From NCBI RefSeq assembly GCF_024464185.1, contig NZ_JANHAU010000003.1, positions 248,001 through 312,000 on the forward strand: a stretch of 64,000 nt of DNA. The letters are read 5' to 3'. Each line of letters begins with the position of its first letter. The stretch's first letter is position 1. Below, piece after piece: positions 1 through 64,000 of the stretch. The notes beneath the pieces were generated by a model. It was not told the origin of the DNA. It saw only the letters and a list, made by a program, of their open reading frames with translations, and did not search any database. The DNA comes from Haloarchaeobius salinus. Its GTDB lineage: Archaea; Halobacteriota; Halobacteria; Halobacteriales; Natrialbaceae. Made by a program: the position numbers and the translations under genes.

Positions 1-966
1 GGGGACGTCCAGCACCACCCGTTCGGGGTCGACCCCCGCCCGCTCGGCGATCTCGAGCTCGTACCCCCGCACGTCCTCGTGCTCGATATCGAGGACGTCC
101 TCGGGAACGTCCGCACGTTCCGCCCAGACCGCCCGTTTGTAGAGGTCGCGCTCGTCGAACCGACGGGCCACCTCGGCCGTCTCCGCGGCGTTCCTGAGCG
201 CGACGAGGAAGCCGGGGTCGTCCATCCGACGGAGAGCCTCGGCGTCGTAGGTGGTCGAATCGAGGAGGCGCTCGCCCGCCCGGCGGAGCATCGCCTTCGA
301 GATGCGGGTGACGTGATGGTCGTAGACGGTCGGCGTCATCAGCGCCCGGGCGACCAGGAGGCTCTCCGCGGTCTGGACGTTGCCCTCCGCGAGGACCAGC
401 TCGCCGTCCTGGAACGTGAGCTCGCGGACGAGCCGGGCGTGGTCGATGGTGCCGTAGGGGACGCCGGTGTGGTGGGCGTCACGGACGAGGTAGTCCATCC
501 GGTCGACGTCGAGCTCGCCGGAGACGAGCTGGCCGAACCGGCCGTCGCCGGCGACGAGGTCGGCCACCTCGCGGGGCGCGATGTCGTGGGCCCGCAGGAC
601 CGTCGCCACGTCGCCGCGCTCGAACAGCTCGTGGACGTCGTCGTGGTACTTCCCCGTTCGACGGTGCGTGAGCGGTTCGAGGTTGTGACTGAACGGACCG
701 TGGCCGACGTCGTGGAGCAGCGCCGCCGCCTTCACCTTCTCCGCCCGGGGTCCCTCCACGTTGAGGTGGTCGAGCGCCTCGCAGGCGTTGTGGTAGACCC
801 CCAGCGAGTGCTCGAACCGGGTGTGGTTCGCCGACGGGTAGACGAGCGAGGCGGTCCCCAGCTGTTTGATGTGCCGGAGTCGCTGCATCTCGGGTGTGTC
901 CAGCAGCGCCCGAGCCACGCCCTCGACCTCGATGTGGTCGTGGACGCTGTCCTTGATGGTCTTCAT
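1..966 (-). CDS. HD-domain metal-dependent phosphohydrolase (3' end outside window)
   Basis: The reverse strand reads from ATG at 964-966 without a stop to base 1, so the C-terminus lies outside the window. The start is MKTIKDSVHDHIEVEG. The HD signature is complete: H53 in RFEHSLGV, H85-D86 in LLHDVGHGPFSH, and a later Asp in DVDRMDYLVRDAHH. This matches the dNTPase/SpoT-like HD family seen in archaea (COG1078 type), which hydrolyses phosphate esters of nucleotides. The substrate is unknown. The opposite strand is open for most of this length, but that is a GC-rich shadow. Confidence 0.88.
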   Translation of the reverse strand, partial: MKTIKDSVHDHIEVEGVARALLDTPEMQRLRHIKQLGTASLVYPSANHTRFEHSLGVYHNACEALDHLNVEGPRAEKVKAAALLHDVGHGPFSHNLEPLTHRRTGKYHDDVHELFERGDVATVLRAHDIAPREVADLVAGDGRFGQLVSGELDVDRMDYLVRDAHHTGVPYGTIDHARLVRELTFQDGELVLAEGNVQTAESLLVARALMTPTVYDHHVTRISKAMLRRAGERLLDSTTYDAEALRRMDDPGFLVALRNAAETAEVARRFDERDLYKRAVWAERADVPEDVLDIEHEDVRGYELEIAERAGVDPERVVLDVP

Positions 967-1097
967 TGCCCCCCGATTCGGCGTGTTCGTACAAAAGGAG
1001 ACGGGTCAACGGGGGGCTCGCGGCGGGCGCGTCGGGCACCCGGCACCGACGCATCACTCGGTGCATCGGTTGCGCGAAAACGTGTGGAGATCCCCGC

Positions 1098-1271
1098 TCA
1101 GACTGCGTTCGCCTCGTCGTACGCCGTACCGAGCGACTCAACTACCCGGTGGATGGGGAGGGAGACCCCGAGTTGCCGCATCGCGAGCGCAAGTGGCATC
1201 AGCACGATGCCTGCGGCGATGCTCAGCTGGTACAGCGCGAACAGGCTTGCCGTGTAGGCCCTGTCTATCAT
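1098..1271 (-). CDS. small single-span membrane protein (57 aa)
   Basis: ATG at 1269-1271, stop TGA at 1098-1100. The product begins MIDRAYTASLFALYQLSIAAG and has one hydrophobic helix at about residues 8-30, then a short amphipathic tail ending DEANAV. A clear TATA box lies at 1301-1309 on this strand, which fits a leaderless or very short-leader transcript and supports the gene despite its size. Small proteins of this kind are common in haloarchaea. Function unknown. Confidence 0.65.
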   Translation of the reverse strand: MIDRAYTASLFALYQLSIAAGIVLMPLALAMRQLGVSLPIHRVVESLGTAYDEANAV

Positions 1272-1300
1272 CGGTCTTCACGCGACGGTGAGATGGGGCC

Positions 1301-1309
1301 ATATATAAG
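1301..1309 (-). promoter_or_regulatory. TATA box of the 57-aa membrane protein gene
   Basis: Reading leftward the bases are CTTATATAT. The centre is about 34 nt before the start codon at 1271, so transcription should begin a few bases before the ATG. Confidence 0.6.
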
Positions 1310-1544
1310 CTTTCCTGCCGGCGGCGGGCGTGATACTCGCACGCAAGGCCGTCGCAGTCTTGCGATTAAGCTCTACTTGTCCGTTGGACAATCCGAACTG
1401 CGAACGAGGCGGGAATACCGGTTCCCAACGGGTTCCGAACGCCCGTGATTCTCGTAACTTATGGGAATGATGTGAATCTCGTGCGCTTCTCCACGGCGGG
1501 AGTGAACCGCAAAACAAGCCTTACTCCGGCCCGTCCGTGCGAGC

Positions 1545-1904
1545 ATGAGCAACTATCTCGTTGTGATGGAAGCCGCGTGGTTGGTCCGCGACGTCACCGA
1601 TATCAACGACGCCATCGGCGTCGCCGTGAGCGAGGCGGGCAAGCGACTGAACGAGCAGGGGAAGGACTTCGTCGAGGTCAACGTCGGCCTCACCGACTGT
1701 CCGGCGTGTGGCGAGCCGTTCGAGTCCTCCTACATCGCCGCCGACACCGCGCTCGTCGGCCTGATGCTGGAGATGGAGGTGTTCAACGCCGACAGCGACG
1801 AGCACGCGAACCGCATCGCGAAGAGCGAGGTCGGTGGTGCCCTCCGCGACGTGCCGCTCAAGGTCGTCGAGACCATCGAACGCGAGAGCGACGAGGACGA
1901 GTGA
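1545..1904 (+). CDS. DUF555 / UPF0212 family protein
   Basis: 119 residues beginning MSNYLVVMEAAWLVRDV. It carries a CPACGEPFE knuckle at about residues 52-60, a single zinc-ribbon half with two cysteines, in an otherwise alpha/beta acidic protein. This sequence is recognisable as the archaeal UPF0212 family (DUF555), found across Halobacteria. Role unknown. A TATA-like CCTTACT sits about 25 nt before the ATG, so the message is probably leaderless. The next gene begins 43 nt downstream with its own promoter. Confidence 0.85.
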   Translation: MSNYLVVMEAAWLVRDVTDINDAIGVAVSEAGKRLNEQGKDFVEVNVGLTDCPACGEPFESSYIAADTALVGLMLEMEVFNADSDEHANRIAKSEVGGALRDVPLKVVETIERESDEDE

Positions 1905-1946
1905 CACCCGGAACACTTATTCTATAACCTCGGGTAATGGGCGGGT

Positions 1947-2486
1947 ATGGAACTCCCGACTCCGGCGGACCTGCGCGAGCGCCGCACGGAACTGGGGCTC
2001 ACCCAGAGCGAGCTCGCCGACGCCGCCGACGTCTCACAGCCGCTCATCGCCCGCATCGAGGGCGGTGACGTCGACCCCCGCCTCTCGACCCTGCGCCGCA
2101 TCGTTGAGGCGCTGGACGAGGCCGAGGGCGAGATCGTCCGCGCCGGCGACCTGATGCACGAGGACGTCATCAGCGTCGCCCCCGACGACACCGTCAGCGA
2201 CGCCGTCCGCACGATGGAGCGCGAGGCGTACTCCCAGCTGGCGGTCATCAAGGACGGCATCCCCGTCGGCAGCATCAGCCAGTCCGACCTCGTCCACGTC
2301 GGCGAGGCTGCGCGCGACGAACCCGTGCGCGAGCACATGAGCGAGTCGTTCCCGACCGTCTCCGAGGACGCGACGCTGGAGGAGGTAAGCAACCTGCTCG
2401 ACCACTACAAGGCCGTCATGGTCACCGAGGGCGGCGAGACGCTCGGCATCATCACCGAGGCGGACATCGCGGCACGGCTGAGTTGA
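1947..2486 (+). CDS. HTH-CBS transcriptional regulator
   Basis: 179 residues in two parts. Residues 8-60 are a Cro/CI-type helix-turn-helix (LTQSELADAADVSQPLIARIE, with the recognition helix at SQPLIARIEGG). Residues 66-179 are two CBS motifs (DLMHEDVISVAPDDTV and MSESFPTVSEDATLEEV), which usually bind adenine nucleotides. The design suggests a DNA-binding protein that senses energy charge or a related ligand. This HTH-CBS arrangement is widespread in archaea and its targets are mostly unknown. TCTATAACC at 1920-1928 serves as TATA box about 25 nt before the ATG, giving a leaderless message. Confidence 0.87.
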   Translation: MELPTPADLRERRTELGLTQSELADAADVSQPLIARIEGGDVDPRLSTLRRIVEALDEAEGEIVRAGDLMHEDVISVAPDDTVSDAVRTMEREAYSQLAVIKDGIPVGSISQSDLVHVGEAARDEPVREHMSESFPTVSEDATLEEVSNLLDHYKAVMVTEGGETLGIITEADIAARLS

Positions 2487-2551
2487 ATCGGCGTTCGACC
2501 CCCCTCGTCGTTCTGACGGTGAACCGTGGCCGCGCCCGAGCTACCCGCTTC

Positions 2552-2734
2552 TCAGATGAGCTCGAAGAGCCACGACGACGTCGGAACGCCGAACGCCTCC
2601 TCGACCGCGATCAGGAAGAGCAGCGGCGCGACGAGGGTCACTCCGACCCCGACGGCCCCGAGTAACGCCCCCTGGACGACGTTGCCGAACACGGTCCGTA
2701 GTTCCCCCGAGTCGGAGACGACGAACTCCGGCAC
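2552..2734 (-). CDS. small two-helix or hairpin membrane protein (60 aa)
   Basis: The frame has no ATG near its probable start. GTG at 2732-2734 gives MPEFVVSDSGELRTVFGNVV followed by a long hydrophobic stretch (about residues 20-42) and a short tail ending WLFELI. An alternative GTG at 2756-2758 would add eight residues and overlap the facing gene. I chose 2734 because the conserved-looking acidic N-terminus starts there. No function can be assigned. It is almost back to back with the gene on the other strand, leaving hardly any room for two promoters. Confidence 0.55.
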   Translation of the reverse strand: MPEFVVSDSGELRTVFGNVVQGALLGAVGVGVTLVAPLLFLIAVEEAFGVPTSSWLFELI

Positions 2735-2751
2735 CTCGTCAGGCCCTCCGT

Positions 2752-3132
2752 GACGCACTCGCCACGTGGCTCGCCTTCCTCGCCATCCTGCTGGCCGCCG
2801 GCCTCGCGACCGGTGTCTGGGACCCCGCAACCGTCCGCATCGACGCCGCCCTCACCGACATCGGCCCGCTCTACGGCCTGCTGTCGTTCGGCCTCGTCGC
2901 CGTACCGGTGTTCGTGCTCCGGCGATACCGGTTCCGGTCCCCGGCCGCACTCCTGGTGGGGTGGCTCCTCCTCGGGATCGCCTTCGGCACGACGCTCGAC
3001 CTCCAGCCGGTCCGCGGGCTGTACATCGCCGTGCTGTACGGCTTCCTGCCGACCGCGGCGTACCCGCTGCTCTCTGGCATCGAGTTCGTGTTCCGTCGGA
3101 TGGGCGAGAAGCGGTCGTCCGCGGCGGTCTGA
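2752..3132 (+). CDS. small membrane protein, start codon unclear
   Basis: The frame reads as coding from about 2752 (DALATWLAFLAILLAAG) to the stop at 3130-3132, with four hydrophobic segments, near residues 5-22, 38-52, 62-78 and 84-100. The frame is open back to 2560 but has no ATG, GTG or TTG before GTG at 2908, which would cut off the first two helices. Either a rare start codon is used or the true 5' end has been lost by a small deletion at the junction with the facing gene. The function is not recognised. Confidence 0.5.
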   Translation, partial: DALATWLAFLAILLAAGLATGVWDPATVRIDAALTDIGPLYGLLSFGLVAVPVFVLRRYRFRSPAALLVGWLLLGIAFGTTLDLQPVRGLYIAVLYGFLPTAAYPLLSGIEFVFRRMGEKRSSAAV

Positions 3133-3134
3133 GA

Positions 3135-4112
3135 CTACGACAGCGAGAGCCCACGGACCTCGACCGAGTCGCCCTCGGCGACCTCGCCGATGACCCGGCC
3201 GTCCTCGGTGGCGGCCGCGAGGTCGTCGGCCTGCGCCGCCGGGACCGCCGCGACGAAGCCGGTCCCCATGTTGAACGTGCGGTACATCTCCTCCGGCGAG
3301 ACGTTGCCGAGGTCCTGCACGAAGCCGAATATCGGCTGTGCCGGGAACGGATCCTCGACCCGGTACTCGAACGCACCCATCCGCGAGAGGTTCGTCCAGC
3401 CGCCGCCGGTGACGTGGGCCGCAGCGCGCACGTCGTGCTCGCGCATCGGCTCGAGCAGGTCGGTGTAGATTCGCGTCGGTTCGAGCAGCGCCTCGCCGAT
3501 GCTCTGCTCCGGTTCGGGCGGGAACGGGTCGGTGTACTCGTGCTCGCGGGTCACCGCGGTCCGGGCGAGCGTGAGTCCGTTCGAGTGGATGCCCGAGGAG
3601 GGCCACGCGACCAGCCTGTCCCCCGCCCGGGCCTCGCCGTCGAACACGGTGTCCTTCGGTGCGAGCCCGGCGCAGGTGCCCGCGAGGTCCAGCCCGGAGA
3701 CGACGTCGGGCATGACGGCGGTCTCGCCGCCGAGCAGGGCGACGTTCGCACGCTCGGCGGCCTCCGCGAGTCCCTCGCCGACCTGCTCCGCGAACGTCTC
3801 GGAGGGCTCGTCGACGGCGAGGTAGTCGACGAACGCGACGGGGGTCACGCCCGCGGCGACGAGGTCGTTCGCGTTCATCGCCATGCAGTCGATGCCGACG
3901 GTGGAGTAGTCGCCGAGTGCCTCCGCCACGAGCAGCTTCGTGCCGACGCCGTCGGTCGCCAGCGCGAGGTACTGGTCGCCGATGTCGAGCATCCCCGCGT
4001 ACTCCGTGTCGACGACGTTGCCGACGGCGTTCAGCAGCGCCGCCGTCGCCGCCTCGCTCTCCTCGATGTCGACCCCCGCGTCCGCGTACGTGAGCTCCTC
4101 GTCCTCGGTCAT
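3135..4112 (-). CDS. purM: phosphoribosylformylglycinamidine cyclo-ligase (AIR synthetase)
   Basis: 325 residues from ATG at 4110-4112 (MTEDEELTYADAGVDIE). PurM closes the imidazole ring in purine synthesis, using ATP to turn FGAM into AIR. Family marks are YADAGVDI near the N-terminus, DGVGTKLLVAEALG, the MNANDLVAAGVTPVAFVDY segment, the glycine-rich GLDLAGTCAG, SSGIHSNGLTLAR and the C-terminal HVTGGGWTNLSRM. Length is normal. A longer reading frame upstream adds 20 residues that do not look like this family, so the internal ATG was chosen. It is converge-adjacent to the small membrane gene, with 2 bases between the stops. Confidence 0.96.
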   Translation of the reverse strand: MTEDEELTYADAGVDIEESEAATAALLNAVGNVVDTEYAGMLDIGDQYLALATDGVGTKLLVAEALGDYSTVGIDCMAMNANDLVAAGVTPVAFVDYLAVDEPSETFAEQVGEGLAEAAERANVALLGGETAVMPDVVSGLDLAGTCAGLAPKDTVFDGEARAGDRLVAWPSSGIHSNGLTLARTAVTREHEYTDPFPPEPEQSIGEALLEPTRIYTDLLEPMREHDVRAAAHVTGGGWTNLSRMGAFEYRVEDPFPAQPIFGFVQDLGNVSPEEMYRTFNMGTGFVAAVPAAQADDLAAATEDGRVIGEVAEGDSVEVRGLSLS

Positions 4113-4208
4113 GGCAGAGAGCGCGCTGTGGACGCGCAAAAGCCCACCGAATTCCAGAACCGGGGGTCGCACTCGAACGCCGTTATCGTGGCCGCCACGG
4201 CCACCGCC

Positions 4209-5252
4209 CTACCGCAGGAAGAACCCGGACTGGAACGGGTCCTCGGGGTCGACGACGAACGTGTTCCGGCCCGTGATGTGCGCGCTCCCCCGGACGTTCG
4301 GCACGACCGCGTCGTACCCCTCGAACGCGGTCTCCTCGTCGTACCAGCCGGTGAACCGCGAGTCGACGATGCTCTCGACGGTGAACCGCTCGCCCGGCGC
4401 GAGCCGGTCGGCCGCGGCGAGCAGGGCGAGCCGGCCGCTCACGCCCGTCCCCGTCGGGCAGCGGTCGACCTCGCCGTCGGCGAAGACGCAGACGTTCCGG
4501 CTGTCCGCGTCCGAACCGGGGGCGTCGTCGACGAAGATGGTGCCGTAGAGGAACGAGAGGTCGTCCTCGGTCGGGTGCTGGATCGCCAGATCGTCCGCGA
4601 CCGCCTGCTTGATCCTGCGTCCAGCGTCGACCAGCGCCGACGCGTCCCCGCTTCCGAGTCCGACACCCGCATCGGCAGCCTCGACGTACGCGTAGAACGC
4701 GCCGCCGAACGCGACGTCGTAGCCGACCGCGCCGATGCCCGGCACCGCCACGGTCCGGTCCAGCGCGTAGGCGAACGACGGGACGTTCTCGAAGGCGACC
4801 TGTGCGACCCGTTGCCGACCATCGGCGTCGACCGTCCCCTCGGTCGTCGCCGTCACCAGCCCCGCTGGCGTCTCGAACACGATCTCGTCGCCGGACTCGC
4901 ACGGCCCGGCCTCGACGAACGCGACGCCGAGTGCGACGATGCCGTGCCCGCACATCGTGCTGTAGCCCTCGTTGTGGGTGAACAGCACGCCGACGTCGGC
5001 ACGCTCGTCGGTGGGTTCCGTCAGCACCGCGCCGTACATGTCGGCGTGGCCACGGGGCTCGTGCATCAGCAGCCGACGGTAGTCGTCCAGTTCCTCGCGC
5101 ATGTGCCGGCGCTTCGCCAGCAGTGTCTCGCCCTCGAGCTCGGGGAGGCCGTCGAGCACGATTCGCAGCGGTTCGCCGCCGGTGTGGGCGTCGAGCGTCT
5201 CCACCCGCCGCCAGTCGTCGGGTGGGGTCCAGTCGAGTGCAGTTGCGTCCAT
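4209..5252 (-). CDS. proline racemase / hydroxyproline epimerase family enzyme
   Basis: 347 residues from ATG at 5250-5252 (MDATALDWTPPDDWRRVETL). The family uses two cysteines as acid and base on either side of the alpha-carbon. Both are here: C101 in TMCGHG and C265 in DRCPTGTGVSGR. Presence of the second cysteine favours a racemase or 4-hydroxyproline 2-epimerase over trans-3-hydroxyproline dehydratase, which normally has threonine there. DAHTGGEPLR near residue 21 is the usual N-terminal motif. A TTG nine codons upstream is possible but less likely. No hydroxyproline catabolic genes lie next to it, so the substrate is open. Confidence 0.9.
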   Translation of the reverse strand: MDATALDWTPPDDWRRVETLDAHTGGEPLRIVLDGLPELEGETLLAKRRHMREELDDYRRLLMHEPRGHADMYGAVLTEPTDERADVGVLFTHNEGYSTMCGHGIVALGVAFVEAGPCESGDEIVFETPAGLVTATTEGTVDADGRQRVAQVAFENVPSFAYALDRTVAVPGIGAVGYDVAFGGAFYAYVEAADAGVGLGSGDASALVDAGRRIKQAVADDLAIQHPTEDDLSFLYGTIFVDDAPGSDADSRNVCVFADGEVDRCPTGTGVSGRLALLAAADRLAPGERFTVESIVDSRFTGWYDEETAFEGYDAVVPNVRGSAHITGRNTFVVDPEDPFQSGFFLR

Positions 5253-5300
5253 CGACGGTGAATCGGCGCGCACCGACAAGTAGGTTGGTCGTCGAAGGGA

Positions 5301-5576
5301 CTACCCGTCGGCGAGCTGGTTCGCCCGGACGACGACGTACATGAGCACGAGCCCGGTCCCGACGGCGAGGACGAACTGCGTCGCGAGCGTGAACACGACA
5401 CCGATGCCAGGGGTGAGGACGACGAGCTCGAGCACCAGCCAGCCCAACAGCCACGGGACGAGCGCCACCGCACCGACGGCGGCGACGAGCTTCGCGAGCG
5501 GGACGGCCTCGTACAGTATCTGGCCGGTGTCGAGTTCGCCGGACGGTGACTCGAAGAACGGTCTGGAGGGCGACAT
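5301..5576 (-). CDS. small membrane protein (91 aa)
   Basis: ATG at 5574-5576 opens MSPSRPFFESPSGELDTGQ, a soluble segment followed by two long hydrophobic stretches (about residues 27-52 and 55-83) and a short tail ending ANQLADG. The charge pattern suggests the N-terminus is inside. It lies 47 bp downstream of the site-2-type protease gene in the same direction and could share its transcript. No family recognised. Confidence 0.7.
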   Translation of the reverse strand: MSPSRPFFESPSGELDTGQILYEAVPLAKLVAAVGAVALVPWLLGWLVLELVVLTPGIGVVFTLATQFVLAVGTGLVLMYVVVRANQLADG

Positions 5577-5623
5577 GCTCGCACGGATTCGTCTCGCCGG
5601 TAAAGGCCTTGGGATAGCGCCGC

Positions 5624-6235
5624 TCAGGGCAGGTATCCGAGGAACGCACCCGCCGCCAGCGAACCACAGACGAGGAAGCTCACGACGAAGACGGGCTTGC
5701 TCCAGTTCCAGACCTTCTTGCCGTCGAGCGGGCCGTACGGGATCATGTTGAAGCCCGCGAGGAAGGCGTTGATCCAGACGCCGAGGTAGCCGACGATGCC
5801 GACGACGCCACCGACGAGGAACAGCGGGTAGAACACCGCGAGCAGCGCGACGTTCGTCGCCGGGCCGGCGAGCGCGATGAGCCCGCTCTCGCGCTCGCCC
5901 GTCTGCGGGTGGTAGACGGCTCCTGGAGCGGCGAACAGGAAGCCGACCATCGCGCTGAAGATGGCGAGCAGCAGCATGTTGTAGTCGGCCTTGAATGCCG
6001 CCGGGTAGCCGAAGCGCTGGGCGGTGAACTTGTGCGCCAGCTCGTGGAGCAGGAACGCCACGCCGGCGGTGATTGCACAGACGACGATGGCGAACGGGAG
6101 CGTGGCCGCGGAGACCGATCCGGGCTGGAACGCGCCGCGGAAGAACAGCAGCGCGAACGCGACCGAGAGCGCGATCCAGGCTGCCGCGAGGTCCCGAAGC
6201 TCCGTCTCCTTGATGGCGCGCATCGACGTGCTCAT
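5624..6235 (-). CDS. M50-type intramembrane zinc metalloprotease
   Basis: 203 residues from ATG at 6233-6235 (MSTSMRAIKETELRDL). The zinc site HELAHKF lies in the second hydrophobic helix (near residue 64) and the partner motif NMIPYGPLDGKK is in a later helix, as in site-2 proteases, whose Asp supplies the third ligand. About six membrane helices; no PDZ domain. Such proteases cut membrane-bound substrates, often regulators. The gene overlaps the end of the TraB gene by 4 bp (ATGA), so the two are probably co-translated. The target is unknown. Confidence 0.9.
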   Translation of the reverse strand: MSTSMRAIKETELRDLAAAWIALSVAFALLFFRGAFQPGSVSAATLPFAIVVCAITAGVAFLLHELAHKFTAQRFGYPAAFKADYNMLLLAIFSAMVGFLFAAPGAVYHPQTGERESGLIALAGPATNVALLAVFYPLFLVGGVVGIVGYLGVWINAFLAGFNMIPYGPLDGKKVWNWSKPVFVVSFLVCGSLAAGAFLGYLP

Positions 6236-7944
6236 AGCAGCCCCACGATGATGTCCAGGCTGTTCTCGGCCCCACGCAGGAGCACGCTCATCAGTTCGTC
6301 GACGGTGTCTATCTCGTCGGGCGCGAGCCACGGCAGGACGACGACCGGGAAGCTGAAGCTCGCGATGACGCTGCCGATGTTCGTCGCGGCGACGACCATG
6401 ATGAGCTTGAACAGCGGCACGTCGAACATCCGGCGGACCACGTCCAGCAGCGGGCTCTCCTCGTCGGAGAGGATCTCGTTGAGCGTGGCGATGTCGCCGA
6501 CGTTGACGGGGTCCTTGCGGAGCTCCATGTAGCCCGCGAACCAGCCCGGCGCGAGCACCGGGTTGAGGCTGGTGAGCCACGCGATCGCGCCGCCGACGCC
6601 CGCGCTCGTCCAGCGCGCGCCGGCGAGCTTCGCGAGGCCGAACGCGAAGATGCCGTTGTAGAGGAACCACGCCGCAAAGAGCTGCAGGAGGAACAGGTCG
6701 TTCACGCCGGCCATCACGAGCAGGAAGAAGAAGGCGACGTAGCCGACGGTCAGCAGGTAGACGAACGCCTTCATGATGGAGAACCGGCGCTTCTTCTCGG
6801 TCCCCTGCAGCGACGCCATCGGTGGGAGCGAGGCTGGGTCGGCGAGGTAGCGTTCGATGCCCTCGCGGTGGCCCGCACCGACGACCGCGACGACGGAGTA
6901 GCCCTGGTTCTTCAGCGCGACGAGGTTGTGGGCGATGTAGGCGTCGCGCTCGTCGATGAGCGCCTGCGCGCCGCCGGGGGAGAACCGGCGGAACTCCTCC
7001 ATCATCGCCGTGACGACGTCGCCGTCGGTGAGGTCGTCGATGTCGAACTCCTCGTACTCCTCGACCTCGTCGGCGTCGTAGCCTCCGACGGCGAGAACGA
7101 GTCCGAGGACGGCACCGACGCCGACGCCCGCGAGGATGCCGCCGAGCAGGCCGGCGGTGAACGCGACGCCGAGACCGCCACCGAGGACGTTCGCGACGTA
7201 CGGTGCCGTGATGCCGCTGGCTGCGACACCGGCACCGACGGTCAACCCGCCGACCGCGCCGATGGCGATGGACTGGTCCTCGCGCATGGTCCGCATCCCG
7301 CCCTCCCAGAGCAGGTAGCCCGCGAGCAGGCCGACGAGGCTGCCGCCGGCGACGGACTGGACGGTCGTCGTGCCGATGCCGAAGACGGCCGGGACGGCGA
7401 ATCCCGCGAGGGGGCCGAGGAACAGCCCCAGGAACAGGCCGGCCGTGACGCCGACGACGAGCGCGTCGGCGACGCCGAAGATGAGCCCCGACATCATCTT
7501 CACCTTCTCCAGCGCGGTCATCCGACGCCAGAACCGCTGGATGGTCACCTGGATGTCGCGGTCGACCAGCGAGACGCCCAGGCCGTGCTCCTCGGCGGCC
7601 TCGACGGCCGCGAGCATGTCCGCGCCGGGCTCGATGTCGAACTTCTCGCCCATCCGGGTCTGGACGTACGAGAGCATCCAGTAGGCGATGAACTGGAAGA
7701 CGGTGTTGCCCTCGAGCAGGTCGCGTGGCTCGATGTCGTCGGGGGTCTCCCCGCGCATCTGCCGGTAGCGGTCCTCGTCGAGCTCGACGGCGACGACGTC
7801 CGGCCGCTCGTCGGCGATGGTCTCGCGGACCTCCTCGACGCTCCGCTCCGACACGTGGGCCGTCCCGAGCACGGTGACCGAGCCCTCGCCGTCTCCCGGC
7901 GGGTCGGGGGGTTCGGGTGCCGGAGGGGCGGCTGAATCACTCAT
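6232..7944 (-). CDS. TraB/PrgY family membrane protein
   Basis: 570 residues. The N-terminal half is a TraB domain: VTVLGTAHVSERSVEEV at about 24-40, then VVAVELDEDRYRQM, and the AHNLVALKNQGYSVVAVVGAGHREG segment with the GxxH pair at about 345. A glycine-rich hydrophobic region (about 180-300) interrupts it, and the last 190 residues hold several membrane helices. Bacterial PrgY/TraB controls peptide pheromone; the archaeal long form has no known substrate. The GxxH and GTAH motifs resemble those of Tiki/EreA-like hydrolases. It is the first gene of an overlapping pair with the M50 protease. Confidence 0.9.
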   Translation of the reverse strand: MSDSAAPPAPEPPDPPGDGEGSVTVLGTAHVSERSVEEVRETIADERPDVVAVELDEDRYRQMRGETPDDIEPRDLLEGNTVFQFIAYWMLSYVQTRMGEKFDIEPGADMLAAVEAAEEHGLGVSLVDRDIQVTIQRFWRRMTALEKVKMMSGLIFGVADALVVGVTAGLFLGLFLGPLAGFAVPAVFGIGTTTVQSVAGGSLVGLLAGYLLWEGGMRTMREDQSIAIGAVGGLTVGAGVAASGITAPYVANVLGGGLGVAFTAGLLGGILAGVGVGAVLGLVLAVGGYDADEVEEYEEFDIDDLTDGDVVTAMMEEFRRFSPGGAQALIDERDAYIAHNLVALKNQGYSVVAVVGAGHREGIERYLADPASLPPMASLQGTEKKRRFSIMKAFVYLLTVGYVAFFFLLVMAGVNDLFLLQLFAAWFLYNGIFAFGLAKLAGARWTSAGVGGAIAWLTSLNPVLAPGWFAGYMELRKDPVNVGDIATLNEILSDEESPLLDVVRRMFDVPLFKLIMVVAATNIGSVIASFSFPVVVLPWLAPDEIDTVDELMSVLLRGAENSLDIIVGLL

Positions 7945-8086
7945 TGCCCCCGCTTCTAACTCGGACGGTAAACTGTTGTCGGAGCGCGTTCGTCCCTGTC
8001 ACACGCTCTGCGGCACCGGCGTCAACGGTGGGGCCTCAGCGGATCGCCCGACTCGTTGCTGCGATAAGTGCCCCGAGGTCGCCGTG

Positions 8087-8111
8087 TCCGAAACGGTCGG
8101 CCCGGTTCGGA
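8087..8111. promoter_or_regulatory. imperfect inverted repeat between TraB and thioesterase genes
   Basis: Arms TCCGAAACGG (8087-8096) and CCGGTTCGGA (8102-8111) match in 9 of 10 pairs around a 5-base spacer. It lies in the 283-bp gap between divergent genes, 116 bp before the thioesterase start and 142 bp before the TraB start. It could be a protein-binding site or an RNA hairpin. The rest of the gap shows nothing clear apart from a weak TATA-like element near 8195. Confidence 0.35.
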
Positions 8112-8227
8112 CGGAGCGACCCGTCGCTGTTCGCGAACTCCTGAGTAGCGTCCTCTGGAATCGCCCCCAGACCTCGCTCCGAATCGAACCCGGTAGGCTA
8201 TTCCATCGGGGACGGGAACGACCACCC

Positions 8228-8665
8228 ATGCCCAGCCTGACCGACACCTACGTCGAGAACCGCGTCATCGTCAACCCGAACGACGCGAACAACCTCGGCG
8301 CTGCCCACGGTGGCAACGTCATGAAGTGGATGGACGAGGTCGCCGCGATGGCGGCGATGCGCTTCGCCGGTGAGACCTGTGTCACCGCCCGGATGGACCA
8401 GACGAACTTCCGGCGTCCCATCCCACAGGCCGACATCGCGCTCGTCAGGGCGTACGTGTTCGAGGCGGGCCGGACGAGCGTGAAGACCCGGGTCCGGGTG
8501 TTCCGCGAGGACCCCCACACGGGCGAGACGGAGCTGACCACGGAGTCCTACATGGTGTTCGTCGCCATCGACGAGGACGACGAGCCGACGCCGGTGCCCG
8601 AGCTGACCATCGACAGCGAACGCGGCGAGGAGCTGTACGAGGCCGCCGTCGACGGCGAGGAGTAG
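8228..8665 (+). CDS. hotdog-fold acyl-CoA thioesterase
   Basis: 145 residues from ATG at 8228 (MPSLTDTYVENRVIVNPND). The family motif is NNLGAAHGGNVMKWMDEVAAMAA, with the Asp of the helix-start (D36 region) acting in thioester hydrolysis in the YciA/BFIT group, followed by TARMDQTNFRRPI. A reading frame reaches upstream into 7817 but its composition is not coding. Likely role: releasing free CoA from acyl-CoA in the cytoplasm. Substrate chain length cannot be read. Confidence 0.9.
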   Translation: MPSLTDTYVENRVIVNPNDANNLGAAHGGNVMKWMDEVAAMAAMRFAGETCVTARMDQTNFRRPIPQADIALVRAYVFEAGRTSVKTRVRVFREDPHTGETELTTESYMVFVAIDEDDEPTPVPELTIDSERGEELYEAAVDGEE

Positions 8666-8683
8666 GGTCCGTCGGTCGCCGCG

Positions 8684-9403
8684 TCAGTCCAGTCTCGCCC
8701 GCACGCAGAGGAACACCGGGTACCGGGACTCCTTCTCGTACCGCTCCGGTAGCCGCTCCCGGAACCCCTCGGTCGGCTGCGGTTCGACGACGGCCTCCAG
8801 CCGGAACCCGTTCTCCAGCAGGGGGTTCACGACCGCCGAGAACGGCCGCCGGTAGTACGGCACCGGCACGTCCCACTCCTTCGTCAGCCGCTCGACCTCG
8901 AAGTAGTTCTCCGCGTCGGCGGGTTCCCCGCCCTCGTCGAGCGGGAACTGGTCGAGGGGGTGGCCCGTCGAGAACACAACGAAGCCACCGGGCCGGAGGA
9001 CCCGGGCGAACTCCGCGAACAGCGCCTCCCAGTCCGCGACGTAGCCGAGGGCGAGCGCGCTGACGATGCCGTCGAACGAGTCGCCGGGGAACTCGAGCCG
9101 CTCGCCGAGGTCGGCCTGCCAGAACTCCGCGCGGTCGCCGACCGCCTCCCGGGCGTGGGCGAGCATCGCCTCGCTGGCGTCGACGCCGACGACCTCGGCA
9201 CCGCGGTCGAGCAGGAGTTCGGTGTAGACGCCGGTACCACAGCCGGCGTCGAGGACCCGCGCCCCCTCGACGTCCGGTACCATCGACGACGTGGCGGGGA
9301 ACTCCAGATGAGCGTTGTAGGCGTTCGAGCGGACGTCCGCGGCGTAGGAGTCCGCCAGTTCGTCGTACGCCTCTCCCGCGGTGGGGTCGTCGTCGGAGGG
9401 CAT
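8684..9403 (-). CDS. class I SAM-dependent methyltransferase
   Basis: 239 residues. Motif I is ARVLDAGCGTGVYTELL at about 49-65, the acidic strand-2 end is VVGVDASEAM, and the motif IV strand is SFDGIVSALAL, followed by RPGGFVVFSTGHP. This is the UbiE/methyltransf_11 type. It begins MPSDDDPTAGEAYDELADSYAA, the usual N-terminal helix for the group. The acceptor molecule is unknown. Its 3' end meets the thioesterase gene tail to tail. Confidence 0.88.
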   Translation of the reverse strand: MPSDDDPTAGEAYDELADSYAADVRSNAYNAHLEFPATSSMVPDVEGARVLDAGCGTGVYTELLLDRGAEVVGVDASEAMLAHAREAVGDRAEFWQADLGERLEFPGDSFDGIVSALALGYVADWEALFAEFARVLRPGGFVVFSTGHPLDQFPLDEGGEPADAENYFEVERLTKEWDVPVPYYRRPFSAVVNPLLENGFRLEAVVEPQPTEGFRERLPERYEKESRYPVFLCVRARLD

Positions 9404-9451
9404 GGACTACCGTCGTTGCTGGCCGCCATCGAAGTTTCTTGCGGAATCGGC

Positions 9452-10510
9452 CTACAGGAGCGTCAGCGTCTCCGTCTCGGGGTCGATGCGGACCTCGCCG
9501 CCGATGGGGAGCGGACACGTCGGGTAGGTGTGGCCGAACTCGCAGTCCAGCACGACAGGCGCGTCGGGGTTGTACTCGGCGAGGACCGACTCGACGACCT
9601 GCCGGTGCTGGTCGCGGAACGTCTCCCGCTCGTGGGCCGGCGTATCGCCGGCCGGGGTGTGGTTCCGCGCGGTCGGTCGGCCGACGAGCACGCCGTCGAA
9701 GGCCGCCAGGTAGCCCGCCTCGCCGAGCGCCTGGAGCCAGCCCTTCACCATCCCGGGGTGGGGGAGCTCCTCGCTGGTCTCCATGGCGAACACGCAGCCC
9801 CGCAGCTCGTCGGGCTCGGGTAGCCACTCGTCGTGGACGAACCACTGGTCGAGCACCTCGAAGCAGCCGCCCCAGATGCGGCCCTCGGCAACCTCCTCAC
9901 CACCGGCCCAGGTCCGGCCGTCCGACGGCTCGATATCCCGGGGGTACTGGAGGCTCCGCGGGTCCTCCCAGTCGCCCGCCTGGTCCGTGAAGCAGTCCGC
10001 TTCCTCCCACTCGCCGATGGACTCGTCGAACAGCGCGCGGCCGATGTACTCGACGGAGTAGTCGAACATCCCCCCGTCCATCGCGTACTCCAGCAGCGTC
10101 GAGCCGCCGTAGTAGGAGACGATACCCTGGTTCCAGAGGTAGCACGTGAGGTTCGTGTTGTCCGACCAGCCGTAGAAGCGGGTCGGGTGCTCGCGGAGGA
10201 CGTCGGGCTCGAGATGCGGGAGGACCGTGAGCTGGTCGTTCCCACCGATGTTCGCGATGACCGCCGAGATGTCGGGGTCAGCGAACGCGTCCATGATGTC
10301 CTGGGCGCGCTCCTCGGGATGCCCGGAGAGCCACTCCGGGTCCTTCGTCGCCGTCGGGTACTCGACGGGTTCGAGGTCGAACTGCTCGCGCATCCGGTCG
10401 AGGCCGAGCTCGTAGACGTACGAGAACTCGGACGGGACGTTCGACGCCGGTGCGACCACGGCCACCCTGTCCCCGGGTTCGACGGGCGGCGGCGTGACGA
10501 ACTCCTGCAT
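9452..10510 (-). CDS. S66 family peptidase (LD-carboxypeptidase / MccF-like)
   Basis: 352 residues. The nucleophile S116 sits in FYGWSDNTN, preceded by the oxyanion NIGGND loop at about 88-92. The C-terminal domain carries GVLVGRPTARNH, where the catalytic His is expected, and a Glu in the central part. In bacteria S66 enzymes trim murein peptides; MccF relatives break down microcin C-type acyl-adenylates. Archaea lack murein, so an MccF-like or general peptide role is more likely. Single gene, ATG at 10508-10510. Confidence 0.88.
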   Translation of the reverse strand: MQEFVTPPPVEPGDRVAVVAPASNVPSEFSYVYELGLDRMREQFDLEPVEYPTATKDPEWLSGHPEERAQDIMDAFADPDISAVIANIGGNDQLTVLPHLEPDVLREHPTRFYGWSDNTNLTCYLWNQGIVSYYGGSTLLEYAMDGGMFDYSVEYIGRALFDESIGEWEEADCFTDQAGDWEDPRSLQYPRDIEPSDGRTWAGGEEVAEGRIWGGCFEVLDQWFVHDEWLPEPDELRGCVFAMETSEELPHPGMVKGWLQALGEAGYLAAFDGVLVGRPTARNHTPAGDTPAHERETFRDQHRQVVESVLAEYNPDAPVVLDCEFGHTYPTCPLPIGGEVRIDPETETLTLL

Positions 10511-10565
10511 GGGTCGTCCGACGAGGGACGGCAGAAAAAGCGTTCGGTGGGTCTGTGAGCCGTTC

Positions 10566-11405
10566 TCAGCCCAGGTCGGCGCGCTGGAACCGCCAGTAGC
10601 CCAGCGCGAGCGGGACGACCAGCCAGAACGCGAGGATGACGAACATCACCCAGGTGTCGAGGAACCAGACGTCCGGCTGGCTGTAGCCCTCGAACCCCTT
10701 CCCGGTGGCCTGGTTCCGTGCGAGCACGAGGTCGAGAGTGCTCAGGTACGCCGCCGTCGGGCTGAGCGACGCGATGAACGTCAGCACGCCGTCGGAGATG
10801 TCGACGCTCAGCTTGTCGGCGACGAACTGGACGATGGTCGCCGGCTGGATGGGCAGGAAGTTCCAGAACACGTTGAGGACGAACCAGACGCCGATGGCCG
10901 AGCCCATGGCGCGCGAGCGCGAACCGGTCGCCGCCGAGAGGCCGACGGCGATGCCGACGTACACGAGCGTGAACAGGAGCGTCAGCGCGACGAAGCCGGC
11001 GTAGGTCGCCAGGTCGACCGTCTCGAAGTAGTAGAACCCGAGGCCGAGACCGACGAGGAACGCGACGACGATAGCCCCGCTGACGATGGCCGACCGTGCG
11101 ATGAACTTCCCGAGGACGACGTCGAGTCGGTCGTTCGGGTACGAGAGCAGGAACTTCAGGCTCCCCGACTCCCGTTCACCCGCCACGGAGAGGTACGCCG
11201 AAACGAGTGCGATGAGCGGGATGACGAGGATGCCGATCCCCGCCAGCCCGTACAACTGGGAACCGAGATCTGTGCTGTTGGTGGTCGAACCGACCCCGTA
11301 GAAGTACAGGACGGTGAACAGCGTGTACAGCAGGCCGACGCCCCAGACGAGCTTCGCGCGACGCACGTCGAGGAAGTCCTTCTTGACCACGCCTTGCAGG
11401 CTCAT
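10566..11405 (-). CDS. ABC-2 type transporter permease
   Basis: 279 residues with six hydrophobic segments, starting MSLQGVVKKDFLDVRRAKLVWG. The cytoplasmic entry helix (VKKDFLDVRRAK) and the loop AGERESGSLKFLLSYPNDR are typical of ABC-2 permeases of the NatB/ABC2_membrane_5 kind. It overlaps the ATPase gene upstream by 4 bp, so the two make one transporter, probably an exporter. The substrate is unknown. Confidence 0.9.
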   Translation of the reverse strand: MSLQGVVKKDFLDVRRAKLVWGVGLLYTLFTVLYFYGVGSTTNSTDLGSQLYGLAGIGILVIPLIALVSAYLSVAGERESGSLKFLLSYPNDRLDVVLGKFIARSAIVSGAIVVAFLVGLGLGFYYFETVDLATYAGFVALTLLFTLVYVGIAVGLSAATGSRSRAMGSAIGVWFVLNVFWNFLPIQPATIVQFVADKLSVDISDGVLTFIASLSPTAAYLSTLDLVLARNQATGKGFEGYSQPDVWFLDTWVMFVILAFWLVVPLALGYWRFQRADLG

Positions 11406-12370
11406 TGGGGCACCTCCTGTGCCTGCTCGCGATCTTCGGCGAGCTCGCGGGCGTCCTCGTCGAGGCCGTCCCGGCCGCCGCCGGTGTACTTGTTGAACAG
11501 CTCCTCGAGCGAGGTCTCGGTGGCGACGACGTTCGTCACGGTCGCGGCGCGGTCGACGTGGCGGATGACGTTCATCTTCGCCTCGCCGTCGTGGCAGTAG
11601 GCGCGGATCTCGTCGCCGTCTACCTGGACGTCGCTCACGTCGTCCATCACCTTCAGCCCGAGGTCGTCGGGCACCGTCTCGACGGTGAGTTCGACCTCGC
11701 CGGCGTCGCCGGAGCGCTCGCGCAGGTTGTCGATAGTGTCGACAGTGACGAGTTCGCCCTGGCTCATGATGCCGACGCGGTCGCAGACCGCCTCGACCTC
11801 GCTGAGGATGTGCGACGAGAAGAAGACGGTCGTGCCGCTTTCGGCCTCGTCGCGGAGGAGCTCGCGCATGTGCTGGATGCCGTTGGGGTCCAGCCCGGAG
11901 GAGGGCTCGTCGAGGATGATGAGCTCCGGGTCGCCGACCAGCGCCATCCCGAGCGCGAGGCGCTGGGACATCCCGGTCGAGAAGCCGCCGGCCTTCCGGT
12001 CGGCCTCCTCGCTGAGACCGACCCGTTCGAGCACGTCCAACGGGTCGTCGGGTGCGTCCTTCATCTCGACGCAGAGTTCGAGGTGCTCGCGGGCGGTGAG
12101 CCGGCCGTACAGCTCGAGGCCTTCGGGGAGGACGCCGACCCGCTCGCGGATCTCGTCGATCTCGTCCTGGGCGTCGAAGCCGAGGACGGTCGCAGAGCCG
12201 CTGGAGGGGCGGTGGAAGTCGAGCAGCATGTTGATCGTCGTCGACTTGCCGGCACCGTTCGGGCCGAGGAAGCCGAAGATCTCCCCCTCCTGGACCGTGA
12301 GGTCCAGCTCGTCGACGGCGAGGACGTCGCCGAATCGTTTCGTCAGGGCGTTCGTTTCGATAGCTGCCAT
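11402..12370 (-). CDS. ABC transporter ATP-binding protein (ABC-2 partner)
   Basis: 322 residues. Walker A is GPNGAGKST at about 34-42, the signature is FSTGMSQRL in place of LSGGQ, Walker B is LIILDEPSSGLDP, and the switch His is in SSHILSEVE. The last 110 residues form the C-terminal domain seen in NatA/CcmA-type exporters. It drives the permease encoded just downstream. The start faces a winged-helix gene across about 100 bp. A TATA box at 12399-12406 lies 33 nt upstream of the ATG. Confidence 0.95.
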   Translation of the reverse strand: MAAIETNALTKRFGDVLAVDELDLTVQEGEIFGFLGPNGAGKSTTINMLLDFHRPSSGSATVLGFDAQDEIDEIRERVGVLPEGLELYGRLTAREHLELCVEMKDAPDDPLDVLERVGLSEEADRKAGGFSTGMSQRLALGMALVGDPELIILDEPSSGLDPNGIQHMRELLRDEAESGTTVFFSSHILSEVEAVCDRVGIMSQGELVTVDTIDNLRERSGDAGEVELTVETVPDDLGLKVMDDVSDVQVDGDEIRAYCHDGEAKMNVIRHVDRAATVTNVVATETSLEELFNKYTGGGRDGLDEDARELAEDREQAQEVPQ

Positions 12371-12398
12371 CGTGTTCGGTTCGTCTCCCGCACGCGTT

Positions 12399-12450
12399 GT
12401 ATAAACGTTGGTTCTGCTTCAGGAACGGAAAGTTTGGCTCCTTTTATAAG
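12399..12450. promoter_or_regulatory. divergent promoters: ABC exporter and winged-helix gene
   Basis: Leftward, GTTTATAC at 12399-12406 is about 33 nt from the ATPase start at 12370. Rightward, CTTTTATAAG at 12441-12450 is about 28 nt from the ATG at 12475. Both fit leaderless transcripts. The closeness of the two promoters makes it plausible that the winged-helix protein controls both directions, but no operator repeat is obvious. Confidence 0.65.
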
Positions 12451-12474
12451 AGGTCGCGGAGAAAACCCGACGAG

Positions 12475-12816
12475 ATGAGCGAGGAGGTGCTCGTGGACGT
12501 CGCCGGGCTGCTCGAGGACGAGTACGCCCGGGCGATCCTCGTCAACACAAGCTCGGAGCCGATGTCGGCCACCGAGCTGGCGGAGCGATGCGACGCGTCT
12601 CCCCCCACCATCTACCGTCGCATCGACCGGCTCCGCGAGCACGACCTCGTCGAGTCAGAGCAAGAGCTCGACCCCGACGGGCACCACTACGAGGTGTTCG
12701 TCGCCAACCTCGAGCGGGTGACCATCGAGCTCGGCGACGACGGCTTCGAGGTAGAGATCGAGCGACAGACCGACCCGGCGGACCGGTTCACGAGCCTGTT
12801 CGAGGAGCTGAGATAG
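12475..12816 (+). CDS. winged-helix transcriptional regulator (ArsR-like)
   Basis: 113 residues from ATG at 12475 (MSEEVLVDVAGLLEDEYARAIL). The winged helix spans about 5-75, with the recognition helix in ASPPTIYRRIDRLREHDLVE, followed by a beta wing (DPDGHHYEVFV) and an acidic C-terminal strand. This is a common haloarchaeal regulator that sits before small DUF7521-type membrane proteins, as here: the next gene starts immediately after its stop. It faces the ABC exporter and may regulate it. Confidence 0.85.
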   Translation: MSEEVLVDVAGLLEDEYARAILVNTSSEPMSATELAERCDASPPTIYRRIDRLREHDLVESEQELDPDGHHYEVFVANLERVTIELGDDGFEVEIERQTDPADRFTSLFEELR

Positions 12817-13122
12817 ATGCAAGGGGTCACCACCACCGGCGGGCCGACGATACTCGTCCTGACGCTGTTCGTCGGCGTCTTCGCGTCCGTCGCGCTGGCG
12901 AGCGTCATCGCGTACCGGGCCTACCGGGCCTACCAGCGCACCCACAGCACGCGCCTCCTCGCGCTCAGCGCCGGCCTGTTCACCATCGTCGCCGTCCCGA
13001 AGGTGCTGAACATCGTGCTGTCGACGCTCCGGTACTCCGCCGAGACGACGAGCACCGTCGCCGCCACAGCGCGTCTCGCGGGGCTCTGCATCGTGCTGTA
13101 CGCCATCTACGCGGGTGACTGA
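12817..13122 (+). CDS. small three-helix membrane protein (DUF7521-like)
   Basis: 101 residues, ATG directly after the stop of the winged-helix gene. Three hydrophobic helices (about 10-33, 46-66, 80-98) with RAYRAYQRTHSTRLLALSAG between the first two. The same layout, including a YRAYR/YRGYLR motif, recurs in the gene at 13187, so the two are paralogues. I believe this is the haloarchaeal DUF7521 type, mostly found in wHTH operons. Function unknown; a membrane sensor or partner of the regulator is possible. Confidence 0.75.
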   Translation: MQGVTTTGGPTILVLTLFVGVFASVALASVIAYRAYRAYQRTHSTRLLALSAGLFTIVAVPKVLNIVLSTLRYSAETTSTVAATARLAGLCIVLYAIYAGD

Positions 13123-13124
13123 CC

Positions 13125-13190
13125 ATGACCGGACCGACCACATCCAGACCCGACCGCCACGACGACCGCGAGCAGGGGGTGTCGCGATGA
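13125..13190 (+). CDS. possible 21-aa linker peptide
   Basis: ATG at 13125 follows the previous stop by 2 bases and the frame ends in a TGA at 13188-13190 that overlaps the next ATG (13187). The product, MTGPTTSRPDRHDDREQGVSR, is hydrophilic and has no recognisable domain. The ATGA overlap would allow coupled translation. It may equally be an untranslated gap: the next gene has its own purine-rich GGGGGTG 8-14 nt before its ATG. Confidence 0.25.
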   Translation: MTGPTTSRPDRHDDREQGVSR

Positions 13191-13462
13191 TGGACCCGCT
13201 CCTCGTGCGCTCGGCGGTCGCGGCCGTCGGCGTCGTCGTCAGCCTCCTCGTCGTCTACCAGGCGTACCGCGGGTACCTCCGGAACGGGAGCCGGGCGATG
13301 CGCGCACTCGCCGTCGGCATCGCGCTGCTCGGGACGGTCCACTTCCTGCTCCTGCTCCCCGGTGGGACCAGCCAGGAGCTCGACCTCGGGCTCTCAATCC
13401 TCCGTCAGGTGGTCGACGTCGTCGGGCTCGCGGTCGTGTTCTACGCGCTGACGAGGAGCTGA
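13187..13462 (+). CDS. small three-helix membrane protein, paralogue of the 12817 gene
   Basis: 91 residues from ATG at 13187 (MMDPLLVRSAVAAVGVV), with GGGGGTG just upstream as ribosome-binding site. Three hydrophobic helices at about 8-27, 38-57 and 70-88, with VYQAYRGYLRNGSRAMRALAVG linking the first two, as in the preceding gene. An in-frame GTG at 13115 would add 24 charged residues and overlap the previous gene, so it was not used. Last gene of the winged-helix operon. Confidence 0.75.
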   Translation: MMDPLLVRSAVAAVGVVVSLLVVYQAYRGYLRNGSRAMRALAVGIALLGTVHFLLLLPGGTSQELDLGLSILRQVVDVVGLAVVFYALTRS

Positions 13463-13597
13463 GCGACGGCCCACTCGCTCCCCCGACCGGGCTGCAGCGG
13501 TCCGGGAGGCCGCGGACGACGGGACGCTCCGAGACGGCCGTCAGCACCGCGTCCCCGGACCTGTACCCTTATCGGCCGGCGGCGCGTACCTCCCGGC

Positions 13598-14053
13598 ATG
13601 GGACTTGACGTCGACGCACCTGCGCCACCCGAACTCGAGTACGTCGACCCGAACGAGTACGGGGACGCTTCGGTCGCCGCCGACGCTGACTACCGACGCG
13701 AGGAGCTGGAGGAGTTCATGCACGACGGCGCGTGGGAACGTGCGTTCAACGAGTGGGCAGAGGACGCCGACATGACCGAGGAGGAGTTCCGCATCGCCGG
13801 CGAGATGGAGCTGTTCGCGGAGTTCGACTTCTTCTGGGACGACTTCGCGGACCGCGTCGGCTACCACGCCCCGGGGATCCCGGAGGACTGGAAGGAGCGG
13901 ACGTACCACCCGGGGCTCGACTCGTGGGGCACGGTCTCGGCCATCAACGCCGGGCTGACCGAGCTCGGGCAGGTGGTCTGTGACGTGCTGAAAACGGAGT
14001 ACATCGACTGGGAGGCCGACTACGAGCCGCCCGAGGACCTCCCGGACTTCTGA
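13598..14053 (+). CDS. conserved acidic haloarchaeal protein
   Basis: 151 residues beginning MGLDVDAPAPPELEYVDPNEYG. It is soluble and very acidic, mostly helical, with repeated aromatic residues (FDFFWDDFADRVGYHAPGIPEDWKER). No catalytic motif or metal site stands out. CCCTTATC at 13566-13573 is a good TATA box 26 nt before the ATG, so it is probably leaderless. I do not recognise a characterised family. Confidence 0.75.
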   Translation: MGLDVDAPAPPELEYVDPNEYGDASVAADADYRREELEEFMHDGAWERAFNEWAEDADMTEEEFRIAGEMELFAEFDFFWDDFADRVGYHAPGIPEDWKERTYHPGLDSWGTVSAINAGLTELGQVVCDVLKTEYIDWEADYEPPEDLPDF

Positions 14054-14054
14054 C

Positions 14055-14681
14055 TCACTGGCCGACGCCGACACGCCGGACCACACGGCGGGCGACGAAC
14101 CCGGTGGAGAGCGACGCGCCGAAGTACCACGCCAGCCACAGCTTGACCGGCCCGATCACGGTCGCGGTCCACGACAGCTGGCCGACCAGCGGGACGAACA
14201 CCATCGCCGGTGCGATGCCGGCTGCGGGCGCGAGGAACACCCAGCGCAGCCAGAGGAACGTCGGGATCGTGACGAGCATGCTCCAGACGAGCGGTCTGAA
14301 GTTCGCCTTCAGCATCGCGAGCATCGTCCGGTTCAGTTCCAGCTGTTCGTCGTCGAGGTCGTCGACCGACAGGTCGTCCGCCTCGCGTGCCTCCCGCTGT
14401 CGTGCCTGGAGCTCCTCGATGCGGCCCTGGAGCCGTTCGACCCGGTCCGAGTCCCGGAGCTTCGCCTGGAGGAGGGCGGTGAAGACGCCGTTCGTCCCCG
14501 CGAGCAGCAGCACGAGGACGGAGAACGGGAGTATCACGGTGAACGGGCCCAGAACGGCCGACCAGACCATCGCGACCGCGGTCTGGATCGGCGAGAGGAC
14601 GTAGCCGGCCGCGAGCACCAGTGCGAGGAGTCCGGCGACTCTGTCGGCGGTCGACCAGCCTGTATCGTCCGTCGTATCCAT
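14055..14681 (-). CDS. DUF106 / YidC-Oxa1-like membrane protein
   Basis: 208 residues. Layout: a first helix at about 14-30, two close helices at 32-66, a charged coiled coil (KLRDSDRVERLQGRIEELQARQREAREADD) at about 76-106, then three more helices, the last two flanking a short polar loop. This is the pattern of archaeal DUF106 proteins, which belong to the Oxa1/YidC/EMC3 superfamily of membrane insertases. In many haloarchaea a DUF106 gene lies in a secY-adjacent cluster. This copy stands alone and lacks obvious Sec neighbours, so it may be a paralogue. Confidence 0.82.
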   Translation of the reverse strand: MDTTDDTGWSTADRVAGLLALVLAAGYVLSPIQTAVAMVWSAVLGPFTVILPFSVLVLLLAGTNGVFTALLQAKLRDSDRVERLQGRIEELQARQREAREADDLSVDDLDDEQLELNRTMLAMLKANFRPLVWSMLVTIPTFLWLRWVFLAPAAGIAPAMVFVPLVGQLSWTATVIGPVKLWLAWYFGASLSTGFVARRVVRRVGVGQ

Positions 14682-14822
14682 ACGCTGACTTGATGGCCGC
14701 CGTATCTAAATCTTTCCCGAGAGGTCTCGGAGTCGTCTCGAACGCGACCGCGGTTCGGGCGGAGCCGCGGGAACGAAATCGACCGGTGCTGGCGGGTTGG
14801 GGGCAGCCTCGGGGCTGCCGTA

Positions 14823-14966
14823 CTACTCCCGTGAGACGGCGACGTTGCGGACTTCGCCGTCACAGAGCGGCTTGTCGCAGGTCGCGCTGGCCGAGTCGAC
14901 TCGCGCGCCACAGCGGACGCACTCGTACTCGGCCCGGGTCGGTGTGTATGGGTCGGTTCGTACCAT
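14823..14966 (-). CDS. 47-aa rubrerythrin-like zinc-ribbon protein
   Basis: ATG at 14964-14966, stop TAG at 14823-14825. The product MVRTDPYTPTRAEYECVRCG continues with a second cysteine pair, giving C-x2-C at 16-19 and C-x4-C at 30-35, a complete zinc ribbon of the small haloarchaeal rubrerythrin-like type. The gene has its own promoter and an inverted repeat over the start of transcription. Function unknown. Confidence 0.75.
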   Translation of the reverse strand: MVRTDPYTPTRAEYECVRCGARVDSASATCDKPLCDGEVRNVAVSRE

Positions 14967-14973
14967 CCTGGTA

Positions 14974-15000
14974 GTGTGGTACATACCCACACAATTAAGC
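14974..15000 (-). promoter_or_regulatory. TATA box with operator-like inverted repeat for the zinc-ribbon gene
   Basis: Read leftward, CTTAATTG (about 14992-14999) is the TATA element. Directly after it GTGTGG and CCACAC (14987-14992 and 14974-14979) form a 6-bp inverted repeat with a 7-bp spacer. The repeat lies between the TATA box and the start codon, where a bound repressor would block initiation. Confidence 0.45.
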
Positions 15001-15081
15001 GTTGTCCCGTGACAAGCACATACTCATCCCTCGTATGGGGTACACCTTAAACACATCCTAGTCAGAGGATTGGACGAACGT

Positions 15082-15639
15082 TCAGTTCCCGGTCGCAGCG
15101 AGGAGCATCGTCTCGGGACGCTCGTCCGCCCGCTCGACCGTGAACCCCGCCTCCTCGTGGTGTGCGACCGCGTCGGCGGCGTCGAAGCGCTCCTCGCGGG
15201 GCGGTCCCGACTCACCCTCGCCCGACCCGGTCCAGTCCACGGTGACGAGTCGACCGCCCGGCACGAGCACCCGATGCAGTTCCTCGAGCGCGCCCTCGCC
15301 GGCGAACTCGTGGTACGTCATCGTCGAGAACGCGGCGTCGAGTGCACCGTCATCGAGCGGCAGGTCGTCGACGGGCGCGGTCACCGGTTCGACGTTCTCC
15401 GGCATCCCCTTCTCGCGGTACAGCTCGTGCATCTCCGCCTGCACGTCCACCGCGTACACCTGGGCGGCGAACGGTGCCACGTCGTCGGTGTAGAAGCCGG
15501 TGCCCGAACCGAGGTCGGCGACGGTCTCGCCGCCGTCCAGCGCGAGGGCGGCGACCAGCTCCTCCCGGGAACAGTAGCGGTAGCGGGAGGGGTCCTCCAG
15601 TGCGTCGGCGCGGTCGATTGGGAACGTGTGGAAACCCAT
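15082..15639 (-). CDS. class I SAM-dependent methyltransferase
   Basis: 185 residues from ATG at 15637-15639 (MGFHTFPIDRADALEDPSRY), the typical start of this family in haloarchaea; an upstream ATG adds 18 unlike residues. Motif I is GETVADLGSGTGFYTDDVA, motif II VYAVDVQAEM, followed by DAAFSTMTYHEF and VLVPGGRLVTVDWTGSG. The group resembles the UbiE-related methyltransferases that act on small molecules or arsenic. Acceptor unknown. Confidence 0.86.
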   Translation of the reverse strand: MGFHTFPIDRADALEDPSRYRYCSREELVAALALDGGETVADLGSGTGFYTDDVAPFAAQVYAVDVQAEMHELYREKGMPENVEPVTAPVDDLPLDDGALDAAFSTMTYHEFAGEGALEELHRVLVPGGRLVTVDWTGSGEGESGPPREERFDAADAVAHHEEAGFTVERADERPETMLLAATGN

Positions 15640-15735
15640 GCAGGTGCTTGACGCCGCAACGTTGTAGCGATGGTGGATGTCGAACGGTGGCACGGAACAC
15701 GGAGTTTCAAGTGACTCGCTCGATTCCGCCTACCA

Positions 15736-16299
15736 ATGGTCGACCTCCACGACGACCCCATCGAACTCGTCGACTCGCGTCACGGGACGTGGGTCGAACG
15801 ATACGAGGCCGAACGCGGTCGGGTGCACGACGCGCTCGCCGCGGCCGGCCTCGACGACAGCATCGGTCGCGTCGAGCACGTCGGCTCGACCGCGGTCCTC
15901 GACCTCGCCGCGAAGGACATCGTTGACCTGGACGTCGTCGTCGCAGACGGCGCGGTCCGCGAGGTGGCAAGAGCCATCGTGGACCGCCTCGGCGGCACCC
16001 GGTACGACAACCACGACGGCTGGAACGTCGTGCCCCGCCGCCACGGTGGTCAGCGGTTCAACGTCCACGTCTTCGCCGAGTCCAGCGACGGCTGGAAGGT
16101 CAGCGTCGTGACCCGGGACGTCCTCCGCGAGCGCGACGACCTCCGGGCCGAGTACGAGTCCGTGAAGCGACGGCTGGCCGGCGAGACCGACGACCTCGGC
16201 GAGTACTCGCGCGGGAAGACCGAACTCGTCGAGACGGTGCTCGACGAGGCGAGAACGGGTGAGTACGACTTCGGGTTCGTGGTGCCCGAGTCGGCCTGA
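15736..16299 (+). CDS. GrpB family protein (UPF0157)
   Basis: 187 residues. The family core is RVEHVGSTAVLDLAAKDIVDLDVVV at about 44-68, a nucleotidyltransferase-fold signature (HxGSTA ... DLD), followed by FNVHVFAE near 115. GrpB proteins have the polymerase-beta nucleotidyltransferase fold; some have been linked to CoA synthesis as dephospho-CoA kinase fusions. Role here unknown. GTTTCAAG about 26 nt upstream is the likely TATA box. Confidence 0.85.
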   Translation: MVDLHDDPIELVDSRHGTWVERYEAERGRVHDALAAAGLDDSIGRVEHVGSTAVLDLAAKDIVDLDVVVADGAVREVARAIVDRLGGTRYDNHDGWNVVPRRHGGQRFNVHVFAESSDGWKVSVVTRDVLRERDDLRAEYESVKRRLAGETDDLGEYSRGKTELVETVLDEARTGEYDFGFVVPESA

Positions 16300-16320
16300 G
16301 GCGGCCGCCTCCCCGGTCGT

Positions 16321-17328
16321 TCAGCGCAGTTCCGGCGCGACCTCGCTGCCGAGACGCTCGATGCACTCCGACATCGTCTCCGTGCCGATGCCGGGGTGGT
16401 AGGTGCGGAAGATGACGTGGACGTCGTCGCCGAGCGCGTCGCGGTAGCGTTCGAGGTCCGAGACGACCTGCTCGGGCGTGCCGAAGATGGCCTGCTTCTT
16501 CAGTTCGGCCTTGCGCTCCTCGGGCAGTTCCTCCACTTCCTCGCCCGAGAAGAGCTCAGCGTACCGGCGCTGGATGTAGAAGTAGCCGGGCTTCATCGTC
16601 TCCCATGCGTCCTCGCGGGAGTCGCCGAGGAACCCGTGCCGGATGACGTAGAAGTCGAAGTCGCCGTCGATCTCCTCCTCCTCGCGGACGTTGCGGATGT
16701 CCTCGATGCGCTTCTTCAGGCCGCCGATGGAGAGCTTCGAGGGCGCACACCACGCGTCGGCTGTCCGGGCGGCCCGGCGCACCGCCGGTTTGGCCCCGCC
16801 GCCGAGCATGATGGGGACGTCGTTGTCGACGGGCTTCGGCGTCACCGACACGTCCGGGTCGATGTCGTGGAACTCGGCGTCGTAGTCGAGCGGCCCCTCG
16901 GACCACGCCGCGCGCAGGAGCTTCACCTGGTCGTCGAGCCGCTCGACGCGCTCGTCCTGCGGCACGCCGAAGGCCTCGAACTCGCCCGGGTTCGAGCCGA
17001 TGGCCAGCCCGAGCGTCGTCCGGTCGTGCGAGATGTGGTCGAGCGTCGCGGTGTCCTCCGCGAGGCGGACGCCGTCGTACAGCGGCGCGAGCGCGATGCA
17101 GGTGCCGAGCTCTATCTGCTCGGTCTCCGCCGCGATGGCCGAAAGCGACGGCATCGTCCCCGGCAGGTACTCGTCCTCGGTGAAGTGGTGTTCGGACACC
17201 CAGATGCTGTCGAGGCCCGCGTCGTCTGCGGTTGCCGCGAGTTCGAGCATCTCGTCGTAGATCTCCGTGGTCGAACGGTCGTCGTCAGGACGGCGCTGGC
17301 AGGTGAACAGTCCCGTACCGAGTTTCAT
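16321..17328 (-). CDS. LLM-class flavin-dependent oxidoreductase
   Basis: 335 residues from ATG at 17326-17328 (MKLGTGLFTCQRRPDDD). A luciferase-like TIM barrel: DSIWVSEHHFTEDEYLPG near residue 40, LGTCIALAPLYDGVRLAED, LGLAIGSNPGEFEAFGV and PIMLGGGAKPAVRRAART are the usual FMN or F420 pocket segments. F420 is common in haloarchaea, so an F420-dependent reaction is likely. Substrate unknown. It faces an M24 peptidase gene across 141 bp. Confidence 0.88.
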   Translation of the reverse strand: MKLGTGLFTCQRRPDDDRSTTEIYDEMLELAATADDAGLDSIWVSEHHFTEDEYLPGTMPSLSAIAAETEQIELGTCIALAPLYDGVRLAEDTATLDHISHDRTTLGLAIGSNPGEFEAFGVPQDERVERLDDQVKLLRAAWSEGPLDYDAEFHDIDPDVSVTPKPVDNDVPIMLGGGAKPAVRRAARTADAWCAPSKLSIGGLKKRIEDIRNVREEEEIDGDFDFYVIRHGFLGDSREDAWETMKPGYFYIQRRYAELFSGEEVEELPEERKAELKKQAIFGTPEQVVSDLERYRDALGDDVHVIFRTYHPGIGTETMSECIERLGSEVAPELR

Positions 17329-17469
17329 GCCTGTTGAATTCCCTCGGCGACGTGAAAATGGTTCGGCAATCGGCAGTGAGCCGGCCAGCACGTGGTGTGC
17401 GAACGCCCGACTCGGTCGGCTCGCCCGAACCCACCGGCCTACTTGTCCCCCGGAATCCAATCCCCGCAC

Positions 17470-18594
17470 ATGACCGACCCCGCCTTCGAGCGACGGACCC
17501 GGGCCTGCCAGCAGCGACTCCGCGACGGAGCCGGCGATCTCGCCGTGCTGTTCCCGAGCCGGAACCTTTGCTACGCGGCGGGCTTCGACGAGGAGCCACA
17601 GGAGCGCCACCTGTTCCTGTTCGTCCCCCGCGAGGGCGACCCCGTCTTCCTCGTGCCGGCCCTCTACGGCTCGCAGGTCCGGGCCGAGAGCTGGGTCGAG
17701 GACGTGTGGACGTGGAGCGACGGCGAGGACCCGGTGGCGGCCGTCGAAGAGGTCGTCGCCGACCTCGCCGTCCCGGCCGACGGCCACGTCCTCGTCGACG
17801 ACACGATGTGGGCGCTGTTCACGCAGGACCTCGAACGTGCGCTGCCCGACGCGACGTTCGGGCTGGCCAGCGCGGTGTTCGACGACCTTCGAATCCGGAA
17901 GGACGAGGCCGAACTCGACTGCCTCCGCCGGGCCGGCGAACTCGCGGACGAGGTGAGCATCGCGGTGCGGGACCTCGGCGAGGAGGTCGTCGGCTGGACC
18001 GAGTCCGAACTCGTCGCCGAGATCGAGTCGCGGCTCCTCGCGAGCGGCGACGCCCTCGCGTTCGACGTCATCGCCGGGTCGGGGCCGAACGGGGCGATGC
18101 CCCACCACACCCACGAGGACCGCGAGATAGAGCTGGGCGACCCCGTCGTGCTGGACTTCGGCGCGTACGTCGACGGCTACCCGGGCGACCAGACCCGGAC
18201 CGTCGTGTTCGCCGGCGAGCCACCTGAGGGGTTCGCAGAGGTCCACGGGACGGTCCAGGAGGCGCTGGAGGCGGGCGTCGCGGCGGTCGAACCGGGCGCG
18301 ACCGCCGAGTCCGTCGACCGCGCCGCCCGCGAGGTCATCGAGGACGCGGGCTACGGCGAGGGGTTCGTCCATCGGACCGGCCACGGCGTCGGCCTCGACG
18401 TGCACGAGCCACCGTACATCGTCGAGGGTAACGGGACGGAACTGGAGCCGGGGATGGTGTTCTCGGTCGAGCCGGGAATCTACCTCGAGGACGAGTTCGG
18501 CGTCCGCATCGAGGACCTCGTCGTCGTCACCGACGACGGCTGCGAGCGACTCAACGACTCGCCGCGGGGCTGGCGAGCCGACGCCACGGAGTGA
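17470..18594 (+). CDS. M24 family metallopeptidase (Xaa-Pro dipeptidase type)
   Basis: 374 residues from ATG at 17470 (MTDPAFERRTRACQQRLRDG). N-terminal creatinase-like domain to about 145, then the pita-bread catalytic domain. All five metal ligands are visible: two Asp in LDFGAYVDGYPGDQTRT, His in HRTGHGVGLDVHEPP, Glu in SVEPGIYLED and Glu in VRIEDLVVV. This marks a working Xaa-Pro aminopeptidase or dipeptidase that clips proline-containing peptides in the cytoplasm. Confidence 0.92.
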   Translation: MTDPAFERRTRACQQRLRDGAGDLAVLFPSRNLCYAAGFDEEPQERHLFLFVPREGDPVFLVPALYGSQVRAESWVEDVWTWSDGEDPVAAVEEVVADLAVPADGHVLVDDTMWALFTQDLERALPDATFGLASAVFDDLRIRKDEAELDCLRRAGELADEVSIAVRDLGEEVVGWTESELVAEIESRLLASGDALAFDVIAGSGPNGAMPHHTHEDREIELGDPVVLDFGAYVDGYPGDQTRTVVFAGEPPEGFAEVHGTVQEALEAGVAAVEPGATAESVDRAAREVIEDAGYGEGFVHRTGHGVGLDVHEPPYIVEGNGTELEPGMVFSVEPGIYLEDEFGVRIEDLVVVTDDGCERLNDSPRGWRADATE

Positions 18595-18649
18595 GTGGTC
18601 GTCGCCGACGGGGGAACAGTAATACCCCACGACAGCGTCATATGCCACC

Positions 18650-19156
18650 ATGGAGTTCCGCCACGCCACCACGGACGACGTCCCGGAGATACTGCGCGTC
18701 GCGGAGCGGTCCTGGGAGCAGGACTATCCCGACATCCTCACACGAGAGACGGCCCGCGAGGCGGTCCACGACTGGTACGACGCCGACCAGCTGGAGCTCG
18801 ACGCGGTGGCCGCCGACACGGCGCTCATCGTCGCCATCGACGAGGAGGCCGACGAGGACCGTGCGGGGCCGGCCGTCGGCTTCCTCCACGGGGTCGTCGA
18901 CGACGACACCGGGACGCTGCTTCGGGTGTACGTCGACCCCGACAACCGGGGCGACGGAATCGGGCGCTCGCTCGTCGAGTACGCCATCGACGACTTCGAC
19001 ACGCGCGGCGTCGAGCGCGTCGAGGCGATGGTGCTCGCGGCGAACGAGCCGGGCAACGAGTTCTACCGGTCGCTCGGCTTCGAGCTCGTCCAGCGCGCGA
19101 CGACGACCATCGGCGGCGAGCCGCACGACGAGAACATCTACCTGAAACTGCTGTAG
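18650..19156 (+). CDS. GNAT family N-acetyltransferase
   Basis: 168 residues starting MEFRHATTDDVPEILRVAER. The acetyl-CoA loop is DNRGDGIGRSLVEYAIDD at about 103-120 (R-x-x-G-x-G type), followed by EAMVLAANEPGNEFYRSLGFELV, the last two GNAT motifs. Acceptor unknown. AGTAATACC about 26 nt before the ATG is the TATA box. The stop is adjacent to the tail of the opposing M24-like gene with no gap. Confidence 0.9.
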   Translation: MEFRHATTDDVPEILRVAERSWEQDYPDILTRETAREAVHDWYDADQLELDAVAADTALIVAIDEEADEDRAGPAVGFLHGVVDDDTGTLLRVYVDPDNRGDGIGRSLVEYAIDDFDTRGVERVEAMVLAANEPGNEFYRSLGFELVQRATTTIGGEPHDENIYLKLL

Positions 19157-20425
19157 TCAGTAGTCGATGCGGGTTATCTCCTCGACGGGCCACTGGCTCA
19201 GGATCTCGACGCCGTCCTCGCGGACGACGACCATCTCCTCGACGCGGACGCCCTGGCGGTCCGCCGGCTCCATCGTCTCGACGGCCATCGTCATCCCCTC
19301 CTCGATCTCGATGGGGTGCTCCGGCGAGAGGCCGCGCCAGATGAGCGGCACCTCGTAGAGCTGGAGGCCCAGCCCGTGGGCCCAGTGGTTCGTCGTCATC
19401 TGCCAGTGGTCGGTCGCGCCGTACCAGTCGGCGTGCTCGCCCTCCATGTCGGGGAAGCCCTTGCAGATCTCGTCGGTCGTCGCGCCGGGCTCGATGCGGT
19501 CGAGCACGTCGTAGAGGTTGTCCACCGCGGTCTCGTAGGCGTCCTGCTGGGCCTGCGTCGGCTCGCCCAGGGAGAACGTCCGGTAGTAGCACGACCGGTA
19601 GCCGAGGTAGCCGATGTTGTAGAAGTCGGCGTAGACGATGTCGCCCGGGCGCATCATCCGGTCGGTCGTGTTCGCCTGGTGCTTCGGCCAGGTGTTCGGG
19701 CCGGACGTGACGTAGCCGCCCTGGGCCATCGCGCCGTGACGCCAGATCTCGCGCACCGCGTCTCCCCAGACCTCGGACTCGCGCTTGCCCGGCGCGGCGT
19801 TCTCGACGATCTGCTGGAAGCCCGCCTCGCAGATGGCCGCGACCATCCGCAGGCACTCGATCTCGTCGTCGGTCTTGATCTTCCGGGCGTCGTGCATCAG
19901 GTCGACGCAGTCCTTCGTGCGCACCTCGACGCCGTTGTTCTCGAACGCGTCGACGAGGCCCATGTTGCCGACGTCCAGCCCCATCGGCTCCTTGTGGACG
20001 CCGTACTCCTCCATCGCCTCGTAGACGAGGTCGGCCATCTTCTGCTTGAGCCAGCTGCGGGCGGAGTCACGACCCGAGGCCCGCGGGACGTTGCCCAGGC
20101 CGGGGCAGGCGTACCGGATGTCGTCGAGCCACGGGCAGTTGAACCGCTGGTTGCTCGCGTGGTCGGCGGTGTCCCAGTGGACGATGTCGCCGTCCTCGGT
20201 GAGCAGGGTGTAGTGGTCCGCGCCGGAGCCGCCGGTCATCGCCAGCCCGGTGACGTAGCGGATGTTCGGGTCCGAGACGAGCAGCATCGAGCCCATCTCG
20301 GAGTCCTCCAGCCGTGCGAGCGCCTTCGCGTAGCGCTCCTCGCGGAGCCGCTTCACGTCGATTCGTTCCTCCCAGTCGACCGCCTGTGTCCCACGCGTTC
20401 CCTCCATGAACGAGCGTTCGTACAT
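19157..20425 (-). CDS. M24-fold protein with altered metal site (ectoine hydrolase / DddP-like group)
   Basis: 422 residues from ATG at 20423-20425 (MYERSFMEGTRGTQAVDWEE). Creatinase-type N-domain (SDPNIRYVTG at about 51-60), then the pita-bread fold. Of the usual five ligands, D267, H350, E383 and E396 are visible, but the second Asp is replaced by C279 (GYRSCYYRT) and the DddP-type third acid is Y269. Ectoine hydrolase DoeA also departs from the canonical site in this segment, and DddP (a DMSP lyase) is built similarly. It is therefore an M24 fold whose chemistry differs from peptidases. Substrate unknown. It is not a peptidase by default. Confidence 0.8.
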   Translation of the reverse strand: MYERSFMEGTRGTQAVDWEERIDVKRLREERYAKALARLEDSEMGSMLLVSDPNIRYVTGLAMTGGSGADHYTLLTEDGDIVHWDTADHASNQRFNCPWLDDIRYACPGLGNVPRASGRDSARSWLKQKMADLVYEAMEEYGVHKEPMGLDVGNMGLVDAFENNGVEVRTKDCVDLMHDARKIKTDDEIECLRMVAAICEAGFQQIVENAAPGKRESEVWGDAVREIWRHGAMAQGGYVTSGPNTWPKHQANTTDRMMRPGDIVYADFYNIGYLGYRSCYYRTFSLGEPTQAQQDAYETAVDNLYDVLDRIEPGATTDEICKGFPDMEGEHADWYGATDHWQMTTNHWAHGLGLQLYEVPLIWRGLSPEHPIEIEEGMTMAVETMEPADRQGVRVEEMVVVREDGVEILSQWPVEEITRIDY

Positions 20426-20551
20426 GGCGCATGCTACCGCCAGTAGGCATATCAAACTACGGGCGTGCCCCGGCCCCTGCTGGCATTTCTCACGGTCGCG
20501 GACGGGTGCCCGACTGGAAGCTTTTTTCCGGTCTGGCGACGTGTACCAGGT

Positions 20552-21064
20552 ATGATACCAGCCGTGAACCACGTCGTCCTCCAGCCTGGGTTCGACCCCG
20601 ACCCGGGTGGTCTCGACGTGGCCGTCAACCTCGGTAGTTCGGCGGGTTCGGCGTTCCTGACGACGCTCGTCGTCGGGGCCATAATGATCGCGCTCGCCCC
20701 GGACTACACGCGTCGGAAGATGGAGACGGTCCGTGAGGACGTCGTCGGGTCGTTCGTCTACGGGCTCGTGCTCCTCCTCGCGCTCGTCGTCGTCACCGTC
20801 CTGCTCGCCGTCACCATCATCGGCATCGTACTCGCCATCCCGCTCGCCCTCCTCGCGAGCCTCGTCTGGGCGGTCGGCGCGACCATCGGCTACCTCGCCA
20901 TCGCGGAGCGACTCGTCAAGCCAGCCCCCGACGAGTGGCTCGTCCCACTGCTCGTCGCGGCGGGGCTCAACGGCCTGCTCGTGCTGACCGGTATCGGCGG
21001 CATCGTCTCGTTCTGCATCGGCGCGGCCGGTTTCGGTGCGGTGCTTCGGGACTGGCTGGACTGA
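20552..21064 (+). CDS. membrane protein with three to four helices
   Basis: 170 residues from ATG at 20552 (MIPAVNHVVLQPGFDPDPGG). After a polar start come helices at about 31-46, 63-86, 90-112 and 127-160, with a cytoplasmic charged loop DYTRRKMETVREDVVG. The hydrophobic core VVTVLLAVTIIGIVLAIPLALL resembles the PspC/bactofilin-associated haloarchaeal proteins, but I cannot name the family. The upstream frame to 20465 is not coding-like. A T-rich element near 20521 is the likely TATA box. Confidence 0.75.
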   Translation: MIPAVNHVVLQPGFDPDPGGLDVAVNLGSSAGSAFLTTLVVGAIMIALAPDYTRRKMETVREDVVGSFVYGLVLLLALVVVTVLLAVTIIGIVLAIPLALLASLVWAVGATIGYLAIAERLVKPAPDEWLVPLLVAAGLNGLLVLTGIGGIVSFCIGAAGFGAVLRDWLD

Positions 21065-21123
21065 CCGGAACGCCTGCCGACACCCGAATTGGTTTGTCGC
21101 CGTCGTACGTGTGTCCCGACCAC

Positions 21124-21603
21124 ATGACCCACGACGTGCCCATCCGGGTCGACCACGTCGGCATCGCCGTCGAATCGGTGGCCGACGCCGAACCCGTCCT
21201 GCTCGCGCTCGGCTGCGAGAAGATGAACGACGAGACCGTCGAGGACCGCTTCCGCTGGGTGTACTACCGCCTCGGCGACGCCTCGCGGGTCGAGCTCATC
21301 GAGCCCATCGAGGACGACAGTTTCCTCACGACGTTCCTCGCCGAGAACGGGCCGGGGCTGCACCACGTCACGCTCGAGGTGGCGGATCTCGACGCCGTCG
21401 CGGACTCGCTTGAGGCCGAGGGGCTCCGCGTCGTCGACCGCGCCGAGTTCGACACCTGGACGGAGGCGTTCGTCTCGCCGGCCAACCCGACCGGCACCCT
21501 GTTCCAGCTGATGGAGTACCACGAGGACTACCCCGAGGGCCGCGACCCGCCCGAGGAGCTGTTCGTCAACGGCGGCCGCGTCGAGGAGGTGACCAGCGCA
21601 TGA
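21124..21603 (+). CDS. mce: methylmalonyl-CoA epimerase
   Basis: 159 residues from ATG at 21124 (MTHDVPIRVDHVGIAVESV). Two VOC halves with the expected metal ligands: His in DHVGIAV, Glu/Gln region in RVELIEPIE, His in LHHVTLEVADL and Glu in LFQLMEYHE. The enzyme interconverts the 2R and 2S forms of methylmalonyl-CoA in propionate and odd-chain or branched-chain acyl-CoA breakdown. It overlaps the next thioesterase gene by 4 bp, so the two share a transcript. The mutase is not in this window. Confidence 0.88.
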   Translation: MTHDVPIRVDHVGIAVESVADAEPVLLALGCEKMNDETVEDRFRWVYYRLGDASRVELIEPIEDDSFLTTFLAENGPGLHHVTLEVADLDAVADSLEAEGLRVVDRAEFDTWTEAFVSPANPTGTLFQLMEYHEDYPEGRDPPEELFVNGGRVEEVTSA

Positions 21604-22016
21604 GCGACGACGCCGCCGAGGACGATATCCCGTCGGAGGTGCGCGAGCGCATCGAGTCCGACCCGTACTGCGAGAAGCTCGGCATCGAACTCGTCGACCT
21701 CGGCCCCGGCACCGCGACACTGGAGCTGACCATCGCCGAGGACATGCTGAACTTCCACGGGACGCCCCACGGCGGCGCGGTGTACTCGCTCGCCGACGCC
21801 GCCTTCGCCGCCGCGTCGAACTCCCACGGCACGACGGCGGTGGCGCTCGAGACCAACATGAGCTACCTCGACGCCGTCGAGGTCGGCGACACGCTCCGCG
21901 CCGAGGCCCGGGAATCGCACATGGCCGGCCGGACCGCGGAGTACCAGATCCCCGTCACCGCCGACGGCGAGCGGGTCGCGACCTTCCGGGGTCGCGTGTA
22001 CCGCTTCGTGGACTGA
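21600..22016 (+). CDS. paaI: PaaI-family hotdog thioesterase
   Basis: 138 residues. Hotdog helix motif NFHGTPHGGAVYSLADAAFAAASN at about 47-70, with the Asp of SLADAAF and Asn/His residues at the PaaI active site, and the acidic opening EVRERIESDPYCEKLGIEL. PaaI enzymes hydrolyse phenylacetyl-CoA and related ring-hydroxylated thioesters, freeing trapped CoA. The phenylacetate-CoA ligase gene lies 450 bp away on the other strand, which supports an aromatic acid role. Coupled to mce by a 4-bp overlap. Confidence 0.85.
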   Translation: MSDDAAEDDIPSEVRERIESDPYCEKLGIELVDLGPGTATLELTIAEDMLNFHGTPHGGAVYSLADAAFAAASNSHGTTAVALETNMSYLDAVEVGDTLRAEARESHMAGRTAEYQIPVTADGERVATFRGRVYRFVD

Positions 22017-22023
22017 ACCGACC

Positions 22024-22413
22024 TCACCCAGTCACGACGGCTTCCGCCTCCACCTCGACCAGCATCGCGTCGTCGACGAAGCCCGCCACCTCGACCATCG
22101 TCGCCGCTGGCCGCACGTCGGCGAAGAACTCGCCGTGGGCGCTGCCGACCTGCTCCCAGTCGTCGGCGTCCGCGACGAACATCCGTGTCCGGACCACGTC
22201 CGAGAGCTCGGCGTCCGCCTCTTTCAGCGCCGACTCGACGTTCCGGAACGCCCGCATCGCCTGGGCGTGCGGGTCGCCCTCGCCGACGATGTCGCCCTCG
22301 GCATCAGTCGCGGTGGTTCCGGAGACGACGACCCGGTCGCCGACCCTGACCGCCCGCGAGTAGCCGACCGTCGATTCCCACTCCGTGCCGGAGGAGACGT
22401 GTGTCCGTCGCAT
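22024..22413 (-). CDS. ridA: RidA family enamine/imine deaminase
   Basis: 129 residues. The YjgF/RidA trimer motif is present: AFRNVESALKEADAEL, the conserved Arg in VVRTRMFVADADDWEQVG, and Glu in ATMVEVAGFVDDAMLVEVEAEAV. RidA removes reactive 2-aminoacrylate and similar imines produced by PLP enzymes. The divergent subfamily here (RTHVSSGTEWESTVGYSRAVRVGD start) is typical of haloarchaea. Follows paaK in the same direction with a 54-bp gap. Confidence 0.87.
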   Translation of the reverse strand: MRRTHVSSGTEWESTVGYSRAVRVGDRVVVSGTTATDAEGDIVGEGDPHAQAMRAFRNVESALKEADAELSDVVRTRMFVADADDWEQVGSAHGEFFADVRPAATMVEVAGFVDDAMLVEVEAEAVVTG

Positions 22414-22467
22414 GGCTCACCGGACGTGAGACGACCGCAAGAAAGTATCCTCGAACGGGGCGCGGTT

Positions 22468-23763
22468 CTACTCCTCCTCCCTGTGGTCGAAGACGCGCTT
22501 GACCTTCCCGACCTCGGTGCGCTCGATGACGCCCGGGCCGACGACCTCGATCTCGTCGGGCTTCACGTCGAGGACGTCCTTGAGCTTGCTCTCGATGTCA
22601 CGTTCGAGCTCCTCGTGGGTGCCGTCGTAGGACTCGTCGTGCTCGACGGTCAGCTCCATCGTGTCGAGAGAGCCCTCGCGGTAGAGGTCGATGCGGTAGT
22701 ACGGCGCGACGTCGGCCATGTCGACCATGACCTCCTCGATCTGGCTCGGGTAGACGTTGACGCCGCGGACGATGAGCAGGTCGTCCGCCCGCCCGGTGAT
22801 GTTGTCCATCCGGACGATGGTGCGGCCACACTCGCACTCCTCGTAGTTCAGGCGGGTCATGTCGCCGGTGCGGTAGCGGATCATCGGGAACGCCTGCTTC
22901 GTGAGCGACGTGACGACCAGCTCGCCCTCCTCGCCCTCGTCGAGCACCTCGCCGGTCTGCGGGTCGACGATCTCCGGGTAGAAGTGGTCCTCCCAGAGGT
23001 GCAGGCCGTCCTGTGCCTCCTCGCACTCGATGGAGACACCCGGACCGATGATCTCGGAGAGGCCGTAGACGTCCACGGCGGTCACGTCGAGCGCCTCCTC
23101 GATCTCCTCGCGCATCGGGTCCGTGAACGGCTCCGCACCGATGACGACGCGCTCGAGCGGGAGGTCCTTGATGTCGATGTCATGCTCCTCGGCGTACTCC
23201 GCGAGGTAGAGGCAGTACGACGGGGTACACGAGAGCACGTCGGACTCCATGTCCTGGAGCATGTCGAGCTGGCGGGCCGTGTTGCCGCCGCCCGTCGGGA
23301 TGACGCAGGCTCCGAGCTCCTCGACGCCGTCGTGGAAGCCGAGACCGCCCGTGAACAGCCCGTAGCCGTAGGAGTTCTGGACCATGTCGCCCTCGCGGAC
23401 GCCCGCCGCGTACAGCGAGCGGGCCATGACCTCGTGCCAGACCCCGAGGTCGTCCTCGGTGTAGGCGACGATCTTCGGCTTGCCCGTCGTGCCGGAGGAG
23501 GCGTGGACGCGCCGGAGCTCGCTGTGGTCCACCGCGAACAGGTCGTCCGGGTAGTTGTCGCGGATGTCCTCCTTCGTGGTGAACGGGAGCTTCGAGATGT
23601 CGTCGACGCTCTCGATGTCCTCGGGGGCGATGCCCGCCTCCTCGAAGGTCTCCCGGTACCACGGCACGTTATCGTAGACGTGCTGGACGGTCTGCTGGAG
23701 CCGTTCGTTCTGCAGTTCGGTGAGTTCGTCGCGTGACGCGGTTTCGATGTCGTTGTATGTCAT
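22468..23763 (-). CDS. paaK: phenylacetate-CoA ligase
   Basis: 431 residues from ATG at 23761-23763 (MTYNDIETASRDELTELQNE). ATP/AMP loop ASSGTTGKPK at 88-97, then YGLSEIIGPG and FPMIRYRTGDMTRL, then the C-terminal hinge domain with TGRADDLLIVRGVNVYPSQIEEV. It activates phenylacetate (or another aryl acid) with ATP and CoA in the cytoplasm. It lies 79 bp downstream of livF in the same direction, so the upstream ABC importer probably supplies its acid. The longer frame into livF is an artefact. Confidence 0.92.
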   Translation of the reverse strand: MTYNDIETASRDELTELQNERLQQTVQHVYDNVPWYRETFEEAGIAPEDIESVDDISKLPFTTKEDIRDNYPDDLFAVDHSELRRVHASSGTTGKPKIVAYTEDDLGVWHEVMARSLYAAGVREGDMVQNSYGYGLFTGGLGFHDGVEELGACVIPTGGGNTARQLDMLQDMESDVLSCTPSYCLYLAEYAEEHDIDIKDLPLERVVIGAEPFTDPMREEIEEALDVTAVDVYGLSEIIGPGVSIECEEAQDGLHLWEDHFYPEIVDPQTGEVLDEGEEGELVVTSLTKQAFPMIRYRTGDMTRLNYEECECGRTIVRMDNITGRADDLLIVRGVNVYPSQIEEVMVDMADVAPYYRIDLYREGSLDTMELTVEHDESYDGTHEELERDIESKLKDVLDVKPDEIEVVGPGVIERTEVGKVKRVFDHREEE

Positions 23764-23842
23764 GTGTGGTGACGTCGTTGTCGTGACTGCGGACGTTCGA
23801 TCGGTCGTTTCGCGCGCTGTACCGTAAGATTTGGTGTGAGGG

Positions 23843-24562
23843 TCACATGCTGACGCCGAGGTGTCTGTCGCGGACCTCCTCGTTCGCGTCCAGCTCCTCG
23901 GGCGTCCCCTCGTAGACGATCTCGCCCTTGTCGAGGATGTAGACGCGGTCGGCCAGTGCCGAGGCCACCGCGACGTTCTGCTCGACGAGCAGGACCGTGA
24001 TACCCTCCTCGTTGAGCTCCGTGACGAGATCTGCGACGCGCTCGACGATGATGGGGGCGAGCCCCTCCGTCGGCTCGTCGAGCAGCAGCAGGTCCGCTCC
24101 GGCGACCAGCGCCCGTGCGATGGCGAGCATCTGCTGTTCGCCGCCGGAGAGGTCGGTGCCCCGGCTGTCCTTGCGCTCACGGAGGTTCTCGAAGGCGTCG
24201 AGCTCCCAGATGTCCTCGACGCTCCGGCGGTGGGCGGTGTCCGCCCCGCCGAAGCGGCCCATCTTCAGGTTCTCCGTGACGGTGAGGCCGGGGAACACCC
24301 GGCGCTCCTCGGGGACGAACCCGATGCCGTCCCGCGCGACCGCCTCCGACGGCGAGCCGGTGATGTCCTCGCCGTGGAACCGGATCTCGCCGGCGGTCGG
24401 TTCGACCACGCCGACGATGCTCCGCAGCGTCGTCGTCTTGCCGACGCCGTTGCGGCCGACGAGCGTGACGACCTCGCCCTCCTCGACGTCCATCGTGACG
24501 CCGGAGAGCACCTCCGTCTCGCCGTAGCCCGCGTGGACGTCCTCCAGTTCGAGCAGGCTCAC
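23843..24562 (-). CDS. livF: branched-chain/aromatic-acid ABC transporter ATP-binding protein
   Basis: 239 residues. Walker A GRNGVGKTT at about 36-44, signature DLSGGEQQM, Walker B LLLLDEPTEGLAP (the GLAP variant is typical of LivF), and the C-terminal DKGEIVYEGTPEEL. It overlaps livG by 4 bp. LivF and LivG together power the fused permease. The LivF class is identified by its short length and the absence of the LivG-specific insert. Confidence 0.93.
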   Translation of the reverse strand: MSLLELEDVHAGYGETEVLSGVTMDVEEGEVVTLVGRNGVGKTTTLRSIVGVVEPTAGEIRFHGEDITGSPSEAVARDGIGFVPEERRVFPGLTVTENLKMGRFGGADTAHRRSVEDIWELDAFENLRERKDSRGTDLSGGEQQMLAIARALVAGADLLLLDEPTEGLAPIIVERVADLVTELNEEGITVLLVEQNVAVASALADRVYILDKGEIVYEGTPEELDANEEVRDRHLGVSM

Positions 24563-25356
24563 AGCACACCACCACCGAGGTAGGCCTGCTGGACCTGCTC
24601 GTTGTCGGCGACGGCCGCCGGCGGCCCGGTCGCCAGCTCTTCCCCGCGGTTCAGCACCGTGATGCGGTCGGACGCGTTCATGACGAGTTCGATGTCGTGT
24701 TCGATGAGCAGCACCGTCCGGTCGCCGAGCACCTCGCCGATGAGCTCCATCGTCTCGCGTGTCTCATCGGCGCTCATGCCGGCGGTCGGCTCGTCGAGCA
24801 TGACGAGCTGTGGGTCGGTCGCGAGTACGAGGCCGATCTCGAGCCGGCGACGGTCGCCGTAGGCCAGCGTGCTGGCCTGCTCGTGGCCGCGTTCGCCGAG
24901 CCCGATGCGGGAGAGCACGTCGTCGGTCCGTCCGTTCAGGTCGTCGAACGAGTCCTTGTGCCGGAACGCGTTGTCGACCGGCGAGCGCTCCCGGAGCACC
25001 GCCTGCGCGGCGAGTCTGACGTTCTCGCGTACGGTCAGTCCGCCGAAGACGTTCGTGATCTGGAACGAGCGCCCGATGCCGCGGTGGACCCGTTCGTGTG
25101 GGCGCAGGTGCGAGACGTCCTCGCCGTCGAAGATGACGGAGCCCTCGCTCGGGAGCAGTGCCCCCGAGATGAGGTTGAACAGGGTCGTCTTGCCCGCCCC
25201 GTTCGGGCCGATGATGCTCCGGAATTCGCCGCGCTCGACCTCGATGTCGAGGTCGTCGACGGCGGTGAGTTCGCCGAAGCGACGGGTCAGGCCGTTCGTC
25301 TCGAGCACCACCTCGCCGGTGCCGAACGTCGTCGTGGCGTCGTCTGCGGTCGCCAT
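24559..25356 (-). CDS. livG: branched-chain/aromatic-acid ABC transporter ATP-binding protein
   Basis: 265 residues. Walker A GPNGAGKTT at about 52-60, signature TLAYGDRRRLEIG (LivG-type LAYGxQR in place of LSGGQ), Walker B LVMLDEPTAGMSADE, switch His in LIEHDIELVM. The segment DVSHLRPHERVHRGIGRSFQ is also LivG-like. The ATG overlaps the stop of the fused permease by one base (TGATG), so translation is probably coupled. Confidence 0.94.
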   Translation of the reverse strand: MATADDATTTFGTGEVVLETNGLTRRFGELTAVDDLDIEVERGEFRSIIGPNGAGKTTLFNLISGALLPSEGSVIFDGEDVSHLRPHERVHRGIGRSFQITNVFGGLTVRENVRLAAQAVLRERSPVDNAFRHKDSFDDLNGRTDDVLSRIGLGERGHEQASTLAYGDRRRLEIGLVLATDPQLVMLDEPTAGMSADETRETMELIGEVLGDRTVLLIEHDIELVMNASDRITVLNRGEELATGPPAAVADNEQVQQAYLGGGVL

Positions 25357-27380
25357 CAGTCGGACACCTCCGTGGGTTCACCCTCGGGCGGTGCCTCCGA
25401 CGAGGCGTCGACCCGCTGTTTCACCAGCGACGGGATCGAGACGATGCCACGCGGGACGAAGATGACGAACAGGACGAACACGATGCCGAGCACGCCCTGC
25501 CACTGCTCGACGCCGACGCCGAGCAGCAGTTCCTCCAGCGAGAGGTAGCCAGCCGCGCCGACCATCGGGCCGTACAGCGTGCCCATCCCGCCGAGCAGGG
25601 TCATGACGATGACCTCGCCCGACAGCAGCCAGTCGAGGAAGCCGGGCGAGGCGCGCCCGAGGTTCTGGGTCGCACGCAGTCCCCCGGCCAGCCCCGCGAG
25701 CGCGCCGCTGATGACGAACGCACGGCGCTTGTACGCGGTCGTGTCGTAGCCGAGGAACGACGCGCGCTGTTCGGACTCGCGGATGGCCTGCAGCACGCTC
25801 CCGAACGGCGCGTCGATGAGCCGCCGGGAGACGAGGTACGAGCCGATCACGAGCGCGACGATGACGTAGTAGTACAGGTGTATCTCCCCGAGCAGGGAGA
25901 CGTCGCCGAACTCCGGGCCGGACGAGATGCCGTAGTGGAACGCCTCGGCACCGATGCCGTCCTCGCCGTTGCTCAGCGGCGGAATCGTCGGCAGGCCGAG
26001 CGAGTCGAGCGTCGGGTTGAGTTCGGTGCGAAGCCCGGGCATCTTCAGCGACAGGCTGGCGAACAGTTCGGCGAACGCGAGCGTGATCATCGAGAAGTAC
26101 ACCCCCGAGACCCGGATCGAGAGGTAGCCGACGACCCACGCGATGAGCGCCGCGACGACGATGCCGGCCAGCAGCGCGAGCCATATCGAGGGCACCAGGT
26201 ACAGCGCGAACAGCACCGTCGCGTACGCACCGAGGCCGTAGAACAGCACGTGCCCCAGCGAGACGAGGCCGGTGTAGCCCATCACGAGGTCGAGGCTGAG
26301 CGCGAACAGCGCCCAGATGAGGATGTCGACCACGATGGTGTTCACGTAGAACGGGCCGTAGAGGACCCCGATACCGAGCGGGGCGACGAGCAGCAACGCG
26401 ACCACCCCCAGCCCGATGAGCCGCCGCTGTCTCCCGGTCAACACGCCGCTCCCGGCGGCCGTGAGCAGTTCACCCCCTTCGCCGGGGTCGTGCCACTCCG
26501 GACTGCCGAACAGCCCCTGCGGCCGGACGAGCAGGACGCCGATCATCAGCATGAACACGACGAGCCCCGAGAGGAACGGGAGCTGCCACTGCACGAACAC
26601 CTCCACGACGCCGACGAGCAAGCCGCCGACGACCGCGCCGCGGAAGCTCCCGAGGCCGCCGAGCACCACGACGATGAACGCCGGGATGATGACGGAGCCA
26701 CCCATCCCCGGTCCGACCGACTGCCGGCCGGCGAGGATGACGCCACCGAAGGCGGCGAGGAACGCCCCGAACGCGAAGACGAGCGTGTAGTAGCGGTCGA
26801 TGTCGATGCCGAGGTGACGGACCATCTCGCGGTCCATCGACCCGGCGCGGACGACGAGCCCGAACCGGGTTCGTTCGAGGACGAGCCACGAACCGAGGGC
26901 GACGGCTGACCCGGCGACGATGACGAAGTAGCTGTACAGCGTCTTCTGGAAGCCGAGTACGGTGATCGTGCCGGCGAGCGCGCCGACGTCGAGCGTCCCG
27001 AGAGGCTGTGTGCCCCACACGAGCTCGATGGCGTCGACGAAGATGAGCACCAACCCGAACGTCAGCAGGATGTGGTACAGCGGGTCCCTGCCGTACAGCG
27101 GGCGGATGGTCAGTCGTTCCATCCCGGCCCCGAGCACCGCCACCGCGAGCGGTGCGACGAGCAGCGCGATCCAGAAGTTGCCCACACCGGCTGTCGTGAT
27201 GGCGACACCGAAGTACGCACCCAGGGCTAGCAGCTCGCCGTGGGCGAAGTTGATGACGTCCATCACGCCGAAGATGATGGACAGCCCGGCTGCGAGGAGG
27301 ACGTACACCATCCCGACCGTGAGCCCGTTGATGAGCTGGTCGAGTGTGGCACCGGCCGTGACCAGGGGCAGGTCTAACAT
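25356..27380 (-). CDS. livHM: fused LivH-LivM permease of the branched-chain/aromatic-acid ABC importer
   Basis: 674 residues in one frame. Residues 1 to about 290 match LivH (LDQLINGLTVGMVYVLLAAG, INFAHGELLALGAYFG, and the EAA-like GSMDREMVRHLGIDIDRYY loop). About 320 to 650 match LivM (VVDILIWALFALSLDLVMGYTGLVSLGH, GYLSIRVSGVYFSMITLAFAEL and the EAA loop QAIRESEQRASFLGYDTTAYKR). In most systems these are two genes. The fusion fixes 1:1 stoichiometry. About 16 membrane helices in all. Confidence 0.9.
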   Translation of the reverse strand: MLDLPLVTAGATLDQLINGLTVGMVYVLLAAGLSIIFGVMDVINFAHGELLALGAYFGVAITTAGVGNFWIALLVAPLAVAVLGAGMERLTIRPLYGRDPLYHILLTFGLVLIFVDAIELVWGTQPLGTLDVGALAGTITVLGFQKTLYSYFVIVAGSAVALGSWLVLERTRFGLVVRAGSMDREMVRHLGIDIDRYYTLVFAFGAFLAAFGGVILAGRQSVGPGMGGSVIIPAFIVVVLGGLGSFRGAVVGGLLVGVVEVFVQWQLPFLSGLVVFMLMIGVLLVRPQGLFGSPEWHDPGEGGELLTAAGSGVLTGRQRRLIGLGVVALLLVAPLGIGVLYGPFYVNTIVVDILIWALFALSLDLVMGYTGLVSLGHVLFYGLGAYATVLFALYLVPSIWLALLAGIVVAALIAWVVGYLSIRVSGVYFSMITLAFAELFASLSLKMPGLRTELNPTLDSLGLPTIPPLSNGEDGIGAEAFHYGISSGPEFGDVSLLGEIHLYYYVIVALVIGSYLVSRRLIDAPFGSVLQAIRESEQRASFLGYDTTAYKRRAFVISGALAGLAGGLRATQNLGRASPGFLDWLLSGEVIVMTLLGGMGTLYGPMVGAAGYLSLEELLLGVGVEQWQGVLGIVFVLFVIFVPRGIVSIPSLVKQRVDASSEAPPEGEPTEVSD

Positions 27381-27381
27381 C

Positions 27382-28671
27382 TTACAGTGAGCACTCGGTC
27401 TCCTCGCAGGGGATCATCGCGTCGGGGCCCTCGACCTTCGAGAGCAGCTCGACGTCCGCCATCTCGCCGGAGTCCGGTTCGACACACTGGCCCATCCACG
27501 TCGGGTTGAGCGCCTGGTGGTCGCAGGCCCGGAACTGGTTGGTGCCGAGGATGGAGTCCATCTCCAGCCCCTCCAGCGCGTCGATGACGTCGTCGACGTT
27601 GGTCGAACCGGCCTCCTTGATGCCCTCCGCGGTCATCATGATGGACTGGTACCCGACGCGGGCGAAGTTGTCCGGCGGCGCGCCGGACTCGTTCTCCTCC
27701 ATGTCCATGTACGCCTCGCGGAACGTGTTGTTCGCGGGGTTGTCGAGGTCGGCGATGTAGCGGACACCACCGTACAGCCCGTACGCGGCCGACCCGAGCG
27801 CGCCCCGGACGACCTGGAACGTCATCGTGGGGGCCATGATGTCCTTGTCCTCGGTGATGCCGGCCTCGACGGCCTGTGCGGTGAAGTTGATGAGGTCGCC
27901 GCCGGTCATGCCGATGACCACCACCTCGGCGTCGGAGTTGTCGATCTCGGAGATGTACGTGTCGAAGTTCGAGGAACCGAGCTGCGAGGCCGTGCTCCCG
28001 ACGACGTTCAGGTCCGAGTTCGCCTCCTCCATCCGCTGGGTCACCCGGTTCTGGACCGAGGTCCCGTACGCGTAGTCCGCGATGTGGAACCAGACGTCCG
28101 TCCCGAGGTTGTTGACCGTGTACTCCGAGACGGCCTCTGCGATCTGTGCCGTGTTCGTCTCGGTCCGGAAGACGTAATCGTTGCAGTTCGCACCCGTGAT
28201 GGGGACCGCGGCCGCCCCCGGGTTGTAGATGACCTGTTCATCGGCGGCGAACTCGTTCATGGCCAGCGCGACGGAGCTGGAGATGTTCCCCATGATGAAG
28301 TTCGCGCCGTCCTCCTGGACGAGCCGCTCGGCGGCCTGCACCGAGGCTGTGTCCTCCGTCTGGCCGTCCGCGTAGACCCCCTCGATGTCGAAGTCGAAGT
28401 CGTCGTCCTCCTGCAGGGTCCGGATGGCGAGTTTCGCGCCGTTGCGCTGGCCGGGTGCGAGACTGCTGTACGCGCCGGACATCGGACTGACGACGCCGTA
28501 GGTGACTGTTTCCGAGCCGCCTCCACCACCACCGATGTTGTCGAGACAGCCTGCCAGTCCGAGGGCACTCGCCCCGGCCGTGGCTCGAAGGAAGTTACGA
28601 CGGGACCCGAACCCACTCGACTCCCCTTTATTGTTGGTGCGCTGCTTGCGATTACTGGTACCCCGTGCCAT
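27382..28671 (-). CDS. livK: Tat-exported lipoprotein substrate-binding protein of the Liv-type importer
   Basis: 429 residues. The start has a twin-arginine signal SRRNFLRATAGASALGLAGC with C42 in a lipobox (LAGC), so the mature protein is a lipid-anchored binding protein outside the cell, as is usual in haloarchaea. A glycine linker follows, then the type 1 periplasmic-binding fold (VTYGVVSPMSGAYSSLAPGQRNGAKLAI; GTSVQNRVTQRMEE). One base separates its stop from the fused permease gene. TGATTTAG at about 28695-28702 is a suitable TATA box for a leaderless start. Confidence 0.92.
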   Translation of the reverse strand: MARGTSNRKQRTNNKGESSGFGSRRNFLRATAGASALGLAGCLDNIGGGGGGSETVTYGVVSPMSGAYSSLAPGQRNGAKLAIRTLQEDDDFDFDIEGVYADGQTEDTASVQAAERLVQEDGANFIMGNISSSVALAMNEFAADEQVIYNPGAAAVPITGANCNDYVFRTETNTAQIAEAVSEYTVNNLGTDVWFHIADYAYGTSVQNRVTQRMEEANSDLNVVGSTASQLGSSNFDTYISEIDNSDAEVVVIGMTGGDLINFTAQAVEAGITEDKDIMAPTMTFQVVRGALGSAAYGLYGGVRYIADLDNPANNTFREAYMDMEENESGAPPDNFARVGYQSIMMTAEGIKEAGSTNVDDVIDALEGLEMDSILGTNQFRACDHQALNPTWMGQCVEPDSGEMADVELLSKVEGPDAMIPCEETECSL

Positions 28672-28680
28672 GCATGAACA

Positions 28681-29132
28681 TTTATTAAATAGACCCTAAA
28701 TCAGTTCGCCCGCACATGTCCGGGGTATTTATGAACTACATCACCGATCTCGATGACGCAATCCCGGTTCCGTCGGTGAGAAACACGAAAAATACCGTAT
28801 GGAGTTGTCTCATCTAGTTTCGTACCCGCCGCCGCGAACTCCACTCGGAACTCGATACCGGGGGCCCACGGGCCCACGACGCGACGAAGGACGTCGCAGC
28901 GCGGGCCCGCGAGGACGCGACCGACTGCCTCGCCATCGAGGAACGGCCGGGGTCCATCGGACAGGAGCCGCGCCAGAAGCACGATATCGGGGACGTCGAG
29001 GGGTACCGAGATGGTCGACCCGGACGACGCCGCTCAGCGCCGGGACGCCGACCCAGAACTGGAGCGGATCTCGGGCGACGAACAGAGAGCGGGCCCGGTA
29101 CAGCCGGACCCAGAACTGAGGCGGTCGGCCGA
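28681..29132. other. intergenic stretch with a short ORF and coding-like remnant
   Basis: About 450 bp between livK and the actin-like gene. Promoter elements of livK lie at the left end. From 28815 to 29010 the rightward frame (third position G/C) reads like a protein (AHDATKDVAAR, EDATDCLAIEE) but has no start codon after the stop at 28815-28817, suggesting a decayed gene. The only complete ORF is the 41-codon one listed separately. Confidence 0.35.
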
Positions 29133-29136
29133 CTAG
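29011..29136 (+). CDS. possible 41-aa acidic peptide
   Basis: ATG at 29011, stop TAG at 29134-29136. The product opens MVDPDDAAQRRDADPELERI and is hydrophilic and acidic. A 12-base direct repeat (GACCCAGAACTG, at 29050-29061 and 29107-29118, 57 bp apart and in phase) gives two DPEL copies. No promoter is evident and the 3' end overlaps the tail of the opposite gene by 4 bp. May be a remnant. Confidence 0.3.
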   Translation: MVDPDDAAQRRDADPELERISGDEQRAGPVQPDPELRRSAD

Positions 29137-31757
29137 CGCAGCAGCGCGGCCACGCCGACCACGACGGCGATTGCGAGGCCGAACAACCCACCGCCCATCG
29201 GGTTCGTGACCGCACCGGCCAGCCCGACGAGTCCCGCCGCGACGGCCCCGGAGACGATGCCCGCGGAGACGGCGGACGACCGGGGTGTCCCTGCCGGCTC
29301 CCCGGTCGTGACCGCCTCATCGGACCCGACCCGTTCCTCGAGCGCGTCCAGCCGGTCCGAGAGCGCGTCGAACTCGTCGAGCCGGGTGTCGAGCTCGTCG
29401 ACGTGCCCGGCCAGGTCGTCATCCCCCGTGTCCTCGACCTCGTCGGCGAGGTCGTCCACGCGGTCCTCCACGTCGGCGACCCGCCCGGCCAGCGACTCGT
29501 GGGCCGTCGCATCGGCCGACTCGGCATCGACCCGCTCCACCTCGTCGGCGACTGATTCGACATCACCGACTACGGTCTCGACACGTTCGTCAACGTCGTC
29601 GGTGTCGGCACGGACGTCCGAGAGTGTCGACCGCACCTCGTCGACGGCGTCGTGCTGGTCGCTCACGCCGGCCCGGAGCGCGGCGAGGTCCTCGGTGCTC
29701 GGCGCGTCGCGGTCGGCGACATCGTCCACCCGGTCTGCGAGGCCGTCGACTCGTCCCGCCAGCTCGTCGTGGCCCGAATCGAGCTCCTCGACGCGCCCGT
29801 CGACGTCAGCGACCCGGGAGTCGACCGAATCGACGTCGGAACCGATCTCCGCGAGCCTGTCGTCGACGCGCTCTCCGAGGGCCGAGACGTCCTCGTCCAC
29901 GGCGTCCACGCTCGCCTCGACGGCGGCGACGTCGTCTTCGACTGCTTCCACGTCGGCGGCCACGTCGTCGAGCCGCTCCGAGAGTGCGTCGACCCGCTCG
30001 GCGGCGGCGCTCTCCTCGCGCAGTGCGGCGAGGTCGTCGCCGGTCGCGTCGAGCGCCTCCTCGACGGCGGCGAGGTCGGTGGTCAGGTCCAACCGAAGCT
30101 CCGCGAGCTCGTCGGCGACTGTGTCGACCTCGCTCCCCAGCTCCTCCAGATCCGTCGCGACCTCGTCGACGCGTGATTCGAGGGCTGCGTGGGTATCCGT
30201 GTCTACGGAACGCTCGTCGAGGTCGGCGAGCCGGTCGGCCAGCGCGGAGAGGTCCGCGGCGGTCCCGTCGAGCTCGCCGCGGAGGTCCTCCAGCAGCGAG
30301 CCGTTCAGGTTCGTCCGCCGTTCGAGGTCGCCGACCCGGTCGACCGCGTCGTCGATGCTGTCGTTCGCCTCGTCGAGCTGCGTCGAGAGCTCGTCCACGC
30401 GCCCGGCCAGCGCGGAGAGGTCGGCTGCAGTGGCCGCGGTCTCGTCCAGCGCGGAGAGGCCGGTCGCGACATCGTCGAGCCTGTCGGCCACGTCTTCGAG
30501 GTCCGTCGCGAGGGCGGCCTCGTCGCGGAGTGCCTCGACACGGTCGGCGAGCTCGTCGACCGCAGCCTGCACCTCGTCGAGTTCGTCGTCGCGCTGGCCG
30601 AGCCGGTCGAACATCTGGTCGATGGCCCGGTTCGCGGAGTCGTCCTCGGGGCTCCGACCGGGCGAACCGTCCGCCGGAGCCGGGGACGCGCCCGCCATCG
30701 CGGAGCCGGCTGTCGCCGACGCCGCCGCGGTCTCGCCGCCCGACCCGGCGTCGTCGTCCCCGCTCTCGACCGCGTCCGACCACGCCACGGCCTCGTAGGC
30801 GTCCACATCGGCCACCGCGGCGACGAACGCGCCACGGGCGGGGCAGGCCACGGGCTCCTCTGCCCGCCGTACCGACGACACGGACACGGGCGCGCCGGAG
30901 TCGTCGAGGCGGCCACCGAGCAGGAGTTCGAGGCCCGGGACCGCCCCCTCGCCGGCGAGCACGACCGGGGCCGAGACGCCCGGGCGAACGTCGCCCTCGC
31001 TGGCCTCGCGTTCGAGCGTCGCGAGGAGGTCCGCGACCAGCCCGTCGAACGCCTCCGCGAGCGCGCCCTCGACCCCGCCCGCGGCGGTGTCCGGGCCGAG
31101 CGAGAACGCCGAGAGCGCGACGCGCACGTCGCTCGTGCTCGCGTCGGCGGTGTTGGCCGCTCGCTCGACTACGTCCTCGGTGCCGGTCGGGAGGGAGAAG
31201 GCGACGACGGGGACGCCGTAGTAGGAGAGACAGACCGCGGTCGACTCCGGTCGGACCGCGACGCCGAGGCCGGTGTAGTCGTCGTCCTCGGCCGCGCCGT
31301 AGAGGGTCGCCAACCCCGTGTGGATGGGTGTCCCGTCGAAACCCACCGATCCGAGCGCGTCGGCGACGGCCTCGCGGTGAGCCTCCGTCGGCAGGTCTGC
31401 GTCGACGACGGTGCCAGGCGAGGTGTAGCACGCGCGGTCGGGGTCGTCGACAATCGATTCGACGAGTGCTGCGAGCGCCTCGCCCGCGCCGTCGCGGGCG
31501 GCGAGCACGTCGCGGACGAACAGCGGTTCCGCCGTCGCGCCCGTCGCGTCGGCTGCACGATTCGCGTCCTCCCCCACCACGTACACGGTCCCGTCGCGTT
31601 CGGCGTGCGCGAGGTCGTCGAGGTCGAGGCCGGCGTCGGCGAGCGCGTCCGCGTCGACCGTCGCGACGAGCGCCGGCGCATCGGCGAGCGTCGGGTCGTC
31701 CGGGTCGCCACGGGCGACGCGGAGTCGGTCCGTTCCGAAGTCTAGTCCAGTCACCAT
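29133..31757 (-). CDS. actin/MreB-like ATPase domain fused to long coiled coil and membrane anchor
   Basis: 874 residues in three parts. Residues 1-330 look like an actin/MreB/Hsp70-type (ASKHA) ATPase: phosphate-1 loop GLDFGTDRLRVARG at 4-17, HTGLATLYGAA at 146-156 before a phosphate-2-like strand pair (GLGVAVRPESTAVCLSYYG, 163-181), adenosine motif VVLAGEGAVPGLELLLGGRL at 265-284, and CPARGAFVAAV at 305-315. Residues 330-372 are a low-complexity Ala/Ser/Gly/Asp linker. Residues about 373-815 are Asp/Glu-rich heptads (repeats such as DRVDDVADR, DDLADEVED). Residues 831-873 are two hydrophobic segments. The phosphate-2 strand lacks the usual D-x-G, so ATPase activity is not certain. Predicted role: membrane-attached filament or scaffold in shape or division. 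Not recognised as a named protein. Confidence 0.7.
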   Translation of the reverse strand: MVTGLDFGTDRLRVARGDPDDPTLADAPALVATVDADALADAGLDLDDLAHAERDGTVYVVGEDANRAADATGATAEPLFVRDVLAARDGAGEALAALVESIVDDPDRACYTSPGTVVDADLPTEAHREAVADALGSVGFDGTPIHTGLATLYGAAEDDDYTGLGVAVRPESTAVCLSYYGVPVVAFSLPTGTEDVVERAANTADASTSDVRVALSAFSLGPDTAAGGVEGALAEAFDGLVADLLATLEREASEGDVRPGVSAPVVLAGEGAVPGLELLLGGRLDDSGAPVSVSSVRRAEEPVACPARGAFVAAVADVDAYEAVAWSDAVESGDDDAGSGGETAAASATAGSAMAGASPAPADGSPGRSPEDDSANRAIDQMFDRLGQRDDELDEVQAAVDELADRVEALRDEAALATDLEDVADRLDDVATGLSALDETAATAADLSALAGRVDELSTQLDEANDSIDDAVDRVGDLERRTNLNGSLLEDLRGELDGTAADLSALADRLADLDERSVDTDTHAALESRVDEVATDLEELGSEVDTVADELAELRLDLTTDLAAVEEALDATGDDLAALREESAAAERVDALSERLDDVAADVEAVEDDVAAVEASVDAVDEDVSALGERVDDRLAEIGSDVDSVDSRVADVDGRVEELDSGHDELAGRVDGLADRVDDVADRDAPSTEDLAALRAGVSDQHDAVDEVRSTLSDVRADTDDVDERVETVVGDVESVADEVERVDAESADATAHESLAGRVADVEDRVDDLADEVEDTGDDDLAGHVDELDTRLDEFDALSDRLDALEERVGSDEAVTTGEPAGTPRSSAVSAGIVSGAVAAGLVGLAGAVTNPMGGGLFGLAIAVVVGVAALLR

Positions 31758-31842
31758 GTCCGTCTACACGGCCGGTTGACGGGGGGAGCTATTGGTCGTT
31801 GTGACCGACCGGGAAGGAGAGTGGTGTCGTCGCGGTTCGCCG

Positions 31843-32814
31843 TTACAGCGGTTCGAGGCCGGCCTCCTCGCGGAGCACGTCGATGTACCTCCGGAAGCCG
31901 GACTCGAGGTCGTACTCGACTTCGTACCCGGTGTCCTCCTGGAACGCGGTCATGTCCAGGCGCTGGGTCCACGGCAGTTCGCCCTCGTCGCTCACCTCGA
32001 TCTCCGCGTCGGGCATGATGGACTCGACTGTCTCGGCCGCCTCGCGGATGGACGCCAGCTCGCCCCGGACGTTGTACACCCGCTGGCTGAGGTCCGACTC
32101 GGGCGTGAACGCCGCCAGCCGGAACGCCTGCGCGATGTCCTCGACGTGCTGCCAGTCGATCTCCTGGTCGCCGTACTCGACGCTGAAGGACTCGCCCACC
32201 GCCGGCTTCTCGACGATGTTCGCCAGGAACGCCGACCCCCCGGTCTCGCGGTACGGGCCGTACGCCACGGTGGGCCGGATGGCGACGTGGTCGACGCCGA
32301 ACTCCTCGTTGTACACCCGTGCCTGGTGCTCGTTGTACTCCTTGGTCGCGCCGTACAGCGTATCCGGGTAGACCAGGTCGTCCTCGGTCACCCACCAGTC
32401 CCCGCCGTCGTCGTAGTTCGCCGGCGGCGCGTACACCGCCGCCGAAGACGCCCACGCGACACGCTCGACCTGGTCCGAAAGCGTTCGCGCGGCCTCGAAG
32501 ATGTTGTTCGTCCCCTCGACGTTCACCTGCATCGCCGCCCGCGGGTTCGACTCCGCCGTGTTCGTCAGCAATGCGGCGAGATGCACGATGTGCGTCGTGT
32601 CCGTCTCGGCGACCGCATTGACCACATCGGTCGGGTCGCTCACGTCGCCGCGGCGAATCTCCACCTCGTCGGCGATACCCAGCTTCTCGAGGATGCGCGG
32701 GTCCGTCGACAGGTCGTACGCCACCACGTCGTGCCCGTGGTCGAGCAGGTCCTTCGCGACGTACGAACCGATGAATCCGGTACCACCAGTGACTAGGACG
32801 GTCGAGTCCGACAT
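31843..32814 (-). CDS. NAD-dependent epimerase/dehydratase (extended SDR)
   Basis: 323 residues from ATG at 32812-32814 (MSDSTVLVTGGTGFIGSYVA). Rossmann loop TGGTGFIG at 9-16, NAD-site acid in DVVAYDLSTD, SSAAVY at about 124-129 (catalytic Ser), and Y-x3-K in YGATKEYNE at about 153-160. Sugar-nucleotide epimerases and dehydratases have this form; the substrate cannot be read. There are no glycosylation genes beside it. Confidence 0.9.
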   Translation of the reverse strand: MSDSTVLVTGGTGFIGSYVAKDLLDHGHDVVAYDLSTDPRILEKLGIADEVEIRRGDVSDPTDVVNAVAETDTTHIVHLAALLTNTAESNPRAAMQVNVEGTNNIFEAARTLSDQVERVAWASSAAVYAPPANYDDGGDWWVTEDDLVYPDTLYGATKEYNEHQARVYNEEFGVDHVAIRPTVAYGPYRETGGSAFLANIVEKPAVGESFSVEYGDQEIDWQHVEDIAQAFRLAAFTPESDLSQRVYNVRGELASIREAAETVESIMPDAEIEVSDEGELPWTQRLDMTAFQEDTGYEVEYDLESGFRRYIDVLREEAGLEPL

Positions 32815-32884
32815 TGGACGAACGTTCAGCGAGCGTGCCGAAAAAGCTTCTCGTCGCGGTACCGAGTCCCGTCGATCCGGCACC

Positions 32885-35692
32885 TCAGTCCGCCGACTCG
32901 TCGTCGCCGTCTGAGAGGCGTTTCGCCAGCAGCCCGGCGAGGATGGAACCGCCGGCCAGCGTCGCGGTGAACCCCGGTGTGCCACCGTCACCGCCGGCGT
33001 CGTCGCCGCCGTCCGTCGTTCCCTCGGTCACCATCCCGCCATCGCTCGTTTCCTGGGTCGGGGTGGCCGTCGGCGTCGGCGTGGACGTCGCGGTGTCGGT
33101 CCCGGTCCCGTCGTCGGACCCCAGCTCGAGCCCGGTCGTCGACTCGGTGGCCGCCTCCACGGCCGCGTCGTCGAACAGCAGCGGCTTGTACTCGAAGTTC
33201 ACGAACATCTCGAGCTGGTCGTCGTAGTGGGGATTGGTGGTCCCGTCCGGTGCGACGTACCCCGAGTTGCCCGGCGGCAGGATGTTCTCGGCGGTCGGGT
33301 CGTCGCTCATCCGGACGAAGTGGTTCTCGGTACCACGGTTCACCCACGGCATGTCGCCGGCGTCGCCGACGCCGATGGGCATCCCGAACAGCGCGAGGTT
33401 GTCGAGCTCGTCGAGTCGGGCCTCGGCACGCCAGCCCGAGACGTCGTCGCCGTACTGGTCCGCCAGCTCGTCACAAGCCGCAGTGAAGGCGTCGACGAAC
33501 GCCGTCTCGACGCCGTCGGGAGCGTAGTCGGTTCCCAGGTCGAGCGTGGTCTCGTCCGGATTGAGCAGCCGCATCATGGTCCCACGTCCGTACCGGTAGG
33601 TGAGGAAGTACGAAGCCGGGCCGTACGCGCCGGGGAAGTCGTCGACGAAGACGTTCTGGAGCATCTTCGGGAACGTCGCGTTCCAGACGGTGTAGCCGAC
33701 GGGATACTGCCCGGTGAACTCCCCACCTTCGCCCTGTCGGTAGTGGTCCCACTCCGCCACCGCGTCGCGAGCGGCCTGCTGTGTGTCGGTGAGGTTGGCC
33801 CCGTCGAGCGCGTCGAGCAGCGCGTCGCGGTACCGGATGCTCCGCAGGTCGACGAACGAGATGTCGTAGACGACGTCCTTCAGGTCGTCGTAGCCGACCG
33901 AGCCCGAGGTCTCGAGCTCGTTCTCGACGAGGTTGATGATGCGCTGGACGCGGTGGTCGGTGCCCCAGGAGTAGCTGAGGTCACCGTTGTTCCAGTCCGG
34001 TGCTGGCTTGTTGTTCCACTGCGCGGAGTAGCCACGCGGCGGGTTGATGCTGTACGGCACCTCCTCGTCGGCCGCCCGGAGGTAGTCGTCGTCGGTCAGT
34101 TCGTACTGCGTGCCGTCGGCAGGGAGGCGGGTGTCCCACTCGACGGACTCGGCGTCCGGGTAGCGCCCGAGGTGGAAGTAGCCGATGTCGCCGTCGTCGC
34201 CGGCCCACATGAAGTTGAGCGCGTAGTCGCACTGCCGTGCGGCCTCCCCGTACTCCTCGGCGTTCTCGGCGAACTGTGACTCGTAGAACGCCGCCCACGA
34301 GTTCATGTCGCGGCCGGCGTAGGACTTCGTCTGGGCGACGGCCTCGCCGGCGTCGGGGTTCCAGTTCGTGACGACGCCGTGGTGGGTGCGCCGGAGCGTC
34401 ACCGTCTGGTCCTCGCCCCCGGCGACCGGGATGGTCTGCTCCTCGGCGTACACCTCGCGCTGCTCGCCCCGGAACTCGTAGGTGTCCGGGCCCTCCGCGT
34501 TCGTCTGGATCGACTCGACGAACGTCTGGATGCAGTTGTCGATGCCGGCCGTCGAGGTGAACGCACCGTGGTTGTTCCGCCCGAACATGATGAACGGGTA
34601 GCCCGCGACGGTGATGCCGGCGACGTCGAAGTCCGGGCCGTGGAGGCCGGCCTCGTACATCACCGACGGCGTCGAGAAGTCCATCTGCGGGCCGCCCATC
34701 AGGAGGGCGTCGCCGCTGTCGGTCACGTCGCCCTGCACCGCTAGCGCGTTGCTCCCGTACTTCAGCGGGAGGCCGAGGTCGACGAGTCCTGTCGCGAGCG
34801 TCCTGATACGTTCCATCTCGGCTTCGTGCACGGCCGCGGCGTTCGTCGGGATGCGGTAGTCGCCACCGGTGACGCGGTTCGAGGGCGTGTTCTGACGGCC
34901 GGTCGCACCGCGCTCTGTCGGCGAGAATCGCCCACCCCCGCTGCCCGCGTCGTCACCGGCCGGGGTGTACGGTGGCTCGTAGACGCCCTCGGGCTGTACA
35001 CCAGAGGTCGGCGCGCCGGGGTCGTTCCCCCAGTTGAGGTCCTCGAACAGGTCCATCGCCGCCTCCTCGCCCACTTCGGCTGTCAGGAGGTCGAGGGCCG
35101 TCGCGCCGAGGGTCTCCAGCTGGAAGCCGCTGAAGTACGCCATGCTGGCGACGTACATCCCGGCGACGTCCTCCTCGTCGAACGGCTCGGGTTCGAAGCC
35201 GTTGTCGACGAATCCCCGGTGGAACTCCCGGTCACCGTTCCGGACGGACTCGATGTAACGGTTGATGCCGTCGGCGAACGCTTGAATGACGGCGCGGTTG
35301 CCCTGGTCCATCGACTCGAGCTGTTCGCTCAGGCTCGTCTCGGTGAACGTGTTCTGCCGTGCCGCGATGTCGAACTCGACGAAGTCCCGCCCGAACACCT
35401 CCGCGACGGTGCCGTGGTAGTAGCGCCGGTAGAGCTCAAGCTGGAACAGCCGGTCCTCGGCGGTCGCGTAGCCGTACCCGAAGAACACCGGCGTCCGGTT
35501 CTCGCCGTCACGAGCGTAGATGTGCGGGACGCCATAGCCGTCCCGTCTGATGGTCACCTCGGTGTCCTGTGCCGTCTGTTCGTACGCGAGCGTCGTCTCG
35601 CTGACGGCGGCCGCGGTCGCCAGCCCGACGCCGGCCTGCAACACGTTCCGTCGAGAGACTCCACCCGGTGACTGCCATTGGTTGTCACCCAT
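32885..35692 (-). CDS. secreted penicillin acylase family N-terminal nucleophile hydrolase with PGF-CTERM
   Basis: 935 residues from ATG at 35690-35692 (MGDNQWQSPGGVSRRNVLQA). A Tat signal (SRRNVLQAGVGLATAAAV) is followed by the alpha region, spacer, and the beta-chain start GSNALAVQG, in which S314 should become the nucleophile after self-cleavage. FGRNNHGAFTSTAGI follows. The C-terminus has a Thr/Pro linker and PGFTATLAGGSILAGLLAKR (PGF at 906-908), a PGF-CTERM tail processed by archaeosortase A, so the enzyme is anchored on the cell surface. These enzymes cleave amides such as penicillin G or acyl-homoserine lactones. GCTATACTA about 30 nt upstream is the TATA box. Confidence 0.92.
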   Translation of the reverse strand: MGDNQWQSPGGVSRRNVLQAGVGLATAAAVSETTLAYEQTAQDTEVTIRRDGYGVPHIYARDGENRTPVFFGYGYATAEDRLFQLELYRRYYHGTVAEVFGRDFVEFDIAARQNTFTETSLSEQLESMDQGNRAVIQAFADGINRYIESVRNGDREFHRGFVDNGFEPEPFDEEDVAGMYVASMAYFSGFQLETLGATALDLLTAEVGEEAAMDLFEDLNWGNDPGAPTSGVQPEGVYEPPYTPAGDDAGSGGGRFSPTERGATGRQNTPSNRVTGGDYRIPTNAAAVHEAEMERIRTLATGLVDLGLPLKYGSNALAVQGDVTDSGDALLMGGPQMDFSTPSVMYEAGLHGPDFDVAGITVAGYPFIMFGRNNHGAFTSTAGIDNCIQTFVESIQTNAEGPDTYEFRGEQREVYAEEQTIPVAGGEDQTVTLRRTHHGVVTNWNPDAGEAVAQTKSYAGRDMNSWAAFYESQFAENAEEYGEAARQCDYALNFMWAGDDGDIGYFHLGRYPDAESVEWDTRLPADGTQYELTDDDYLRAADEEVPYSINPPRGYSAQWNNKPAPDWNNGDLSYSWGTDHRVQRIINLVENELETSGSVGYDDLKDVVYDISFVDLRSIRYRDALLDALDGANLTDTQQAARDAVAEWDHYRQGEGGEFTGQYPVGYTVWNATFPKMLQNVFVDDFPGAYGPASYFLTYRYGRGTMMRLLNPDETTLDLGTDYAPDGVETAFVDAFTAACDELADQYGDDVSGWRAEARLDELDNLALFGMPIGVGDAGDMPWVNRGTENHFVRMSDDPTAENILPPGNSGYVAPDGTTNPHYDDQLEMFVNFEYKPLLFDDAAVEAATESTTGLELGSDDGTGTDTATSTPTPTATPTQETSDGGMVTEGTTDGGDDAGGDGGTPGFTATLAGGSILAGLLAKRLSDGDDESAD

Positions 35693-35770
35693 GTAGCGTG
35701 CTACCAAGAAACAAGTAGTATAGCTTGGGCCGCCTATGTGGCCACTTTATACGGAAGAACGGAGAGCAGC

Positions 35771-37456
35771 CTACTCGTGGAGCCCACCGACCTCGGCGTA
35801 GAACGACGACTGGAGCGTCTCCGCCATGTCGGGCTCGCGGTCGATGCGCACGTCGAGCACCGTCGGCACGTCGTTCGCTTTCGCCTCCCGGAGCGTCGGC
35901 TCCAGGTCGGCCGGGTCGGTGACCCGGTGGCCCTCGCCGCCGAGTGCCTCCGCGACCTGCACGAAGTCGGTGTCGTGGAACTCGACGCCGGGGATGGAGT
36001 CGTCCATCTGCCGGACCATGCCGAGGCTCGTGTCGTTGAGTATCACGAACGTCGGCGCGACGCCGTGGTCGACCGCCGTCTCGACCGCGGTCATCGTCAT
36101 CGTGAAGCCACCGTCGCCGGCGACAGCGATGGCGTCCTTCCCGAGCAGGGCGGCCGTGACCGCCGCGGGGGCCGCCCAGCCCATCCCGCCGACGCCACCG
36201 GAGCCGTAGTAGGTGCCGGTGTCGGGCGTCTGGAGGTAGTTGAGCAGCCAGAATCGGTTGTTGCCGGAGTCCGCAGTGACGACGGTGTCGCCGTCGACGA
36301 CGCTCTCGATGGCCTTGCACGCCCGCTGGGGCATGATGGGCGTCGCGTCGGACTCGCACTCGGGCACGGCGAAGTCATCGCGGGCACCCGCGGCGCGCTC
36401 TTTCGCCCAGCCGTTCTCGCTCCCGCCGGCGTCGGCGAGCGCGGCGAGCGACTCGGCGGCGTCGCCGATGAGGCCCACGTCGGCCGGGTACACCCAGCCG
36501 GCGTTGCGCGTGTCGATGTCGGCGTGGACGATGGTCTGCTCGTCCGGTCGGATGAACGACGCGGCCTGCCAGTTGGTGTCCATCGGGTTCATCCGGCAGC
36601 CCACGACGAGCAGCGTGTCGGCCTCGCTGACCACCTGGTTCGCGCCCTCGTGGCCGAACGAGCCGATGACGCCGGACGCCCGTTCGTGGGTCTCCGGAAT
36701 CGTCGACTTCCCGAGGTACGAGGTCGCGACGACGGCGTCGTAGGCGTCGGCGACGGCCTGGAGTTCGTCGTAGGCGTCCGCGGCGTGGACGCCGTTGCCC
36801 GAGATGATGACCGGTCGCTCGGCGGATTCGAGCGCCTCGACGGCGTCCGCCACGTCGTCGTCGGTCGGCTGTGCCTGCCAGTTCTGTACCTGCCGCTCGT
36901 CGTCCCACACCGGCGGGATGGCGTCCTCCGGGAACGCCTCGCTGACGGCGTCGCCGTCGAGGATGACGGCGGTCGGCCCGGGGCGACCAGCGGTCGCGTG
37001 CTTGAACGCCAGCTGGGTCGAGCGGACCGTCTCGGTCGGGCTCCGCGGGAACCACCACTCCTTCGTGACCCCGTCGAGGATCTTCGGGAGCGCCAGCCCG
37101 CCGTAGTCGCCGCGTGACTGCTGGTACGGCGCGAGCGTCGAGTAGTCGCCGCGCTCGCTGGCCTCCGTGATGGCGACCATCGGCGAGGACGCGAGCCGCG
37201 CCTCCATCTGACCCATGTTGCCGAGGCTGCCGACCCACGGTCCCTGTCCCGCGAGGACGCCCGGCTGGCCGGTCATCCGGCCGTACGACTCGGCCATCAC
37301 GCTCGCCTCGCGCTCGTCGCGCGGGCGGACGACCTGTATCTCGTCGTGGTCGGCGAGCGTCTCGAACACCTCGATGACGCGGCCGCCGGGGTAGCCGAAG
37401 ACGTACTCGGTGCCGAGCGCGGAGAGCGTCTCGACGACTCGTTCGGCCGTGTTCAT
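35771..37456 (-). CDS. thiamine pyrophosphate enzyme, acetolactate synthase-like
   Basis: 561 residues. Three-domain ThDP enzyme: N-domain with the catalytic Glu (E48, in RDEREASVMAESYGR), a central domain (VADAVEALESAERPVIISGNGVH), and the C-domain ThDP motif GDGGFTMT...LNDTSLG at about 447-476. It is related to acetolactate synthase, benzoylformate decarboxylase and glyoxylate carboligase but departs from all in the substrate region (QGPWVGSLGNMGQMEARLASS). Reaction unknown. The 3' end of its small EthD partner gene lies upstream; the pair overlap by 4 bp. Confidence 0.88.
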   Translation of the reverse strand: MNTAERVVETLSALGTEYVFGYPGGRVIEVFETLADHDEIQVVRPRDEREASVMAESYGRMTGQPGVLAGQGPWVGSLGNMGQMEARLASSPMVAITEASERGDYSTLAPYQQSRGDYGGLALPKILDGVTKEWWFPRSPTETVRSTQLAFKHATAGRPGPTAVILDGDAVSEAFPEDAIPPVWDDERQVQNWQAQPTDDDVADAVEALESAERPVIISGNGVHAADAYDELQAVADAYDAVVATSYLGKSTIPETHERASGVIGSFGHEGANQVVSEADTLLVVGCRMNPMDTNWQAASFIRPDEQTIVHADIDTRNAGWVYPADVGLIGDAAESLAALADAGGSENGWAKERAAGARDDFAVPECESDATPIMPQRACKAIESVVDGDTVVTADSGNNRFWLLNYLQTPDTGTYYGSGGVGGMGWAAPAAVTAALLGKDAIAVAGDGGFTMTMTAVETAVDHGVAPTFVILNDTSLGMVRQMDDSIPGVEFHDTDFVQVAEALGGEGHRVTDPADLEPTLREAKANDVPTVLDVRIDREPDMAETLQSSFYAEVGGLHE

Positions 37457-37776
37457 TCGTCCCCGCCCATCTGGACGGTCTCGTCGACGTACAGCGTCGG
37501 CCCGGCGTCGGGCTTCGCGAAGTTCGCCAGGTCGGCCTGGACCTCCTGTCCGACCTCGGACTCGAACGCGGCCTGCAGGTCGCTCATGTCGTCGAAGTAG
37601 AGCTCGACGATGCCGTCGTACTCGCTGCGCTCGGGCGCGGTCGGGACGCTGGTCGCGTACTTGTTCGCGTTGGGCAGCTGCTTCGCCAGCGGAACGTGTT
37701 CCTCGTACCAGTACTCCACGAACTCCTCGTGCGACAGGTCGTCCTGCCTGACGAGGAGGTTGACGAGCTTCACCAT
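37453..37776 (-). CDS. EthD family protein
   Basis: 107 residues. Dimeric alpha-beta-barrel with KLVNLLVRQDDLSHEEFVEYWYEEHVPLA at the start (the EthD motif), and DDMSDLQAAFESEVG later. EthD proteins assist degradation of ethers or bind small ligands. It overlaps the TPP enzyme downstream by 4 bp, so the two act together. It would be the first gene of a two-gene operon. Confidence 0.87.
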   Translation of the reverse strand: MVKLVNLLVRQDDLSHEEFVEYWYEEHVPLAKQLPNANKYATSVPTAPERSEYDGIVELYFDDMSDLQAAFESEVGQEVQADLANFAKPDAGPTLYVDETVQMGGDE

Positions 37777-37875
37777 AACGGTCGGAACGACGCCCGGCCC
37801 GCCCTTGGCTCTACCGGTGGGGGAAACCTGCCGGGGGCGCGTGAGCTTTTGTACCTCGCCGTCTCACTGGACGGT

Positions 37876-38043
37876 ATGACGGAACTGAAGCGACCGACTG
37901 CCCGAACGTGCGAGCGGTGCGGCCGACAGGAGCGCTGGGACGACGACAGCGAGTCCTGGCGCGTGGCCGACGGCGAGGTTGGCGAACGGTTCTGCATCCA
38001 CGAGTGGGACATCAACGGCACGTTCAACCCCGTCGCAGAGTAG
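37876..38043 (+). CDS. small zinc-finger protein (HEWDINGT motif)
   Basis: 55 residues from ATG at 37876 (MTELKRPTARTCERCGRQER). One CxxC pair plus CIHEWDINGTFNPVAE at the end, a signature of small haloarchaeal proteins of unknown role. GCTTTTGTA about 30 nt upstream is the TATA box. An inverted repeat just after the stop (38052-38071) may end transcription. Confidence 0.72.
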   Translation: MTELKRPTARTCERCGRQERWDDDSESWRVADGEVGERFCIHEWDINGTFNPVAE

Positions 38044-38051
38044 TCGAACGG

Positions 38052-38071
38052 GCTGAAATCCCGATTTCAGC
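38052..38071 (+). terminator. possible terminator hairpin after the zinc-finger gene
   Basis: GCTGAAAT and ATTTCAGC are perfect 8-bp arms around CCCG, starting 9 bp after the stop at 38041-38043. No T-run follows directly, so a regulatory role on the next gene (ATG at 38112) is also possible. Confidence 0.4.
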
Positions 38072-38111
38072 TTACAGAAGGCCGTTATGGTCTCCTGTCG
38101 TCCGTCCGAGC

Positions 38112-38663
38112 ATGAAGCGACGCGCCCTCCTCGCGACCGTCGGTGCGGCCTCGGCCTCGCTCGCCGGCTGTACCGGACTGCTGGACGACGATGGCACCGA
38201 CGACGACAGCGACACCGACGACACGCCGACCGACGGGACCACGTCCGGTGGCGTGAACACGCCCCACGACCTCTACCTCGCGAACCTCCACGAGGAGACG
38301 CTGCGCATCCACGTGGAACTCAGACGAACCGACACCGACGAGACAGTCGTCTCGGGGACGTACGAACTCGACGACGGGCAGGCGGCCGAGTTCGAGAACG
38401 TCGCCGGCTGGGACGGCGAGTACGAGGTGACGGCCACGCTGCAGACCGACGCCACCGCGACGTACGACTGGCTGACCCAGTCCTGCCCGAACGACGGCCA
38501 CTCCCGGAACGCGAGCCTCCGCGTCGGCGGCGACGACGGCGACGATGACGGGTTCTCGTTCGTCGTGGACGAGTGCGACGCCATCGTCGCCGGAACGGCC
38601 GCGTCGGCGGGACCCGCGGAGAGCTTCAGGGTCGAGGACGGAGACGGAACGACGGGCGCCTGA
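38112..38663 (+). CDS. Tat or Sec lipoprotein of unknown function
   Basis: 183 residues from ATG at 38112 (MKRRALLATVGAASASLAGC). The lipobox Cys is residue 20 (LAGC). An acidic Asp/Thr linker (about 24-48) precedes an immunoglobulin-like beta domain with two cysteines (CPNDGHSRN and DECDAIV) that could form a disulfide. The protein is probably anchored outside the cell. Function unknown. Confidence 0.75.
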   Translation: MKRRALLATVGAASASLAGCTGLLDDDGTDDDSDTDDTPTDGTTSGGVNTPHDLYLANLHEETLRIHVELRRTDTDETVVSGTYELDDGQAAEFENVAGWDGEYEVTATLQTDATATYDWLTQSCPNDGHSRNASLRVGGDDGDDDGFSFVVDECDAIVAGTAASAGPAESFRVEDGDGTTGA

Positions 38664-38717
38664 CACTCGACCTGCCCATCCCCCGTCGTTTTTGCCCCGG
38701 GCCGCGCAGGCACGGGT

Positions 38718-39032
38718 ATGCCGACCGTCTACGTCACCGCGCCACCCGATGCGGCAGCCGACCTCGCGAGCCAGCTCGTCGAGGAGCGCCTCGCGGCCTG
38801 CGTCAACCGCGTTCGCTGCCGGTCGACGTACCGCTGGGAGGACGAGGTCCACCGCGACGACGAGGAGATCCTCCTCGCGAAGACGACCGACGGGGCCTGC
38901 GACGAGCTGATGGCGCGGGCCGAGGAGCTGCACCCCTACGACGTGCCCTGTATCGAGCGGTTCGACGTGACCGACGCCACGGGACCGTTCGAGGAGTGGC
39001 TCGATTCCGCGGTCGAGGTCGGGGAGAGCTGA
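38718..39032 (+). CDS. cutA: CutA-type divalent cation tolerance protein
   Basis: 104 residues starting MPTVYVTAPPDAAADLASQLV. The CutA signature is RLAACVNRVRCRSTYRWEDEVHRDDEEILLAKTT at about 26-60, then HPYDVPCIERFDV. CutA is a small, very stable trimer linked to copper tolerance in bacteria; its true role is unclear. It precedes L11 with a 130-bp gap. Confidence 0.92.
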   Translation: MPTVYVTAPPDAAADLASQLVEERLAACVNRVRCRSTYRWEDEVHRDDEEILLAKTTDGACDELMARAEELHPYDVPCIERFDVTDATGPFEEWLDSAVEVGES

Positions 39033-39117
39033 CCGCCAACGGCCGCACTGCGACGGTCGTCTCGACGAAACGCGGCGGGTACCCGTGGGTGTGCTATGCC
39101 AGCGTGACCCACCCGGC

Positions 39118-39140
39118 GTCGAAAGACAATCCTTAAAACT
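39118..39140 (+). promoter_or_regulatory. promoter of L11, shared block with the 43298 promoter
   Basis: GTCGAAAGACAATCC followed by TTAAAACT. The TTAAAA box at 39133-39138 ends 23 nt before the ATG at 39162, so the message is leaderless or nearly so. The first 12 bases and the TTAAAAC box are the same as those before the zinc-finger/aEF1-beta genes. Confidence 0.7.
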
Positions 39141-39161
39141 CGCGCACGGATTCGTTCACGC

Positions 39162-39650
39162 ATGGCTGGAACCATCGAAGTGCTCGTTCCGGGTGGCCAG
39201 GCCAACCCTGGCCCGCCGCTCGGTCCCGAGCTCGGTCCGACACCCGTCGACGTGCAGGCAGTCGTGAGTCAGATCAACGAGGAGACCGCCCCGTTCGACG
39301 GCACGGAAGTGCCCGTCACCGTCGAGTACGACGACGACGGCAGCTTCACCATCGAGGTCGGCGTCCCGCCGACCGCGGAGCTCATCAAGGACGAGGCCGG
39401 CTTCGACACCGGCAGCGGCGAACCCCAGGAGAACTTCGTCGCCGACCTCACCGTCGAACAGGTCAAGCAGATCGCCGACCAGAAGCAGTCGGACCTGCTC
39501 TCCTACGACCTGAAGAACGCCGCGAAGGAGGTCGTCGGCACGTGCACCTCGCTCGGTGTCACCATCGAGGGCGAGAACCCGCGCGAGTTCAAGCAGCGCA
39601 TCGACGACGGCGAGTACGACGACGTATTTGCGGCCGAAGCGTCAGCGTAG
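39162..39650 (+). CDS. rpl11: 50S ribosomal protein L11
   Basis: 162 residues. MAGTIEVLVPGGQANPGPPLGPELGPTPVD is the standard archaeal L11 start; NAAKEVVGTCTSLGVTIEG is in the C-terminal RNA-binding domain, which contacts the GTPase centre of 23S rRNA. Own promoter, own transcript; L1-L10-L12 follow after 241 bp. This split arrangement is also known in Halobacterium. Confidence 0.98.
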   Translation: MAGTIEVLVPGGQANPGPPLGPELGPTPVDVQAVVSQINEETAPFDGTEVPVTVEYDDDGSFTIEVGVPPTAELIKDEAGFDTGSGEPQENFVADLTVEQVKQIADQKQSDLLSYDLKNAAKEVVGTCTSLGVTIEGENPREFKQRIDDGEYDDVFAAEASA

Positions 39651-39799
39651 GCCGCGAAGGCTCGTCGCTCGACCGGCGCTGGATTTTCCGAAGCGGTAGC
39701 GAACGGAGAGCGGGGCATCTATCGGGCGACTACGGAGACCCCAGCGACCGTCCCTGTGTACCCCCCGTGTACGCCCGAGAGGACCCGTACTTCGACGGC

Positions 39800-39891
39800 T
39801 TTAAGTTTCGGCTGGGCTTCGGTCGAGACGAGACAGGCTTCGCCTGTTTCACTGACCCGTAGGAGCACTACGCGTACTACGGAGGTGAACG
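39800..39891 (+). promoter_or_regulatory. promoter and structured leader of the L1-L10-L12 operon
   Basis: TTTAAG at 39800-39805 should place the start of transcription near 39828, giving a leader of about 64 nt. It holds an 8-bp hairpin AGACAGGC/GCCTGTTT (39831-39849) and then CGTAG (39858-39862), which can pair with either of two CTACG copies (39868-39872 or 39877-39881). The second CTACG runs into the ribosome-binding site GGAGGTGA (39881-39888). Such alternative pairing fits autogenous control by L1. The sequence between L11 and 39800 shows no other feature. Confidence 0.55.
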
Positions 39892-40533
39892 ATGGCAGAC
39901 CAGGATATAGTCACAGCAGTCTCTCGCGCACTCGAGGACGGCCCGCAGCGGAACTTCCGCGAAACGGTCGATCTCGCGATCAACCTGCGCGACCTTGACC
40001 TCAACGACCCGTCGAAACGTATCGACGAGTCCGTCGTGTTGCCGTCGGGCACCGGTCAGGAAACCCAGATCGTAGTCTTCGCCGAGGGCGAAACCGCCCT
40101 CCGAGCCGAGGACGTCGCCGACGAAGTGTTCGGCGGAGACGGTCTGGCGGACCTGGGCGGTGACGACGACGCCGCGAAGGACCTCGCCGACGAAACAGAC
40201 TTCTTCATCGCAGAGGAGGACATGATGCAGGACGTCGCTCGTCACCTTGGGACCATCCTCGGTCCGCGAGGGAAGATGCCGACACCGCTCGGCCTCGACG
40301 AGGACGTCGTGGAGACCGTCAACCGCATGAAGAACACCGTCCAGCTCCGGAGCCGTGACCGGCGGACGTTCCACACCCGTGTCGGTGCAGAGGACATGGG
40401 TGCGGACGACATCGCCGACAACATCGACGTCATCATCCGGCGGCTGGAGGCCAACCTCGAGAAGGGCCCCCTCAACATCGACTCCATCTACGTGAAGACG
40501 ACGATGGGGCCGTCCGTGGAGGTGAGCGCATAA
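39892..40533 (+). CDS. rpl1: 50S ribosomal protein L1
   Basis: 213 residues. [12 protein letters not shown] is the L1 signature, followed by [24 protein letters not shown]1 binds helix 76-77 of 23S rRNA and, in archaea and bacteria, its own mRNA as repressor. Good ribosome-binding site GGAGGTGA upstream. Its stop overlaps the L10 start as TAATG. Confidence 0.98.
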
Positions 40534-41582
40534 TGAGCGCCGGAGCCGAGCGCAAGACCGAGAACCTTCCGCAGTGGAAGGTCGAGGAGGTCGACGAGCT
40601 GGTCGAGATGATCGAGTCCTTCCAGAGCGTCGGCGTCGTCAACGTCGCGGGCATCCCGAGCCGACAGCTCCAGGCGATGCGCGCGGACCTCTACCCGGAC
40701 ACGAAGCTCCGGATGAGCCGGAACACGCTGCTCGAGCGTGCGCTCGACGAGGTCGACGAGGGCATCGAAGGCCTCACCGAGCACATCGAGGGCCAGGTCG
40801 GCCTCATCGGCACGGACGACAACCCGTTCGCGCTGTACAAGGTGCTCGAGGCGAGCAAGACGCCCGCACCCATCAACGCTGGCGAAGTCGCGCCGAACGA
40901 CATCGTCATCCCGGAGGGCGACACCGGTGTCGACCCGGGGCCGTTCGTCGGCGAACTCCAGCAGGTCGGTGCGGCCGCACGCATCCAGGACGGGTCCATC
41001 CACGTCACGGAGGACTCGAACGTTCTGAGCGCGGGCGAGGAGGTCTCTGACGGGCTCGCGAACGTCCTGAGCGAACTCGGCATCGAGCCGAAGGAGGTCG
41101 GGCTCGACCTGCGCGCCGTCTACTCCGACGGCGTCATGTTCGACCCGGAGGACCTCGACATCGACATCGAGGCCTACCGCAGCGACGTGTCCACCGCAGC
41201 GGCACGCGCACGCAACCTCTCCGTCAACGCGTCCTACCCGACGACGGCCACCGTGCCGACGCTCATCGCGAAGGCGACGGGCGAGGCCAAGAGCCTCGGC
41301 CTGCACGCCTCCGTCGAGAGCCCGGAGCTCGTGGACGACCTCGTCCGCAAGGCCGACGGGCAGGTCCGCGCGCTCGCGGCAGCGTTCGACGACCCCGAGG
41401 CGCTTCCGGAGGAGCTGCAGGACATCGAAGCGCCTGCAGCGACCGAGGAGGCGGAGACCGAAGCCGAAGACGAATCGGACGACGACCAAGACACCACCGA
41501 GGAAGCTGACGCCGACGACGCCGACGAAGACGACGGCGACGACGAGGACGGCGCGGCGGGCCTCGGAAACATGTTCGGATAA
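40533..41582 (+). CDS. rpl10: 50S ribosomal protein L10 (P0)
   Basis: 349 residues. [21 protein letters not shown] at the start and [20 protein letters not shown] are typical of archaeal P0; the C-terminal 70 residues are very acidic and end GLGNMFG, the same kind of tail as L12. L10 carries the L12 dimers of the ribosomal stalk. Overlaps rpl1, 5-bp gap to rpl12. Confidence 0.97.
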
Positions 41583-41587
41583 CTACA

Positions 41588-41944
41588 ATGGAGTACGTTT
41601 ACGCAGCACTCATCCTGAACGAATCGGGCGAAGAGATCAACGAAGAGAACCTCACCGCGGTGCTCGACGCAGCGGGCGTCGACGTCGAGGAGTCGCGCGT
41701 CAAGGCGCTCGTCGCAGCGCTCGAGGACGTCGACATCGACGAGGCCGTCTCGGAGGCGGCCGCAGTCCCCGCCGGCGGCGCGGCCGCAGGCGGCGCTGCC
41801 CCGGCCGACGAGGGCGGCGACGACGAGGGTGGCGACGAGGACGAGGAGGAGGTCTCCGACGTGCCGGACACGACGGACGACGACGATGACGACGACGACG
41901 TCTCCGACGAGGGTGCCGAGGGTCTCGGCGGCCTCTTCGGCTGA
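41588..41944 (+). CDS. rpl12: 50S ribosomal protein L12 (P1)
   Basis: 118 residues. [26 protein letters not shown] is the dimer domain; an Ala/Gly hinge (about 58-75) leads to a long Asp/Glu run and the GLGGLFG tail that recruits translation factors. Last gene of the L1-L10-L12 operon. Confidence 0.98.
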
Positions 41945-42054
41945 AGTCGCGCCACAGCAATCGAGCTTTCTTTCGACGCAGCCACCGATGAGCGGCGGCT
42001 GTCGCGACCGCCGAAGGCCGACGTTCATATACCGGGACGACACCAGAGTCGGCG

Positions 42055-43296
42055 ATGGACCCCCTGTCGACCGTCGGAGTGCTCGTCACCACCGGCGTCC
42101 TCGCCGACGTGCGCCTGCTGGCGTGCGTCTTCGCGGGCGTCTGCCTCGGCACGGCGAGCGGGTTGACGCCGGGGCTGCACGCCAACAACTTCGCGCTGCT
42201 GCTGGCGGCGGTGGCACCGTCTGTACCGGCACCGGCGTCCTGCGTCGTCGCGGCGATGCTGGCCGCCGGGGTGGTCCACACGTTCCTCGACGTGGTGCCG
42301 GCACTCGCCCTGGGGGTGCCCGACGCGGCGATGGCGGCGTCGGCGTTGCCGGGTCATCGACTCGTCCTGGGTGGTCGGGGGCGCGAGGCGCTCCGGCTGT
42401 CGGCCATCGGGAGCGGGACCGCGCTCGTGGTCGCCGCGCTGCTCGCCGTCCCGCTGACGGAGGTGATGACGGCGGTGTACCCCACCCTGCTCGCGCACCT
42501 CTCGCTGGTGCTCGCCGTGGTCGTCGTCCTGACCCTGCTCGTCGAGCCGTCGTGGTGGCCCCGCCTCGCGGGACTCGCCGTCCTCGGGCTGTCCGGTGCG
42601 CTCGGGGCGGTCGCGCTGCCGATGGAGCCCGGTGCACCGCTCCCGGCGAGCGTGTTGACGCCGCTGTTCGCGGGGCTGTTCGGCGCGCCGGTGTTGCTCG
42701 ACGCGATGGACGGTGGCGGCGTCCCACCGCAGGCCGACGCCCGGCTGCTCGTGGAGCGGCGGTCGGTGGGCGTCGCGGCCGGCACGGGTGCGCTCGCTGG
42801 TGGAGCCGTCGGCTACCTGCCCGGCGTGTCGAGCGCCATCGCGGCGACGGCGGCGCTGGCGGGGCTGCCCGCGGACACGGGTGACCGGGGCTACGTCGTG
42901 GCAACGAGCGGCGTCAACACTGCCAACGGCGTCTTTGCGCTGTTCGCTCTGGTCGCGCTCGGCTCCCCACGGACCGGCGTGCTCGTGGCGGTCGACCGGG
43001 TGGGCGGCGTCCCGTCGCTCCCGGTCGCGCTGGCGGCGGTCGTCGTCGCCGGGGCGGCCGGGACGGTGCTCGTCGTGACGGTGGGGGACCGCTATCTGGC
43101 GCTCGTGGGGCGTGCGGACTCGCGTCGACTCTCGGTCGCGGCGCTCTGTCTGCTCGCCGTCCTCTCGGTCGCGTTCGCGGGTCCCACCGGCGTGGTGCTG
43201 TTCGCCGCCGCGACGCTCGTCGGACTGGTCCCCGTTCGGCTGCGTACACGGCGGGTGTACTGCATGGGCGTGCTGCTCGTCCCCCTGGCGCTGTAG
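42055..43296 (+). CDS. TctA-like integral membrane permease (DUF112 type)
   Basis: 413 residues, about ten membrane helices. Residues near 28-50 carry GTASGLTPGLHANNFALLL and near 253 GYLPGVSSAIAAT, two repeated G-x-x-PG motifs as in the TctA/DUF112 permeases of tripartite tricarboxylate transport. No binding protein or small TctB-like subunit is adjacent, so it may work alone. CATATACC at about 42026-42033 is the TATA box for a leaderless start. It lies between L12 and the translational zinc-finger genes. Confidence 0.82.
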   Translation: MDPLSTVGVLVTTGVLADVRLLACVFAGVCLGTASGLTPGLHANNFALLLAAVAPSVPAPASCVVAAMLAAGVVHTFLDVVPALALGVPDAAMAASALPGHRLVLGGRGREALRLSAIGSGTALVVAALLAVPLTEVMTAVYPTLLAHLSLVLAVVVVLTLLVEPSWWPRLAGLAVLGLSGALGAVALPMEPGAPLPASVLTPLFAGLFGAPVLLDAMDGGGVPPQADARLLVERRSVGVAAGTGALAGGAVGYLPGVSSAIAATAALAGLPADTGDRGYVVATSGVNTANGVFALFALVALGSPRTGVLVAVDRVGGVPSLPVALAAVVVAGAAGTVLVVTVGDRYLALVGRADSRRLSVAALCLLAVLSVAFAGPTGVVLFAAATLVGLVPVRLRTRRVYCMGVLLVPLAL

Positions 43297-43297
43297 G

Positions 43298-43320
43298 GTC
43301 GAAAGACAACCGTTAAAACC
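43298..43320 (+). promoter_or_regulatory. promoter of zinc-finger/aEF1-beta genes, copy of the L11 promoter block
   Basis: GTCGAAAGACAACCG followed by TTAAAACC. The TTAAAA box at 43313-43318 is at the same distance (29 nt from its first base) from the ATG at 43342 as in the L11 gene. Matches the L11 block in 20 of 23 bases. Confidence 0.7.
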
Positions 43321-43341
43321 GACGGGCGGGAAACTTGCGGT

Positions 43342-43521
43342 ATGAGCGAGTCGAACCAACGCGCCCGGCGCACCTGCGTCTCCTGTGGGATCAACATCTC
43401 CGGGACGAACGCAGCCGCGTTCAAGTGCCCGGACTGTGGTGCGCAGATCTACCGCTGCGCGAAGTGCCGCAAGCAGAGCAACCTGTACAACTGTCCCGAC
43501 TGCGGGTTCGAGGGGCCGTAA
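43342..43521 (+). CDS. HVO_2753-like double zinc-finger protein
   Basis: 59 residues from ATG at 43342 ([20 protein letters not shown]) with four CxxC/CPxCG knuckles, two zinc sites. In Haloferax volcanii the similar HVO_2753 protein lies beside the aEF1-beta gene, as here, and its loss affects swarming and biofilm formation (from memory of published work). It is expressed from the shared ribosomal-type promoter and is probably co-transcribed with ef1b, 2 bp downstream. Confidence 0.92.
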
Positions 43522-43523
43522 CC

Positions 43524-43790
43524 ATGGGGAAGGTAGCAGCCAAGATCAAGGTCATGCCGAACAGCCCGGACATCGACCTGGACGAGCTCCAGGAGCGTCT
43601 GGAGAACTCCCTGCCGGAGGGCGCGAAGATCAACGGCGTCGAGCGCAACGACGTCGCGTTCGGTCTCGTCGCGCTGTTCCCGACCGTCATCGTGCCGGAC
43701 GACGCGGGTGGCACGGAGGCCGTCGAGGAGGCGTTCGACGGTGTCGAGGGCGTCGAGTCCGTCTCCGTCGAGAACGTCGGCCGCATCTGA
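43524..43790 (+). CDS. ef1b: translation elongation factor aEF1-beta
   Basis: 88 residues starting [20 protein letters not shown], normal length. It is the nucleotide-exchange factor for aEF1A; residues [35 protein letters not shown] form the conserved core. Directly after the zinc-finger gene. Confidence 0.97.
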
Positions 43791-43868
43791 GTTCGGCCCG
43801 GCCGCGGTTCGTTTTCGGTCACCGCGCGGTGACCAGCCGTTCGTACCGTAGCGACGGCACCGCCGCTG

Positions 43869-44114
43869 TCAGCGAGCGAAGACACGACGCCAGAGGAGGT
43901 CGATGGCGACGACGCCCACGTAGGAACCGACGGTCATGACGAGGAACGTCGCCATCGCCCCCTCGAGTGTCTCGACGCCGAGGACGCCGACCCCGAGGAG
44001 GTCCGCGATGACCGACACAGCCGCGATGGTGACGACGAACAGGAACAGCCGTGGGTCGACGAGCTCGTCGACGATATCAGCCCGCCCCGGTGGTGTGGAG
44101 TCGGACACGGTCAC
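43869..44114 (-). CDS. small two-helix membrane protein (81 aa)
   Basis: GTG at 44112-44114 opens MTVSDSTPPGRADIVDELVD; two helices follow at about 22-44 and 52-72, and the tail is WRRVFAR. The start overlaps the stop of the MBL gene by 4 bp (GTGA), so it is co-translated with it; a second GTG 6 bp on is also possible. Family not recognised. Confidence 0.7.
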   Translation of the reverse strand: MTVSDSTPPGRADIVDELVDPRLFLFVVTIAAVSVIADLLGVGVLGVETLEGAMATFLVMTVGSYVGVVAIDLLWRRVFAR

Positions 44115-44797
44115 GTCCGTAGTTCGTCGTAGATGGTGGCGATGCGGTCCGTGTCGGCGTCGGCGGTGCCGCCGTGGTAGCAGTGCGTGGTCTCGACGTC
44201 GAGTTCGGCGAGGCGGCCGACGGACTCGACGGCGACGTCCATCTCCGGCGTGAAGTGCGGTTTCGGACCGCCGAACGCGTCCGGACCCTCGTTGTCGTTC
44301 GTCACGGCGTCGCCGGCGACGAGGAAGCGGTGGTCGGGAAAGTACAGCGAGACGTGGCCGGGCGAGTGACCGGGCGTCTCGACGACCCACATCGGACCGG
44401 CGGCGGTGTGGAACGTCTCGCCGCCGGTGAGTTCGAGGTCGACGGTGGCCGGCGGGTACCGCTCGTCGTCGGAGTCCGTCTTGACGGGATGTCGGCGGCC
44501 GTCGACGTACGGTGCCTCGTCCTCGTGCGTGGCGACGATGAGCGGGGTCTCGCCCTCGAGTTCGGTGAGGCCCGCGGCGTGGTCGCCGTCGTGGTGGGTG
44601 AGCAGCACCATGGAGACGTCGGCGAGCGAGAGCCCAGCCTCCGCGAGTGCGTCACCGAGCTGGTCCGTCGCGCCGGGCAGGCCCACGTCCAGCAGGACGA
44701 CGCCGTGGTCCGTCTCGACGGCGGCCGGGTGGACGGTGAGCTCGCGACCACCGAACTCGAACTCGAACGTGAGCGTGTGGACGCCCTCGGGTGTCAT
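44111..44797 (-). CDS. metallo-beta-lactamase fold hydrolase
   Basis: 228 residues. Metal motif LTHHDGDHAAG at about 65-75, the H-x-D-x-DH variant, then His in ETPGHSPGHVSLY, Asp in LVAGDAVTND and His in THCYHGG. This is the glyoxalase II/MBL hydrolase class with two zinc ions. The natural substrate is unknown. Coupled to a small membrane protein downstream. Confidence 0.9.
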   Translation of the reverse strand: MTPEGVHTLTFEFEFGGRELTVHPAAVETDHGVVLLDVGLPGATDQLGDALAEAGLSLADVSMVLLTHHDGDHAAGLTELEGETPLIVATHEDEAPYVDGRRHPVKTDSDDERYPPATVDLELTGGETFHTAAGPMWVVETPGHSPGHVSLYFPDHRFLVAGDAVTNDNEGPDAFGGPKPHFTPEMDVAVESVGRLAELDVETTHCYHGGTADADTDRIATIYDELRT

Positions 44798-44868
44798 GTG
44801 TCGAACTGCGACCGCGAGGAGGAAAGCCGTTGTGCCGACGACGGTCAGTCGCCGTCGTGGCGGGCCGC

Positions 44869-46035
44869 TCAGAGCCCGGCGGCGTCGAACGCCTGCTGGA
44901 GGTCGGCGGTGAGGTCGTCGACGTGCTCGATGCCGACGCTTGCGCGGATGAGCCCGTCGGTGAGTCCGGCCTCGAGGCGTTCCTCCTTCGGGATCGCGGC
45001 GTGGGTCATCGCGGCGGGCTGTTCGATGAGGCTCTCGACGCCGCCGAGGGATTCGGCGAGGGTGAACACCTCGGTCGCGCTCACGACGGTGCTGGCCTGT
45101 TCGAGCGTCCCGTCGACCTCGAAGCTGAGCATCCCGCCGAAGTCGTCCATCTGTTCGGCGGCGATGTCGTGACCCGGGTGGTCCTCGAGTCCGGGGTAGA
45201 ACACCTCGGAGACGGCCGGGTGGTCGGCGAGCCAGTCCGCGATGGCGCGGGCGTTCTCGCAGTGGCGGTCCATCCGCACCGGCAGGGTCTTGGTCCCGCG
45301 GAGCACGAGGAAGCAGTCGTGCGGGCCGGGCGTCGCGCCGACCGAGTTCTGGTAGAAGCCGATGCGCTCGTCGAGGTCCTCGTCGTCCGTGACGAGTGCG
45401 CCGCCGACCACGTCGGAGTGGCCGCCGAGGTACTTCGTCAGCGAGTGGCTCACGATGTCCGCGCCGTGTTCGAGCGGTCGCTGGAGGTACGGCGTCGCGA
45501 ACGTGTTGTCGATTGCACAGAGTGCGTCGTGGTCGTGGGCGATGTCGGCCGCGCCCTGGATGTCGACGATGGACATGAGCGGGTTCGTCGGGGTCTCCAG
45601 CCAGAGCAACTCGGTCTCGTCCCGCATCGCGGCCTCGATGGCGTCGAGGTCGGTCATGTCCACGAAGGAGAACTCGAGGTCGTAGTCCTCGTACACCTGC
45701 GTGAAGATACGGTGGGTGCCACCGTAGACGTCCTCGCCGGTGACGACGTGATCGCCGGCTTCGAGCAGGTTCAGGACGGTGTTGATGGAGCCCATCCCGG
45801 AGGAGAAGCAGCGGCCGAACTCACCGCCCTCGAGGCTCGCGAGGTTGGCCTCGAGGTCGGTGCGTGTCGGGTTCGCGGTGCGTGAGTACTCGTAGCCGCG
45901 GTGCTCGCCCGGGCCGTCCTGCTCGTAGGTGGAGTTCGCGTAGATGGGCGTCATGAGTGCGCCGGTCTCCTCGTCGGGTTCCTGTCCGGCGTGGATGGAG
46001 CGCGTCTCGATGTGGAAAGCGTCGTCGTCGTCCAT
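44869..46035 (-). CDS. cystathionine gamma-synthase / gamma-lyase family PLP enzyme
   Basis: 388 residues. PLP-binding Lys in [21 protein letters not shown] at about 198-218; N-terminal [29 protein letters not shown]; and [12 protein letters not shown] for phosphate binding. These enzymes add or remove gamma substituents of homocysteine derivatives (MetB, MetC, MetZ), linking cysteine and methionine. The methionine synthase pair is 5 kb away. The exact reaction cannot be read from sequence alone. Confidence 0.92.
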
Positions 46036-46080
46036 ACCGGTGGCATCGACCCGCTGACTGGTTACTCTTGCGTTGGGCGG

Positions 46081-46647
46081 CTACAGCTCGAGGCGCATCT
46101 CCAGTTCGCCGTGCCCGACGTACTCGCCCTCGAAGCCCATCGACCGGTAGAGGTTGAGTGCGGGCCGGTTTCGCGACTCGACGTAGAGCGTGATCGCGGA
46201 GATGCCGTAGCCACCGGCCACCCAGCAGCAGCGTTCGAGCATGCGAGTTCCGAGACGGGCGTGCTGGAAGCTGTCGAGGACGAAGATGGCGAGTTCGTGG
46301 GCGTCCTCGTCGCGTGCCTCCACGAGCACCGCGTGACCGACGACCCGGCCGTCGTGGCGCGCGACGACGTGCAGGCCCTCCCGGAGGTTGTCGAGCCAGC
46401 TCCGGACGTTGTCGCTGCCGAGCGGCGGCAGGCCGTGGGCCCGGTCGGTGGGGTCGAACGCGTCGTACATCTCGACGAGAGCCCCGTACGTTTCGTCCGA
46501 GAGCCCGTGGCCGATGGAGAGCTGGATGTAGCGGCCGCGGGCGTCGAGGAACGACTTCGGTGGACGGTCGGACGCTCTGGACGGCTCCGGGACGTAGTGT
46601 TCGTCCGAGCGTCCACATTCTGGAGCAGATAGTTTCGTTTTGACCAT
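46081..46647 (-). CDS. GNAT family N-acetyltransferase
   Basis: 188 residues. After a polar start ([20 protein letters not shown]) and the segment [18 protein letters not shown] come the GNAT strands [38 protein letters not shown] (acetyl-CoA loop) and [22 protein letters not shown]. The acceptor is unknown. GTATTAAAC at about 46680-46688 is the TATA box. Confidence 0.88.
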
Positions 46648-46738
46648 CGTATTCGCCTGGTAGTCGATATTCGGTGGCGTTTAATACCTTTTTGTTGCTA
46701 TATGTCGAAAGTGATTGGAGTGAGGGGACGTCCTCCAA

Positions 46739-46759
46739 CTGTTTAATGACGTTAAACAG
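46739..46759. promoter_or_regulatory. perfect inverted repeat in the GNAT-L21e gap
   Basis: CTGTTTAA and TTAAACAG are 8-bp perfect arms with a 5-bp spacer (TGACG). It lies 92 bp before the GNAT start and 167 bp before L21e. AT-rich arms within a GC-rich gap suggest a protein-binding site or a terminator. The remaining gap, 46648-46925, shows only the L21e promoter. Confidence 0.5.
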
Positions 46760-46889
46760 GATGTCACGACGGCCGCGTCACGTCTCGGCGTCGATGGACG
46801 ACCTCGCGTGTGCGCCGCCGCGGCCCGATGACCGGCCGGCCGCGTCTCCGAGCCGAATCCGGGCGTTTCGGCAGTCGAACAACGTGCGA

Positions 46890-46918
46890 TTTATAACGGC
46901 GACGAGACAAGGGAGGTG
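46890..46918 (+). promoter_or_regulatory. promoter and ribosome-binding site of the L21e operon
   Basis: ATTTATAAC at about 46889-46897 is a strong TATA box; GGGAGGTG at 46911-46918 is 7 nt before the ATG at 46926. Together these suggest a leader of only a few bases beyond the binding site, or two alternative starts. Confidence 0.6.
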
Positions 46919-46925
46919 TACGACT

Positions 46926-47216
46926 ATGCCCAACTCCAACGGACCCATGAAGAACACGCGGAACAAGCTCAAGAACCACCCGCGCGAGCGGGGCACATCG
47001 CCGCCGCAGCGCGCGATCCAGGAGTACGACGAGGGCCAGAAGGTCCACCTGAAGATCGACCCCTCGGTCCAGAAGGGTCGCTACCACCCGCGCTTCGACG
47101 GCCAGACCGGCGAGGTCGTCGGCAAACAGGGCTCCGCGTTCAAGGTCCAGATCACGGACGGCGGCAAGGAGAAGACCCTCATCGTCGCCGCAGCACACCT
47201 CACGGCCCAGCAGTAA
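46926..47216 (+). CDS. rpl21e: 50S ribosomal protein L21e
   Basis: 96 residues ([26 protein letters not shown]), basic N-terminus, [36 protein letters not shown] core. First gene of a tight informational operon; rpoF begins 5 bp later. Confidence 0.97.
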
Positions 47217-47220
47217 TCGC

Positions 47221-47577
47221 ATGACGATCTTCAAAGAAAAGCTCGACGAGGAGTACGTGACAGTCCCGAAGGTCAAGGAGCTCCTCGCCGATATCGAGGA
47301 GGACAGGGCCCTCGACGAGGACCGCGAGATGCAGTACGAGCTGGCGCGGGCCATCGAGCACGTCAACCGCTTCGCCGTGCTCGAGGTCGAGGAAGCACAG
47401 GAGCTGGTCGACGAACTGCAGGAGCTCGAGAAGGTCGACGAGGCGACGGCGTACAAGATCGCGAACCTGCTCCCGCAGGACCGCACGGAGCTGCGCTCGG
47501 TGTACGCCCAGGAGCGCTACACGCTCGACGGCGACGAGCTGGACGAGATCCTCAACGTCGTCGCGAAGTACGCGTAA
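47221..47577 (+). CDS. rpoF: DNA-directed RNA polymerase subunit F (Rpb4 homologue)
   Basis: 118 residues starting MTIFKEKLDEEYVTVPKVKELL. The HRDC-like helical region carries EKVDEATAYKIANLLPQDRTELRSVYAQERYTLDGDELDEIL. RpoF forms the stalk of RNA polymerase with RpoE. Position directly after L21e is conserved in archaea. Confidence 0.95.
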   Translation: MTIFKEKLDEEYVTVPKVKELLADIEEDRALDEDREMQYELARAIEHVNRFAVLEVEEAQELVDELQELEKVDEATAYKIANLLPQDRTELRSVYAQERYTLDGDELDEILNVVAKYA

Positions 47578-47633
47578 GCCGGGCACCACGTCGCCATCTT
47601 TTAAATACGCGCCTCCCCTACCTTGTAGCTAGA

Positions 47634-48212
47634 ATGAGCGATTCCGAACGCGAGGAGGAGGCGTCGGTCCACGCCGTCGTCCTCGACATCTTCCCCAACG
47701 GCCGTTCGAGCGACGGGCGGGCCGGATACGACCGGGAGCCCCTGGCCTACGCCATCGGGACCCGCGACTTCCGCCTGTTCGAGGTCGTCTTCTCGGAGAC
47801 GCCCGACGTGGCCATCGACGACGAGGTGGCCGTCGAACCGCCAGGCGAGACGGTGAAGCGGGTCCGTAACGTCGAGTTCGACGACCTCTCCTCGGGTGCG
47901 CAGTCTGAGCTCGAGTACGTCGTCGCCGAGATGGTCGAGGCCGACGAGGGCCGGTTCGTGTCGTTCTACAACGACGCACAGCCGATCACCCTCCGGCTCC
48001 ACCAGCTGAACCTCCTGCCCGGCATCGGGAAGAAGCTCCGGAACAGCATCCTCGACGAACGCAAGCGCAAGCCCTTCGAGAGCTTCGACGAGCTAGAGGA
48101 GCGGGTCGCCGGCCTGCACGACCCGGAGGGCATCCTCGCCGAGCGCATCCTGGAGGAGCTGCGCGACGACGACCTGAAGTACAAGGCGTTCGTCGGCCGG
48201 AGCGACGAGTAG
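47634..48212 (+). CDS. DUF655 family RNA-binding-like protein
   Basis: 192 residues. A C-terminal helix-hairpin-helix (NLLPGIGKKLRNSILDERKRKPF at about 122-145; LHDPEGILAERILEEL) follows an OB-like beta domain. DUF655 is always near ksgA in archaea. TTTAAATAC at about 47599-47607 gives it its own promoter, 57 bp after rpoF. Probable role in rRNA or nucleic acid handling. Confidence 0.9.
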   Translation: MSDSEREEEASVHAVVLDIFPNGRSSDGRAGYDREPLAYAIGTRDFRLFEVVFSETPDVAIDDEVAVEPPGETVKRVRNVEFDDLSSGAQSELEYVVAEMVEADEGRFVSFYNDAQPITLRLHQLNLLPGIGKKLRNSILDERKRKPFESFDELEERVAGLHDPEGILAERILEELRDDDLKYKAFVGRSDE

Positions 48213-48252
48213 GCGGCTTTTTCCCTTCCGGTCCCGTAGCCGGCGGCAATCG

Positions 48253-49092
48253 ATGAGAGACCCCGATGGACTGCTGGCACGGGCGGGGGTCCGCGGCGAC
48301 CCCGACCGCGACCAGCACTTCCTCGTTGACGACCGCGTCCTCGACCGACTGCCCGGTTACCTCCCGGAGACGGCCGACCGCGAGCACCTGCTGGAGATCG
48401 GCGCGGGCAACGGCGCGTTGACCGACCGGCTGCTCGCGACGGCCGAACACGTCACGGCCATCGAGCGCGACCCGACCCTGGCCGCCTTCCTGCGCGAGGA
48501 GTTCGCCGAGGAGCGCGAGGCGGGCCGGCTGACCGTCGTCGAGGGCGACGCCCTTGAGGTCGACCTGCCCGAGTTCTCGGCGTCGGTGTCGAACCTGCCG
48601 TACGGCGTGTCGAGCCCCATCACGTTCCGGCTGCTCCCCCTGAAACGGCCGCTCGTGCTGATGTTCCAGCAGGAGTTCGCAGAGCGGATGGTTGCCGAGC
48701 CGGGAACGGACGACTACGGCCGGCTCTCGGTGAGCACGCAGCACTACGCCGACGTGGAGCTGGTCGAGACGATACCCGCCACGGCGTTCTCGCCGCCGCC
48801 GCAGGTCGACAGCGCGGTCGTCCGATGTACGCCACGCGACCCCGACTACGAGGTCGACGACGAGGCGTTCTTCCTCGACTTCGTGAAGGCGGTGTTCACC
48901 CAGCGCCGGAAGACGATGCGGAACGCCATCCGCAACACGGCACATATCTCCGGACTGGACGACGCAGACGCCGTGGTCGACGCCGCCGCCGACGAGCTGA
49001 TGGGCAAGCGGGCCGGGAAGCTCCCGCCGGAGACCTTCGCGGAGCTCGCGAGGGTCGCTGCCGAGGTCGGCCGTGATCGGGCAGATGAGTGA
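48253..49092 (+). CDS. rsmA: 16S rRNA (adenine-N6)-dimethyltransferase
   Basis: 279 residues from ATG at 48253 (MRDPDGLLARAGVRGDPDRD). QHFLVDDRVLDRL and motif I LLEIGAGNGALTDRLL, then NLPYGVSSPITFRLL (the NLPY motif IV) are diagnostic of KsgA/Dim1, which dimethylates two adjacent adenines in helix 45 of 16S rRNA. The stop lies inside the start region of the next gene (8-bp overlap). Confidence 0.95.
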   Translation: MRDPDGLLARAGVRGDPDRDQHFLVDDRVLDRLPGYLPETADREHLLEIGAGNGALTDRLLATAEHVTAIERDPTLAAFLREEFAEEREAGRLTVVEGDALEVDLPEFSASVSNLPYGVSSPITFRLLPLKRPLVLMFQQEFAERMVAEPGTDDYGRLSVSTQHYADVELVETIPATAFSPPPQVDSAVVRCTPRDPDYEVDDEAFFLDFVKAVFTQRRKTMRNAIRNTAHISGLDDADAVVDAAADELMGKRAGKLPPETFAELARVAAEVGRDRADE

Positions 49093-50278
49093 GTTCGGTG
49101 TCCCCCCGGCGCTCGCCGACGCCGCCGTGCACCTCCAGTCCGGGGGGAGCTGGGTCACGGACCTCGTCGAGGCGGTGAACGGCCTCGCCGAGGTCGTCGA
49201 GAGTCCGGTGCTGCGGGCGGTCGCGACCGTCGCCGCGGTCGCGTTCCTCGCAGCCATCGGCTACGTTACGAACAGAGTGCAGGGCGAACTGCGCGAGCGC
49301 TTCGGTAACACCGTCGCCGACCTGCTGACCGTGCTGCTCATCGGCCTGTCCGTGTTCGCGTCGGCGGCGGTCGTCGTCGGCGTCTGGTCGAGCGCGGACG
49401 AGGTCGCCAGCGCGATGCGGAACCTGCCGGTGTCGACCAGGGACTCGGACAAGGTGCTCATCTCGGTCGTCCTCGTACTGGTCACCCACATCCTCTCGCG
49501 GCTCGTCAAACGGGTGCTGGAGGACTACCTCGCGACCACCGAGGCGTTCTCGGACCACCAGCGACGGCTCACCTACCGCGTCTCGCAGGTCATCCTCTGG
49601 ACCGGTGCGGCCATCGTCGCCCTCGGCGTCTGGAACGTCGAGCTGACCGGGCTACTGGTCGGGGCCGGCTTCGCCGGCATCGTCGTCGGGATGGCGGCCA
49701 GACAGACCCTCGGCGCGGTGCTCGCGGGCTTCGTGCTGATGTTCTCGCGGCCGTTCGAGATCGGCGACTGGATCGAGATCGGCGACGTCGAGGGCATCGT
49801 CACCGACATCTCCATCTTCAACACGCGGATACAAACGTTCGACGGCGAGTACGTCATGTTCCCGAACGACGTGGTCAGCGGCCAGCGGATCACCAACCGG
49901 TCGCGCAAGGGTCGGCTCCGCCTCGAGGTGGAGGTCGGCGTCGACTACGACACCGACGTGGACGCCGCGGTCGAGACCGCCGCCGAGGCCATCGAGGGCC
50001 TCGACACCATCCTGACGGTGCCGACGCCGCAGGTCGTCGTGAAGCGGTTCGACGACTCGGCTGTCGTGCTCGGTGTGCGGTTCTGGATCGACAACCCGAG
50101 CGCGCGCCGGAAGTGGCGGGCCCGTACCGCGGTCGTCACGGCCGTCAAGGAGGCGTTCGACGACGCGGGCGTCTCCATCCCGTTCCCGCAGCGCACGCTC
50201 GGGTCGCGGGGGGACGCCGACGTCGACGAGACGGCCGCAGCGGTCGCCGAACCCGCCCCGGACGGGGGTGACGAGTAG
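49085..50278 (+). CDS. MscS-family mechanosensitive channel
   Basis: 397 residues from ATG at 49085 (MSEFGVPPALADAAVHLQSG); a GTG at 49073 is an alternative. Five helices or so precede the pore helix GAGFAGIVVGMAARQTLGAVLAGFVLMFSRPF at about 190-221, then the beta domain EIGDWIEIGDVEGIVTDISIFNTRIQTFDGEYVMFPNDVV. It acts as an osmotic release valve. It overlaps ksgA and is followed directly by a hemK-like gene, so it is embedded in a translational operon. Confidence 0.93.
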   Translation: MSEFGVPPALADAAVHLQSGGSWVTDLVEAVNGLAEVVESPVLRAVATVAAVAFLAAIGYVTNRVQGELRERFGNTVADLLTVLLIGLSVFASAAVVVGVWSSADEVASAMRNLPVSTRDSDKVLISVVLVLVTHILSRLVKRVLEDYLATTEAFSDHQRRLTYRVSQVILWTGAAIVALGVWNVELTGLLVGAGFAGIVVGMAARQTLGAVLAGFVLMFSRPFEIGDWIEIGDVEGIVTDISIFNTRIQTFDGEYVMFPNDVVSGQRITNRSRKGRLRLEVEVGVDYDTDVDAAVETAAEAIEGLDTILTVPTPQVVVKRFDDSAVVLGVRFWIDNPSARRKWRARTAVVTAVKEAFDDAGVSIPFPQRTLGSRGDADVDETAAAVAEPAPDGGDE

Positions 50279-50863
50279 ATGGCCGACGACCTCGCCGAGC
50301 GCCGGGGTGTCGAGACCGAGGTGTACCAGCCCGCGGAGGACTCCCACCTGCTCGCGGAGGCCGTCCTCGCGGACGGCGTCTCGGGAACCGTCGTCGAGGT
50401 CGGCACCGGTTCGGGCTACGTCGCAGAGCGGATCGCCGCGGAGACGGACGCCGCGGTCGTCGCGACCGACCTCAACCCCCACGCCTGCGAGCAGGCCCGC
50501 GAGCGAAGCGAGCACGGCGTGCAGGTGGTCCGTGCGGACCTCGTGGCACCGTTCCGCGACGGGAGCCTCGACGCGGTCGTGTTCAACCCACCGTACCTCC
50601 CCGCGGACGACGCCGCGGCCAGGAACGACTGGATGGAGGTCGCGCTCACCGGCGGCGAGGACGGGCGGGCGGTCATCGACCCGTTCCTCGACGACGTGGG
50701 CCGCGTGCTCGCGCCCGACGGGGTGGTCTACCTGCTGGTCTCCTCGCTCACCGGCGTCGACGAGGTCGTCGAGCGTGCCGCAGGCAACGGGTTCAGTGCC
50801 GTCGCGCTCCGCGACGAGTCGTTCCCGTTCGAGACGCTGACCGTGCTGAAGCTCCTCCGGTAG
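50279..50863 (+). CDS. HemK2/Mtq2-like protein or rRNA methyltransferase
   Basis: 194 residues. VYQPAEDSHLLAEAVLADGVSGTVVEVGTGSGYVAERI, then VVATDLNPHACEQAR and VFNPPYLPADD (the N-P-P-Y methylase motif for Gln or base nitrogen). In archaea the Mtq2/HemK2 type methylates the GGQ glutamine of aRF1. Directly adjacent to the MscS stop, no gap. The C-terminal half is the usual SAM-fold. Confidence 0.9.
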   Translation: MADDLAERRGVETEVYQPAEDSHLLAEAVLADGVSGTVVEVGTGSGYVAERIAAETDAAVVATDLNPHACEQARERSEHGVQVVRADLVAPFRDGSLDAVVFNPPYLPADDAAARNDWMEVALTGGEDGRAVIDPFLDDVGRVLAPDGVVYLLVSSLTGVDEVVERAAGNGFSAVALRDESFPFETLTVLKLLR

Positions 50864-50889
50864 ATAACTCGTGTGCATTTGCAGAGTTC

Positions 50890-50900
50890 GTAAATATTAA
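50890..50900 (+). promoter_or_regulatory. TATA box of the methionine synthase pair
   Basis: The run TAAATATTAAA at about 50890-50900 is strikingly AT-rich against the local background and lies 28 nt before the ATG at 50928, giving a leaderless or near-leaderless message. Confidence 0.6.
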
Positions 50901-50927
50901 ACTCCCGCATAGCCAAGCCGGAGTAAG

Positions 50928-51932
50928 ATGACAGACCTCGTCGCGACGACACCAGGACTGTTCCCCCTCCCGGACTGGGCGAAATCGGAGCTCTCGGACC
51001 TCAAAGGGCACCAGAAGGGCGACCTCATCTCGGGCGACGACGGGCCGGAACTGCAGGACGCCTACGACCGCGCCCGGAGCGAGGTCGTCGACGTCCAGAC
51101 CGACGCCGGACTCGACCGCGTCGTCGAGGGCCAGCTCCGCTGGGACGACATGCTCGCGCACCCGCTGGCCGTCCACGACAGCGTCGAGACCCGGGGAATC
51201 GTCCGCTACTACGACAACAACAACTTCTACCGCGAGCCCGTCGTGCAGGACGACCTGACGTTCGACGGGGACGTGGCCACCGAGCTGGAGGCCGCCGCCG
51301 AGCAGGTCGACGACGGGCTGCAGGCGGTGCTTCCAGGCCCGTACTCCCTGGCCGACCTCGCCACCGACGAGCACTACGGCGACGAGACGGAGTTCCTCCA
51401 CGCCGTCGCCGACTTCCTCGCCGGTGAAGCCGACGCCTTCCCCGCGGTCGAGACGCTGTTCCTGCTCGAACCGTCGCTGGTCGAGAACGCACCGGACGAG
51501 GGCCTCGACAGCGAGGTCCCCGAGGCCGTCTCGGCGGTCGCCGACGCGGTCGACGCCGAGGTCGTCGTCCACCCGTACTGGGGCGCACTCGACGAGAAGG
51601 TGTACGCCCACCTCCTCGACGCCGACGTGGACGCCGTCGGCTTCGACTTCGTCTCCGACCACGAGGCGAACCTCTACAACCTGCAGGAGTACGGTGCGAC
51701 CGACGACATCGCGCTCGGCCTGCTCGACGGGCAGAACACGCTCGTCGAGGAGCCCGAAGCCATCAACGAGCGCGTCGACTGGGTGTTCGACAACCTCCCG
51801 GTCGCAGAGTTCGACACGACGTACGTGACGACGAACACCGAGACGTTCTATCTCCCATACAGCAAGTTCGAGGCGAAGGTCCAGGCCGCCGCCGACGCCG
51901 TCGCCCTCGCCGAGACGGAGGTGCAAGCATGA
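50928..51932 (+). CDS. MetE-like protein without the zinc-site cysteines
   Basis: 334 residues starting MTDLVATTPGLFPLPDWAKS. TIM-barrel relative of cobalamin-independent methionine synthase: GQLRWDDMLAHPLAV, LPGPYSLADLATDEHYGDETEF and AVGFDFVSDHEANLY. The region equivalent to the catalytic zinc site reads HPYWGALDE with one His and no Cys, and the last Cys motif is replaced by TNTETFYLP. It may bind the methyl donor, or assist the partner that follows at a 4-bp ATGA overlap. Confidence 0.86.
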   Translation: MTDLVATTPGLFPLPDWAKSELSDLKGHQKGDLISGDDGPELQDAYDRARSEVVDVQTDAGLDRVVEGQLRWDDMLAHPLAVHDSVETRGIVRYYDNNNFYREPVVQDDLTFDGDVATELEAAAEQVDDGLQAVLPGPYSLADLATDEHYGDETEFLHAVADFLAGEADAFPAVETLFLLEPSLVENAPDEGLDSEVPEAVSAVADAVDAEVVVHPYWGALDEKVYAHLLDADVDAVGFDFVSDHEANLYNLQEYGATDDIALGLLDGQNTLVEEPEAINERVDWVFDNLPVAEFDTTYVTTNTETFYLPYSKFEAKVQAAADAVALAETEVQA

Positions 51933-53008
51933 CGACCAACGAGAACCGCGATCAGTTCCGCCCCGAGGACCACCCGAACGACCACTTCCTCCTGACGACC
52001 GTCGTCGGGAGCTACCCGAAGCCCAAGTGGCTGAACCGCGCGAAGGAGCTCTACGAGGACGAGGACCACGAGTTCGACGCGGACGACTGGGCCGAGGCGA
52101 AGGACGACGCCTGCCGGCTCATCACCGACGAGCACGAGCGCGCCGGCCTCGACGTCGTCGTCGACGGCGAGATGCGCCGCAACGAGATGGTCGAGTTCTT
52201 CGCCCACCGCATCGAGGGCTACGAGTTCAACGGCCCGGTCAAGGTCTGGGGCCACAACTACTTCGACAAGCCGAGCGTCGTCGACGACGTCGAGTACACC
52301 GACAGCTGGCTGGTCGACGAGTACGAGTTCACCGCCGCGGCCGCCGAGCGCCCGGTCAAGGTGCCCATCACCGGCCCGTACACGCTCGCGAACTGGTCGT
52401 TCAACGAGGCCTACGAGGACGACGAGGCCCTCGCCTACGACCTCGCGGACCTCGTCAACGAGGAGATCGAGAAGCTCGTCGACGCCGGCGCGCGCTACAT
52501 CCAGATCGACGAGCCCGCGCTCGCGACGACGCCCGACGACCACGCCATCGTCGGCGAGTGCCTGGAGCGCATCGCCGATGAGATCCAGGACGACGTGCGC
52601 ATCGGCCTGCACGTCTGCTACGGCGACTACTCGCGCATCTACCCCGAGATCCTCGACTACCCCGTCGACGAGTTCGACCTCGAGCTCGCCAACGGTGACT
52701 ACGACCAGCTCGACGTGTTCACCGCCGACGAGTTCACGAAGGACCTCGCGCTCGGTGTCGTCGACGCCCACACGGCCGAGGTCGAACCCGTCGAGGAGAT
52801 CAAGGAGAACGTCAGGAAGGGTCTCGAAGTGGTCCCGCCGGAGCGGCTCGTCATCTCGCCCGACTGCGGCGTGAAGCTGCTCCCGCGCGAGGTCGCCTTC
52901 GGCAAGATGCGGAACATGGTCCAGGCCGTCCGCGAGGTCGAGGCCGAGCTCGACGCCGGCGAGATCGAGGTGCCCGCCGCGTCGCGGCGCTCGCCCGCCG
53001 ACGACTGA
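51929..53008 (+). CDS. metE: MetE-like methionine synthase with intact zinc site
   Basis: 359 residues. TTVVGSYPKPKWLNRAKELY at the start and QIDEPALATTP in the barrel. Zinc ligands match MetE: His and Cys in IGLHVCYGDY, Glu in FDLELANGDYD and Cys in ISPDCGVKLL. It should activate homocysteine as thiolate and take a methyl group. It lacks the N-terminal duplicate barrel of bacterial MetE; the protein encoded just upstream may replace it. The methyl donor in archaea is not settled. Confidence 0.9.
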   Translation: MTTNENRDQFRPEDHPNDHFLLTTVVGSYPKPKWLNRAKELYEDEDHEFDADDWAEAKDDACRLITDEHERAGLDVVVDGEMRRNEMVEFFAHRIEGYEFNGPVKVWGHNYFDKPSVVDDVEYTDSWLVDEYEFTAAAAERPVKVPITGPYTLANWSFNEAYEDDEALAYDLADLVNEEIEKLVDAGARYIQIDEPALATTPDDHAIVGECLERIADEIQDDVRIGLHVCYGDYSRIYPEILDYPVDEFDLELANGDYDQLDVFTADEFTKDLALGVVDAHTAEVEPVEEIKENVRKGLEVVPPERLVISPDCGVKLLPREVAFGKMRNMVQAVREVEAELDAGEIEVPAASRRSPADD

Positions 53009-53044
53009 GCGGTCCACCCGTTCTCCTCCGTCGCGGCTCCCGTC

Positions 53045-54754
53045 TCAGGTGGCACGCGGGAGGGTGACGCGAACTATCGTCCCCCGCGGGTCGTTCTCGG
53101 CGAAGTTCACCTCGCCACCGGCGGCCATCACCGCCCAGTTGACGAGCCACAGGCCGAGCCCGGAGCCGTGCTCCAGCGGCGTCTCCTCGTCGGCGGCCAG
53201 GACGCGTCGTTCCGCGGGCGGGATGCCGGGGCCGGTGTCGGCGATCTCGACCGTGACCGAGTCACCGTCGTCCGTGACGGTCACGCGCACGTCGGTCGTC
53301 GCCGTCTCGCCGTCGGTCGGTGTCCCGTGTTCGACGGCGTTGTCGACGAGCTCGTAGAGCGCCCACTCGAGCGTACTGTGCCCGAGCACGACCGCGTCGA
53401 CCGACTCGGGCGTCTCGATGCTCGCGTCGGGGGACGCCCGGCGGACACGGTCGACAGCGTGGTCGATGGTCGGGCCGAGCGGGACCGCTCGGCGCTCGCC
53501 GTCGACGCCGTCGAGTGCGCGCTCGGCGAACCGGGCGCGGTCGGACCAGTCGACCAGCTGCTCGGCCGACGAGAGCATCGTCTCCAGCCCCTCGCGCTGG
53601 GCGGCCGACAGCTCCTCGGCTATCGTCTCGCCGTGACCGAGGATGAGGTTCGTCTCGTGGCGGACGTTGTGCCGGAGAACTCTGTTGAGCACGTTGAGCC
53701 GCTGCTCGCGGAGCACCCGGTCGGTCACGTCCTGCAGCGTGAGCAGCTGGCCGACGTACAGCCCGCGACCGCGGTACACCGGTGTCGATTCGACGTCGAC
53801 GTAGCGCTCCCGGTCGTCCTCGCCGCTGAGCAGCAGTCGTTGCTGCTCCTCCTCGAGCCCGCCGTCGGTGGCCATCGCCAGCTCCGACTGCACGGACTCG
53901 AGGCGGCGGCCGACGGCGTCGTCGTCGCCGATGAACCGCTCTGCGGCCGGGTTGGTCTGCGTTATCTCGCCGTTCGCGTCGAGGACGACCACCCCGGCAG
54001 CCATCTCGGCGACGACCGCCTCGCTCGCGACCGTCGGCGTGAGTGGGACGACCCGGAGCAGTTCGTGTCCGAACAGCGCGACGGCGAACGCGACCAGCGA
54101 GACGGCGAACGCGACCGGTCCGAGCACCAGTCCGGGGACCAGCGGCGCGTCGACGACCGTCGGGACGCTCCCGAGCAGCGGTGCCGTCGCGGCGACGAGG
54201 AGCGCGACCGTCCGTCCGCGGTAGAGCTGTGGGACCTGCAGCGTCGCCCGGACGAGCACCGCGGAGCCCGCGATGACCATGGCGTAGACGTACAGGATGG
54301 TCACCGGGTACAGCGGACCGTGGTCGAGCGTCGCCGTCGGGAGCCCCGGCCCACCGACGGAGACGGCCTCGACGACGCGGAACAGCCCGTCGGGGTTCGC
54401 CCAGACGAGCACCAGCGTCACCACTGGCTGTACCGCGAGCAGGGCGGCGAACCGCCGGGAGTAGCCGCCCCTGGGGCCGGTGTAGGCGAGGACGAACAGC
54501 AGCCACGCGGGTGCGACCAGCAGGATACCGACCCACTCGGCGTTGACGAGGAAGAGGAACGACTCACGGGTGGTCGCACCGACACGGAGCCCGTGGATGC
54601 CGACCCACAGCCCCGAGCCGACGCTCAGGGTCGCGAACTCCACCCCACCGGGGACGGACCGTCGACGGGCTTCCCGGAGTGCGTACGCCGCGAGGGCGAA
54701 CGCCATCGCGGCCAGCGAGAGGAGCGCGACCGAGAAGACGTTGAGCGTGATCAT
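53045..54754 (-). CDS. 7TM-PAS sensor histidine kinase
   Basis: 569 residues from ATG at 54752-54754 (MITLNVFSVALLSLAAMAFA). Seven helices to about residue 225 (HisKA_7TM type), a PAS domain (MAAGVVVLDANGEITQTNPAAERFIG) at about 245-345, then the phosphoacceptor helix LNRVLRHNVRHETNLILGHG (H380 region) and HATPase with DNAVEHG, DTGPGIP and GSGLGLW. Signals through the membrane to an unknown regulator; no response regulator gene is adjacent. The frame upstream to 54814 adds residues unlike a membrane start. Confidence 0.92.
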   Translation of the reverse strand: MITLNVFSVALLSLAAMAFALAAYALREARRRSVPGGVEFATLSVGSGLWVGIHGLRVGATTRESFLFLVNAEWVGILLVAPAWLLFVLAYTGPRGGYSRRFAALLAVQPVVTLVLVWANPDGLFRVVEAVSVGGPGLPTATLDHGPLYPVTILYVYAMVIAGSAVLVRATLQVPQLYRGRTVALLVAATAPLLGSVPTVVDAPLVPGLVLGPVAFAVSLVAFAVALFGHELLRVVPLTPTVASEAVVAEMAAGVVVLDANGEITQTNPAAERFIGDDDAVGRRLESVQSELAMATDGGLEEEQQRLLLSGEDDRERYVDVESTPVYRGRGLYVGQLLTLQDVTDRVLREQRLNVLNRVLRHNVRHETNLILGHGETIAEELSAAQREGLETMLSSAEQLVDWSDRARFAERALDGVDGERRAVPLGPTIDHAVDRVRRASPDASIETPESVDAVVLGHSTLEWALYELVDNAVEHGTPTDGETATTDVRVTVTDDGDSVTVEIADTGPGIPPAERRVLAADEETPLEHGSGLGLWLVNWAVMAAGGEVNFAENDPRGTIVRVTLPRAT

Positions 54755-54845
54755 CGATGATGTGGTGACCGCCCGCAGCGGGTCTCGATGAACTGTCCTC
54801 CGACCCGCGGTCACTTGGCTCTACTTGCCGAATCATGGTCGGCGG

Positions 54846-55181
54846 TCAGAACACGCCCCGGACGAGCGCCCCGAACGTCGGGAGCCCCAGCCCGAGCGCC
54901 AGCGCGAGCCAGACCGGTTGCCCCATCCCGAGCACCGGTCCGAGCGTCCCGGCGAGCCAGAGCTGGCCGAGGAACACGACGACGGCGAGCACGCCGACCC
55001 CGAAGCCGGCACCGATGCCGCGCGGAACCGTGCGCTGTGGGAGTGCTGCCAGCGCGCCCGCGAGCAGCAACCCGGACCAGTGGAACAGCGAGAGCCCGAC
55101 GCCGAGCAGGACCGCGCCGTTCGTCGCCGCGACGCGACGGCTGTCGTCCTCGCGCAGTTCGGTGAGGAACTCGGGCGTCAT
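54846..55181 (-). CDS. small membrane protein (111 aa)
   Basis: MTPEFLTELREDDSRRVAATN then four hydrophobic helices (about 20-38, 42-56, 57-76, 86-108). ATG at 55179-55181 overlaps the stop of the penicillin acylase gene by 4 bp, so it is co-translated. Not recognised; a membrane partner for the acylase or an independent small protein. Confidence 0.72.
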   Translation of the reverse strand: MTPEFLTELREDDSRRVAATNGAVLLGVGLSLFHWSGLLLAGALAALPQRTVPRGIGAGFGVGVLAVVVFLGQLWLAGTLGPVLGMGQPVWLALALGLGLPTFGALVRGVF

Positions 55182-57589
55182 CCGTCTCCCTCCTCGAAGG
55201 TGATGTCGATGCCGTCCGGGACCTTCCGACGCATCGGCTTGTACTCGCCGTTCGCCCACGCCTGTAGCTGGTCGTCGTAGTGCGCGGAGAAGTAGTCGCC
55301 CGAGTTCCCCCCGGGCAGGATGGCCCGCGAGTCGCCGTCGAACGTGGCGACCATGCGCCAGCTCGCACCGGTCGACCCCTCGCTGTGGAAGTTCCGCACC
55401 GTGCCGGGCGAGCCGGCCGTCCGGAGCCGGTCGTAGTTCAGGAACGGCTGGTCGAACGGGTGCGAAAAGCGGACGCGGTTCCAGTCGCCGTAGTCGTCCC
55501 AGCCCTCGTCGGCGATCCTGTCGCGTGCTGCCCCCATCGCCTCGGCGGCGACGGCCGTTCGGTCGCCGTCGAACCACTCGCTGTCGGCCGGGAGCGTCCC
55601 GAGTATCCAGTCGTTCGGGTTCGGGAAGTCCTCGGGGAGTCCGGCGTCGGCGAACGCGTCCTCGAAGGTCGCGCTGCGGAACTCCCGGAGCCAGTGCTCG
55701 AACAGGAGCGGTTCTGGGTCGCCGGGGCGCATCTCGCCGTCCCAGTCCAGCAGCGACTCGGGCGGCTCGAAGGCGTCGGTCGAACTGCCACCGTCCTCGG
55801 TCGTCGGGACGCCGACCTCGGCGACGGCCTCGATGGTCGGACGGAACAGCTCGTACCGGGGGTCGAGCGTGTCGAGCTGTACGTCGCGGGCGAACGCGGC
55901 GTCCATCGGCTCGTCGCTCGACGCCCGCTCGTCCAGCCGGTCGTAGATGCGACTGCCACGGAACGGCGGCGCGTACCCCTCGGAGATGTAGTGCTCCGGG
56001 TCGCCCGTGAGTCGCTGGTTCGCCGTCGCGAGGGAGTCCGGGTTCCGCACGCCGGGCTTCTCCTCGAACGGGACGAACCCCTCCCACGAGGACTCGCCGA
56101 AGGGCGTGTAGCCCGCGCCCCACTCGCCCTCGCGGGCCGAGCCGTCGAAGATTCTGGTTCCCCGCACCGGCTCGCCGTCGGTCGTCCGGATGGGGATCTG
56201 GCCGGTGACCCAGTAGTACGTCCCGCCGTCCGAATCGGCGTAGACGAAGCTCTGCGTCGGCTCGTCGAACTTCCGGATGGCGGCCTCGGCCTCGTCGACG
56301 CCGCCAGCGACGTTGAGCTCGTGGACCGCCTCGACGGTCCGCGTCGCGGAGAGCCCCGTCCACGCGACGCCGAGCTCGTCGGCCCGCTCGAACTCGTCGC
56401 CGTCCGGGTACTGCGTGAGCACCGAACCGTGGACGGACCGCTTGACCGTCACCTCGACGTCCTCACCGTCGGCCACCGCGACGGTCTCGGTCCGGCTGTC
56501 GAACTCCCGCGTCTCGTCGCCGTACCGGTAGCTCCCGTCACCCGTCGTCTCGTACGTGTAGAAGTCGATGACGTCCGCGCCGGCGTTGGTGAAGCCCCAC
56601 GCCCCGGCGTGGTTCTGGCCGATGATGACGAACGGGACTCCCGGGAAGCTCACCCCGCGCACGTCGAGCGGGTCCGGGCCGACGACGTGCTGCTCGTACC
56701 AGACCGGCGGCACGGTCAGGTTGAGGTGCGGGTCGTTGGCGACGATGGGATCGCCCGAAGCGGTGTGTTCGCCCGAGACCACCCACGAGTTCGAGCCCAC
56801 ACCGGGGTCGGACTCGAACGACCCGAGCCAGGAGACCATCCCGGGTTCCGGCGTCGCGGCGTCCGCGCCCGCGACCGTCCCCGAGGCACCGTCGCCACCA
56901 CGGATGATGGGTACGTCGTGGTCCATGAGCCGCGGGTACAGCTCCTCGGTCGCCTCGCTCCCGAGTCGGTCCCGGGCCAGTGCCGTCCGGAGCGTGCGGA
57001 ACGAGCCGGTCAGTCCCCACGCGATCTGCTTCGAGATGAGGAGGCACGCCGTCGGCGTCCACTCCCGCGGCTCGAACGACAGCAGGCGATACTCGAGGGG
57101 TGTCGACTCCCGTTCGAGCGCATGGTTCACGCCGTCGACGTACGCCTCGACCACGTCGCCGGTCGCGGTGCCCTCGGCGCGCTCCCAGGTCGCCTCGGCC
57201 GCGCCCGCGAAGTCCAGCTGGCGGTGGAACACGTCGGAGTCCACCGCCACGTCGCCGACGACCGCGGCCAGTTCCCCAGCCATCAGTCGTCGGTAGAGGT
57301 CCATCTGGAAGAACCGGTCCGCACCGTGGCAGTACCCCACCGCGAAGTACGCCGCACGCTCGTCGTCGGCCTCGACGTGCGGGACGTGGTCGTCGTCGTA
57401 GCTGACCGTCGCCGCGCCGTACGGACTGTCCACCGAACCGGCCGCGTTCCGGTTCGCCGCACCCCACACCGTCCCCGAGTTCGGCGTGAACCGTGTCAGG
57501 TACGACCGTGCGTCGGTCAGTGCCATCCCCCCGACGCCGGCCCCGAGGACCGCGGAGAGGACCGCGCGTCTCGTCGTCTCTTCGTTCAC
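55178..57589 (-). CDS. penicillin acylase family N-terminal nucleophile hydrolase, Tat or signal-anchor type
   Basis: 803 residues. Start MNEETTRRAVLSAVLGAGVGGM is a short twin-arginine-like signal with no lipobox. The beta-chain start GVGSNSWVVSG gives nucleophile S266, followed by VIIGQNHAGAWGFTNAGADV. No PGF tail is present, unlike the enzyme at 32885. The two share the family fold but differ in length and anchoring, so probably differ in substrate. Coupled to a small membrane protein downstream. Confidence 0.92.
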   Translation of the reverse strand: MNEETTRRAVLSAVLGAGVGGMALTDARSYLTRFTPNSGTVWGAANRNAAGSVDSPYGAATVSYDDDHVPHVEADDERAAYFAVGYCHGADRFFQMDLYRRLMAGELAAVVGDVAVDSDVFHRQLDFAGAAEATWERAEGTATGDVVEAYVDGVNHALERESTPLEYRLLSFEPREWTPTACLLISKQIAWGLTGSFRTLRTALARDRLGSEATEELYPRLMDHDVPIIRGGDGASGTVAGADAATPEPGMVSWLGSFESDPGVGSNSWVVSGEHTASGDPIVANDPHLNLTVPPVWYEQHVVGPDPLDVRGVSFPGVPFVIIGQNHAGAWGFTNAGADVIDFYTYETTGDGSYRYGDETREFDSRTETVAVADGEDVEVTVKRSVHGSVLTQYPDGDEFERADELGVAWTGLSATRTVEAVHELNVAGGVDEAEAAIRKFDEPTQSFVYADSDGGTYYWVTGQIPIRTTDGEPVRGTRIFDGSAREGEWGAGYTPFGESSWEGFVPFEEKPGVRNPDSLATANQRLTGDPEHYISEGYAPPFRGSRIYDRLDERASSDEPMDAAFARDVQLDTLDPRYELFRPTIEAVAEVGVPTTEDGGSSTDAFEPPESLLDWDGEMRPGDPEPLLFEHWLREFRSATFEDAFADAGLPEDFPNPNDWILGTLPADSEWFDGDRTAVAAEAMGAARDRIADEGWDDYGDWNRVRFSHPFDQPFLNYDRLRTAGSPGTVRNFHSEGSTGASWRMVATFDGDSRAILPGGNSGDYFSAHYDDQLQAWANGEYKPMRRKVPDGIDITFEEGDG

Positions 57590-57719
57590 GATGCGCAGCT
57601 AAACGGACGGAACGGGTAAAGTTTCTTTCCGTGGTGGATGGCTCTGCCGGGAGTCCGTCCCCCCTCACGGGACGGAGCCGTGGCTCCCGAACTGCTGAAC
57701 GGCGGAAGAAGTCGAAGGC

Positions 57720-58184
57720 TTACTCGTAGAGCCAGCCTTCGTCGACCTTCTCGTAGTCGACGAGTTCGTCCTCGTCGAAGAACAGGTCGATCTCGCGCTC
57801 GTTCGACCCGGGGTCCTCGTGGTCCGAGCCGTGGATGACGTTGCGGCCGAGGTCCAGCCCGAAGTCACCGCGGATGGTGCCCGGGGCGGAGTCGGCGGGG
57901 TCGGTCTCGCCCATCATAGTGCGGACCTGCCGGATGGCGTCGTCGCCCTCCCAGACCATCGCCATGACGGGCCCGGAGGTGATGAACTCGACGAGGCCGT
58001 CGAAGAACGGCTTGCCCTCGTGTTCGCCGTAGTGCTCCTCGGCGAGCTCCTGGTCGATCTGCATGAACTTCGCGCCGACCAGCTTCAGACCGCGGTCCTC
58101 GAACCGGGAGATGATCTCGCCGGTGAGGCCACGCTGGACGCCGTCGGGCTTGACCATGACGAAGGTGCGCTCGCGCTCGCTCAT
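57720..58184 (-). CDS. ndk: nucleoside diphosphate kinase
   Basis: 154 residues from ATG at 58182-58184 ([20 protein letters not shown]). Catalytic His in [12 protein letters not shown] (NVIHGSD motif) at about 115-122. Moves phosphate between NTPs and NDPs. It overlaps the L24e gene by 4 bp. Gene order L7Ae-S28e-L24e-ndk is common in archaea. Confidence 0.97.
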
Positions 58185-58387
58185 TCCTCGTCGTCCTCCT
58201 CGTCCCCGGAGACGCCGGCACCGGCCTCCGTCCACTCGAGGTCCCGGGGCTCGCGGCCGAGGTCGGCGTTCTTCTCACACTTCGCGGAACAGTAGTGGAC
58301 CGTGGTGCCGTCCGTGTGGACGAACATGGTCCCCGTTCCGGGCGTGATCTCGGTACCGCAGTACTCGCAGTCGCGCGTCGTCACCAT
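58181..58387 (-). CDS. rpl24e: 50S ribosomal protein L24e
   Basis: 68 residues. [27 protein letters not shown]; four cysteines (CEYCG and CSAKCEKN) bind zinc, followed by an acidic tail. Start overlaps S28e stop as TAATG. Translationally coupled to S28e. Confidence 0.96.
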
Positions 58388-58611
58388 TATTGTCCTCCGA
58401 TGGAGTCGGCCTCGCGAGCGGTCTCCCGCAGCTGCAGGATGTCGCCCTCGCGGACCGGGCCGAGGCAGTTACGCGTGATGATTCGACCCTGATTCTCCCC
58501 TTCGCGGATGCGACACTTGACCTGCATGGCTTCGCCGTGCATGCCGGTCTTGCCGACTATCTCGATGACTTCCGCGGGGGTCGCGCCGTCTTCGGACTCT
58601 TCGGCACTCAT
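58387..58611 (-). CDS. rps28e: 30S ribosomal protein S28e
   Basis: 74 residues. [46 protein letters not shown] with C-terminal [10 protein letters not shown]-fold protein in the small subunit. 9 bp after rpl7ae stop. Confidence 0.97.
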
Positions 58612-58620
58612 GGATTACCT

Positions 58621-58980
58621 CTAAAGGTCCTCGAGTTTGCCCGCGATGTCCTCGACGTCCGTCGAGGCCTCGCCGGCGTCGACGACGGCGGCCGCGGCAC
58701 TCCCGACCTCAAGGCCGGCTGCGTGGCCGACGTCGTCCTGCGTCTCGATGAAGACGACCGGGATACCCTTCTCGTCGGCCAGCTCGGGGAGGTGCATGAC
58801 GATCTCCTCGGGCTGGACGTCCTCGGCGACGTAGATGAGCTCGGCGTTGCCGCGCTCGACGGCCTTCGTCGTCTCGTTGGTTCCTTTCTTTACGCTACCT
58901 GTGTCTCGTGCGACCTCGAGGGCCTCGAGGGCGTCCTCTTGGAGGTCGGCTGGGATCTCTTTTGTTACGTAGACTGCCAT
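58621..58980 (-). CDS. rpl7ae: ribosomal protein L7Ae (K-turn binding)
   Basis: 119 residues starting [20 protein letters not shown]. The [44 protein letters not shown] core binds kink-turn RNA. L7Ae is part of the large subunit, box C/D and H/ACA RNPs and RNase P. The start codon ATG at 58978-58980 is preceded by GAGGTG (58988-58993 on the plus strand), and by a long leader with box C/D-like motifs (see next). Confidence 0.97.
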
Positions 58981-59113
58981 GGTTGTTCACCTCTCCTACG
59001 CGTGGGCTCGCGCTCCCCTGCCGTCGCGGGCGAGGCCCGCATGACCGTCAGCTGGGTCCGACGGTCGGAATCCTGTGGGGCTAGGAGCATCATCAACCCC
59101 GCGTAGGGTGTAA
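58981..59113 (-). promoter_or_regulatory. long structured leader of the L7Ae operon
   Basis: A palindromic TATA box (CCTTATAAGG, 59134-59143) predicts transcription from about 59113, so the leader is about 130 nt. Its 5' end holds CCTACGCG (59100-59107), which is complementary to CGCGTAGG (58995-59002) next to the ribosome-binding site; CACC (59107-59110) can pair with GGTG (58988-58991) in that site. Between them are TGATGA (59090-59095), CTGA (59048-59051) and a 7-bp hairpin GACCGTC/GACGGTC (59060-59066, 59043-59049). Box C/D-like motifs are L7Ae targets, so autoregulation is likely. Inferred from sequence only. Confidence 0.5.
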
Positions 59114-59133
59114 TACAACCGTAGCCCGGCCCA

Positions 59134-59143
59134 CCTTATAAGG
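59134..59143. promoter_or_regulatory. palindromic TATA box between L7Ae and tmcA
   Basis: CCTTATAAGG reads the same on both strands, so one TBP site could serve leftward (L7Ae) and, less certainly, rightward (tmcA) transcription. Confidence 0.5.
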
Positions 59144-59191
59144 GTGTCCAAAGCGCCGAGCGCGTGGGACACCGGCCCACAGTTCACCCGG

Positions 59192-59226
59192 CCGAGATGG
59201 GGGACCGAAACGCCCCTCTATCTCGG
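59192..59226 (+). promoter_or_regulatory. hairpin upstream of tmcA
   Basis: CCGAGAT (59192-59198) and ATCTCGG (59220-59226) pair exactly; inside them GGGG (59199-59202) pairs CCCC (59213-59216), leaving a 10-base loop and a 3-base bulge. It ends 16 nt before the ATG at 59243. If tmcA is transcribed from the palindromic TATA box, this hairpin is in its leader. A nearer TATA-like CTCTATCT at about 59215-59222 would remove it. Confidence 0.4.
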
Positions 59227-59242
59227 GGCCCCACGCGGGTGT

Positions 59243-61546
59243 ATGGACGCAGTCGACGCCGCGCATGCGCTGCTCGCAGAGGCCGACGCGACGAACGAGC
59301 GACGCCTGCTCGTGCTGACCGGCGCACGCGAGGCCTGCTACCGGGTCGCCGACGCCGTGCTCGACGCGGTCCCGGTCGGCGTCTCCGACACCGTGCTCGT
59401 CGGCGACCGCGACGCGCTCGCGTGTCGGCAGGTCGAACCGAACCGGGCGTCGACGCTGCTCGGAACGACGCTCTCGGCGGTCGTCTACGACGCCCACGAC
59501 ACGCTCCGGCCGAACGCACTCGGGCAGGTCGTCGGCGCGGTCGACGGGGGCGGCCTCCTCCTGCTGCTCGCGCCGGACCTCGACGACTGGCCGGACCGTC
59601 GCGACGGCTTCGACGAGGGGCTCGCGGTCCCGCCGTTCGGCGTCGAGGACGTCTCCGGACGCTTCAGGCGACGGTTCGTCGAGAGCCTCCGTGCACACCC
59701 CGGAATCGGTATCGTCGCGGTCGGCGCGGACGTTGGTGTCACCGACGAGACGGACGGGACGCGGGTCGTCGACGACGGCCTGACGAACCCCGCACCGCGG
59801 CTGGTCGACAGCCGCGAGCCCGAGAACGAGCCCCCGGTTCCGGTCGGACACTGGTTCCCGCGCGAGACGTACGAGGCGTGCCTGACCGCGGACCAGGTCG
59901 AGGCCGTCCACGGGTTCGAGTTCCTGGTGGGTGGGGTCGACGACCAGCGCGAACCGCGCGCGCTCGTCGTCGAGTCCGACCGCGGCCGCGGGAAATCGAG
60001 CGCCGCCGGCCTCGCAGCGGGCGCAGCGGCCGCCGACGGACAGGACGTGCTCGTCACCGCGCCGAATCGCCGGAACGCCGCGGAGGTGTTCGACCGCGTC
60101 CGCGAACTCCTCGAGGCGCTCGGCGCGGGCGGCGAGCACCCCGACCCCGGAACCCACCTGGTCACGACATCCGGTGGCGCGGTCCGGTACGAATCGCCAC
60201 GAATCGCCGCCGAGGCGGCCGCCGAACCGGACCTGCTCGTCGTCGACGAGGCCGCGGCCCTCTCGGTCCGACTCCTCGATGCGACCCTCGCCGCCGACCG
60301 GGTCGCCTACGCCTCGACGGTCCACGGCTACGAGGGCGCGGGACGGGGCTTCTCGGTGCGCTTCCGCGAGCACCTCGACGAGAGCGACCACGAGGTCCGC
60401 GAGTGCCGGCTCGCCGAGCCCATCCGCTACGCGGCCGGCGATCCCGTCGAGGTCTGGTCGTTCGACGCGCTCGGGCTGGACGCCAGACCGCCGGTCCCAG
60501 AGATCGTCGCGGACGCCACGCCCGATTCGGTCAGCTACGAGCGCATCGACGGCGACGACCTGCTCGCGGACCCGACGCTCCTTCGCGAGACGTTCGGCCT
60601 GCTCGTGCTCGCACACTACCGTACCGAACCCGACGACCTCGCGCGACTGCTCGACGCGCCGAACCTGACGGTGCGCGCGCTGACCCACGGGGGCCACGTC
60701 GTCAGCGTCGCGCTGCTCGCCCGCGAGGGCGACCTCGACGACGAGACCATCGCCGGGATGTACGAGGGCGACCGCATCCGCGGGAACATGATCCCCGACG
60801 TGCTCGTGAGTCAGGTCCGCGACGAGGCCGCCGCCGCTCCCGTCGGGTACCGCGTCGTCCGCATCGCCACGCACCACGCCGTCCGCTCGGCGGGGCTGGG
60901 TTCGCGGCTGCTCGACGAGGTCAGGGCCGAGTTCGCCGAGAGCGTGGACTGGCTCGGCGTCGCCTACGGCGCGACGGCCCGCCTCGTCCGGTTCTGGGAG
61001 CGCAACGACTACGCCGCCGTCCACTACTCCACCACCCGGAACGACGTGAGCGGCCAGTACTCCGTCGTCATGCTCGACCCCTGCTCCGAGGCGGGCGCAG
61101 CCCTCGCGGACCGCCACGGCGACTGGTTCGCCCGCCGCGTCGGCGGCCAGCTCACGGACTCGCTGGACGACGCCGACCCCGAGGAGGTGCGCGCCGCGCT
61201 CGCGGCCTGCGACGGCGACCTCGACCTCTCGCTCACCGAGCACGAGTGGCGGATGGTCGCCGGCGCGGCCTACGGCACCGGCCTGTTCGACGTCGACCCC
61301 GCGCCGTTCCGCGAACTGGTCGTCAAACACCTCGTCGACCCCGACCACGCGGTCGAGCTGACCGACCGACAGGTGCGCGTCCTGGTCGAGCGCGCGCTCC
61401 AGGCGCGGGACTGGTCGACGGTCGCCGACGACTGCGGATTCCACTCCCCCGGCCAGTGCATGCGCGCCCTCGGCGACGCGCTCGTCCCGCTCTGTGACGC
61501 CTACGGCGGCGAGGTGGCCGACGAGGAGCGCGAGCGGCACGGTTGA
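59243..61546 (+). CDS. tmcA: tRNA(Met) cytidine acetyltransferase TmcA
   Basis: 767 residues from ATG at 59243 (MDAVDAAHALLAEADATNER). P-loop helicase domain with VESDRGRGKSSAAGLAAGA (Walker A near 249) and LLVVDEAAALSVRLL (Walker B), then GNAT domain with THHAVRSAGLGSRLLDEVRAEF (acetyl-CoA loop) and a C-terminal tail. It places ac4C on tRNA, and in thermophilic archaea on rRNA and mRNA too. The frame upstream to 59144 adds 33 non-family residues. Confidence 0.94.
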   Translation: MDAVDAAHALLAEADATNERRLLVLTGAREACYRVADAVLDAVPVGVSDTVLVGDRDALACRQVEPNRASTLLGTTLSAVVYDAHDTLRPNALGQVVGAVDGGGLLLLLAPDLDDWPDRRDGFDEGLAVPPFGVEDVSGRFRRRFVESLRAHPGIGIVAVGADVGVTDETDGTRVVDDGLTNPAPRLVDSREPENEPPVPVGHWFPRETYEACLTADQVEAVHGFEFLVGGVDDQREPRALVVESDRGRGKSSAAGLAAGAAAADGQDVLVTAPNRRNAAEVFDRVRELLEALGAGGEHPDPGTHLVTTSGGAVRYESPRIAAEAAAEPDLLVVDEAAALSVRLLDATLAADRVAYASTVHGYEGAGRGFSVRFREHLDESDHEVRECRLAEPIRYAAGDPVEVWSFDALGLDARPPVPEIVADATPDSVSYERIDGDDLLADPTLLRETFGLLVLAHYRTEPDDLARLLDAPNLTVRALTHGGHVVSVALLAREGDLDDETIAGMYEGDRIRGNMIPDVLVSQVRDEAAAAPVGYRVVRIATHHAVRSAGLGSRLLDEVRAEFAESVDWLGVAYGATARLVRFWERNDYAAVHYSTTRNDVSGQYSVVMLDPCSEAGAALADRHGDWFARRVGGQLTDSLDDADPEEVRAALAACDGDLDLSLTEHEWRMVAGAAYGTGLFDVDPAPFRELVVKHLVDPDHAVELTDRQVRVLVERALQARDWSTVADDCGFHSPGQCMRALGDALVPLCDAYGGEVADEERERHG

Positions 61547-61609
61547 GCGTCGGCCGGCGGGACGGGGCCGTGGGGAAGTTTGGTAACGGTAGACGCGGAA
61601 CGCCTGCGT

Positions 61610-61771
61610 ATGGAGTGTTCGGAACCGGACTGCGGGCGGGAGGCCGCGGTCGAACTCGACATCCCCTGGGACGAGAACCGGGCGGTGTGTCCGGCCCACG
61701 CCCGCGTCCTCGGGCAGCAGGACGGCGTCGTCGCGCTCCCACTCGACGGGAAGGAGGACGAGTGGCCGTGA
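61610..61771 (+). CDS. 53-aa zinc-finger-like protein
   Basis: ATG at 61610 opens MECSEPDCGREAAVELDIPW. Cysteine pattern C-x4-C then C-x2-H (VCPAHARVL) suits one zinc ion. A TTG at 61580 would add 10 residues. Small proteins of this type are frequent in haloarchaea; the role is unknown. Confidence 0.7.
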   Translation: MECSEPDCGREAAVELDIPWDENRAVCPAHARVLGQQDGVVALPLDGKEDEWP

Positions 61772-61790
61772 TAGACGTCATGGCGGCGGA

Positions 61791-61933
61791 ACCGCGGTCG
61801 CACGGTTCCGGACGCGGGCGGAACTGGCGACGCACGCGGAGACGGGTGACCCCGACAGCAGGACCCACGCTTCGTCGGGGGTGAAGCAGCTGCTCGGGGC
61901 CATCGAAGAGTACGAAATGTGGGTGTGTCCGGC
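61791..61933 (+). pseudogene. coding-like remnant downstream of the zinc-finger gene
   Basis: The frame from 61791 reads TRAELATHAETGDPDSRTHASS and then VKQLLGAIEEYEMWV, with the third-position bias of real genes, but no start codon or promoter. It runs into the tail of the opposite GNAT gene. Probably the 3' end of a lost gene. It is too short to identify. Confidence 0.3.
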
Positions 61934-62668
61934 TCAGACCGTCGTCGCCAGCATCACTTCGTCGACGTAGTCCTCGTCGATCCTGTAGTGGTCCTCGCGC
62001 ACCGCCTCCGTCTCCCAGCCGTGCCCCTCGAGGAACGTGATCGCGGCCTCGTTGGTCGCCGGGACGGAGTTGTAGATCTTCTCGTAGCCGTTCGAGGCGG
62101 CCCAGCCGACGCCGCGCTCGAGCAGGTGCGAGCCGATGTCGTGCCGGCGGTACTCGGCGAGCACGCCGACTGTCAGCTCGGCGGTGTGGGACAGCTTCGC
62201 CAGCTCCGGCGCACGGATGTGGACCCAGCCGACGACCTCGTCGCCGACCGTCGCGACGAAGAACATGCGCGACTCCAGCTCGTTGTGCCGGAGCAGTACC
62301 TCCTCGTGGTCGAGCACGTCGGCCACGGATTCGGCGACGATGTAGTCGCCGCTGCTGGCGACCGCCCGGATGGCTCCGACGAGCCCGGCGAGGTCCTCCT
62401 GTCGCGCCTGTCGGATGACGAAGTCGAGGTCGTCTGAGGTGTGCTCCTCGGCGGCTGCCTCGTCCTCGAAGGCGACCTTCAGTTCGCCGCCGGTGTCGGT
62501 GAGGTAGCCGTCGCGCTTCAGGATGGCCACGTGGTGTCGCACCGCTCGCGGGTCGAGGTTCAGCGCCCGGTGGAGCGAGTCGCGTTCTACCGTGCCGTGG
62601 CTCTCGACGTACTCGTAGATGCGCTCCCTGTCCTCGTGGTCGAAGCTCAGCTTGTCAGTGAGTTTCAT
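61934..62668 (-). CDS. winged-helix / GNAT acetyltransferase fusion
   Basis: 244 residues from ATG at 62666-62668 (MKLTDKLSFDHEDRERIYEY). Residues 1-70 are a winged helix (GTVERDSLHRALNLDPRAVRHHVAILKRDGYLTD); residues 90-240 are GNAT, with VGVLAEYRRHDIGSHLLERGV as the acetyl-CoA loop and VPATNEAAITFLEGHGWETEAV. The join suggests acetyltransfer linked to DNA binding or protein partnering. A GTG at 62683 is a weaker start. Confidence 0.85.
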   Translation of the reverse strand: MKLTDKLSFDHEDRERIYEYVESHGTVERDSLHRALNLDPRAVRHHVAILKRDGYLTDTGGELKVAFEDEAAAEEHTSDDLDFVIRQARQEDLAGLVGAIRAVASSGDYIVAESVADVLDHEEVLLRHNELESRMFFVATVGDEVVGWVHIRAPELAKLSHTAELTVGVLAEYRRHDIGSHLLERGVGWAASNGYEKIYNSVPATNEAAITFLEGHGWETEAVREDHYRIDEDYVDEVMLATTV

Positions 62669-62732
62669 GATGGTTGTTACCACGAAGCCAGCCGTAATGA
62701 TTGTTTGGGAGGATTCCGGTCCCGGGAGGGAG

Positions 62733-63275
62733 TCAGGCCAGTCCCTTCAGGAGATCGCCGACGGCGTAGGCGACCGTCGCGGCGGCCATCCCGACGACGA
62801 ACATCTCGCCGCCGTTCCAGTACCACGACCGGCTCGTCACGAGGCTCCGGCTCGCACCGACGACGAAGAACGCCAGCCCGGTCACCGCGATGGAGATGGG
62901 GAACGCCGGTTCGAGCTCGAAGATGTACGGGAGCAACGGTGCCCAGCCGGCGACGACGAACGCGAGGAACGTCACGAAGGCCGTGCTCGCCGGCGACTTC
63001 CCGCCGTCGGCCGGACCGTCAGACTCCCCCTCGACCGTCGCCCGGTAGTCCATCTCGGAACGGCGGCTCAGGTAGTTGCTCATCCCCATCGAGAAGCCGT
63101 CCGCGAACAGGTTCGCCGCCCCGAGCACGAGGACGATGCCCGGGTTGAGCGCCGCCCCGGCGACGCCCGAGACGACGGCGAACGTCGTGACGATGCCGTC
63201 GTTCGTGCCGTAGATGACCTCCGCGAGGTACCGGCCGGTGTCGTCGACGTCGTCGCCGAGGAGGATCTCGAGCAT
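62733..63275 (-). CDS. VIT1/CCC1 family transporter
   Basis: 180 residues from ATG at 63273-63275 (MLEILLGDDVDDTGRYLAEV). VIYGTNDGIVTTFAVVSGVAGA and NLFADGFSMGMSNYLSRRSE are the first two helices of the DUF125 family, which carries Fe2+ or Mn2+ into vacuoles or out of the cell. The metal-binding loop between helices 2 and 3 is short, as in archaeal forms. About five helices. Substrate not certain. Confidence 0.88.
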   Translation of the reverse strand: MLEILLGDDVDDTGRYLAEVIYGTNDGIVTTFAVVSGVAGAALNPGIVLVLGAANLFADGFSMGMSNYLSRRSEMDYRATVEGESDGPADGGKSPASTAFVTFLAFVVAGWAPLLPYIFELEPAFPISIAVTGLAFFVVGASRSLVTSRSWYWNGGEMFVVGMAAATVAYAVGDLLKGLA

Positions 63276-63349
63276 ACGGCGCACGCTACGGCGGCACGAG
63301 ATACGAAACTACGGGTCAGGAGAACGGTCGAGTCGGTGACCGCCGGCCG

Positions 63350-63700
63350 TCAGCGCCGGTCCGGGACCGTCGTCAGCAGCTGGGCCACGTCCCGGGCATT
63401 GTGCGTGTCGACCAGCACCTCCGCGCCGGTCCGGATGGCGAACGAGCAGTCCATCTCGACGCCGTAGCAGCGCGCGTACAGCTCCAGCCAGTCGTTGAAG
63501 ACGGCCTCCAGCCGCTCGCGCTCGGCCGACGGCAGCTCCGGGCCGCCGGTCCGGCAGTCGGTGAACAGCACGACAGCCGGCCCGACGCCCTCGCGGACGT
63601 ACTCGCTCGCCCGGGCGTCGGGGTCTGCGGGCGGCTCGAACGACGCCCGTTCGGCCTCGACCCGGCGTTCGAACTCGTCGATGCGTGCGGCGACGGACAT
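63350..63700 (-). CDS. conserved haloarchaeal protein next to ferredoxin
   Basis: 116 residues starting MSVAARIDEFERRVEAERAS. Mixed alpha/beta, with VVLFTDCRTGGPELPSAERERLEAVFNDWLELYARCYGVEM; three cysteines but no cluster motif. It begins 1 bp after the stop of the FixX-like gene and so is co-transcribed with it. The family is not known to me by function. Confidence 0.72.
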   Translation of the reverse strand: MSVAARIDEFERRVEAERASFEPPADPDARASEYVREGVGPAVVLFTDCRTGGPELPSAERERLEAVFNDWLELYARCYGVEMDCSFAIRTGAEVLVDTHNARDVAQLLTTVPDRR

Positions 63701-63701
63701 C

Positions 63702-64000
63702 TCAGCCCTGCTCGTACTCGACGCCCTTGCCGCCGCGTGGGTGCTCCCACTTCGTGTCGGCGACGACGGCGCAGGTCCCGCACTCGACGCAGGGCTGCGT
63801 GTCGAGGCTCACGACACGCTCCTCGCTGCCGTTCGTGCCGACGGTCTCCGAGCGGTAGCAGCCGCCGCCGAAGTCCTCGGCGCTGACCGGGCAGGCAGTG
63901 ACCGCCATGCCGCTGGCTTCCCACGAGTTGTCGAGCACCTCGATGTGCGGGTTGCCGATGTCGGTGTTGTAGCTCAGGTCGCCGATGCGCTCCTCCAGGC
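63702..64000 (-). CDS. fixX: FixX-like ferredoxin (5' end outside window)
   Basis: The frame runs off the right edge. Visible: LEERIGDLSYNTDIGNPHIEV, then AVTACPVSAEDFGGGCYRSE and DTQPCVECGTCAVVADTKWEHPRGGKGVEYEQG. The CxxCxxC group with a more distant Cys-Pro fits a single [4Fe-4S] cluster in the FixX family, which accepts electrons from FixAB/EtfAB-QO-type complexes. The C-terminal WEHPRGGKGVEYEQG is a family mark. The FixC partner is expected just outside. Confidence 0.9.
   Translation of the reverse strand, partial: LEERIGDLSYNTDIGNPHIEVLDNSWEASGMAVTACPVSAEDFGGGCYRSETVGTNGSEERVVSLDTQPCVECGTCAVVADTKWEHPRGGKGVEYEQG

Follow-up and report, generated by a model that had tools for sequence, protein, structure and literature searches.

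Why should an archaeal protein join an actin-like head to a long coiled coil and a predicted membrane anchor? The question is raised by a single open reading frame at positions 29133 to 31757 of the window, the 64,000-nucleotide stretch of Haloarchaeobius salinus DNA that was analysed. The gene lies on the minus strand, as do all of its features given below, starts at 31757 and encodes 874 amino acids and a stop. A sequence-only reading had described it as a fusion of an actin-superfamily head with such a tail. The fusion is real, but it is not an isolated one: many species have the protein as a conserved volactin paralogue, with a normal volactin (VolA) alongside.

The head (residues 1-322; 30792 to 31757) belongs to the volactin family. 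Residues 1-314 match the Pfam Volactin profile (PF25216) with an E-value of 3e-103 and 346 bits, against a curated cut-off of 35, and an AlphaFold2 model of residues 1-333, made with 25 aligned sequences, has an actin fold (pLDDT 89, pTM 0.88). The structure matches of this model (Z 23-26) were the MamK filament (Z 25.6 over 287 residues), MreB (Z ~24) and actin (Z ~23.5), and also BeeR; with MreB and MamK the match, at Z ~24-26, extends across some 280-290 residues at only 17-20% identity. The long head gave no match to the MreB_Mbl profile (PF06723) at E-values up to 1, and VolA itself scores 26.8 bits there, where the cut-off is 27. A search by sequence for a solved structure of a relative returned none that was convincing. 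The assignment of the N-terminal head to the actin superfamily is thus borne out, and the motifs first quoted for it are the phosphate-1 motif (residues 4-17), the adenosine motif (residues 267-280) and a C-terminal motif (about residues 302-313).

Behind the head, a low-complexity, fast-evolving linker (residues 323-370, 30648 to 30791; pLDDT <50, and the lowest identity between congeners) leads into a coiled-coil stalk of ~445 residues (371-816; 29310 to 30647). Heptads cover 0.68 of the tail, versus 0.14 in shuffled tails, and the full-length AlphaFold model, though weak in both coil and anchor, makes residues 371-816 a near-continuous helix. The long heptad tail that had been claimed is therefore present; its acidity is partly the haloarchaeal norm, but its periodicity is not. 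Between the linker and the coil is a conserved motif (residues 375-392, 30582 to 30635; consensus AIDQLFDRLAxRDDEI) with A378, F383, R385, L386, R389 and D390 invariant in 16 full-length relatives, which may be a docking or coil-start element. Two hydrophobic segments (832-850 and 849-867) close the protein, within a predicted C-terminal anchor or hairpin (residues 829-874; 29136 to 29273), and its N-terminus has no hydrophobic segment. Measured as the 19-residue Kyte-Doolittle mean over the last 40 residues, hydropathy reaches 2.17 or more in all 50 long forms that we collected, whereas none of 36 short VolA exceeds 0.54. This agrees with the C-terminal membrane anchor proposed earlier, although the topology of the anchor is read from hydropathy, since the full-length model is weak in this part.

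The same genome also encodes a short volactin (an open frame of 357 codons on a separate contig), 33% identical to the long head. Volactin was found in 93 of 119 related genomes, and in some 50 of these there is a second copy, whose open frame runs to 649-1383 codons. The 50 long forms collected run to 575-1263 residues, which, like the 874 of the window protein, is outside the ~330-400 of a single-domain VolA-type protein, and every one has a heptad-rich acidic tail and a terminal membrane-type segment. Carriers include Haloarchaeobius, Halorubellus, Natrialba, Natronorubrum, Natrinema, Haloterrigena, Halovivax, Natronococcus, Natribaculum and Natronosalvus. By manual count in a class-wide sample, the long form stands beside a short VolA in ~76 of the 101 volactin-bearing genomes of the window's family and is absent from about a quarter of the family's genomes; it was seen only where short VolA is also present. 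Divergent long forms occur in other families (loci L076, L080 and L081, and a weak one in G074), and in the phylum outside the class we saw short volactin only.

The long heads come out as a single clade in a tree (support 99). With eleven non-haloarchaeal VolA as the root, they are monophyletic (support 97) and join haloarchaeal VolA (support 100). The ancestral form is therefore the short one, and the long form most simply arose by a single duplication within the haloarchaea. The exact positions of L081 and of L076/L080 are unsure because their branches are very long. As a separate single clade (support 97-99) without the Asn11, connect-1 Glu and phosphate-2 G-A-G of VolA, the long form falls outside the VolA orthologue group. 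Pairwise identity is 91% among VolA, even across families, 45% among long heads and 32% between the two groups. Compared with its congeners, the window protein has a dN/dS of 0.19-0.25 in the head, 0.33-0.43 in the linker and 0.37-0.49 in the coil; the head is the constrained part, and its ratio marks the long volactin as a gene under selection. A sporadic fusion or an assembly artefact is excluded by this purifying selection together with the identical architecture at 50 loci in many genera. Relatives from different species differ several-fold in the length of the stalk (about 145 to about 830 residues), which makes it a spacer rather than a fixed ruler.

Mobile elements do not account for the long form. 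No relative is encoded on any viral contig, and the plasmid matches examined (31-32% identity) are short VolA. One of these places is the 410 kb megaplasmid pNG700 of Haloarcula marismortui, which carries a VolA, annotated as a hypothetical protein (L143, NC_006395.1, 5001-6029); this location contrasts with the apparent essentiality of volactin reported in Haloferax (PMC10869688).

The nucleotide site of the head has diverged from that of VolA. When the VolA profile is aligned to Caulobacter MreB, SFGAGMTN falls on DIGGGTTE and INEGM on IDEPM, so that VolA lacks the phosphate-2 Asp (SFGAG versus DIGGG) and retains the connect-1 Glu and the G-x-G. Asn11, the connect-1 Glu and the phosphate-2 G-A-G are invariant in 36 of 36 VolA, and non-haloarchaeal VolA likewise retains Asn11, the Glu and G-x-G, so that VolA has these features throughout the phylum. 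In the window protein, the phosphate-1 motif GLDFGTDRLRV (residues 4-14; 31716 to 31748) keeps Asp6 but has replaced Asn11; in the long clade this position is mostly Ala, Arg, Thr or Gly, with Asn outside the six commonest residues. The catalytic-type Glu of connect-1, found in VolA and MreB, is Thr in TPIHTGLA (residues 143-150; 31308 to 31331), and Lys, Arg or Thr in most relatives. By alignment, the phosphate-2 strand and loop YTGLGVAVRPESTAVCL (residues 161-177; 31227 to 31277) is degenerate: the second Gly is present in 5 of 50 long forms and is otherwise mostly Gln or Glu, and the window protein's loop, VRPESTA, is even more degenerate than is general in the clade. The adenosine-type motif PVVLAGEGAVPGLELLLGGR (residues 264-283; 30909 to 30968) is conserved within the clade.

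The absence of D-x-G from phosphate-2 had been taken as a sign that the head may bind nucleotide without cycling. D-x-G is indeed absent, but this is not diagnostic and the argument needs correction, since Haloferax VolA also lacks the Asp yet forms dynamic filaments in cells (PMC10869688). Judged from the alignments, the stronger point against cycling is that three VolA-invariant residues have disappeared together: Asn11, the Glu of connect-1 and the second Gly of phosphate-2. Because Asp6, Thr173, Gly269, Gly275 and Glu277 are conserved within the long clade, nucleotide binding is possible; normal hydrolysis appears doubtful, and the long form is probably a non-cycling volactin paralogue.

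The long gene sits in a chromosomal locus of housekeeping character. In the window, it is preceded at ~85 bases by an NAD-dependent epimerase gene, with a penicillin-amidase-like gene beyond, and followed by a gene for a branched-chain amino acid binding protein. Across loci the neighbours include ribosomal proteins, CutA, a MOSC-domain protein, NAD epimerase and an acetolactate-synthase-like protein (names taken from sequence, with Pfam confirmation for the window's own neighbours); being variable and housekeeping, with none constant, they give no operon with a partner gene. In three genomes of the family that lack the long form, no coiled-coil gene occupies the place behind the epimerase, and a head-less version of the tail was not found there. 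On contig C8 of the window's own genome (L148, 868-2547), a 559-residue Hsp70-like protein has an apparent C2H2-type zinc-finger insert CPECPQGFDYFDDLNDHLSTH after its ATPase domain, and its gene adjoins one with a von Willebrand-type-looking product.

The long gene and VolA are unlinked (on separate contigs in the window's genome), and their upstream sequences differ, giving no sign of coregulation through a common motif. Some 45-60 bases before the ATG of the long gene lies the element TTTTCAnnTyTGGTAyTCgggnCcAAA (loci L033-L079, e.g. L048 and L033), whose core, TTTTCAnnTyTGGTAyT, is exact in 37 of 50 long-gene loci and occurs in exactly one copy per genome, before the long gene, in nine genomes of nine genera. 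The element resembles an activating or operator site dedicated to this gene. In its place, the window's genus carries the inverted repeat GGTCG-N7-CGACC, present upstream of the gene as GGTCG-GTCACAA-CGACC (31794 to 31810), a putative promoter element. In most short VolA genes (L003-L032), the region about 25-40 bases ahead of the ATG contains a nearly invariant CACATAGATTTATAATCCGTC, which has a TATA-like box.

What might such a protein do? The comparisons above establish its anatomy and its paralogy to VolA; for its binding partner, we infer that the simplest use of a degenerate, volactin-derived head on a membrane stalk would be to bind volactin filaments. On general principles, a chain with a hydrophobic stretch at its very C-terminal end, and no such stretch at the N-terminus, should be anchored by its tail and keep the head in the cytoplasm. 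With the coiled-coil helices in parallel, the heads would be paired and would stand off the membrane by up to about 65 nm (445 residues x 0.15 nm, fully extended), an upper limit because the helix has breaks. A head without a normal ATPase cycle could then serve as a binding module that would most likely co-assemble with or cap VolA filaments, making the whole protein a long flexible tether from the volactin cytoskeleton to the membrane, although the partner of the head might be something else.

Filament attachment is a real need, since Haloferax VolA filaments touch the membrane by their tips only (PMC10869688). Because VolA is the one volactin known in Haloferax (PMC7617734), tip attachment does not need the long form, which would be an added, lineage-specific tether rather than a universal one. 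We tentatively favour this reading, in which a tail-anchored volactin paralogue tethers volactin filaments to the membrane, and rate it a little short of probable. The narrower proposal, that a pseudo-actin adaptor caps or co-assembles with VolA filaments while stalk and anchor hold the filament ends tens of nanometres off the membrane, is more speculative. The Volactin match, the actin fold, the architecture of 50 of 50 long forms, the single VolA-derived clade, the lost residues, the head dN/dS and the co-occurrence with VolA all argue for a tether, the last of these weakly, given that almost every genome of the family has VolA. Absence from about a quarter of family genomes, the lack of linkage to VolA and the unshared promoter sequence argue against it, and the variation in stalk length argues against a tether acting as a fixed ruler.

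The same evidence can be read in other ways. The protein could instead be a golgin-like tether or scaffold whose pseudo-actin head binds a non-cytoskeletal partner, such as an envelope, division or chromosome protein. Actin-fold heads have become binding modules elsewhere (PilM, FtsA), and the degenerate active site, fast evolution, variable stalk and clean absence from some genomes would all suit this reading; we nevertheless think it somewhat unlikely, as no partner gene is consistently adjacent and the long form is seen only where VolA is also present. Alternatively, as first suggested, the heads might polymerise themselves, independently of VolA, into a membrane-bound filament at the stalk's length. 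The retained fold, with the filament formers MamK and MreB as best matches, is consistent with this, as is the conservation of Asp6, Thr173, Gly269 and Gly275, by which nucleotide binding may persist. However, Asn11, the connect-1 Glu and the phosphate-2 glycines have been lost, and the heads have diverged (45% identical, against 91% for VolA) to a degree unusual in an actin that polymerises by itself, which makes this reading unlikely.

Finally, the coiled coil itself could be the working part, an intermediate-filament-like membrane rod whose assembly the head regulates. The long heptad array begins with a conserved motif and has weak profile matches to crescentin and SMC-type coils. These fall far below the cut-offs, however (24.3 bits versus 100 for the crescentin rod, PF19220; 67.9 versus 300 for the archaeal SMC-related NF045487, confined to the coil), and it is the head, not the coil, that is the more constrained, so that we regard a rod of this kind as improbable.

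Relative to VolA (HVO_2015 of Haloferax volcanii; PF25216), to which its head is homologous over the whole length and with which it shares the actin fold, the long form adds the linker, the coiled coil and the predicted C-terminal anchor; it is a paralogue, not an orthologue, evolves far faster and has lost the invariant Asn11, Glu and phosphate-2 GAG. The fold is shared with MreB and MamK, but MreB attaches to the membrane directly or through RodZ, whereas the long form would do so by its own stalk and tail anchor. Crescentin, the SMC-like Sph proteins and golgins, some of which have a C-terminal membrane anchor, are likewise long coiled-coil rods, but none has an actin-fold head. Salactin of Halobacterium salinarum, also a haloarchaeal actin homologue, differs in that it is described as an actin with dynamic instability that helps to partition DNA, with no coiled coil mentioned (PMC10746226).

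Volactin is already known, but its long paralogue with the predicted membrane anchor is undescribed: as had been supposed, we found no account of a haloarchaeal actin with such a tail, nor of a long volactin form, in the open-access literature. The volactins offer an archaeal parallel to the eukaryotic actin-related proteins: an actin was duplicated, and one copy stayed conserved while the other evolved fast and its active site degenerated. The factors that regulate VolA filaments are not known (PMC10869688), and the long form is a direct candidate for the link between actin filaments and the membrane in the Natrialba-Natronorubrum-Haloarchaeobius lineage. Many haloarchaea thus have, beside volactin, a second actin-like protein by which the membrane may be connected to the actin cytoskeleton.
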